In this document: one piece after another, positions 1-30,252 of the stretch
How the letters are laid out: every line of letters begins with the position of its first letter
How positions within the stretch are numbered: position 1 is the first letter of the stretch
Origin: a virus
IMG/VR virus record: IMGVR_UViG_3300037882_001495
Coordinates: 1-30,252 of that record
Reading direction: 5' to 3' (one strand)
Length of the DNA: 30,252 nt
Made by a program: the position numbers and the translations under genes
The notes under the pieces: generated by a model
Seen by the model: the letters and a program-made list of their open reading frames with translations, nothing else
Databases searched by the model: none
Told to the model about the DNA's origin: nothing

Positions 1-156
1 AACTTAGTATTTTATATGCTTTTTACTAAGTTACGTATATTTTAAATAGTTAAACCCCTTGATAGGGGTTTAATTTACACTGCCTAAAAAGGCAGTAGTG
101 ACTTACGTCAATTTGTATACCACCTTTTAAAAAAGGCGGCGTTGTGACTTGCGTCA
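1..156. repeat. Cluster of hairpins with repeated flanks, downstream of the csf operon
   Basis: This non-coding stretch holds four inverted repeats in a row. They are AACTTAGTA (1-9) with TACTAAGTT (24-32), TAAACCCCT (51-59) with AGGGGTTTA (64-72), ACTGCC (79-84) with GGCAGT (91-96), and an imperfect CACCTTTT (121-128) with AAAAGGCGG (131-139). A 16-17 nt direct repeat GTGACTTRCGTCAATTT occurs at 98-113 and 144-160, 46 nt apart, and each copy contains the interrupted palindrome TGAC-N4-GTCA. On the minus strand the pattern reads as ATTGACGYAAGTCAC followed by a stem-loop, twice. It may be a structured 3' end of the csf transcript, an operator cluster, or degenerate CRISPR-like repeats. The cluster may continue beyond the left edge. 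Confidence 0.6.
51..72 (-). terminator. Possible terminator hairpin after the csf operon
   Basis: A perfect 9-bp stem (51-59 with 64-72) closes a 4-nt loop and contains four consecutive G-C pairs. On the minus strand it is followed by an A/T-rich run without a clean U tract. It lies about 105 nt past the last gene of the leftward operon. It could equally be one unit of the hairpin cluster. Confidence 0.35.
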
Positions 157-177
157 ATTTTTATAAATACAATACTA

Positions 178-417
178 CTAAGTAGTACCTTTTTCAATTT
201 CTTTTTTTAGCAAATTCCATTTTAAAATGGGCATTTTATATTTGCCTGCAATATATTTTTTCATTGCCATGTAATAAAACCGTGACGGTGGTGTGTTTAC
301 GTCCCTGCGTGCAGGTTTTTGCATGATATTTTCATACAAAATTCTCCCTGCTTGTGCCGTCTTAACATTGTTTTTTTTAAAAAATTCTTTTATTTCATCG
401 GGTGTTGGTGATTGCAT
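178..417 (-). CDS. Small probable helix-turn-helix regulator, last gene of the csf operon
   Basis: The 79-residue basic protein resembles short phage XRE-type regulators. It opens with SPTPDEIKEFFKKNN, followed by an Ala-rich helix around VKTAQAGRILY, and ends with a GKYKMPILKWNLL segment like the G-x-x-x-M-x-x-x-W-x-L tail of that family. The middle carries a longer insert than usual, so the fold assignment is tentative. The start is supported by an AAAGGTC ribosome site 8 nt upstream. It sits 36 nt after csf3 and probably shares its transcript. An autoregulator of the operon acting on the palindrome at 3810-3848 is a reasonable guess, but nothing in the sequence proves it. Confidence 0.6.
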   Translation of the reverse strand: MQSPTPDEIKEFFKKNNVKTAQAGRILYENIMQKPARRDVNTPPSRFYYMAMKKYIAGKYKMPILKWNLLKKEIEKGTT

Positions 418-453
418 TTATTCTTGACCTTTTTGTGTTTTTAATAATTATTA

Positions 454-1101
454 CTATATAATACTTACATCAACATCTAAACACCTCACTTTATTATGGT
501 TATTCCAATATGGAGGAGTTGCTCTAATGAATCTATTACCGTTTTCATGCGGTATAAAACGCATAGTTTTGCCATCTTTAAACCAATAATAACCACATTC
601 AACCTCTTCAATTTGTGTGCTTATAACCTTACCATAACCGTAAGCAGATTTTTTACCTAAATATCGGATATTTTTAAATAGTCTGTTTAATTCTTTTATG
701 CTGCTGTTGCTATTAAAAAACCCAATCATTTTATGCGTTAACAATAGCTGCATATTATTTTTATATGATCTATATTTGCCATTTGTTAAAACTGGACTGC
801 CATGAGTAATATCAATGTGATTAAGGTTAAAACTTTTTTTATAAAATTCACTTGCATAATTAAAGTTGCCTTCAGGCGATAAAGCTGATGCACAAAAAAT
901 TCTATGACCATTAATCTCACCCATTGTTATAGGGATAGGAATTTTATCTGGCACTGAATCTCTATCAAATATCCTCTTATCCTTCTCAATCTTGAGAGGA
1001 GTCATCACCCATGATAAAAGAGCGTCAATATGTATAGGGTCTGTAGGGTTAATATAAACGCCAGTGCCATCTAAATTAAAAGTGATTTTATAATTTACCA
1101 T
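454..1101 (-). CDS. csf3: Type IV CRISPR-associated protein Csf3 (Cas5-like)
   Basis: This is a RAMP-fold subunit expected to cap the 5' end of the guide RNA in a type IV effector complex. The 215 residues are of normal Csf3 length. Family-like signatures are an N-terminal FNLDGTGVYINP strand, the HIDALLSW segment (residues 24-31), a glycine-rich loop LGKKSAYGYGKV (148-159), a K-x-x-x-RFIP segment near 180 and a TPPYW motif (195-199). Cas5-like proteins of type IV typically end with such an R-x-x-P and PPYW region. The gene overlaps the cysH-like gene by 7 nt, with AGAGG as ribosome site 10 nt before the ATG. Identification rests on motif memory and context, not on a search. Confidence 0.8.
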   Translation of the reverse strand: MVNYKITFNLDGTGVYINPTDPIHIDALLSWVMTPLKIEKDKRIFDRDSVPDKIPIPITMGEINGHRIFCASALSPEGNFNYASEFYKKSFNLNHIDITHGSPVLTNGKYRSYKNNMQLLLTHKMIGFFNSNSSIKELNRLFKNIRYLGKKSAYGYGKVISTQIEEVECGYYWFKDGKTMRFIPHENGNRFIRATPPYWNNHNKVRCLDVDVSII

Positions 1102-1763
1102 AATCTTGTTACCTCTGATTGTTGTGTGCTATTTAAATGATCTAAGCCTCTTGTACTATAGCCATCATTTTTTATACGTGACGTTGTTCTTATGGTTAGA
1201 CCATAATTTTCATACAGATTTAAAACCTTCAATTTTTCTGTGGCTATATATGCTTGTAAATCAAGTATTTTCCAATCAGCCATAGGGCAAAATCTTTTTA
1301 TACCAATTTTATAAGTAAGAATATTTTTATCGCCTTTTGCCAAAGACATACGTCTTGCACGACTTTCATCTTTGCATAATCCTATAAAAACACCATCATA
1401 GCTATTTTCAAATGCCCACTGTTTGCCTTCATTTTTTAATTTTGATTTTAAGTCAAACTCATTTAATATATATTTTGCTTTACGGTGCTTTTTAAAAAAT
1501 GCGTCTGAAACAGTATCAAAATTTGCTATATATCTAGATTGACTGCTTTGCCAATGCACAACATCAATATCATCTTTAATTGATAATATAATATCACCCA
1601 TCACAAGGCTATCTTTACCCCAAGACATTGAAATCAAAGGGTTTTTACATGATGTCAGCATTTCTGCAATATTATCTTTGGTTTTTTTTAACCTGTCCTT
1701 ATACTTAATTAAATGGCTATATATAAGCCCTTGATTTAGTTGTTTTTCATATATTGCTTGCAT
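1095..1763 (-). CDS. CysH-like PP-loop (PAPS reductase family) protein of a type IV-B locus
   Basis: This 222-residue protein belongs to the adenine-nucleotide alpha-hydrolase / PAPS reductase family. It has a PP-loop SMSWGKDS (45-52) for binding an adenine nucleotide, a GLCKDESRARRM segment (128-139) and FCPMADWKILDLQAYI (158-173), which matches the P-x-x-x-W-x-x-x-D-x-x-x-Y-I signature. The C-terminal Cys motif of true sulfonucleotide reductases (ECGLH) is absent, so sulfate reduction is unlikely. CysH-like genes are a known companion of type IV-B CRISPR loci, where their role is unresolved. It overlaps csf1 by 17 nt and csf3 by 7 nt, indicating translational coupling. A strong AGGGGGT ribosome site precedes the ATG. 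Confidence 0.85.
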   Translation of the reverse strand: MQAIYEKQLNQGLIYSHLIKYKDRLKKTKDNIAEMLTSCKNPLISMSWGKDSLVMGDIILSIKDDIDVVHWQSSQSRYIANFDTVSDAFFKKHRKAKYILNEFDLKSKLKNEGKQWAFENSYDGVFIGLCKDESRARRMSLAKGDKNILTYKIGIKRFCPMADWKILDLQAYIATEKLKVLNLYENYGLTIRTTSRIKNDGYSTRGLDHLNSTQQSEVTRLW

Positions 1764-2469
1764 CTTTCGTACCCCCTGAATTTAACTCCTCCTTTGATGG
1801 TAATAAATAACATAATAATTTATATAAAGGAGTTTTATATTTATTTTTAGCCCATTCTAAAAATTCTAAATTTATTTTTATATTATCTAATTTTTTTGAT
1901 TTAATATAAATATCATAATTCTCTAACTGAGGGCGACTTATGTTATTATTTAAAAAATAATTTAATTTTTCCCACCAATCTCTTGTATAATCCATATTAA
2001 CATCAACGATGAGTGTCTCAAAAAGCCACTTGTTTGTGTTAAAATTTACTGGTGCTAATAAACCACCATGTTTTTTATAAGATGTGGTAATATAAAGTAA
2101 CCATAATTTATTTTTAGGTGGATTGAATAATAAATCCCTCATAAAAGGCTTTTCTGTTTTGACATCTATCCGTTTAAAAGTAGTTTCATCACAATAAAAA
2201 CATGACATTCTTTGCCATTTATATTTTAATGCTATCCAAACATTGCAATTTATTAATTGACTTCTTGGTGCTGCTAATAAATCGTAATTCGTAAAACTTT
2301 CTGAAAGTGCAGTATCTCTTGGATAGCACTCGCCTTCAATTCCAGTCACACAGCAAACGCCGTGTGACTTTTCTAGTGGTATTAAATTTTTACCCTTTTT
2401 ATACTCAGGTGATGGATATTCAGGGCAGTTTTTATCTATTGTTTTACCGATTATCTCAAGGGCGTGCAT
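1747..2469 (-). CDS. csf1: Csf1-like type IV CRISPR protein with zinc-binding cysteines
   Basis: Csf1 is the presumed large (Cas8-like) subunit of type IV systems. The 240-residue product has the layout expected for the family: an N-terminal cysteine cluster (C39, C40, C48) and a second cluster (C75, C90, C93 in MSCFYCDE), an ESFTNYDLLAAP segment (57-68), a VWIALKYK helix, and a central LLYITTSYKKHGGLLAPVN stretch that resembles the T-S-x-K-K-H region of Csf1. The cysteines probably hold zinc. The gene overlaps csf2 by 14 nt and has AGGAG 9 nt before its ATG. It is divergent enough that a profile search is needed to separate Csf1 from a related phage protein. Confidence 0.75.
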   Translation of the reverse strand: MHALEIIGKTIDKNCPEYPSPEYKKGKNLIPLEKSHGVCCVTGIEGECYPRDTALSESFTNYDLLAAPRSQLINCNVWIALKYKWQRMSCFYCDETTFKRIDVKTEKPFMRDLLFNPPKNKLWLLYITTSYKKHGGLLAPVNFNTNKWLFETLIVDVNMDYTRDWWEKLNYFLNNNISRPQLENYDIYIKSKKLDNIKINLEFLEWAKNKYKTPLYKLLCYLLPSKEELNSGGTKDASNI

Positions 2470-3760
2470 TAGGTAATGCTCCTATATGGTTTAAATAGTT
2501 TAATATTTCTTGCTTTTTATCCTTTATAAAGTTTTTATAAAGACTTGAGTCTGGTATATTGTTTATTTCTATTTGACATTTTCCAAAGCCTTTATTGCCA
2601 CCACCACCAATATAACCTTTTTCAATCATTAATTCTAAGCCAAGCCCTAATGCAGACATTTCTATATCTTGAATATGTTTACTGTAATCTATACCTCCTA
2701 TTAATTTAGAGCCTTCTTTCAAGCATTCTTGTTGGTAAATCATGGATTGCGTTTTTTCTGCTTCTGAAACTTCTTCATTTGATTTTTCTAAATTTTTTAA
2801 TTCTTTTTTGCTAATTCTACCCTCATAACTATCAATGCGTACATTGAATATCATTGTAAAGAGTTCGGATGCTGGTATTTCTCCATTCCCCCATTCGTAG
2901 CATTCAGCCCTAAAATCTCCAACATTAAGTCTACCACTTAAAATTTTATCTTGGATTGCAGCACCGAGTAAAGATATATGAGGGAGTGCATCTCTAAAAT
3001 TTCTAATTCCCTCAGCATTGGCTGAATTGTTATTCCCTAACTCATCACCTATTTTTGTCTTTTTGCTTCCCATATCATTTAAAGCCCCACCACTATATAA
3101 AACATTATAAAACCATAATAAAACAGCAGGCTCTGAATCTGATACTTTTAAGCCTAAAGCCTCAATAAAGTGAATTGATAAAAGATCACGCATTAATCCT
3201 CTAAAGGCATTCCCTGAAAAATATGGTAAATCAATCATATTATTATTTTGTGTTAAAACAGATTTACGTCTAAATTGTTTAATATTGCCCAAAATATTAT
3301 CACCGCAATGTGATAAAGGTGATTTTAAAGTTATATTTATTTTTATTTGGTATTGCGGCGTTATATCAGGTGATACTCTATCTTTTAATTCATTTACAAT
3401 TTCAATATCTATATTACTTATGGCTGTTTCCAAATCTTCTTTTTTTAAAAATAGAAACATACCAGCAATTTTATGATGTTTTTTAATAAACTGCATAATG
3501 CTAAATAATTCATCTTTAGTGATTTTTAAAAAATTGCTGAATTCTTTATTATAAAGAGCTGTGACGGTTGTATTTAGCTGTTTTGCAAGTGTTTCTGCAA
3601 AATCTATGGTATTAGATTTTAAAGTAGCAACATATAATCTATCACTTAAAAAATCCTCCTTGCTGCGATTGATGTTTATATTGCTATGAATTGATAGGCT
3701 TCTAATAAAATTAAAGAAAGCTATTTTACTTTCGGTTGTAACATATTTTTTTTCATTCAT
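2456..3760 (-). CDS. csf2: Csf2 (Cas7-like) backbone protein with an N-terminal extension
   Basis: Csf2 forms the helical backbone that wraps guide RNA in type IV complexes. RAMP features begin near residue 138: a beta strand leading into LKSPLSHCGD (145-154), LPYFSGNAFRGLMRDLL (178-194), an internal LSGRLNVGDFRAECYEWG region, a SELFTMIFNVRIDSYEG strand pair, and the glycine-rich loop GYIGGGGNKGFGK (382-394). The first 135 or so residues are extra compared with a usual Csf2 of about 340 and appear mostly helical. At 434 residues this is a long version. It is the first gene of the operon, with AAGGAA before the ATG. Confidence 0.82.
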   Translation of the reverse strand: MNEKKYVTTESKIAFFNFIRSLSIHSNININRSKEDFLSDRLYVATLKSNTIDFAETLAKQLNTTVTALYNKEFSNFLKITKDELFSIMQFIKKHHKIAGMFLFLKKEDLETAISNIDIEIVNELKDRVSPDITPQYQIKINITLKSPLSHCGDNILGNIKQFRRKSVLTQNNNMIDLPYFSGNAFRGLMRDLLSIHFIEALGLKVSDSEPAVLLWFYNVLYSGGALNDMGSKKTKIGDELGNNNSANAEGIRNFRDALPHISLLGAAIQDKILSGRLNVGDFRAECYEWGNGEIPASELFTMIFNVRIDSYEGRISKKELKNLEKSNEEVSEAEKTQSMIYQQECLKEGSKLIGGIDYSKHIQDIEMSALGLGLELMIEKGYIGGGGNKGFGKCQIEINNIPDSSLYKNFIKDKKQEILNYLNHIGALPNARP

Positions 3761-3809
3761 TTTTTAATTCCTTGAATTTTTGATTATTTTTTTAATCTTT
3801 TAAAATATT

Positions 3810-3848
3810 TACATAAATATTACCTAAGTATTAAATAATATTTATGTA
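3810..3848. promoter_or_regulatory. 13-bp inverted repeat in the csf2 leader, likely operator or stem-loop
   Basis: TACATAAATATTA (3810-3822) is perfectly complementary to TAATATTTATGTA (3836-3848) across a 13-nt centre. It lies 50-88 nt upstream of the csf2 start and overlaps the candidate -10 element at 3835-3840. That placement suits a repressor operator or a regulatory leader hairpin. A similar TTTATGTAA / TTACATAAA pair recurs at 9189-9212. Confidence 0.6.
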
Positions 3849-3862
3849 TTTAATAAAAACAA
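3835..3862 (-). promoter_or_regulatory. Candidate promoter of the csf operon
   Basis: On the minus strand TTGTTT (3857-3862) and TATTAT (3835-3840) are separated by 16 nt. The -10 is good and the -35 is weak. An alternative -35, TTGAAA, is formed by the conserved end of the CRISPR-like repeat just upstream, but it lacks a good -10 at the right distance. Confidence 0.4.
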
Positions 3863-3868
3863 TAGAGT

Positions 3869-3900
3869 GTTTCAATCCACACGCCCGTGAATGGCGTGAC
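3869..3900 (-). repeat. Solitary 32-nt type I-C-like CRISPR repeat
   Basis: Read on the minus strand this 32-nt element starts GTCACGCC, has a GGCGTGT half, and ends GTGGATTGAAAC. The stem CACGCC / GGCGTG (3880-3885 with 3893-3898 on the plus strand) is perfect. Length, the 5' GTC, the central palindrome and the ATTGAAAC 3' end are all typical of type I-C repeats. No second complete copy is seen. A partial copy, GGATTGAAAT on the minus strand, lies at 3919-3928, leaving only 18 nt between, too short for a normal spacer. The element sits between the preceding gene and the csf2 promoter, so it could be an orphan repeat, a mini-array or a captured host repeat. Confidence 0.7.
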
Positions 3901-3930
3901 TAATTAAGGTGTATTAATATTTCAATCCTT

Positions 3931-3953
3931 AAAAAAGCTGATTTTATGCTTTT
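3931..3953 (-). terminator. Probable terminator of the 202-residue gene
   Basis: On the minus strand AAAAGC and GCTTTT pair across a 9-nt loop that contains the stop codon of the upstream gene, and the stem runs into a T6 tract. It would separate that gene from the csf operon, although the stem is short and AT-rich. Confidence 0.45.
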
Positions 3954-4552
3954 ATTAAAGTATAAGAATTTTCTTCATCTAAAAGCCCAGTTTTTTCACA
4001 AACTGTTACAGATTTTACATAATCTCTAGCTTCTTGGTAATTCTTAAAAATTGATATTTCATCACTGTTTTCTTCTTTTACCCATTTACCTCCGTGTCCT
4101 TTAGGATATGTTTGTTCATAAGTCTTTGTATACCAAATTTTTATTTCGCCTTCATAATCTTCACTAGCTTCTTCAAGGTTTTCATTATTTTCAAAAATAT
4201 TATCAAAACCGAAACTAGCTAAAAATTCTTCTTCACTTACATCACCAGAATCCCAGTTTCTTTTTATATATTCTAATATAGTGACATCAGAATCTTCATA
4301 GTCTATTATGTTTTGATTATCGTTATTAATATAATGAAAATATGTTGTATCTGTAGTTTGATTATAATATCTATAAATGGTATATTCATCATTAGATGCT
4401 TTTTCACAGGCTTTTTCTTTAATTAGGGCTTTTAAAGCATCATCATAGCTATTTTTTTCTAAAGCCTCTTTAAAATCATCTTGATTTTGATACGAATTAA
4501 ATTTGATTAATTCTTTTAACATATCAATTAATATTCCTTGCTCTTCTGACAT
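3944..4552 (-). CDS. Acidic protein of unknown function, strongly expressed early gene
   Basis: I do not recognise this 202-residue protein. It is strikingly acidic, with runs such as DYEDSD and ENNENLEEASEDYEGE in the middle, and a more mixed C-terminal domain with a KGHGGKWVKEE turn and an EARDYVKSV helix. It has no signal peptide or membrane segment, so it is likely cytoplasmic. Its near-consensus sigma70 promoter (4614-4642) is almost identical to that of the next upstream gene. High acidity, small size, an early-type promoter and a place beside the csf genes fit a DNA-mimic or anti-defence protein, but this is inference from properties only. The start has a GAGGAA ribosome site. Confidence 0.75.
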   Translation of the reverse strand: MSEEQGILIDMLKELIKFNSYQNQDDFKEALEKNSYDDALKALIKEKACEKASNDEYTIYRYYNQTTDTTYFHYINNDNQNIIDYEDSDVTILEYIKRNWDSGDVSEEEFLASFGFDNIFENNENLEEASEDYEGEIKIWYTKTYEQTYPKGHGGKWVKEENSDEISIFKNYQEARDYVKSVTVCEKTGLLDEENSYTLIKA

Positions 4553-4613
4553 TTTAATTTCCTCGTTTTGTTTGTTTTTGTTAAAGTTTTTATAGGCTAC
4601 TGCTTATATATAT

Positions 4614-4642
4614 AATATACAGCTAAAAGATATATAAGTCAA
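4614..4642 (-). promoter_or_regulatory. Strong sigma70-type promoter of the acidic gene
   Basis: On the minus strand TTGACT (4637-4642) and TATATT (4614-4619) are spaced by exactly 17 nt. The stretch from CTTGACTTATATAT through the downstream TATATATAAGC and the leader with its purine-rich ribosome site closely matches the promoter at 5015-5043, indicating duplication of a promoter-leader unit. Confidence 0.8.
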
Positions 4643-4653
4643 GCATTGTTTTT

Positions 4654-4686
4654 AAAAAAATGAAAAAAGTTTATTCTCATTTTTTT
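4654..4686. terminator. AT-rich hairpin between the two small leftward genes
   Basis: AAAAAAATGA (4654-4663) pairs with TCATTTTTTT (4677-4686). In the leftward direction it ends in a T7 tract, so it may end the transcript of the 89-residue gene just before the next promoter. The stem has only two G-C pairs, so its strength is doubtful. Confidence 0.35.
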
Positions 4687-4695
4687 TGGTTTATA

Positions 4696-4965
4696 TTACG
4701 CTTTAGGTACAAATATTTTACATTCAGTCGTTTCATCACCACCAAAGCGTTCAACTTTTATTGCTGCATCAATACAATATTCTGTTGCTGTTGACGCTTC
4801 TCTATTATATTTTAGAGTTGCAAATTTATAGTTTTCTAATCCGCAATCCATGCTCAAGATTTTAGATGTAATCATAAATGCAGCTATGTTTTCTAATGTT
4901 TTTATATCTGCTTGCTCTGTTGCAGCGTCCTTATTTAAGGACTTTATGTGTGTTATATTTATCAT
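4696..4965 (-). CDS. Small protein of unknown function with a duplicated early promoter
   Basis: The 89-residue product is not recognised. It has no signal peptide or membrane segment. Visible features are a helical N-terminal half (AATEQADIKTLENIAAFMI), a middle beta-like segment YKFATLKYNREA, and a C-terminal strand ECKIFVPKA with three cysteines in all. The second half looks like a small alpha-beta fold. It is read from a near-consensus promoter at 5015-5043, with a CGAGG ribosome site before the ATG. It is followed by its own hairpin and then by the promoter of the 202-residue gene, so the two genes appear to be separately controlled but co-regulated units. An early phage function is the simplest guess. 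Confidence 0.7.
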   Translation of the reverse strand: MINITHIKSLNKDAATEQADIKTLENIAAFMITSKILSMDCGLENYKFATLKYNREASTATEYCIDAAIKVERFGGDETTECKIFVPKA

Positions 4966-5014
4966 TTTTTTACCTCGTTTGTTTGTTTTAATAAGCTACC
5001 TTGCTTATATATAT

Positions 5015-5043
5015 AGTATAGCCAAAAGCAATATATAAGTCAA
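5015..5043 (-). promoter_or_regulatory. Strong sigma70-type promoter of the 89-residue gene
   Basis: On the minus strand TTGACT (5038-5043) and TATACT (5015-5020) are 17 nt apart. The surrounding sequence matches the promoter at 4614-4642, including TGCTTGACTTATATAT upstream and TATATATAAGC downstream. Confidence 0.8.
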
Positions 5044-5138
5044 GCACTTTTTTTATAACTTTTCACTTTTTTTGATTTTTTTTATAAGTTATTGATTCTT
5101 AAAATTTACATATAATGTCATTTATTTTACAAATTTTA

Positions 5139-5166
5139 TTGACATATTTATTTGTTTTGGTAATAT
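5139..5166 (+). promoter_or_regulatory. Candidate promoter of the late operon
   Basis: A perfect -35 TTGACA (5139-5144) is followed 16 nt later by TAATAT (5161-5166), ending 21 nt before the terminase small subunit start. It is divergent from the leftward promoter at 5015-5043. The -10 matches only in part, so a phage activator may be needed. Confidence 0.5.
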
Positions 5167-5187
5167 TTTATAAAATTTGGTAGATTG

Positions 5188-5580
5188 ATGGCTAAAAAGG
5201 AAGTAGACGAAAAAGAAATTGCTGATAAGGCTTATAAATTGCTTTCAAAGGGTAAAACTCTTGTGCATGTGGCTGCTGATTTGGGTATTTGTAAAGACAC
5301 CCTCTTTGAATGGCTAAAGCCAAAAAACAAGAATTACAAGCCATTACTCGCCGACTCCATAAAAAGAGGTAAAGTAAAATCAGAGGCTTATTGGATTGAT
5401 TTGGGTTTAGAGAATTTAAATAGTCCAAATTTTAAACCTGCAACTTACGTTTTTATGATGGCAAATATGTTCAAGTGGTCAAGAGTTGATAAGGTTGTTG
5501 ATGACTCCCCTCAAGCCGATGAGAGGCTAACAAAAGAAGAGCAAAAAGAATTCATTAAGAACTTTGAAGATGAGTTTTAA
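5188..5580 (+). CDS. terS: Terminase small subunit
   Basis: The protein binds phage DNA at the packaging site and recruits the large subunit. It has a helix-turn-helix near the N terminus: EKEIADKAYKLLSKGKTLVHVAADLGICKDTLFEWLKP is the HTH region (about residues 8-45, stated here in parts of the same run: VHVAADLG then KDTLFEW). The rest is helical and ends in an acidic EEQKEFIKNFEDEF tail typical of the contact region with TerL. ATG at 5188 is preferred over an in-frame TTG at 5185. Neither has a clear ribosome site. It overlaps the large subunit by 11 nt. Confidence 0.85.
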   Translation: MAKKEVDEKEIADKAYKLLSKGKTLVHVAADLGICKDTLFEWLKPKNKNYKPLLADSIKRGKVKSEAYWIDLGLENLNSPNFKPATYVFMMANMFKWSRVDKVVDDSPQADERLTKEEQKEFIKNFEDEF

Positions 5581-7048
5581 TAAATTATACTTAAGGGAGT
5601 ATCTGTTATACGATTATCTTAAATTCGTAAGATATTTTTTTAAAATTAAATATGGAAAAAAAATACAATTAAATCAACACGTTGTGGTGCAATGTAGGGT
5701 GCTACAAGATGTGGTAGATGGTAAAATACAGCACTTAATCACAAATATTGCACCAGGATATTCTAAGTCAACTTTACATGGTGAATTCTTTTTCCCCTAC
5801 ATTATGGCTAAATATCCACACGCTCAAAATATTTTATTAAGCTATGGTCAAACTGTTGCACAAACAATCTCACAAGCAGCAAAGTCTGTTATAGAGCTAC
5901 CTGAATACCAAGATTTGTTTACTTTTAAATTTAGACGCTCACAAGACGCAAAGGGCTTATGGAAAAACGAGTTAGAAGGTGGATTACTTGCTACCTCAAG
6001 CGGCGGCGTTGTGACTGGCTTTAACGCTGGTACTGTTGATGATTTAGAAAGTGATTATACTTTTAACGGCTTACTAATGCTTGACGACCCTCAAAAACCT
6101 GATGATATTTATTCAGAAAATTACAGATTAAACATAAACGACAACTTTACAAATACAGTTAAAAACCGTGTACGCAGTCCTAAAACACCTATTATAATAG
6201 TGATGCAACGTTTACATTATGATGATTTGTGTGGTTGGTTACTAAGGGGTGGCACAGAAATAAAATGGCATCATTTAATTTTGCCAGCAGTTATTGATAA
6301 TTCTAAAAGTTACCCCATAAATTACACGCATGGCAAAAAAATTGAACATAACTTACCTAATGGTGCATTATGGGAATATAAGCTAACAGCAGAAAAATTT
6401 AACGAAATGAAGCAGTACAGTCCTTATATGGTTGCTGCACAATACGAGCAAGACCCTATTAATATAGGTGCTGGTATATTTAAGGATGCTTGGTGGCAGT
6501 ATTACGATGTTATGCCTAATTTTGAGTATAAACTTATAGCCGCCGATACCGCTCAAAAAACCAAAGAACATAATGATTACACGGTATTTCAGGCGTACGG
6601 AATTAAAGATTTTAACATTTATCTAATAGAGCAATTAAGAGGAAAGTGGGAAGCACCCGAATTAGAGCGTAATTTTATTGATTTTTACAATAAACATAAA
6701 GGCAACAACACGCAAACAACTGGAAGGCTTAGGGGTGCAATTATTGAAGAAGCCTCAAGCGGTACAGGTTTAATACAAAATATGCAACGTAGGAATGATA
6801 TGATAATTTATCCCAAAATACGCACAAAGGATAAATTAACACGTGCAATGGACACAGTGCCTTATGTTGCACAAGGTAGGGTATTTTTACCAAGTGAAGC
6901 CCCTTATTTGTTTGATTTTAAAAAAGAATTTAGAGATTTTTCAGCAAATGACACACACCAACATGATGACCAAATAGACCCCTTAATGGACGTTGTAGAT
7001 CATGTTTATAATTTAGATAATAATAGGAGTACAGCTTTATGGACTTAG
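5570..7048 (+). CDS. terL: Terminase large subunit
   Basis: This is the packaging motor ATPase and nuclease. Counting from the ATG at 5570 (492 residues), the Walker A-like loop is APGYSKST (61-68), Walker B is LLMLDD (168-173), and the motif III-like MQRLH follows near 213. The C-terminal RNase H-like nuclease starts with LIAADTAQKTKEHND (D326 as first metal ligand), has a middle IIEEASSGTGLIQ region, and ends with DDQIDPLMDVVDH, whose aspartates complete the site. An in-frame TTG lies 6 nt upstream. The gene overlaps terS at its start and the portal gene by 10 nt at its end. Confidence 0.93.
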   Translation: MSFNKLYLREYLLYDYLKFVRYFFKIKYGKKIQLNQHVVVQCRVLQDVVDGKIQHLITNIAPGYSKSTLHGEFFFPYIMAKYPHAQNILLSYGQTVAQTISQAAKSVIELPEYQDLFTFKFRRSQDAKGLWKNELEGGLLATSSGGVVTGFNAGTVDDLESDYTFNGLLMLDDPQKPDDIYSENYRLNINDNFTNTVKNRVRSPKTPIIIVMQRLHYDDLCGWLLRGGTEIKWHHLILPAVIDNSKSYPINYTHGKKIEHNLPNGALWEYKLTAEKFNEMKQYSPYMVAAQYEQDPINIGAGIFKDAWWQYYDVMPNFEYKLIAADTAQKTKEHNDYTVFQAYGIKDFNIYLIEQLRGKWEAPELERNFIDFYNKHKGNNTQTTGRLRGAIIEEASSGTGLIQNMQRRNDMIIYPKIRTKDKLTRAMDTVPYVAQGRVFLPSEAPYLFDFKKEFRDFSANDTHQHDDQIDPLMDVVDHVYNLDNNRSTALWT

Positions 7049-8349
7049 AAAATAAAGATTACACGTTGGCAATCAATGAATTAAATCAATCGATAACAAG
7101 GTGGACATTGTTGCAGCAAAAAATGTTTGATGGCAAACGTGATTTGTACGAGGTTTTAGGTTATTTTACTAATCCAGTTTTTAGTGATTATTACACAATG
7201 TACGAACGTAACCCTATTGCAAAACGCATTATTGAGGCTTATCCAAATGCGTGCTGGTCAAAAATGCCTGAAATTATTGATGATGAAGATATTGACAATC
7301 AAACAGAATTTGAAAAAGCTGTTACTGATTTATTTAAAAAATACAATATTAAAAATTATTTACGCCGTGCAGATATTTTACAGCGTTTAGGGGAGTATTC
7401 TGTTTTATTGATAGGAAGTAATAACTTAAGTCAAAATTTGACAAAATTAAAACAGTTTTATTACATTATGCCATATTCACAGGAAAATGCTGTTGTTGAT
7501 ATATATGAAGAAAATATAAATAGCGATAGGTTTGGAATGCCGAGTGTTTATAAAATTAATGTTGGCACTGTTAATAAAAGGCAAATACAGATTAACCACA
7601 CACATATTATACACATTTCAGAGAATGCTTTAGAAAATGATTTTATAGGTTGCAGCGTTTTAAAATGTATCCTCAATACTTTAACAGACTTGGATAAGGT
7701 AATGGGTTCATCTTCAGAGTCATTTTGGCTAAATGCAAGGGGTGGATTGCATATTAATGCAGAAAATCCAATGAATTCAAAGGAAGACGGTAAGGTGTTA
7801 AAAGATATAACTGAAAGTTATTTGCATAAACTAAGTAGGGTTATAGCAACACAGAATACAAGTGTGACACCTATTAACTATAATATTGCAGACCCTAAAA
7901 ATAACTTTGATATTTTAATAAGTGCTATTTCAGGGGCTACAGGCATACCAAGTGCTATTTTAACAGGTAACGAGGTAGGTGTTAGAGCAAGTAGTCAAGA
8001 TGTCAACAATTGGTATGCAAGAGTCGAAGAAAGACAGGAAAACTTTTGTGAAAGTGGCATTTTAAGACCTTTTATAGACAAAATGATTGCATTAGGCGTG
8101 CTTCCAGCCCCTATAAACAATGAATACACTGTTAATTGGCAGCCATTACAAACACCAGACCAAGAGCAAAAAGCAAAGGTTGCTTTATTAAAAATGCAAG
8201 CGATTAATGCTTATGTTAATGGTGCAGCCGATACGGTTATAACGCCGCAACAAGTAACTGAAATGCTAGAAATAGACTACAGAGAAGATGAGGTTGCTGA
8301 AAAATTAGAACAAGAAAGCCAAGATATAGCACAAGAACAAGGTCAATAA
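7039..8349 (+). CDS. Portal protein (DUF1073, gp6-like)
   Basis: The portal is the dodecameric ring at the capsid vertex through which DNA is packaged. The 436 residues match the DUF1073 portal family: an N-terminal YYTMYERNPIAKRIIEAYP segment, a central IPYSQENAV-like region and HIIHISENAL, and a C-terminal ATGIPSAILTGNEVGVRAS motif, which is the conserved I-P-x-x-x-L-x-G signature of these portals. The tail is acidic and glutamine-rich. It overlaps terL and is followed directly by the Mu-F-like gene, the usual order. Confidence 0.9.
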   Translation: MDLENKDYTLAINELNQSITRWTLLQQKMFDGKRDLYEVLGYFTNPVFSDYYTMYERNPIAKRIIEAYPNACWSKMPEIIDDEDIDNQTEFEKAVTDLFKKYNIKNYLRRADILQRLGEYSVLLIGSNNLSQNLTKLKQFYYIMPYSQENAVVDIYEENINSDRFGMPSVYKINVGTVNKRQIQINHTHIIHISENALENDFIGCSVLKCILNTLTDLDKVMGSSSESFWLNARGGLHINAENPMNSKEDGKVLKDITESYLHKLSRVIATQNTSVTPINYNIADPKNNFDILISAISGATGIPSAILTGNEVGVRASSQDVNNWYARVEERQENFCESGILRPFIDKMIALGVLPAPINNEYTVNWQPLQTPDQEQKAKVALLKMQAINAYVNGAADTVITPQQVTEMLEIDYREDEVAEKLEQESQDIAQEQGQ

Positions 8350-8351
8350 TA

Positions 8352-9176
8352 ATGCTTGACGACCCTACAAAAACTGTTGCTTTGCGGTCAAAAGCAATAA
8401 AAGAAATTGCAAAAAGATTTAATCTTTTAAAAAAATTAATCAATGAAACCATTATTAAAAACGTTTTTTTTGCCAATATTGAGGCTTTAGACCCTGATAG
8501 ATTTGTGTATGCAACTGATAGTGTAAAAATTAAAGAGTTTGAGTTATGGCTTAAAAAAGCAATTGCTGAAATTATTTTTGATAATCAAGAGCAAGTGATT
8601 TGGTTAAATAAGCTAATAGACTTAGCGTACACTAGGGGTATCAGTTTTGCACTGGCAGCACTTGAAGCAAATGCTCCTGAAATTTTAGGCATTACAAGTG
8701 ATAAAAATTTAAATTACGTTTTAGCCTTAACACCTCAACAGCGTTTTTTACTGCCTGCACACATAGATAAAGTCCGTTACATTTACAGCAGGGTTTACAC
8801 TGATTTAAAAAATGTTACTGAAACTATGGCTGCACAAATACAAAAAGAATTAACCGATGGCGTTTTAAATGGATTAAATCCAAGAGTTGTTGCGGGTGGT
8901 ATTGTTAAAAAAGTTGATACTATAGGTAAGGTAAGAGCTAATCTAATTGCACGCACTGAAATAGTAAATGCAAGCCATCAAGCAAAATTAGTTGAAGGTG
9001 ATAATTACCAAGCTGTAACAGGTGAAGCCGTTAAATATAAATGGCGTACCAGCCAAGACGAAAGAGTTAGAAGCACGCACGCAGCAAGGCATAACAAGAT
9101 TTACACTAAGCAACAAGTCATACCATTGTTAGGCGAGCCAAATTGTAGATGTGGCATATTCTTACATTTCAGTTAA
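8352..9176 (+). CDS. Mu F-like head morphogenesis protein
   Basis: Members of this family are minor head proteins bound near the portal, often injected or needed for head assembly. The 274 residues have a helical N-terminal two-thirds. The C-terminal phage Mu F domain is evident from ARTEIVNASHQAKLVEG, KWRTSQDERVRSTHAARHN and the closing GEPNCRCGIF, with the usual R-T-E, R-x-x-H and P-N-C-R-C motifs. It begins 2 nt after the portal stop. The 110 nt that follow contain no gene. Confidence 0.9.
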   Translation: MLDDPTKTVALRSKAIKEIAKRFNLLKKLINETIIKNVFFANIEALDPDRFVYATDSVKIKEFELWLKKAIAEIIFDNQEQVIWLNKLIDLAYTRGISFALAALEANAPEILGITSDKNLNYVLALTPQQRFLLPAHIDKVRYIYSRVYTDLKNVTETMAAQIQKELTDGVLNGLNPRVVAGGIVKKVDTIGKVRANLIARTEIVNASHQAKLVEGDNYQAVTGEAVKYKWRTSQDERVRSTHAARHNKIYTKQQVIPLLGEPNCRCGIFLHFS

Positions 9177-9286
9177 ATATGAAATTATTTTATGTAAAAT
9201 AAATTACATAAATTGCAAAAAAAATCTTTACAAAACTTACAATAAATAATAATAATTATGTCATATAAATTTTATTATGTTTGTAA
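9177..9286 (+). promoter_or_regulatory. Gap with a hairpin and possible internal late promoter
   Basis: TTTATGTAA (9189-9197) pairs with TTACATAAA (9204-9212). Downstream, TTTACA (9227-9232) and TAATAA (9250-9255) are 17 nt apart and may form a weak promoter. The next gene has no clear ribosome site, unlike most genes here, so a leader structure is possible. The TTTATGTA arms resemble those of the palindrome before csf2. Confidence 0.3.
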
Positions 9287-10477
9287 ATGGAAAAAACCTT
9301 ATTATTTTTTAATTCCGAAGTTGGTAAACCAAGTGTAAAAATGCACGAAGGTGCTGAACATATTGTGTTTCCAGTTGTTGCAGCTAAAGAAGGCGTAATG
9401 AATAAAGTTTATTACGCTGATAAGGTTTTAAAAGAATCAGAGCATTACTGGAATGGTGCAACCGTAACAGTAAATCACCCTAGACATAACGATATACCTG
9501 TATCTGTACGCTCCCCCGACAAAGAAACAGAATACGCTGTTGGCAAGTTTTACAACGTTAAGTATGACAATCTCACACTTAAGGGTGAGATTTATTTAAA
9601 TAAGCAGTTAGCAAATAACAAAGGTTATAGTGACTTAGTCAAACGACTTGAAAATGGTGAGATTATTAATGTTTCAACGGGTTTAATTGGTCGCACTGCA
9701 ACAGCAAAAGGCGTTTCTAACAATAAAGAATACGATAGAGTTATTAGTGATATTTACCCTGACCACTTGGCTATTTTGCCTAACGATATAGGGGCGTGCA
9801 GTGTTGATGATGGCTGTGGCACTATGAAAGTGAATGCGTTATCACATGAAGACTTAAGGTCAAAATTACAAGTTGCCTTAGGTGGCTGGGATAGCAAAAA
9901 ATATATTTATGATGTCTATGATAACGCAAAAGAGGTTACAAGACAAACAGTTTATAAAGATGCAATAACTAAAGAAACAATTATTAATCATAACTTTTCA
10001 TGTGAGTGCAAAGGAGTACAAAAAATTATGAAAAACACAACGCTAAGTTTACTCAAAAACCTAGATTTAAATTTAAATGATGATGATAAAAAATTATTAG
10101 ATGGTTTAACATACGAAACACTTATTAAAATCAATGAAAAATTAACAGTCAATAAAGATTTAATCGCAATCTCAAAAGACGAAAAAAAGGTTTTTGATAA
10201 TTTATTAAAACGACAAGAAGCTGAAAATGTTGAAAAACGTAAGACTTTATTAACATACACAAACTCACTTGATGAACAAACATTGAAAGACTTACCAATT
10301 GAATTAGTTGAAAAATTAACCAATGAATTTAAAGAAAAAGCTGTGGAGCTAGAAAATAACAAAGCAGGTGATTACACTGGTAAAGCTGGTAATGTCACAA
10401 CCAACAACGAAACACCAAAATATGAAGAAGTTGGAGCTTTACAAGCTATTGCAGATAAAAACAAAGGTGGCAAATAA
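9287..10477 (+). CDS. DUF2213 protein, probable prohead protease with C-terminal scaffold
   Basis: The N-terminal 190 or so residues fit DUF2213: KMHEGAEHIVFPVVAAKEGVMN, the GATVTVNHPRHNDIPV region with a conserved NHP, an ISVSTGL-like motif (EIINVSTGL) and DHLAILPNDIGACSV. This family occupies the place of the prohead protease in many phages, and VNHP and VSTG motifs recall the catalytic segments of such proteases, though I cannot name catalytic residues with certainty. Residues 248-396 are charged and helical, as expected of a scaffold. An internal ribosome site and in-frame ATG mark a possible separate scaffold product. Confidence 0.8.
   Translation: MEKTLLFFNSEVGKPSVKMHEGAEHIVFPVVAAKEGVMNKVYYADKVLKESEHYWNGATVTVNHPRHNDIPVSVRSPDKETEYAVGKFYNVKYDNLTLKGEIYLNKQLANNKGYSDLVKRLENGEIINVSTGLIGRTATAKGVSNNKEYDRVISDIYPDHLAILPNDIGACSVDDGCGTMKVNALSHEDLRSKLQVALGGWDSKKYIYDVYDNAKEVTRQTVYKDAITKETIINHNFSCECKGVQKIMKNTTLSLLKNLDLNLNDDDKKLLDGLTYETLIKINEKLTVNKDLIAISKDEKKVFDNLLKRQEAENVEKRKTLLTYTNSLDEQTLKDLPIELVEKLTNEFKEKAVELENNKAGDYTGKAGNVTTNNETPKYEEVGALQAIADKNKGGK
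10028..10477 (+). CDS. Possible nested scaffold protein (internal start)
   Basis: An in-frame ATG at 10028 is preceded by AAAGGAG (10010-10016), one of the best Shine-Dalgarno matches in the late operon, 11 nt upstream. It would give a 149-residue helical, highly charged protein starting MKNTTLSLLKNLDL and ending in a flexible Gly/Asn/Thr stretch. This mirrors the nested scaffold of lambda (Nu3 inside C). The 11-nt spacing is slightly long. Confidence 0.5.
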   Translation: MKNTTLSLLKNLDLNLNDDDKKLLDGLTYETLIKINEKLTVNKDLIAISKDEKKVFDNLLKRQEAENVEKRKTLLTYTNSLDEQTLKDLPIELVEKLTNEFKEKAVELENNKAGDYTGKAGNVTTNNETPKYEEVGALQAIADKNKGGK

Positions 10478-10917
10478 TGGTTAAATCAACTCCTGAAAAA
10501 ATATTATTAATTGATACTGGTAGATATAACAAAAAAGAAAGACAAGCACACGCAGCACTTTCACCTGGGCATTTTTTAGAGGTTTTATCAACTGGTAAGG
10601 TGCAAAAAAGAGCAACAGCAAATATTGCATACCAACCAATGGTAGCACTTGAAAACGACCAAGAGGGTAAAACATTAACAGATGCTTATGCTGCAAATGA
10701 TGTTGTAAATTATATTGTTGCTGCAAGGGGTACAGTTTTACAGGCAAGACTTCCTGCTGCTGCAGGTGCAATTGTTATTGGTGATGCTTTGATGCTTTCA
10801 AATGATGGCACAGTTATTAAACGCACTTCAACTAATCATGCAATCGCTTATGCGTTAGAGGCTGTTGATAATTCAGGCGGCGGAAGTGAAGTATTTATTC
10901 AAGTGGAGATTGCATAA
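10477..10917 (+). CDS. Probable capsid decoration protein
   Basis: The 146-residue protein lies directly before the major capsid gene, the usual slot for a decoration or head-stabilising protein. Its sequence is beta-rich: PGHFLEVLSTGKVQKRA, NIAYQPMVALENDQEGK, a ARGTVLQARLPAAAGAIVIGD region and GGGSEVFIQVEIA at the end. The alanine-rich G-D-x-L segment resembles the DUF2190-type decoration proteins. It begins at the stop of the preceding gene and overlaps the capsid start, with AAAGGTGG as ribosome site. Confidence 0.65.
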   Translation: MVKSTPEKILLIDTGRYNKKERQAHAALSPGHFLEVLSTGKVQKRATANIAYQPMVALENDQEGKTLTDAYAANDVVNYIVAARGTVLQARLPAAAGAIVIGDALMLSNDGTVIKRTSTNHAIAYALEAVDNSGGGSEVFIQVEIA

Positions 10918-11948
10918 TGGTTAATGTTTTTGAGGTAAATTCAAGCGTTTTAGCAAATGATTTAATCTTAGCTAACGCTATTAATAAAGACGAAAGAGGT
11001 TTTTTATCTAATAAGGCTTTCTTTGAAAATGGTTTTAAAAAAGATAAAGAATTAAAAGTAAATGCAACAACAATTAGGCACGAGAGACATAAGCAGTATG
11101 ATGCAGAGCTTATAACAACAGCCGAACGTGTTATGACTGGTATTAACGATATACGTAGTGCTGGATTAACAGCACCAATAGAGCATATAGGCATGACTCT
11201 TTCAATGTACGAAAGATTAGGTAAAATGACAGAAGGCGAAGTGTCTATGTCAGGACAACCAGCAGGCAAAGATGACAGGATGCTATTTAGCGAGGCTGGT
11301 GTGCCAGTGCCAGTTATCTTTAAAGATTGGTCGTTAGATATGCGTCATAAAGCAGCTTTAAATGCAAATAACAATAGCTTTACTGATGTTACCATGATGT
11401 CAGAGGCTGCTTTTGGCGTGACTTACACGCTAGAAAAAATGCTATTTAATGGTTACTCAACAATTAACGTTGCAGGTAATACCATTTATGGTTACACAAA
11501 CCACCCTAATCGTAACACCTACACCTTAACAGGTAGTGGCTGGGCTGTTGCAAGCGGTAGAGATATAGTTGGCGATGTTTTAGCAATGATACAGTTGTTA
11601 AAAAATGACAAAAAGTTTGCTAACACCTTTATGGTTTATATACCAACACAATATGAAATGGCTTTAAGGGCTTACACAACGGCTTACGAAACAACAAATT
11701 ATTTGCAAGAAATTAAGAAAAATCCTGAAATCTTAGATGTTAAATTATCACCAATGTTGGCTAATAACAATGTGGTGGTGGTTAGTATGGACAGAGCAAG
11801 CGTTGATTTAGCGATTGGTATGGACTTACGCAACTACCTGTGGAACGACCACCCATTTGCAGAGAAACACAGAATTATGGGTATTATGGTGCCAAGAATT
11901 AAAACAGATTATTATAATAACTGTGGCGTTGTACACGGTAGCGTATAG
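10917..11948 (+). CDS. Major capsid protein
   Basis: The 343-residue product is the expected HK97-fold shell protein (DUF2184 or related encapsulin-like family). Supporting segments are RSAGLTAPIEHIGMTLSMYE in the N-terminal part, the E-loop region around PVIFKDWSLDMRH, a TIYGYTNHPNRNTYTL motif typical of this capsid group, and a C-terminal DLRNYLWNDHPFAEKHRIMG with LAIGMD before it. Position after scaffold and decoration genes and before neck genes agrees. It begins with an overlap of the preceding gene's stop. Confidence 0.87.
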   Translation: MVNVFEVNSSVLANDLILANAINKDERGFLSNKAFFENGFKKDKELKVNATTIRHERHKQYDAELITTAERVMTGINDIRSAGLTAPIEHIGMTLSMYERLGKMTEGEVSMSGQPAGKDDRMLFSEAGVPVPVIFKDWSLDMRHKAALNANNNSFTDVTMMSEAAFGVTYTLEKMLFNGYSTINVAGNTIYGYTNHPNRNTYTLTGSGWAVASGRDIVGDVLAMIQLLKNDKKFANTFMVYIPTQYEMALRAYTTAYETTNYLQEIKKNPEILDVKLSPMLANNNVVVVSMDRASVDLAIGMDLRNYLWNDHPFAEKHRIMGIMVPRIKTDYYNNCGVVHGSV

Positions 11949-11959
11949 ATAGGTGATTT

Positions 11960-12187
11960 ATGACAGATACTACAAATCAAACAACTGAAAAAACCGAAGT
12001 TAAAAAAGATAAAGCTGAAGTGAAAGAAAACACTTATCAATGGAAACTTACAAGCGGTAAGCATTCCTATAAGGATGCAAAAGGTGAGATGGTTACTATT
12101 GTTGCAGGTCAAACCTTTATAAGTACAGCCTCAACAGAAGATGAATTGCCTAACCATTACAAAGGTCGTGCAATTAAGGTTGGTTAA
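11960..12187 (+). CDS. Small head-region protein of unknown function
   Basis: A 75-residue protein with a very charged, Lys/Glu/Thr-rich N-terminal 28 residues and a small beta-rich C-terminal part (YQWKLTSGKHSYKDAKG, VAGQTFIST, NHYKGRAIKVG). Similar small proteins with a KGxxIxV ending lie after the capsid gene in many phages, with no settled role. The ribosome site is AGGTG, 6 nt from the ATG. The next gene starts 2 nt after its stop. Confidence 0.7.
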   Translation: MTDTTNQTTEKTEVKKDKAEVKENTYQWKLTSGKHSYKDAKGEMVTIVAGQTFISTASTEDELPNHYKGRAIKVG

Positions 12188-12189
12188 AA

Positions 12190-12552
12190 ATGACAAGCCG
12201 TATCACACCAGTTGAATTAAAGCGTATCGTTGATGTTGGTAGCATGGACGATACGGCTATTAATGAGTTTATCACTACTGCAAATTTTGTTGTAAATGAT
12301 AATTTAAAAGATGCTGGGTACGGTGATGATAAATTAAAAATGATTGAGTTGTTTCTTTCAGCACATTTTATTTTATGTAAAAATCCATTACTCAAAAGGC
12401 GTAAAATAGGTGATGCAGAAGATGAGTACGTTACAAATCAAAAAATACAAGGTTTAGACAGCACAACATACGGTCAAACGGTTTTAATGCTTGATACGCT
12501 TGGTATTTTAAGTGCAGACCAGTCAAGTAAGTCAACAATTGAGGTGTTTTAA
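12190..12552 (+). CDS. Head-tail connector (DUF4054-like)
   Basis: This 120-residue protein fits DUF4054-type adaptors that dock under the portal. It is helical, with ELKRIVDVGSMDDTAINEF as a surface helix pair, a helix IELFLSAHFIL typical of the family (A-x-H-x-L before the linker), and a C-terminal STTYGQTVLMLDTLGIL segment in which the G-x-x-x-x-x-D-x-x-G pattern recurs among such adaptors. It abuts the next gene with a TAATG junction. Confidence 0.75.
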   Translation: MTSRITPVELKRIVDVGSMDDTAINEFITTANFVVNDNLKDAGYGDDKLKMIELFLSAHFILCKNPLLKRRKIGDAEDEYVTNQKIQGLDSTTYGQTVLMLDTLGILSADQSSKSTIEVF

Positions 12553-12881
12553 TGGATTTTGCTTTAAATCAAAAAGCCACAATTTGGAAAGTAAATGGCT
12601 TAAATAACTTTGCTGAAGCAACGTATAACGCCCCTATTGTAATTGATGTACGCTGGGAGGATAAACCTGTGGCTTATCGCAATTTACAAGGTGAAAACGT
12701 TATAACAAAAGCAATTATTTATGCAGGTGGTCAAGCAGATTTAACGGTTAATGATTGTATTGCACTTGGTGAATTTGACAATGATAACCCTAAGGATTTA
12801 GAAAATATAGAAAAAATTATGTCAGTACATACTACATATAGTGTTGATGGTAAGGTATCTTTTAAAAAGGTGATTGTATAA
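12552..12881 (+). CDS. Probable head closure protein
   Basis: A 109-residue beta-rich protein in the slot of the head-closure (stopper) protein. Visible elements are LNQKATIWKVNG, the VDVRWEDKP-like strand (IDVRWEDKP), VITKAIIYAGGQADLTVNDCIALG and a C-terminal KVSFKKVIV strand. The pattern of a W-E-D turn followed by a short barrel is common to small neck proteins of this phage group. Assigned mainly by position; moderate confidence. Confidence 0.65.
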   Translation: MDFALNQKATIWKVNGLNNFAEATYNAPIVIDVRWEDKPVAYRNLQGENVITKAIIYAGGQADLTVNDCIALGEFDNDNPKDLENIEKIMSVHTTYSVDGKVSFKKVIV

Positions 12882-13213
12882 TGTCTATAGTAAAAGGCTT
12901 TAACAATTTCATAGAGCAAAAAAGCAAAGGCTTATACAAGGCTTTGGTGCAGGGTGCTGAAACAATTTTAGAAGAGGCTGATAAAATTATACCAGTTGAT
13001 ACTGGCAATTTAAGAAACTCAAGTTTTAAAAATATTGATACAAATAATGCAAAAGTGACTATAGGCTACACTGCTGAATATGCACCTTACGTCCATGAGA
13101 ATTTAGATGCTAATTTTAGAAGACCTAGTGCAGAAGCTAAGTTTTTAGAAAAGGCAGTCAATATGCACGTAAAAACAGTGCAAGACAATATAGTAAAGGC
13201 ACTGAAAGTATGA
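12881..13213 (+). CDS. HK97 gp10-like neck / tail completion protein
   Basis: This 110-residue protein matches the HK97 gp10 family. The signature is ADKIIPVDTGNLRNSSF (the conserved P-V-D-T-G-x-L-R), then TIGYTAEYAPYVHEN (Y-A-x-x-V-H-E) and a RRPSAEAKFLEKAV helix. Members join the tail to the head or assist tail completion. Gene junctions are tight on both sides: it starts at the preceding stop and overlaps the next gene by 4 nt. Confidence 0.88.
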   Translation: MSIVKGFNNFIEQKSKGLYKALVQGAETILEEADKIIPVDTGNLRNSSFKNIDTNNAKVTIGYTAEYAPYVHENLDANFRRPSAEAKFLEKAVNMHVKTVQDNIVKALKV

Positions 13214-13617
13214 CACATACAAGCCCTGCTATGGATATACAAACTTACTTAAATGCTCAAAACTTAGGCATTAGTGGTGAGGATTTATTTTGCGGTTTTA
13301 TGCCTGATAAGCCTGATACAGCAATATGTTTATATGACACAGGTGGACATGAACAAAATAGCAAAATAGCGATAGACGAATGTAGTGTGCAGGTAAAAAC
13401 ACGCAGTTACAGTATGCAAACTGCCTTTGATAAAATTGAAGCTATTAAATTAGAGCTGCAAAGCAAGGGTAATACAACAATAAATTCAAAAGATTATTTT
13501 GGTTTTTGGGTACAAACACCGCCTTACATGATTGGGAAAGATGAAAGCGACAGGTTTATGTACACAATGAATTTAAGAATAAAATTAACACCTCAAAACA
13601 AAGGAAATAGAGCATAA
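13210..13617 (+). CDS. Tail terminator / minor capsid-type neck protein
   Basis: The 135-residue product resembles the phage minor-capsid / tail-terminator family. It has an early YLNAQNLG helix, ICLYDTGGHEQ (the D-T-G-G motif seen in this family), a SVQVKTRSYSMQTAFDKIEAI segment, then a beta hairpin ending in MYTMNLRIKLT. Tail terminators cap the tube end and bind the neck, which fits its place just before the tube genes. Confidence 0.75.
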   Translation: MTHTSPAMDIQTYLNAQNLGISGEDLFCGFMPDKPDTAICLYDTGGHEQNSKIAIDECSVQVKTRSYSMQTAFDKIEAIKLELQSKGNTTINSKDYFGFWVQTPPYMIGKDESDRFMYTMNLRIKLTPQNKGNRA

Positions 13618-14030
13618 TGGCAAAGGTAGCAGGTTATAAATCATCTTTACAAATATATGATGGTAGTGCTTATGTTGATTTGGATGGTACAGAAGTCACT
13701 ATAGAAGCAGGCGGTGACATTATTGACGTAACAGAATTAAATAGCAGTGGTTACAGGGAGAAAATACAGGGATTAAAGACTTTTACTGTAAATGCACCTA
13801 AGATTTATGACTCTGGTAATGCAGCTATAGATATTTTAAAAGCTGCTTATGTTAATGGAGATTCGGTGCTTTTTATGTATTTTCCAAGTGTTGGTGGGCT
13901 TGCTGGGGTTATGATATCAGGTAGCTTTTTAGTTGAAACTTTTACTTTTAGCTCAACACTAGATGATGCAGTTAAATTAAATACTTCCTTCCCTGGTACT
14001 GGTGCATTAACAATTGATCTAACAGTGTAG
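13617..14030 (+). CDS. Tail tube protein, short copy
   Basis: The 137-residue protein starts MAKVAGYKSSLQIYDGSAYVDL and has ITDVTELNSSGYREKIQGLKTF-like features (DVTELNSSGYREK), which are classic of TP901-1-type tail tube proteins. The C terminus is a beta-rich FLVETFTFSSTLDD and FPGTGALTID. A second, longer gene with the same MAK-x-AGYK start follows 4 nt later. This copy is the better match to a complete tube subunit. Confidence 0.85.
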   Translation: MAKVAGYKSSLQIYDGSAYVDLDGTEVTIEAGGDIIDVTELNSSGYREKIQGLKTFTVNAPKIYDSGNAAIDILKAAYVNGDSVLFMYFPSVGGLAGVMISGSFLVETFTFSSTLDDAVKLNTSFPGTGALTIDLTV

Positions 14031-14034
14031 TTAT

Positions 14035-14700
14035 ATGGCAAAATTAGCAGGTTATAAGACAGCAGTAAAAAAAACAGGTACTAGCACAACCTTTGCTAGT
14101 GCTGCATTTACTGAAATTGTTAATAATAAAGTTTTTCAGATTACTGATACAGCTAAGTGTTTGTGGGATATTAACCCTAGTATAGCATTTGTTTTCTATG
14201 AAAATAGTGTTGCAATTAATAATGCTGATATTGACTATTTGGATATGTTGCAGGGCATAGTAGCATTTAAAACTGCCAATAAAACAGGTACAATTACAGG
14301 CGATGGCAAATATTTACCAAGTGTTGAGGTAGCAAGTACATTTAGTGCTGAGTTAGGTTTATCAAATGCAATTGTTGATGCTACAACCTTTAAAAGTGCA
14401 AAAGATAACGGTGGTTACGGCAGTAAAGCAGTAACAACAAAAGATGCTACCTTAAGCATTGAAAATTTTTACGAGACAGACGCTACATTTTGGGATTTGT
14501 ACACAAGCGGTAGTGATATTTTGATTGAAATGTCACTAGATGGCACACCATATTCAAGGGCTTATTACAAGAATGAAAGTATAAATCATAAAAGCAATTT
14601 AGATGATTTAATCAAAGAAGGCATTAGTCTTGTTGCTAATGATAAAACATTTTTAGCAAGTGCAGGCTATCTAAAAAAAGCAAATTTAATATTATTATAA
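14035..14700 (+). CDS. Second tail-tube-like protein, long copy
   Basis: This 221-residue protein begins MAKLAGYKTAVKKTGT, matching the start of its neighbour, and shows a similar beta-rich plan. It lacks the DVTELNSSG motif of the shorter copy, but has KSAKDNGGYGSKAVTTKD, an ATFWDLYTSGSDILIEMS strand pair and a YLKKANLILL end. It may be an alternative tube subunit, a decoration of the tube or a tail-tip adaptor. Spacing of 4 nt places it in the same transcript. Confidence 0.7.
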   Translation: MAKLAGYKTAVKKTGTSTTFASAAFTEIVNNKVFQITDTAKCLWDINPSIAFVFYENSVAINNADIDYLDMLQGIVAFKTANKTGTITGDGKYLPSVEVASTFSAELGLSNAIVDATTFKSAKDNGGYGSKAVTTKDATLSIENFYETDATFWDLYTSGSDILIEMSLDGTPYSRAYYKNESINHKSNLDDLIKEGISLVANDKTFLASAGYLKKANLILL

Positions 14701-14711
14701 GGAAAAATGAA

Positions 14712-15077
14712 ATGAACTTAAGAGATAGGTTATTATCAAAAGACGTAAATTTAAAAATTGAAACAAAAGAAATTGATGGTGAAGTTTTTGGATTTAAAGA
14801 ATTAACCATTAAAAAAGCTGATGGTATTAAAAAAGCCTGCACAAAGATTAGTGCAACAGGGGTAGATTTTGACATAGAGGCACAAAGATTTTTAGCTTTA
14901 ATTTATGTTGTTGTTGACCCTGAAACAGGTGATTATTTATTCAATGAAGCAGATAAAGAGGTTATTTTATCACAACCAGCAGGCGGTACGATTGATAAAT
15001 TAATTAATTATGCTGTTGCTTATGTTAATCCACAAGATGTTGATGCCAAAAAAAACAATTTGGAAGCGACGGCTTAG
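14712..15077 (+). CDS. Tail assembly chaperone, short product (gpG-like)
   Basis: The 121-residue protein binds and guides the tape measure during tail assembly. It has a compact alpha-beta N-terminal domain: KIETKEIDGEVFGFKELTI, a helix with KKACTKISATGVDF, then AQRFLALIYVVVDPETGD. Position between tube and tape measure genes is diagnostic. AAGGA precedes its ATG. Close to the 3' end lies a slippery site that allows a second, longer product. Confidence 0.82.
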   Translation: MNLRDRLLSKDVNLKIETKEIDGEVFGFKELTIKKADGIKKACTKISATGVDFDIEAQRFLALIYVVVDPETGDYLFNEADKEVILSQPAGGTIDKLINYAVAYVNPQDVDAKKNNLEATA

Positions 15078-15244
15078 AATATTTTAAATATTTTTTAGCT
15101 GAACAATTAAAAATGACTGTTGCAGAGATGGAGCAGTCAATGAGTTATGAAGAGTTTATAAGCTGGAATGCTTATTATGGGTACAAAGCAGAATTAGAAA
15201 AAAAAGCCATAAAAGAGGCAAATACTAAAAGGAATAAATTGTGA
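14712..15244 (+). CDS. Tail assembly chaperone, -1 frameshift product (gpGT-like)
   Basis: A -1 slip on AAAAAAC (15050-15056) joins the first 114 codons to an open frame ending at 15244, giving 177 residues. The extension reads FGSDGLEYFKYFLAEQL, then KMTVAEMEQSMSYEEFISWN, followed by a basic helical tail. The M-T-V-A-E-M-E-x-x-M-S-x-x-E-F-x-x-W pattern is the typical T-domain of chaperone extensions. The extension has no good start of its own, and its stop overlaps the GTG of the tape measure gene. Confidence 0.85.
15050..15056 (+). other. Slippery heptamer for programmed -1 frameshift
   Basis: Eight A residues followed by C (15048-15056) contain A AAA AAC in the zero frame of the chaperone gene, 21 nt before its stop. 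Slippage to the -1 frame leads into the conserved extension. Confidence 0.85.
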
Positions 15245-18225
15245 CTTTAGAGCTTGGTACTTTACAGTATGTTATAGCGGCTCAAACAACCGAGCTGCAA
15301 AAAGCTGCAAAATACATACAGCAAGTAGAAAAGCAGGTTAAGGATTTAAGCAAAACCAAAGCTCAACTTGAGGTTAATACCACTGCTTTAAAGCAGGCAC
15401 AAAAAGAAATTCAAAGACTCAACAAAAATCAAGTAAAACTTGAGGTTAAAGCTCAAGGTGTAAAACAAGCACAAGAAGAAGTTAAAAGGCTTGATAATCA
15501 ATTCAAGGCTTTAAAATCTAGTGGTGTTGATGCTGGTCAAGCAATCAATGAACAATTTAATCAAATAAAAGCAACAATAGCTGGTGCAATAACAGTCACA
15601 GCCGCTTGGAGCATTGTTAAGCAGGCTGATGAATTTAATATGCTTGAGGCACGCATAAAAGATGCTTCAAGTTCATTGCAGGAATTTAAGGCAAACCGTG
15701 AAGCCTTGCTTGATATATCAGGCACGACTGGTATGGATTTAGGCGGTACTGTAAGCCTATTCCAAACATTAAATGACTCGGCTGCTGATTTAGGTAAAAG
15801 TCGTGAACAAATAGTAGCATTCACAGAAACAACTGCACAATTAGCAGCGATAGGCGGTAAATCAACTGCCGAAATATCAGGGGCTATGACTCAATTAGGG
15901 CAAGCATTAGGCAGTCCAATTGTAAGGGCTGAAGAATTTAATAGTGTAATGGAGGGCATGAGACCACTTGCACAATTAGCGGCTGATAATATTAAAGGCG
16001 TTGATGGTTCTGTTTCCAAATTGAGGCAAATGATGCTTGACGGCTCTTTATCTAGCAAAGTCTTTTTTGATGCAGTCGTAAAAGGTACGCAAGAAACACA
16101 AAAGCGATTTGACGCATTACCCCCTAGTGTAAGTCGTTCAATGGGTATGTTAAATATTTCATGGCTACAATATATAGACCGTGTGAATGAAGCCATAGAA
16201 GGCACTAGCTCAATTGCAAACGTAATTCAGTTTTTAGCAGGCAATATAGGTAATACTATTGGTGTTTTAGGTACTTTAGCTGCTGCATTTACAGGTGTTA
16301 AACTAGGCGTTTTTATTGCGGGTATTTATTCATCAATTAGTGCTGTTGGTGGATTGAGTGGTGCTTTTGGTGTTTTAACTGCTGCTATTATGGCTAATCC
16401 TTTAGGTTTTTTAATTGGTTTAGTCGCTGCTGCAACTACTGCTTATATTACATGGGGAGATGAAATTAAAGCATTTTTAGGTATAATGGACGAGCAAAAG
16501 ACCGTAATAGCTGAAATTGAAAAAGCACACAAGACAGCACAAGCAGCCATAGAAAGAGTTGAGGCAGCAACAGGCAGTGCCACAAAAGCCTCAAGAATAT
16601 ACACTGAACAATCAAGACAAGAGGAATTACAGAACATAGCAACTGCTAAAAGTGCTATTTTAAGACAGCAAGCCACTGCCTCAATGAATGCTAGTTTTGC
16701 ATCAACGATGGCACAAGATGCACAAAAAAAAGCTGCTTTAATCACTGGAAATTCAAGGGGTGAAGTTGCACAAAAAAGTGATCTTATACGACAAGCAAAA
16801 ACATTTGCGATAGAAATGCAGTCACAAGCTCAAGTTTATCAAGATGCAGGTCAAAAAATACAAGAACTAGAAAGTGCTGCATCTAAATTAAAAAAATTAA
16901 AATTAGGTGGAGGTGGCGGAGGTGGAGGTGTAGGAACACCTAAGGTAGGCGGTGCAAAAAAAGACAATTCACAGGCGGAAGCCGAAAGAGCAGCACAAGA
17001 AAGAATACGTATGACGCAAGAGCTTGCACAAATGCAGGCTGATTTAATGCAAAATGAATTTGATAAGCAAGTGGCTATGGAGCAAATAGCCAATCAAAAA
17101 CGTTTAGAACAAATTGCAGAATTTAACGCTAGAAATATAGGTAGTCAGCAACAAAGGCAAGCATTACTAGAGGCTAATCAAATAGCACATAATGCAAAAT
17201 TAACAGAAATTGAACAAGCTCGCAATGAACACGCACAGGCTATTGTGCAGCAATATCAACAAGCATTAACAAATACTATGACTGATGGTTTAGAAAAACA
17301 ATTATCGTTAGAAAATCTAGCATATCAAGAGCGTTTAACCGCTTTAGAAAACTTTAAAAATGAAAAAATATTAACCGAACAAGAATTACAGACATTAAGT
17401 GAAGCTGAATTATCAGCACATTATGAACGTATTAAAAAAATAGAGGAAGAAGCAAAGCAGAATGCTATTGATAAAGAAAGAGCAGAAATTGCAGCAAGAC
17501 AGAAAACAACTGTAGCCAAGTTGGCTGATATAGCAGGGTTTCATGAGGCGGCTGGACATTTGTCACAGCAAGAAATGGTTAATTTTGGTGAGACTTTAGA
17601 TACCCAAATGCAAACATTTTCTCAGCATTCAAAAAAAATGTTTGCTCTTTATAAGGCTTATTCCGTTGCTAAAGCTATTATTGATGGAGTGGCTGCAACA
17701 ATTGCAGCATATAAATTTGGTAATCAAATAGGTGGCCCTATCTTAGGGGCGGTTTTTGCTGCCACTGCTGCTGCAACTACTGGAGCTCAAGTGGCTGCTA
17801 TAACTTCAGCACAATTTCAAGGTGGACGTAAAGAAGGTGGTTTTGTAAGTCCAAATAGTTCATATCGTGTTAATGAGGGCGGCAAACCTGAATTGCTTTC
17901 TGTTGGTAATCAAGATTATTTAATGATGGGCAGTCAAGGCGGCTTTGTAACCTCAAACAAAGATTTACAATCATCATCTAATAACAATCTTTTTAATCCT
18001 AGTATTGTAGCACCACAGCAACAAAAAGTTATGATTGTTATTAAAAATGAAGCGGCTGGATTTGAGTTTGAACAAAGGCAAATATCGGAAAGTGAAATAG
18101 AAATTATAGCAAAAAGAGTAGTTGCACGTGATACACCTAAATTAATGCAAAGAGAAATGAATAACCCTAATTCACGTAGTGCAGCAGCGTTTACTAAAAA
18201 TTACCAAACACAAAGGAAACGCTAA
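15241..18225 (+). CDS. Tape measure protein
   Basis: The 994-residue protein sets tail length and is ejected with DNA. Residues 20-100 are coiled coil with repeated K-Q-A-Q motifs. A tape-measure domain follows, with GGTVSLFQTLNDSAADLG, GKSTAEISGAMTQLGQALGS and SPIVRAEEFNSVMEGM typical of TMP N-terminal domains. Residues about 330-402 are hydrophobic and glycine/alanine-rich, probably membrane-spanning on ejection. A poly-Gly linker sits near 555-563. The remainder is long Gln/Glu/Ala coiled coil and a C-terminal region with GGFVSPNSSYRVNEGGKPEL, a common tape-measure end. It starts at GTG with AAGGAA upstream. At about 0.15 nm per residue the tail would be near 150 nm. Confidence 0.95.
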   Translation: MTLELGTLQYVIAAQTTELQKAAKYIQQVEKQVKDLSKTKAQLEVNTTALKQAQKEIQRLNKNQVKLEVKAQGVKQAQEEVKRLDNQFKALKSSGVDAGQAINEQFNQIKATIAGAITVTAAWSIVKQADEFNMLEARIKDASSSLQEFKANREALLDISGTTGMDLGGTVSLFQTLNDSAADLGKSREQIVAFTETTAQLAAIGGKSTAEISGAMTQLGQALGSPIVRAEEFNSVMEGMRPLAQLAADNIKGVDGSVSKLRQMMLDGSLSSKVFFDAVVKGTQETQKRFDALPPSVSRSMGMLNISWLQYIDRVNEAIEGTSSIANVIQFLAGNIGNTIGVLGTLAAAFTGVKLGVFIAGIYSSISAVGGLSGAFGVLTAAIMANPLGFLIGLVAAATTAYITWGDEIKAFLGIMDEQKTVIAEIEKAHKTAQAAIERVEAATGSATKASRIYTEQSRQEELQNIATAKSAILRQQATASMNASFASTMAQDAQKKAALITGNSRGEVAQKSDLIRQAKTFAIEMQSQAQVYQDAGQKIQELESAASKLKKLKLGGGGGGGGVGTPKVGGAKKDNSQAEAERAAQERIRMTQELAQMQADLMQNEFDKQVAMEQIANQKRLEQIAEFNARNIGSQQQRQALLEANQIAHNAKLTEIEQARNEHAQAIVQQYQQALTNTMTDGLEKQLSLENLAYQERLTALENFKNEKILTEQELQTLSEAELSAHYERIKKIEEEAKQNAIDKERAEIAARQKTTVAKLADIAGFHEAAGHLSQQEMVNFGETLDTQMQTFSQHSKKMFALYKAYSVAKAIIDGVAATIAAYKFGNQIGGPILGAVFAATAAATTGAQVAAITSAQFQGGRKEGGFVSPNSSYRVNEGGKPELLSVGNQDYLMMGSQGGFVTSNKDLQSSSNNNLFNPSIVAPQQQKVMIVIKNEAAGFEFEQRQISESEIEIIAKRVVARDTPKLMQREMNNPNSRSAAAFTKNYQTQRKR

Positions 18226-18581
18226 TGACAACACCAACTTTAATTGTATTGCCAACATTAGCGGCTTACAGCACTAAGCCTGCAAATAACATTATTGAGA
18301 TAAAGTTAGATGGCGGATTATCACGTAGACGCTTAGACCAATTAAACGCTGCAAGAACTGTTAATGTACAATGGATATTGCAGGCTACAGACTATCAGTA
18401 TTTTATGACTTTTTACAAAACGACTATATCAAATGGTGCATTGCCTTTTTATTTGGATTTAAAAATAGATGACAACAGCATGACTCAATGCTTATGTTAT
18501 TTTATGGCTGATAGCTTAAGCATAGAAGCTATAACACACAACACCTTTAAAATAAATGCTAGTTTAGAGGTGCTTGCATGA
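18225..18581 (+). CDS. Minor tail protein, paralogue A
   Basis: This 118-residue tail-tip protein is beta-rich. Characteristic parts are NIIEIKLDGGLSRRRLDQLN, VNVQWILQATDYQYFMTFYK and NGALPFYLDLKIDDNSMTQC. The same plan (LDGG, a V-x-W-x-L strand, D-Y-x-x-F-x-x-F-Y, then a G-x-L-x-F strand and a Cys) appears in the next gene, so the two look like products of duplication. It occupies the tail-tip slot after the tape measure. TAATG overlap with the tape measure stop. Confidence 0.7.
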   Translation: MTTPTLIVLPTLAAYSTKPANNIIEIKLDGGLSRRRLDQLNAARTVNVQWILQATDYQYFMTFYKTTISNGALPFYLDLKIDDNSMTQCLCYFMADSLSIEAITHNTFKINASLEVLA

Positions 18582-19054
18582 CAGCACCACATTTAGATTA
18601 CAGCCCTTTAATTAATGGATACAGTTTTAAAATTGATAAAGGTGTAAAGCAAGCAAAACTTGACGGCGGTTTTTTAAATGCTGCAAAGGATATAAAAAAC
18701 AATAGCATAATTGTAAATTGTAGTTTTTTATTGAATGTAGATGATTATATAGATTTTATAGATTTTTATACAAATACTATAAACAGTGGCAGCCTTGTAT
18801 TTTCAATGTACCTCACATTAGATTACCCTTGCGAAAGGTTGCATAATTGTCTTATTTTTATAAATAATATAGAATTTTTAACAAAATTATTTAAGGTAGA
18901 TTGCGAAATTGAAGCCTTAGACAATCCAAGAGATGCAGAGCTAGATGATTGCTTTATGAACATTTACCCCTGTATTCAAGGGACTAATGCAGAAAGACTA
19001 TTTAATACATTAGAGCAATTTGTAAACTATGATATACCGAGCATATTGCCATGA
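18578..19054 (+). CDS. Minor tail protein, paralogue B
   Basis: The 158-residue product shares the layout of its neighbour: KQAKLDGGFLNAAKD, IIVNCSFLLNVDDYIDFIDFY, TINSGSLVFSMYLTLD, and CLIFINNIEFL. It adds about 40 residues at the C terminus (DDCFMNIYPCIQGTNAERL and beyond). It overlaps the preceding gene by 4 nt and the following gene by 4 nt. Probably both form part of the tail tip. Confidence 0.68.
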   Translation: MTAPHLDYSPLINGYSFKIDKGVKQAKLDGGFLNAAKDIKNNSIIVNCSFLLNVDDYIDFIDFYTNTINSGSLVFSMYLTLDYPCERLHNCLIFINNIEFLTKLFKVDCEIEALDNPRDAELDDCFMNIYPCIQGTNAERLFNTLEQFVNYDIPSILP

Positions 19055-19548
19055 GTGATTATAGTGAGTTTTTTTTAAAAACGCCTGCAAATATAGTCAT
19101 GTTAGAGCTAATAGAGCTTTCACACCCTGATTTTACAAAGACTTATAGACTTGTACGCAATGCAACTAACGGCGTGACTGTCACGCTTGAAACAGCAGCA
19201 AGTGCAACTTTTGAATATTATCCTTTAAAAATAAATAAGGGTGACACGAGGGAAAATCTTGACCAATCCATAACGCTAACCTTTGGTGATTTAGGTGAGG
19301 TTTTACCAAATGAATTAGATGTTGTTTTAGAGGCTAATAATTTTGTTACAAAGCCTATATTAAAATACAGAATTTACCGTTCCGATGATTTAACTGCCCC
19401 CTTAGAGGTTATAACATTAGAGGTACAAAGTATATCTTTTCAAAAAATAGGGGCGGTCATTGAAGCAAGGTCTAAGGCTTTAAATATTAACAAAACAGGT
19501 GAAATTTACACAATTGACCGCTTCCCTATGCTTAAGGGTTTTTTATGA
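19051..19548 (+). CDS. DUF1833 tail protein
   Basis: The 165-residue protein matches DUF1833, a tail-tip family that lies between tape measure and hub genes. Supporting segments are IVMLELIELSHPDFTKTYRLV at the start, a central DQSITLTFGDLGEVLPNEL (the L-x-L-x-x-x-D-x-G-E motif), KPILKYRIYRSDDLTAP and a final YTIDRFPMLKGF. It is probably the equivalent of lambda gpL as a connector to the hub. Confidence 0.85.
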   Translation: MSDYSEFFLKTPANIVMLELIELSHPDFTKTYRLVRNATNGVTVTLETAASATFEYYPLKINKGDTRENLDQSITLTFGDLGEVLPNELDVVLEANNFVTKPILKYRIYRSDDLTAPLEVITLEVQSISFQKIGAVIEARSKALNINKTGEIYTIDRFPMLKGFL

Positions 19549-19898
19549 CACTTGATAGGTTTTTGAATAAAAAATATGACAAAGATTTTTACAACTGTAT
19601 GCACTTTGTAAATGATGTTTGGCAAGCAATTACAGGCAAAAACATAAATAACATATCACTTGAGTTTTTACTAAACAGTCAAAAAAGATATGTACCACCC
19701 TTATTTAAAAAGAGCTTTAAAAAAATAAAACAGCCTATAACCCCTTGTATTTGTTTGATGGCAAGACAAAATTTTAATAAGCACGTAGGTGTTTTTATTA
19801 ATAACAAAATTTTACACATAACAGAAAAAGGCGTTGAATTTTTACCTTTAGATATAGCAACACGAGGCTTTAGAATGGTGAGATTTTATATATGTTAA
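19545..19898 (+). CDS. NlpC/P60-like tail protein
   Basis: This 117-residue protein has the two halves of a cysteine-peptidase fold: YNCMHFVNDVWQAITG with C18 as presumed nucleophile, and KHVGVFINNKILHITEKGVEF with the histidine near residue 85. In many phages the corresponding gene (lambda K-like) precedes the hub and may cleave cell-wall stems during infection. It is short, lacking an obvious C-terminal extension. It overlaps the hub gene by 7 nt. Confidence 0.8.
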   Translation: MTLDRFLNKKYDKDFYNCMHFVNDVWQAITGKNINNISLEFLLNSQKRYVPPLFKKSFKKIKQPITPCICLMARQNFNKHVGVFINNKILHITEKGVEFLPLDIATRGFRMVRFYIC

Positions 19899-22816
19899 AA
19901 GTTATTATTATAGAAAATAATTTTGAGGCTGATATAAAACAAGAATACGAATGTCAGCATTTAGGTGAGTTTTTAAAAGCTCATTATGGTGATAAATTAC
20001 CAAATAACACACGCATATATCATAATAATGTATCTGATGAAGCTGATGTAACGCCTTATGATGAGAATAGCGTTAATCATTTACTATCATTAGATGGCAC
20101 TTTTTACGTAGTGCATTATGCAGGCGATCCAATAACAGCTATTATAAGTCTTGTTGCTGTTGTTGTGGGTTTTGCAGCAACATATTTTTTACTGCCAACA
20201 CCTGAGATACCAAGTGCAGCAAACAGAAATGTAAATTCTGAAAGCTCAAACAATGAACTTTCAGAGCGTGAAAATAAGCCAAGAATTAACGCAGCGATTG
20301 AAGATATTTATGGCAAAGTTAGGAGTACACCAACTTTAATACAGCAGCCATATAAAGTATTTATAGGTAATAAAGAGATTGAGTATACTTATATGTGTAT
20401 AGGTGTTGGTTATTATGATATATTGGACGCAAAAGATGATACAACTGATATAGCTTCAATTGATGGTGCTTATGCTGCTTTTTATAACCCTAATCTATCA
20501 CCAAATAACGGAACACCTTTTAAAGTCATTGGTAAATTACCGCAAGAAATAGCTTTGTCTATTCGTGGAAAAAACGACATAAAATTTGTTTATCCTAATA
20601 GCATACAAATAAAGAGCACCTCCAACGTTGATTTTACTGATTACTTTAGTGATGGTGACTTTATAAGGATTACAGAGTCAAATACTAGATATAAAAATGG
20701 TAGTGGTGTTGAGATAGGTATGGACTTTAACGGTGTTTATGAGATTGACACTGTAACCGCTTTGGAAATTACACTTGCAAGTCCTGAAAATATAAAAGTT
20801 TCATGGGACGATTTACAGGATTATCCAACACAAGTAAACACCAATACGGCTTATTATAGGGACACAAAACCATTATTAGAACAATATAGTGCTAATGTGG
20901 TTGAAAGTATAAAAAATGTTAAAAGATTAAATAGTGTTAATGGTCAAGGGCTTATTGCTAAAAATGCAGGCAGTTATAAAGGCAATGTACGCATGGTTTA
21001 CCCTAATAAGGTTGAAGCTAAACCTAATATGGGTATAAACTTTTTAGAAAAATGTGTGATTGGTGATATTTTAGAGATTGTCAATTCTGATCCACCAGGT
21101 GCAAACTCTATAAATTATGATGGTGTTTATACGATTGAGGCAGTTACAACAGATTATATCTTGCTTTATGATGCCCCTAATATAAGCACTGGCTGGGATA
21201 TATTGAATACATACCCTAATAATGGTACCGGAAATTATTATCCTGATTATGCACCTGGACTCTTATTGCATAAAGAATATTACATTGGTGAGTTTATTAT
21301 CGATGATATGGAGGAAATATGGTGTAACTTTGTAGCACCAAACGGATTATATAAAGATAATGGCTCAGCACAATATGCAGTTGATGCAGAAATAACCGTT
21401 GAAGTTACACCAGTTGACGCAAATAACGACCCTATGGACACCACAGAAACTTTTACAACAACATTATATGGTAGTGCTGTTTCAAGGTCAAGTAGAGGTG
21501 TAACATTAAAATGCAATCCTACATTTAATGGTAGATGCTCAATAAAGGCTTATAGGTCAAGTGACACAGATACAGCCTTTAGTGGCACAGTCGTTGATGA
21601 GGTAAAATGGAGGGATATTTACGCCGTTTTGCCTGTAAGTGCTACGAATTTTGGTAATATAACAACCGTGCAAACGGTTACACAAGCAACAGAAGGTGCT
21701 TTAGTTATTAAAAATCGTAAATTTAACTGTTTGGTGCAACGTAAAATAAAAAAGCGTACAAGTGGTAGCAGTTTTACAAGTACACTTTACGCAACAAGTC
21801 GCATTGATGAAATAATATCGCATTTATGCCTAGATGATTATAACGGTAGGCTTAACACAACAGAAATAGATTTTGATAATATTTACGACACCGTAGAGGG
21901 AATAGAAGATTACTTTGGTACTGATAAAGCAGTTGAATTTAATTACACATTTGACAAAAGCAATATGTCTTTTGAGGAAAAAATAGCAGCAATTGCAAAT
22001 GTTATTTTTTGTACTGCATACCGTCAAAGTGGGAAAATCAAAATTAATTTTGAGAAAAAAGCAGAAAGTTTAGATGCTGCTAAAATGCTTTTTAATCATA
22101 GAAATAAAGTGCCTAACACTGAAAAAAGAGATTTTGTATTTGGCAAAACAAATGAACATGATGGTATTGAATTTGACTATGTAAACCCTGATGATGACTC
22201 TATAGTTACGCTTTATTTACCGAGCGACCAATCAGCAATTAACCCTAAAAAGATTGAAAGCATAGGTATTAGAAATAAGATACAAGCCTATTGGCAGGCT
22301 TGGAGGGCTTATCAAAAAATAATCTATCAAAACACAATCGTAGAGTTTGAGGCACTGCAAGAGTCTGATTTACTTGTAAGAAACGATAGAATACTCGTTG
22401 CGGACAATGTCAGAAGTAATACGCAAGATGGTGAAGTTGTAGCGGTTAGTGGCTTAACACTTACCCTTTCACAGCCTTATACATTTGAGATTGGTAAAAG
22501 CTATATAATATTTTTACAGCACTATGATGCAACGATAGAATCAATAGCAATAACAGCAGGAAGCAGTGAATATGAAGCTGTTTTAAGTGATGCTCCAAGA
22601 TTAACTTTGTCAACTGATAGTGCATATTATGCAAAAACTGTGTACTGGATTGTTGCAGATGATGACATTAGGATTAAATCTTTTCTTATTTCGGAAAAAG
22701 AAGCACAAAGTAACTTTACAAATATTTTAAAATGTGTCAATTATAATGATGATTTTTACGTAAAAGATAAAGATTATATAAATAATATAATTGACATAAA
22801 TGGTAATGAATTGTGA
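19892..22816 (+). CDS. J-like central tail hub / host-recognition protein
   Basis: The 974-residue protein is the tail-tip hub. The N terminus has a small ubiquitin-like part and a hydrophobic segment (residues 81-101), then ENKPRINAAIEDIYGKVRSTP, the canonical N-x-A-x-x-x-I-Y-G-x-x-R-x-x-P signature of tail-tip J proteins. A duplicated insertion domain follows (about 232-312 and 368-442). The C-terminal half contains fibronectin-like and phage-tail regions, including LIVEFEALQESDLLVRNDRILV-type elements (EFEALQESDLLVRND) common to hub proteins. Overlaps the next gene by 4 nt. Confidence 0.88.
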   Translation: MLKVIIIENNFEADIKQEYECQHLGEFLKAHYGDKLPNNTRIYHNNVSDEADVTPYDENSVNHLLSLDGTFYVVHYAGDPITAIISLVAVVVGFAATYFLLPTPEIPSAANRNVNSESSNNELSERENKPRINAAIEDIYGKVRSTPTLIQQPYKVFIGNKEIEYTYMCIGVGYYDILDAKDDTTDIASIDGAYAAFYNPNLSPNNGTPFKVIGKLPQEIALSIRGKNDIKFVYPNSIQIKSTSNVDFTDYFSDGDFIRITESNTRYKNGSGVEIGMDFNGVYEIDTVTALEITLASPENIKVSWDDLQDYPTQVNTNTAYYRDTKPLLEQYSANVVESIKNVKRLNSVNGQGLIAKNAGSYKGNVRMVYPNKVEAKPNMGINFLEKCVIGDILEIVNSDPPGANSINYDGVYTIEAVTTDYILLYDAPNISTGWDILNTYPNNGTGNYYPDYAPGLLLHKEYYIGEFIIDDMEEIWCNFVAPNGLYKDNGSAQYAVDAEITVEVTPVDANNDPMDTTETFTTTLYGSAVSRSSRGVTLKCNPTFNGRCSIKAYRSSDTDTAFSGTVVDEVKWRDIYAVLPVSATNFGNITTVQTVTQATEGALVIKNRKFNCLVQRKIKKRTSGSSFTSTLYATSRIDEIISHLCLDDYNGRLNTTEIDFDNIYDTVEGIEDYFGTDKAVEFNYTFDKSNMSFEEKIAAIANVIFCTAYRQSGKIKINFEKKAESLDAAKMLFNHRNKVPNTEKRDFVFGKTNEHDGIEFDYVNPDDDSIVTLYLPSDQSAINPKKIESIGIRNKIQAYWQAWRAYQKIIYQNTIVEFEALQESDLLVRNDRILVADNVRSNTQDGEVVAVSGLTLTLSQPYTFEIGKSYIIFLQHYDATIESIAITAGSSEYEAVLSDAPRLTLSTDSAYYAKTVYWIVADDDIRIKSFLISEKEAQSNFTNILKCVNYNDDFYVKDKDYINNIIDINGNEL

Positions 22817-24036
22817 GTTGTATAACACATGAAGATTTAGAAAATGCAAAACTTGATGTGCAAACACTTGAACAATTTATTAATGGTGATGCAAATCAAA
22901 CAGTTACTGCAAGGCTTGGTAACAGTTACCACACATTAGAGTATTGGAATGAACAAATAGGTGATGCGTTTAGTGGTAATAACATAAAAGTTTTTAAAAG
23001 CATTACAGAGCTTAGGGCATATTCAAGTCCTCAAATTTACACAGAAGGTGCTTTGTTATTAGGCAAGAATAGTATTTTTGATGGTGGTCAATTTTTAATG
23101 TATTACGACCCTAATTCTTTTGCACAAGACAATGACTTTGACGTAATAAAACCTAATGATATTGATGTTTTAGGGGCTGGACGTTGGTTAAAAGTTGTTA
23201 AAATCCTAGATGATTTTGCAGAAATTCAAGTTGAAAAATTAACGATACAAGGGACATCTAACGAGTTACTTTTTACACAAAAAGAAGGGCGTGAAGATGT
23301 AAAGAAAACAGCTATAAATTATAGTGGTAATTACTTAAGTATTTATTCTTTACATGATGACGTTAACCAAGCAGGCGGTCAACTTTTACTTGAGGCAGTC
23401 AGAGATACTGCCGAAGGTAATGGCTTAGACTGGGAGGCATTTATAGTCTACATAAGAGGTGAAAGAGCCTTAAGGCTTGATGGTGAGATGCTTGCTATTC
23501 AAAAGGAGTTTTTACCTGTAAAGGGTATAAATCTACAAGGTAGTGATGTGCAGGGTAGTTTTACGCCTGTATTAGAGTTTCAGGGCGGCGGAAGTGTAAC
23601 GATTAGCACAGCAAGTGCAAGTTATCAAAAAGTTGGTGATTTGGTTAATTGCATTTTTGCAATTAGTACATCTGGGCATAGCTATACAGGCAATAATGCT
23701 GGAGCTAATGGTAATTTAATGTTAAGCGGTTTGCCTTGGCAATGTGTTTACGGCACTGGAATTGTATCATTTGCAAGCGGTATATTAAGCGATGATGGCA
23801 CGGCGACAACCACGATTGAGGGATCAGGTCAAACTACAACAGGGGTTGATTTTGATTTTACCGCAGAAGTTGAAAATCCACCTGCATCATCTTTAACTAT
23901 AAATCCAACGGCAAGCACTAATAAAGCTAGATTTATAAGGGATACAACAGCACTTTTAAAAGCAGTAAGTTTGGCTCAAGGTTTTAGTCTTGTGGGCAGC
24001 GTCACCTATTATGCAACAGGTGATAAGCTGATATGA
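22813..24036 (+). CDS. Tail fibre protein
   Basis: The 407-residue protein starts with GTG. The N-terminal 130 residues (ARLGNSYHTLEYWNEQIGDAF, then GRWLKVVK) resemble adaptor regions that attach fibres to phage tails. The C-terminal domain begins with GSFTPVLEFQGGGSVTI, continues SYQKVGDLVNCIFAIS and SGLPWQC, which is a well-known fibre tip pattern (F-x-P-x-L-x-F-x-G-G ... G-D-x-V). It probably contacts the host surface. Overlaps with both neighbouring genes are 4 nt. Confidence 0.85.
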   Translation: MSCITHEDLENAKLDVQTLEQFINGDANQTVTARLGNSYHTLEYWNEQIGDAFSGNNIKVFKSITELRAYSSPQIYTEGALLLGKNSIFDGGQFLMYYDPNSFAQDNDFDVIKPNDIDVLGAGRWLKVVKILDDFAEIQVEKLTIQGTSNELLFTQKEGREDVKKTAINYSGNYLSIYSLHDDVNQAGGQLLLEAVRDTAEGNGLDWEAFIVYIRGERALRLDGEMLAIQKEFLPVKGINLQGSDVQGSFTPVLEFQGGGSVTISTASASYQKVGDLVNCIFAISTSGHSYTGNNAGANGNLMLSGLPWQCVYGTGIVSFASGILSDDGTATTTIEGSGQTTTGVDFDFTAEVENPPASSLTINPTASTNKARFIRDTTALLKAVSLAQGFSLVGSVTYYATGDKLI

Positions 24037-25205
24037 CAAAAACCAATAGAAAAGTTTGGATATGGAATGTTGCTGGTAATAGTTGCACGGCTATATCACC
24101 TGATAGACCAGCAGAAGTACCATTAGAATATGAAGGCGGCTTTATGCAACCTGCTATGTCTTATGATTCACAAGGCAGATATGTTGTATTTAGTGGACAC
24201 GTTAGTGAATATTTAGTACCTCGTGTGTGGCTATATGATAGAATTGATGATACATTGACTTGTATTACTCCACCAAGTAAACCATGCTTTCATGCAAAAT
24301 TTAACCATGCCACAACAAAAATCACTTTTGTAAGCCCTTATAATATAACCGATGCTGATTGGGGTGATGGTGGTGTTGCCAGTGATTCACCACTTACAAT
24401 ACCTAGTATTAGTGATAATTTTTTAGATAATATAGCGGCTCATCAAGATTTTGCAGGATATGGCAATCGCTTGTTTTCCAATGCACGCATGATATTGCGT
24501 GCTGCTACGATGAAAATGTCTGATATTTATGTCATGAATTTAGATGGTACAGGCATAAAACGCATCACAAATTATAAAGCAGAGGTTGGTAGACCCCAGT
24601 TTAATGATGACGATACTGAATTATATATGTGCAGCTTTGACCTAAAAATCCGCAACAACGAAAATCCTTTAGCTTGCACATTATATAAATGTGATGCTGA
24701 TTTTGAGGGTAAAGCCGCCCCAGTATGCCCTCCATTAACAAATTATAGATTATTTGAGGGTGACGCTGAAAGCTATTATCTTAATTATAAACCAGTACCA
24801 GTGACTTTAAATAATGGTTTAAAGGTCGTTTACTTTTTTACAACAGCAAATCCATTTGATGCAGAAAATGATAAATCGCACAAGCTGGCTTATATTATTG
24901 ATAATCCAAACGTTGCACAACCTATCGTATATCTTAATAGCACTTATGATTTTTATACTTCTCACGGGCAATACTGGGAGGAAGAAACAAATAAAATATT
25001 GTTCCACGCAAAAGAATTAAGCACGGACGAATGGCAGGCGTACGAAGTTGCTATTAACCCTAACACAGGTCAAACGGCTGGAGACCCTGTAAAACTTATA
25101 CCACCAATTAGTAATGCTGCAAATTTAACGATTGGACATATTACACGTAAAAATGGCTATGCGGCTTTTGACGAGGAAACACCTAATGATGAAAATGATC
25201 AGTAA
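24033..25205 (+). CDS. Beta-propeller tail-associated protein (TolB/PD40-like)
   Basis: The 390-residue protein shows repeated blades typical of TolB/WD40-like (PD40) propellers: AMSYDSQGRYVVFSG (41-55) followed by RVWLYDRIDDTLTCIT, then SDIYVMNLDGTGIKRIT (163-179) followed by GRPQFNDDDTELYMCS (186-201), and later EEETNKILFHAKE. It has no signal peptide. It lies in a run of fibre genes and overlaps the previous gene by 4 nt, so it is likely a virion protein, perhaps receptor binding. It ends in an acidic tail. Confidence 0.75.
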   Translation: MTKTNRKVWIWNVAGNSCTAISPDRPAEVPLEYEGGFMQPAMSYDSQGRYVVFSGHVSEYLVPRVWLYDRIDDTLTCITPPSKPCFHAKFNHATTKITFVSPYNITDADWGDGGVASDSPLTIPSISDNFLDNIAAHQDFAGYGNRLFSNARMILRAATMKMSDIYVMNLDGTGIKRITNYKAEVGRPQFNDDDTELYMCSFDLKIRNNENPLACTLYKCDADFEGKAAPVCPPLTNYRLFEGDAESYYLNYKPVPVTLNNGLKVVYFFTTANPFDAENDKSHKLAYIIDNPNVAQPIVYLNSTYDFYTSHGQYWEEETNKILFHAKELSTDEWQAYEVAINPNTGQTAGDPVKLIPPISNAANLTIGHITRKNGYAAFDEETPNDENDQ

Positions 25206-25218
25206 AAGGTAAAATAAA

Positions 25219-25545
25219 ATGCACGAACCAACATTAGTAAAATACCAAGCTGAAAAACAATATTACGCTGTTGAGTGGACTTTGAATGAAGGTGAAACCA
25301 TTGATAGCTATATCTTTTATGCACAATCAGAAAGTGATGATGATAGCGGTAATAATACCATTACCTTATCAAAAGACGCAAATTTTAAAGAGTTTAGCAA
25401 CATACAAGTATTGCAAACTGGCAATACGCTCAAGGTCTTAATAGACGGTGGCGAACCATTGTCACGTTTTTTAATACGCAACGTTATTACAAAAAATAAC
25501 GGCGAAAAAGAAGAAAAACGATTTTGGATACAGATTTTAAACTAG
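25219..25545 (+). CDS. Small tail fibre-region protein
   Basis: A 108-residue beta-rich protein resembling small phage fibre-tail adaptor proteins. It contains AVEWTLNEGETIDSYIFYAQ, a middle region NTLKVLIDGGEP and a C-terminal NVITKNNGEKEEKRFWIQI strand pair, giving an immunoglobulin-like pattern. AAAGG precedes the ATG. It lies between the propeller and another fibre gene. Confidence 0.65.
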   Translation: MHEPTLVKYQAEKQYYAVEWTLNEGETIDSYIFYAQSESDDDSGNNTITLSKDANFKEFSNIQVLQTGNTLKVLIDGGEPLSRFLIRNVITKNNGEKEEKRFWIQILN

Positions 25546-25560
25546 AAAGGAAACAATTAA

Positions 25561-25998
25561 ATGGCATCAACATTAACACTATATAACGATTTTAAATTAG
25601 AGCTTGGCAAAGAAGGACACAATTTTTCAAGTGATACCCTAAAACTTATGCTTGTGACAAGTGCTTACACGCCAAATTATAACACACATACACAAAAATC
25701 AGATATAACAAACGAGTTATCAGCAGCAAACGGTTATACGGCTGGAGGTTACTCACTGTCAACTGTTACGTGGGCAATGGTGTCAAATAACGCAAGACTT
25801 GATTTTGCTGATTTAGATATAGAGGCTAGCGGCGGTAGTTTAGTATTTAGGCGTGGTATTATTTATAATGATAGCAATGCTAGTGACAAATTAATTGCTG
25901 ATATTTTATTTGACAATACACCAGCAGACATAACGATAACAACAGGCAATATTAGACGTTTGAAGATTGATGTAAACGGATTGCTAGAATTGCAATAA
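25561..25998 (+). CDS. Tail fibre-type protein
   Basis: The 145-residue product has the recognisable motifs of a common phage fibre protein: LYNDFKLELGKEGHNFSSDTLKLML, LVTSAYTPN, ITNELSAANGYTAGGYSLST, DFADLDIEASGGSLVFRRGI and IADILFDNTP. Members of this family are beta-rich virion proteins frequently located beside fibre genes. The gene has a strong AGAAAGGAAAC ribosome site before the ATG. Confidence 0.82.
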   Translation: MASTLTLYNDFKLELGKEGHNFSSDTLKLMLVTSAYTPNYNTHTQKSDITNELSAANGYTAGGYSLSTVTWAMVSNNARLDFADLDIEASGGSLVFRRGIIYNDSNASDKLIADILFDNTPADITITTGNIRRLKIDVNGLLELQ

Positions 25999-26007
25999 AG
26001 GTTATTT

Positions 26008-27723
26008 ATGGCTGATACTGGTTTTATTAATTCTGTAAATTGCAGCAGTGAGGGCGATAGCGGTCGTGCTTGGGCTGCTGCAAATTATAATAATATTGCC
26101 ACAATTAATAATCAGTTTTTATCTACAACCCTTGCTATGCAGTCTGCTGGGGGTGTAAGCCAAACACTTTTAGTTACTAATTATGGTTTTTCAATACCAT
26201 CAACTGCAACAATTGATGGTATTGAAGTTATTATTTATAGAGCAAGAGCTGGCACTGGTGCTAATACAACAGATAATAATATACAACTTATTAAGGGTGG
26301 CACAAAATCGGGTAATAATAAAGCTAAAACCGATATTTATCCTGTGTCGCCCGTATCATCAGCAACATACGGTGGCAGTACAGATTTATGGGGTTTAAGC
26401 CTAACCCCTGCAGATATTAATGCTAGTAATTTTGGCATTGCGATAAAATGTATTAATAACGATGCTAGTAATATATCGTTCCCTCGCTTAGATTATGTGG
26501 CAATTAAGGTTTATTATACACCCACACAAACAATTGACGAAACACAACTCACTACAAAAATAATGAGTTTAGCAAAATTTACACCTGTAGTGCAAATAAT
26601 TGATGTTACTGAATTACCAGTACTACGATTTAATATGTTTGACAACAACCCTAGTGACTGCATTATTGAGGTTAGTACAACTGATAAAAAAACGATTAAT
26701 TGCAGTACTAATACACCACTATTTCAAGCCATTGATTTAACAAATATTTTACAAAAAGTTATTAATTTTAATGTAAACACTACCACCTTAGGCAGTATTG
26801 ATACTATTTCACTGCCTCTTGCAGCAATAGCAATTGATAAAAAGACACCCTCCACACAAATCATTGATGCTTCCAATATAGATACTTATAATATTGCCTT
26901 AGCAAGTTACACACCACAATCAAAAGCTATTGATATTATTGACCTACCTCAATATGTAATTAATTTTGTAAAATATGCAGTTGAATTATTAGGTTTAGAC
27001 ATTGAAGTACCTCTAAAAACATTGTCATTAAATTTAAATTCTACTAGCTTGCAAGAGATTGATGTAACTGCTTTAAATGTTATAACTATAGATATTAATC
27101 AAAGCACGCCTAACTTGCAAAATATTGATGTTATGGCTTTACCTTTAGCTGTTGCTAGCTTTGTAAATTATGCCTTAATCTTATCAAATATTGATGCAAC
27201 GACATTACCTTTAAAAGTCATTGAATTGCTCAAAAATGATATAAATATACAAAACATAGATACAACACAATTACAGCCTTATATTATTGATGTAAATTCT
27301 CATACACCACAAACGCAAGCGATTGATTATAGTAATCTACAGCAAGTCATTATTAATCTATTTAACCATACACCTTATTTGCAAAGGATTGATGTTGTTA
27401 ATATTTTAACAAAGACATTGCAATTTGTTACTTATGCACCAGTCACACAATATATAGATGTTTCTAGTTTATCTTTATCTACATTTAGTATAATATCAAA
27501 TAATGTTGAGGTGCAAGCAATAGATGTAACATATCTTGAGCCGTATATAATAACTATAGATACATACAGCGTTGCATTAATAAATCCTCAAGTTGTTATC
27601 AATGTACCAAGCACAAGAACGATAGAGGTGGATTTGAGAAATAACGTTATAAAAAATACACTAAGAAACAACGTTGTTGCAAGTTTAGCAAGTAAAAACA
27701 CTATTAACTCAGAGAGTAATTAA
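26008..27723 (+). CDS. Fibre or adhesin with about sixteen 22-residue repeats
   Basis: The first 170 residues of this 571-residue protein form a beta-rich domain (SEGDSGRAWAAANYNNIAT, TATIDGIEVIIYRA, TPADINASNFGIAIK, FPRLDYVAIKVYY) known at the start of many phage structural proteins. From about residue 171 to 530 there follow roughly 16 repeats of about 22 residues with consensus TPxxQxIDVTxLPxxxI, with the I-D pair the most constant feature. A positively charged and Asn-rich tail ends it. Likely a long trimeric or solenoid fibre. Confidence 0.75.
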   Translation: MADTGFINSVNCSSEGDSGRAWAAANYNNIATINNQFLSTTLAMQSAGGVSQTLLVTNYGFSIPSTATIDGIEVIIYRARAGTGANTTDNNIQLIKGGTKSGNNKAKTDIYPVSPVSSATYGGSTDLWGLSLTPADINASNFGIAIKCINNDASNISFPRLDYVAIKVYYTPTQTIDETQLTTKIMSLAKFTPVVQIIDVTELPVLRFNMFDNNPSDCIIEVSTTDKKTINCSTNTPLFQAIDLTNILQKVINFNVNTTTLGSIDTISLPLAAIAIDKKTPSTQIIDASNIDTYNIALASYTPQSKAIDIIDLPQYVINFVKYAVELLGLDIEVPLKTLSLNLNSTSLQEIDVTALNVITIDINQSTPNLQNIDVMALPLAVASFVNYALILSNIDATTLPLKVIELLKNDINIQNIDTTQLQPYIIDVNSHTPQTQAIDYSNLQQVIINLFNHTPYLQRIDVVNILTKTLQFVTYAPVTQYIDVSSLSLSTFSIISNNVEVQAIDVTYLEPYIITIDTYSVALINPQVVINVPSTRTIEVDLRNNVIKNTLRNNVVASLASKNTINSESN

Positions 27724-27735
27724 GGGAGTTTAAAA

Positions 27736-28137
27736 ATGTTTAGATTATCAAAAAGAAGCCTTAACAATTTAGAGGGGGTTCACCCTGCATTGGTTAAGAT
27801 TGTTAAGAGAGCGATTGAAATCACAAGTCAAGACTTTGTTGTGATTGATGGCGTTAGAACAATAGAAGAGCAAAAAAAGTACATGGCTAAAGGTGCAAGT
27901 CGCACAATGGCTAGTTTGCACTTATTGCAAAAAAGCGGTTATAGCCATGCTGTAGATTTAATGGCTTGCGGCGTTGAGAAAGAATGGGACGCAAAGTATT
28001 ATCCAGCAATTGCAAAAGCTATGAAAACAGCCGCTAAAGAGTTTGGTATACCTTTGCAATGGGGTGGTGATTGGCTAAAATTTAAAGATAATGTACATTT
28101 TCAGATACCAAGAGAATATGGAGAGGTGTTCAAATGA
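27736..28137 (+). CDS. Endolysin, M15 peptidase (L-alanyl-D-glutamate type)
   Basis: This 133-residue enzyme would cut peptidoglycan stem peptides to lyse the host. It is close in size and plan to the T5 endolysin. Presumed zinc ligands are H62 in ASLH, D74 in SHAVDL and H121 in VHFQIP. FVVIDGVRTIEEQKKYM and LQWGGDW are family motifs. The H to D spacing is 5 residues longer than in T5, a known variant of this family. It has no signal peptide, so it needs the holin. The holin gene overlaps by 4 nt, and GGGAG serves as ribosome site. Confidence 0.92.
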   Translation: MFRLSKRSLNNLEGVHPALVKIVKRAIEITSQDFVVIDGVRTIEEQKKYMAKGASRTMASLHLLQKSGYSHAVDLMACGVEKEWDAKYYPAIAKAMKTAAKEFGIPLQWGGDWLKFKDNVHFQIPREYGEVFK

Positions 28138-28319
28138 ATAGTACTTATATAACTGGCATTATTAGGGCGTTTTTACCGTTGGTTTTTAGTTACTTAGGTT
28201 ATGAATTAACTGATAGCGACTTAACAATATTATCAGCTGCATTTGGTGGATTGATAGCGGCTATTTGGTCAGTCTTGGAAAAGAAAACCATTAATAAAAA
28301 GCTACAAAAATATTATTGA
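28134..28319 (+). CDS. Holin (probable)
   Basis: The 61-residue protein has two hydrophobic segments, about residues 6-22 (ITGIIRAFLPLVFSYLG) and 30-48 (LTILSAAFGGLIAAIWSVL), separated by a short acidic turn, and a basic tail (KKTINKKLQKYY). Size, topology and a 4-nt overlap with the endolysin fit a small class II-like holin. No family-specific motif is available for holins. Confidence 0.75.
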   Translation: MNSTYITGIIRAFLPLVFSYLGYELTDSDLTILSAAFGGLIAAIWSVLEKKTINKKLQKYY

Positions 28320-28357
28320 ACTAAATCAACAAAAATATTGAACTACAAAGAAAAGCA

Positions 28358-28645
28358 ATGTCACAAGAACCAATATATAATCAAAATGATTTAACGAACG
28401 CCGTCGAGCTAGGGGTTATAAAAACCATTTTGAACAATATTGATACAAAAACCGATGCTATCCAAAGAGATGTAGCGGTTATTAAAACCCAACAAGCAGA
28501 TATTGACAATCGTGTAACGCAACTTGAAGCAAAAACACGTTTTTATGGTTATGTTTTTGTAGCGTTATTTTTATTAGTTATTACTGTTCTTGGCTTAAAA
28601 ATTGAGTGGCTTGAGAAAGTGAAACAGGTGTTTTTTTCAGTGTGA
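28358..28645 (+). CDS. Membrane-anchored coiled-coil protein (XhlA-like)
   Basis: The 95-residue product has a soluble helical N-terminal part with heptad-like spacing (IKTILNNIDTKTDAIQRDV, IDNRVTQLEAKT), one transmembrane helix at about 64-80 and a short charged C terminus. This layout resembles haemolysin XhlA-type lysis accessory proteins. It is the last gene of the late operon, 38 nt after the holin. A role in lysis is inferred from place. It is not a spanin by sequence. Confidence 0.65.
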   Translation: MSQEPIYNQNDLTNAVELGVIKTILNNIDTKTDAIQRDVAVIKTQQADIDNRVTQLEAKTRFYGYVFVALFLLVITVLGLKIEWLEKVKQVFFSV

Positions 28646-28775
28646 TTAGTAAGAAAAAATCATTTACGAGAAATAACTGGGTACGGACTTGTTATATTAC
28701 CAAAAAAGTGAAGGTCAACCCCCGCTACGCAGTGATCAACCTCTCAATATAAACTATTATATTCTAATTAAAAAG
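28646..28775. other. Gap between convergent operons
   Basis: No gene is seen in these 130 nt. It has a small GC-richer patch near 28709-28745 containing direct GTCAACC / ATCAACC repeats, followed by the AT hairpin AATATAA (28746-28752) with TTATATT (28757-28763). No clear terminator with a U tract is found for either operon. Confidence 0.4.
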
Positions 28776-28922
28776 TCAAGGGTTTTCAATTGTTTTAGTA
28801 TGTCTATCAATGCAATTCTTTAAATCTATTGCTATATCAACAGCATCATCTTTTGTTGGTTTAGATTTATCATTGATGAGTGCATTAAAAAACTCTTGTG
28901 TTACTTGCATTAAGTTATTCAT
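28776..28922 (-). CDS. Small ORF sharing its first 11 codons with the GNAT gene
   Basis: The 48-residue ORF starts MNNLMQVTQEFFNALINDK and continues with a helical region DDAVDIAIDLKNCIDRH, ending IENP. Its first 11 residues are identical to those of the upstream acetyltransferase gene and lie in a 38-bp direct repeat. It begins inside the stop region of the GNAT gene (overlap of 8 nt). No function can be named. Translation is plausible by coupling. Confidence 0.55.
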   Translation of the reverse strand: MNNLMQVTQEFFNALINDKSKPTKDDAVDIAIDLKNCIDRHTKTIENP

Positions 28923-28925
28923 TTT
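28888..28925. repeat. 38-bp direct repeat, copy 1
   Basis: Identical to 29312-29349, offset 424 bp. It covers the start codon and first 11 codons of the 48-residue ORF, and the last codons of the acetyltransferase gene. Confidence 0.95.
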
Positions 28926-29346
28926 TTTGCTCTTTTTTAAAATAAAATTCTGTTCTTTCAGGTAAATAAATTCCCTTTTGTTTTTTATAACATTTAAAAT
29001 TAAACTTTTCTAACAATGGCTTAAACATATCTATTTTATTTTCTGAAACTGTTATTATTGGCTCTTCATTTGTAAATATTTTGAGTATTTTATTCATTAA
29101 GGAGCTTCCTATCCCTTTACCCCAATATTCAGGTAACACTCTAAAGGTACAAATTTTATTTTCTTCTAAAGTTTTTTTTATAATTGCTACAGCTATAATT
29201 TTACTGTCACAATATTCTATATAAATATTACGTTCGCCTTTTAATGCTCCATCTAAAACTTTAGAATTATACCAATTTTCAAAATATGGATAGTCATCAG
29301 ATAAGTCTAATAAAAACTCTTGTGTTACTTGCATTAAGTTATTCAT
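28915..29346 (-). CDS. GNAT-family N-acetyltransferase
   Basis: GNAT enzymes move an acetyl group from acetyl-CoA to an amine. The 143-residue protein has the family's motif A, RVLPEYWGKGIGSSLMNKIL (69-88), with the Q/R-x-x-G-x-G/A pyrophosphate loop as W-G-K-G-I-G. Before it are strands IIAVAIIKK and after it a TEFYFKK end. The substrate cannot be told; phages carry such genes as accessory functions, and some GNATs act as toxins on tRNA or as protein or antibiotic modifiers. The gene shares its 5' 11 codons with the 48-residue ORF through a 38-bp repeat, suggesting cassette insertion. No obvious antitoxin partner. Confidence 0.87.
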   Translation of the reverse strand: MNNLMQVTQEFLLDLSDDYPYFENWYNSKVLDGALKGERNIYIEYCDSKIIAVAIIKKTLEENKICTFRVLPEYWGKGIGSSLMNKILKIFTNEEPIITVSENKIDMFKPLLEKFNFKCYKKQKGIYLPERTEFYFKKEQKNE

Positions 29347-29349
29347 TTT
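29312..29349. repeat. 38-bp direct repeat, copy 2
   Basis: Identical to 28888-28925. It contains the start and first 11 codons of the acetyltransferase gene. Confidence 0.95.
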
Positions 29350-29413
29350 CAGTACTTTTAATAAATGCTTTAATTCTTGTCAAAAAATGACTAGCAAAAA
29401 TAGTTGCTAACAT
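29339..29413 (-). CDS. Possible 24-residue peptide or gene remnant
   Basis: A short ORF, MLATIFASHFLTRIKAFIKS plus TENE, ends inside the acetyltransferase start with the same ATGAATAA overlap that joins the acetyltransferase to the 48-residue ORF. The ribosome site (AGGGA) is close to the ATG. It may be only the 3' end of a lost gene. Confidence 0.25.
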   Translation of the reverse strand: MLATIFASHFLTRIKAFIKSTENE

Positions 29414-29438
29414 TTCCCTGTTGTTTTTGAAATAGCCG

Positions 29439-29810
29439 TTACATCTTTAATGTTTTCAGACCTATCGTAAAAAGAATAATATACAAGAGAATAACCACCA
29501 GAGTATCCATTCTTTTGTATACAGGTATTAAATCCAAATGTGGATTTTCTTTCATAATAAATACTTTTTCTGATTTTTTAATAAATATATTATCTTCGTC
29601 ATATAGCTCATCACAATCAAATATATTGGTCATTCCATCTCTTGGACTATTCCTAAAATCTTTTTGTATATTAAGATAAACATTTTGAGGTATTTTTACC
29701 TCTTCGCATTCTAGTTCTTTACGAATTATTGTTGTATTATTGCCATTGTAAGCAGCATATAATGGCGTGCTTAATATAGTAAATATTGTTAACAATCTAA
29801 TTATCATCAT
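29439..29810 (-). CDS. Secreted, membrane-anchored protein of unknown function
   Basis: The 123-residue product starts with a signal peptide (MMIIRLLTIFTILSTPLYAA, cleavage likely after ..LYA), has an extracytoplasmic domain of about 75 residues with two cysteines (ELECEE and IFDCDEL) that could pair, and ends with a transmembrane helix (LVVILLYIILFTIGLKTL). That topology places the domain in the periplasm. Phage proteins of this type can be superinfection-exclusion or host-surface factors, but no homologue is recognised. Its start overlaps the end of the preceding 46-residue ORF. Confidence 0.65.
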   Translation of the reverse strand: MMIIRLLTIFTILSTPLYAAYNGNNTTIIRKELECEEVKIPQNVYLNIQKDFRNSPRDGMTNIFDCDELYDEDNIFIKKSEKVFIMKENPHLDLIPVYKRMDTLVVILLYIILFTIGLKTLKM

Positions 29811-29947
29811 TCTTTCAACCTTTTAACCTCTTGTTTCAATGCTTCGTTTTCAGCTTTTAAATCCTTAATAGTACTCTCCATATACTTAAATGCTGTTTGT
29901 GTAAGGACATGTAATATATTCAGTTCTAATTCACTTACTTTTATCAT
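29807..29947 (-). CDS. Small coiled-coil protein
   Basis: The 46-residue ORF encodes MIKVSELELNILHVLTQTAF and then a C-terminal coiled coil (STIKDLKAENEALKQEVKRL). Its stop overlaps the start of the next gene by 4 nt, which supports translation. An AGGGG ribosome site lies 4 nt before the ATG. A 13-codon ORF starting at MKEITQG overlaps its start and could couple it to the upstream gene. Function unknown. Confidence 0.55.
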   Translation of the reverse strand: MIKVSELELNILHVLTQTAFKYMESTIKDLKAENEALKQEVKRLKE

Positions 29948-30017
29948 AAAGCCCCTGTGTTATTTCTTTCATTTGTCTAAACCCCTTCTTTATCTCTTTA
30001 ATTCTACCATAAAATCA

Positions 30018-30252
30018 TTAATTTTCGGTTAAAGTTTCAAGCCATTTTTGTATTTTTTCTTTGTAACCTTTTTCTATCCAAAACTCTAAAGCATTTTCAT
30101 CCATTTTTTTAATTTCTTGATCCGTAAAATTGAACCATTCTTGAGGCGTATAGGTTTTACACCCTATACATAAATAGTTAATTTCTTTATAATACACTAT
30201 TGTATAATAGTTATTTTCTAGTGTAAATGCTTCCAATGATAGGATAGCCCCT
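30018..30252 (-). CDS. Unknown protein, may run off the right edge
   Basis: The frame is open to the window edge. A possible TTG start at 30236 has AGGGG 11 nt upstream at the very edge, giving 72 residues; otherwise the gene is truncated at its 5' end. The visible part begins EAFTLENNYYTIVYY and contains an acidic central helix (FTDQEIKKMDENALEFWIEK) and a basic C-terminal helix. Two cysteines in LCIGCKTYT are the only distinctive residues. No family is recognised. Confidence 0.5.
   Translation of the reverse strand, partial: GAILSLEAFTLENNYYTIVYYKEINYLCIGCKTYTPQEWFNFTDQEIKKMDENALEFWIEKGYKEKIQKWLETLTEN

Follow-up and report, generated by a model that had tools for sequence, protein, structure and literature searches.

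Does a single CRISPR repeat in the leader of a phage type IV-B operon interfere with type I-C defence in the host, supply the Csf complex with RNA, or do both? The locus described here raises this question in concrete form, and does so in a field where the RNA used by type IV-B systems and the purpose of their complexes are an open question (PMC8175902, PMC7937560). The window that we analysed is the whole of the complete IMG/VR virus record IMGVR_UViG_3300037882_001495, 30,252 bp long, with a GC content of 33% and no terminal repeats. It carries tailed-phage genes (terminase, portal, MuF-type head protein, tape measure and tail tip), and its promoter sequences are of the bacterial type. At the left end lies a leftward operon with the order csf2-csf1-cysH-csf3 (Table 1), in which the type IV-B core genes csf1, csf2 and csf3 are all present together with the CysH-like accessory protein. 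The sequence-only reading had portrayed this operon as a Cas system without a processing enzyme or an array of its own and, in agreement, neither Cas6 nor an array was found; DinG was likewise missing from the operon. Upstream of csf2, and on the same strand, there follow in this order an AU palindrome, the 32-nt repeat, a 9-nt piece of the repeat tail and the genes for two orphan proteins of 202 and 89 aa.

Table 1. Coordinates of the features discussed in the text (positions in the 30,252-bp window; a dot marks a feature with no assigned strand).
Feature	Position	Strand	Remarks
Csf3 (type IV Cas5)	454..1101	-	
CysH-like protein	1095..1763	-	accessory typical of type IV-B
Csf1 (type IV Cas8-like subunit)	1747..2469	-	
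Csf2 (type IV Cas7)	2456..3760	-	434 aa; N-terminal Cas11-like extension of ~130 aa
AU-rich hairpin/palindrome	3810..3848	.	18 bp; between repeat and csf2
Solitary type I-C-like CRISPR repeat	3869..3900	-	32 nt; read 5'->3' GTCACGCCATTCACGGGCGTGTGGATTGAAAC
Repeat 5'-handle-like tail	3869-3879	-	11 nt, TGGATTGAAAC
Repeat stem arms	3893-3898 and 3880-3885	-	6 bp
Partial copy of repeat tail	3920..3928	-	9 nt, GGATTGAAA, exact; ~19 nt before repeat
Weak AAAAGC/GCTTTTTT hairpin	3930..3955	-	overlaps stop of 202-aa gene; predicted from sequence
202-aa orphan protein	3944..4552	-	strongly acidic, net charge -25; ends 43 nt upstream of repeat
89-aa orphan protein	4696..4965	-	promoter-like TTGACT-N17-TATACT, 5043-5015

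The RNA of the repeat was predicted to form a 6-bp stem capped by a 7-nt loop and followed by the 11-nt tail (-9.5 kcal/mol), with both the stem and the predicted Cas cleavage site intact. The pattern GTCACGCC-N6-GGGCGTGTGGATTGAAA recovered 22 stretches of bacterial genomes, arrays for the most part, and the closest array repeats, those of Parapusillimonas granuli and of a Firmicutes MAG, differed from the phage element at just 2 of the 32 positions (93.8% identity over the full length). The Parapusillimonas array, the nearest one checked, adjoins cas5c, cas8c, cas7c, cas4c and cas1c, so that the I-C subtype label was tested and not assumed. The length, stem and end of a type I-C repeat, which had been recognised from the letters alone, were thus confirmed, and the objection that no similar repeat might exist in any I-C host is answered by the Parapusillimonas locus, which does not necessarily represent the host of this phage. 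Since the 30/32 match is to repeats that form arrays, a chance palindrome could be ruled out. Taken together, these data support the conclusion that the element is a genuine I-C-type repeat lying beside an array-less and Cas6-less csf system. Its exact 31-nt core occurred in none of 84,980 species genomes and in no other IMG/VR contig.

The repeat is intergenic, lying between the minus-strand ORF that ends at 3944 and the one that starts at 3760. It had been placed directly before the csf operon; it is indeed upstream and on the coding strand, but 108 nt separate it from csf2, and the strong AU-rich palindrome occupies part of this gap. The GC content of the repeat (56%) stands out against that of its intergenic flanks (15%), which suggests that it was acquired recently or else has been maintained. 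No second full copy was found in the 30,252-bp record when up to 3 mismatches were allowed. The claim of a partial second copy of the conserved end at a distance of 50 nt held: the 9-nt word lies 50 nt upstream of the same word within the repeat, and the 30 kb contain only these two occurrences. The simulated chance of finding it in 200 nt of such sequence was 3e-4; by local alignment its significance was weaker (P ~0.009 per 100-nt flank), and the sequence upstream of it bore no likeness to the repeat. This tail piece may be the relic of a decayed second repeat. Solitary repeat units (SRUs) are defined by an identity of 90% or more across no less than 90% of a known repeat, by an intergenic position and by the absence, within 100 nt, of a second repeat that is full or clearly partial. 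Here the 30/32 identity extends over the full length, the position is intergenic and the 100-nt surroundings contain no full copy and one 9-nt tail piece, which is probably too short to count under the published partial-copy rule. A CRISPR mini-array needs two or more repeats that enclose a spacer, whereas a single full repeat is present in the phage.

A good sigma70-like promoter-like sequence, TTGACT-N17-TATATT, is located at 4642-4614 in front of the 202-aa gene, and near-identical promoter-like sequences, together with a AACAAACAAA(A)CGAGG leader, are common to the 202-aa and the 89-aa genes (4552-4650 and 4965-5050), suggesting their co-regulation. The libraries searched contained no relatives of the 202-aa protein, and its single-sequence AlphaFold model was unusable (mean pLDDT of 41). 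The hairpin over the end of this gene is, from its sequence, a possible weak terminator, and was not called by the terminator scan. There is no promoter-like site directly upstream of the repeat. The palindrome on the other side of the repeat, which was far stabler than shuffled sequences (z -5.7), is a possible operator or RNA element. The best candidate promoters for csf scored only 8/12, and a csf promoter using the repeat tail as its -35 box was rejected for want of an acceptable -10. The single Rfam match in the record, to bantam, fell inside a coding region and was attributed to chance.

On balance, and with slightly better than even confidence, our analysis favours the interpretation of the repeat as an SRU and a putative RNA anti-CRISPR (Racr), directed at type I-C defence in the host. 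The repeat follows, at 43 nt, a small and very acidic gene with a good promoter-like sequence, an order similar to that of the acrIC5-racrIC1 pair, and this is among our reasons for favouring a Racr against I-C. RacrIC1 is a solitary I-C repeat that lies 11 nt downstream of acrIC5, belongs to the same transcript and inhibits I-C, and viral solitary repeats are an established class of which nine tested candidates inhibit CRISPR-Cas as Racrs (PMC10651486). RacrIF1 operates by titration of Cas6f and Cas7f, and the host possesses the matching subtype in 83% of the published Racr cases. In our scan of IMG/VR, I-C-type repeats occurred as a solitary copy in at least 91 stretches and as members of arrays in at least 29, indicating that the class is common in viruses; of the solitary copies that were examined, about half were located outside long ORFs. 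As a separate observation, a mini-array of the I-C type, with one spacer between two repeats, was seen in the structural gene region of a 242-kb phage contig (L032:10562) and of a near-identical shorter one (L031:6902).

We infer that the repeat is transcribed, processed by Cas5c and inhibitory to I-C. The transcript would probably be that of the 202-aa gene, with the repeat as its 3' part, or would start from an unrecognised promoter nearby. Host Cas5c would bind the repeat stem and cut at its base, and Cas7c and the other Cascade subunits would then assemble on useless flanking RNA, being thereby titrated off the real crRNAs, so that the phage could escape interference. The csf operon and both orphan genes may accordingly form one counter-defence island. 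The sequence-only reading had proposed that the phage borrows the I-C repeats or the Cas5 nuclease of its host; engagement of the host I-C system stands as the most likely reading, but its likeliest form is an RNA decoy, an option absent from that proposal. Even if the repeat proves to be only a Racr, one probable counter-defence island would still bring together the IV-B cassette, two small orphan genes and an RNA anti-CRISPR, and the 202-aa acidic protein would be marked as an anti-CRISPR candidate.

Comparison with known systems showed that the Racr class itself is already known and that the placement in the leader of a IV-B operon is new. In the Bifidobacterium pseudocatenulatum prophage that carries RacrIC1 (PMC10651486), a single phage I-C repeat likewise closely follows a small protein gene and has the same orientation; that gene encodes AcrIC5 and not an orphan acidic protein, no IV-B operon follows, and the activity of the repeat is proven, whereas the repeat studied here is a candidate. 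With RacrIF1 and other viral SRUs it shares the presence of a single repeat in a viral genome and no full second copy; RacrIF1 belongs to another subtype, and SRUs have been described as lacking association with cas genes, in contrast to this csf-associated one. The Fuxivirus IV-B locus (PMC10848311) is similar in combining a virus-borne csf operon, a CysH-like gene and CRISPR repeat material, and different in that it belongs to an archaeal virus and holds two repeats and a spacer, while our tailed phage has one I-C-type repeat and bacterial-type promoters. The type IV-B system of Mycobacterium sp. JS623, known from its Csf complex (PMC7937560), also comprises csf1, csf2, csf3, a Cas11-like part (a weak match in the phage) and a CysH-like accessory, with no array and no Cas6. 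In the phage, unlike in JS623, the Cas11-like part is fused to the N-terminus of Csf2, the gene order is csf2-csf1-cysH-csf3 and a solitary repeat occupies the leader.

The 9-nt tail piece lends some weight to a different account, in which the repeat is a non-functional leftover of a host I-C array or of a viral mini-array captured by recombination, since the piece would represent a decayed second repeat at an 18-nt gap, less than the ~34 nt of a normal spacer; no relative displayed conservation of the element either. We hold this to be unlikely. The plausible I-C letters at 32 of 32 positions and the perfect stem argue against a relic, as a neutral GC-rich one would erode in surroundings of 15% GC, and intergenic space is scarce in phages. 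None of 80 terminase relatives carried csf genes or the repeat, a scan of IMG/VR with this phage's own Csf2 returned no csf2 relatives, and the relatives of the terminase and portal, ~23-44% identical, were uninformative as a clue to the host. Likewise, among the matches listed, those to the phage from 479 I-C spacers, taken from 45 loci that carry I-C arrays, were all short and at chance level. A part as a recombination or integration site that exploits host CRISPR arrays has been suggested for SRUs in work cited in PMC10651486, and seems highly improbable here, given a homology of 32 bp only and, next to packaging, head and tail families, no integrase among the families identified in a subset of the ORFs, on a contig that may represent just part of the genome.

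The same repeat could instead serve the IV-B complex, if host Cas5c cut it and the Csf proteins loaded the resulting RNA, through its 5' handle or its 3' stem, as a guide or assembly anchor; we judge this distinctly unlikely. It would agree with the co-oriented location of the repeat, 108 nt ahead of csf2, and with the lack of an array and of Cas6 in IV-B systems, whose source of RNA is an open question (PMC8175902, PMC7937560). The idea is kept alive by the mini-array of the published viral Fuxivirus IV-B locus (PMC10848311). Equally doubtful is the proposition that the repeat is a dedicated RNA element of the IV-B complex of this phage, made in the csf leader, by which IV-B parasitises host I-C processing. 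If true, a natural RNA partner would have been identified for an array-less IV-B system. Against these proposals, the sole purified IV-B complex, that of Mycobacterium, was not enriched in crRNA (PMC7937560), Csf3 has no sequence similarity to Cas5c, and no spacer-like target was found in the phage. Drawing on plasmids, genomes and viruses, we also assembled ~25 other loci that combine csf2 with further csf genes (L033-L037, L080, L081, L085-L094, L254, L293, L294 and L301-L306), which were scanned for solitary repeats and mini-arrays (by a simpler scan for L301-L306, L293 and L294; several contigs were short). With the exception of L254, these loci had no comparable element, and the proposed use by the IV-B complex thus found no support among them. 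The L254 prophage was promising as a sign of a general link between IV-B and I-C repeats, its cassette being separated by ~1 kb from a I-C array of 11 repeats (L254:1-5000); the 11-kb contig showed no I-C cas genes. This link was rejected on account of its closest relatives L293 and L294 (Csf2 identity to L254 of 62% and 50%, respectively), viral IV-B cassettes on contigs of 43-53 kb without any I-C or other CRISPR repeat, and for that reason the L254 array is probably neighbouring host DNA or a coincidence.

Less likely still is a CreR-like or cis-regulatory role, with the repeat as part of a degenerate guide, or with host Cas5c or Cascade acting on the csf leader so that csf responds to host I-C. 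The repeat does lie inside the csf leader, with the 18-bp palindrome between it and csf2, and if csf and the gene upstream shared a transcript, cleavage would part the two. A CreR guide partly matches its target promoter, and no such match was detected within the phage: when the flanks of the repeat (35 nt downstream, 18 nt upstream) were compared with the rest of the phage, their best matches did not surpass those of shuffled sequences (P 0.43 and 0.28, respectively), and no 8-nt seed match was present elsewhere in it. These values make it less likely that a guide or CreR-like RNA targets the phage's own sequence, and both possibilities, a single guide and the repression of cas promoters known from mini-CRISPRs, lost ground, the protospacer search with the two flanks having found none within the phage.

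Returning to the csf genes, the N-terminal 130 aa of the phage Csf2 matched Cas11_0_IV weakly (E 0.01), and its relatives also have longer Csf2 proteins. A Gloeobacter plasmid bears a IV-B-like locus (L086:6165-6956) with cas6 and CysH-like genes and no array in 11 kb. In none of the viral loci (this phage, L254, L293 and L294) was a stand-alone cas11 gene seen. The Cas11-like helical region is N-terminal in the phage Csf2 (2456-3760) and apparently an internal insertion, at residues ~36-170, in the Csf2 of L254:3065-4270, L293:8001-9212 and L294:7938-9242. A Csf2 frame of 486 aa in a Bacteroidota genome (L305/L306) may be another Cas11-like case.
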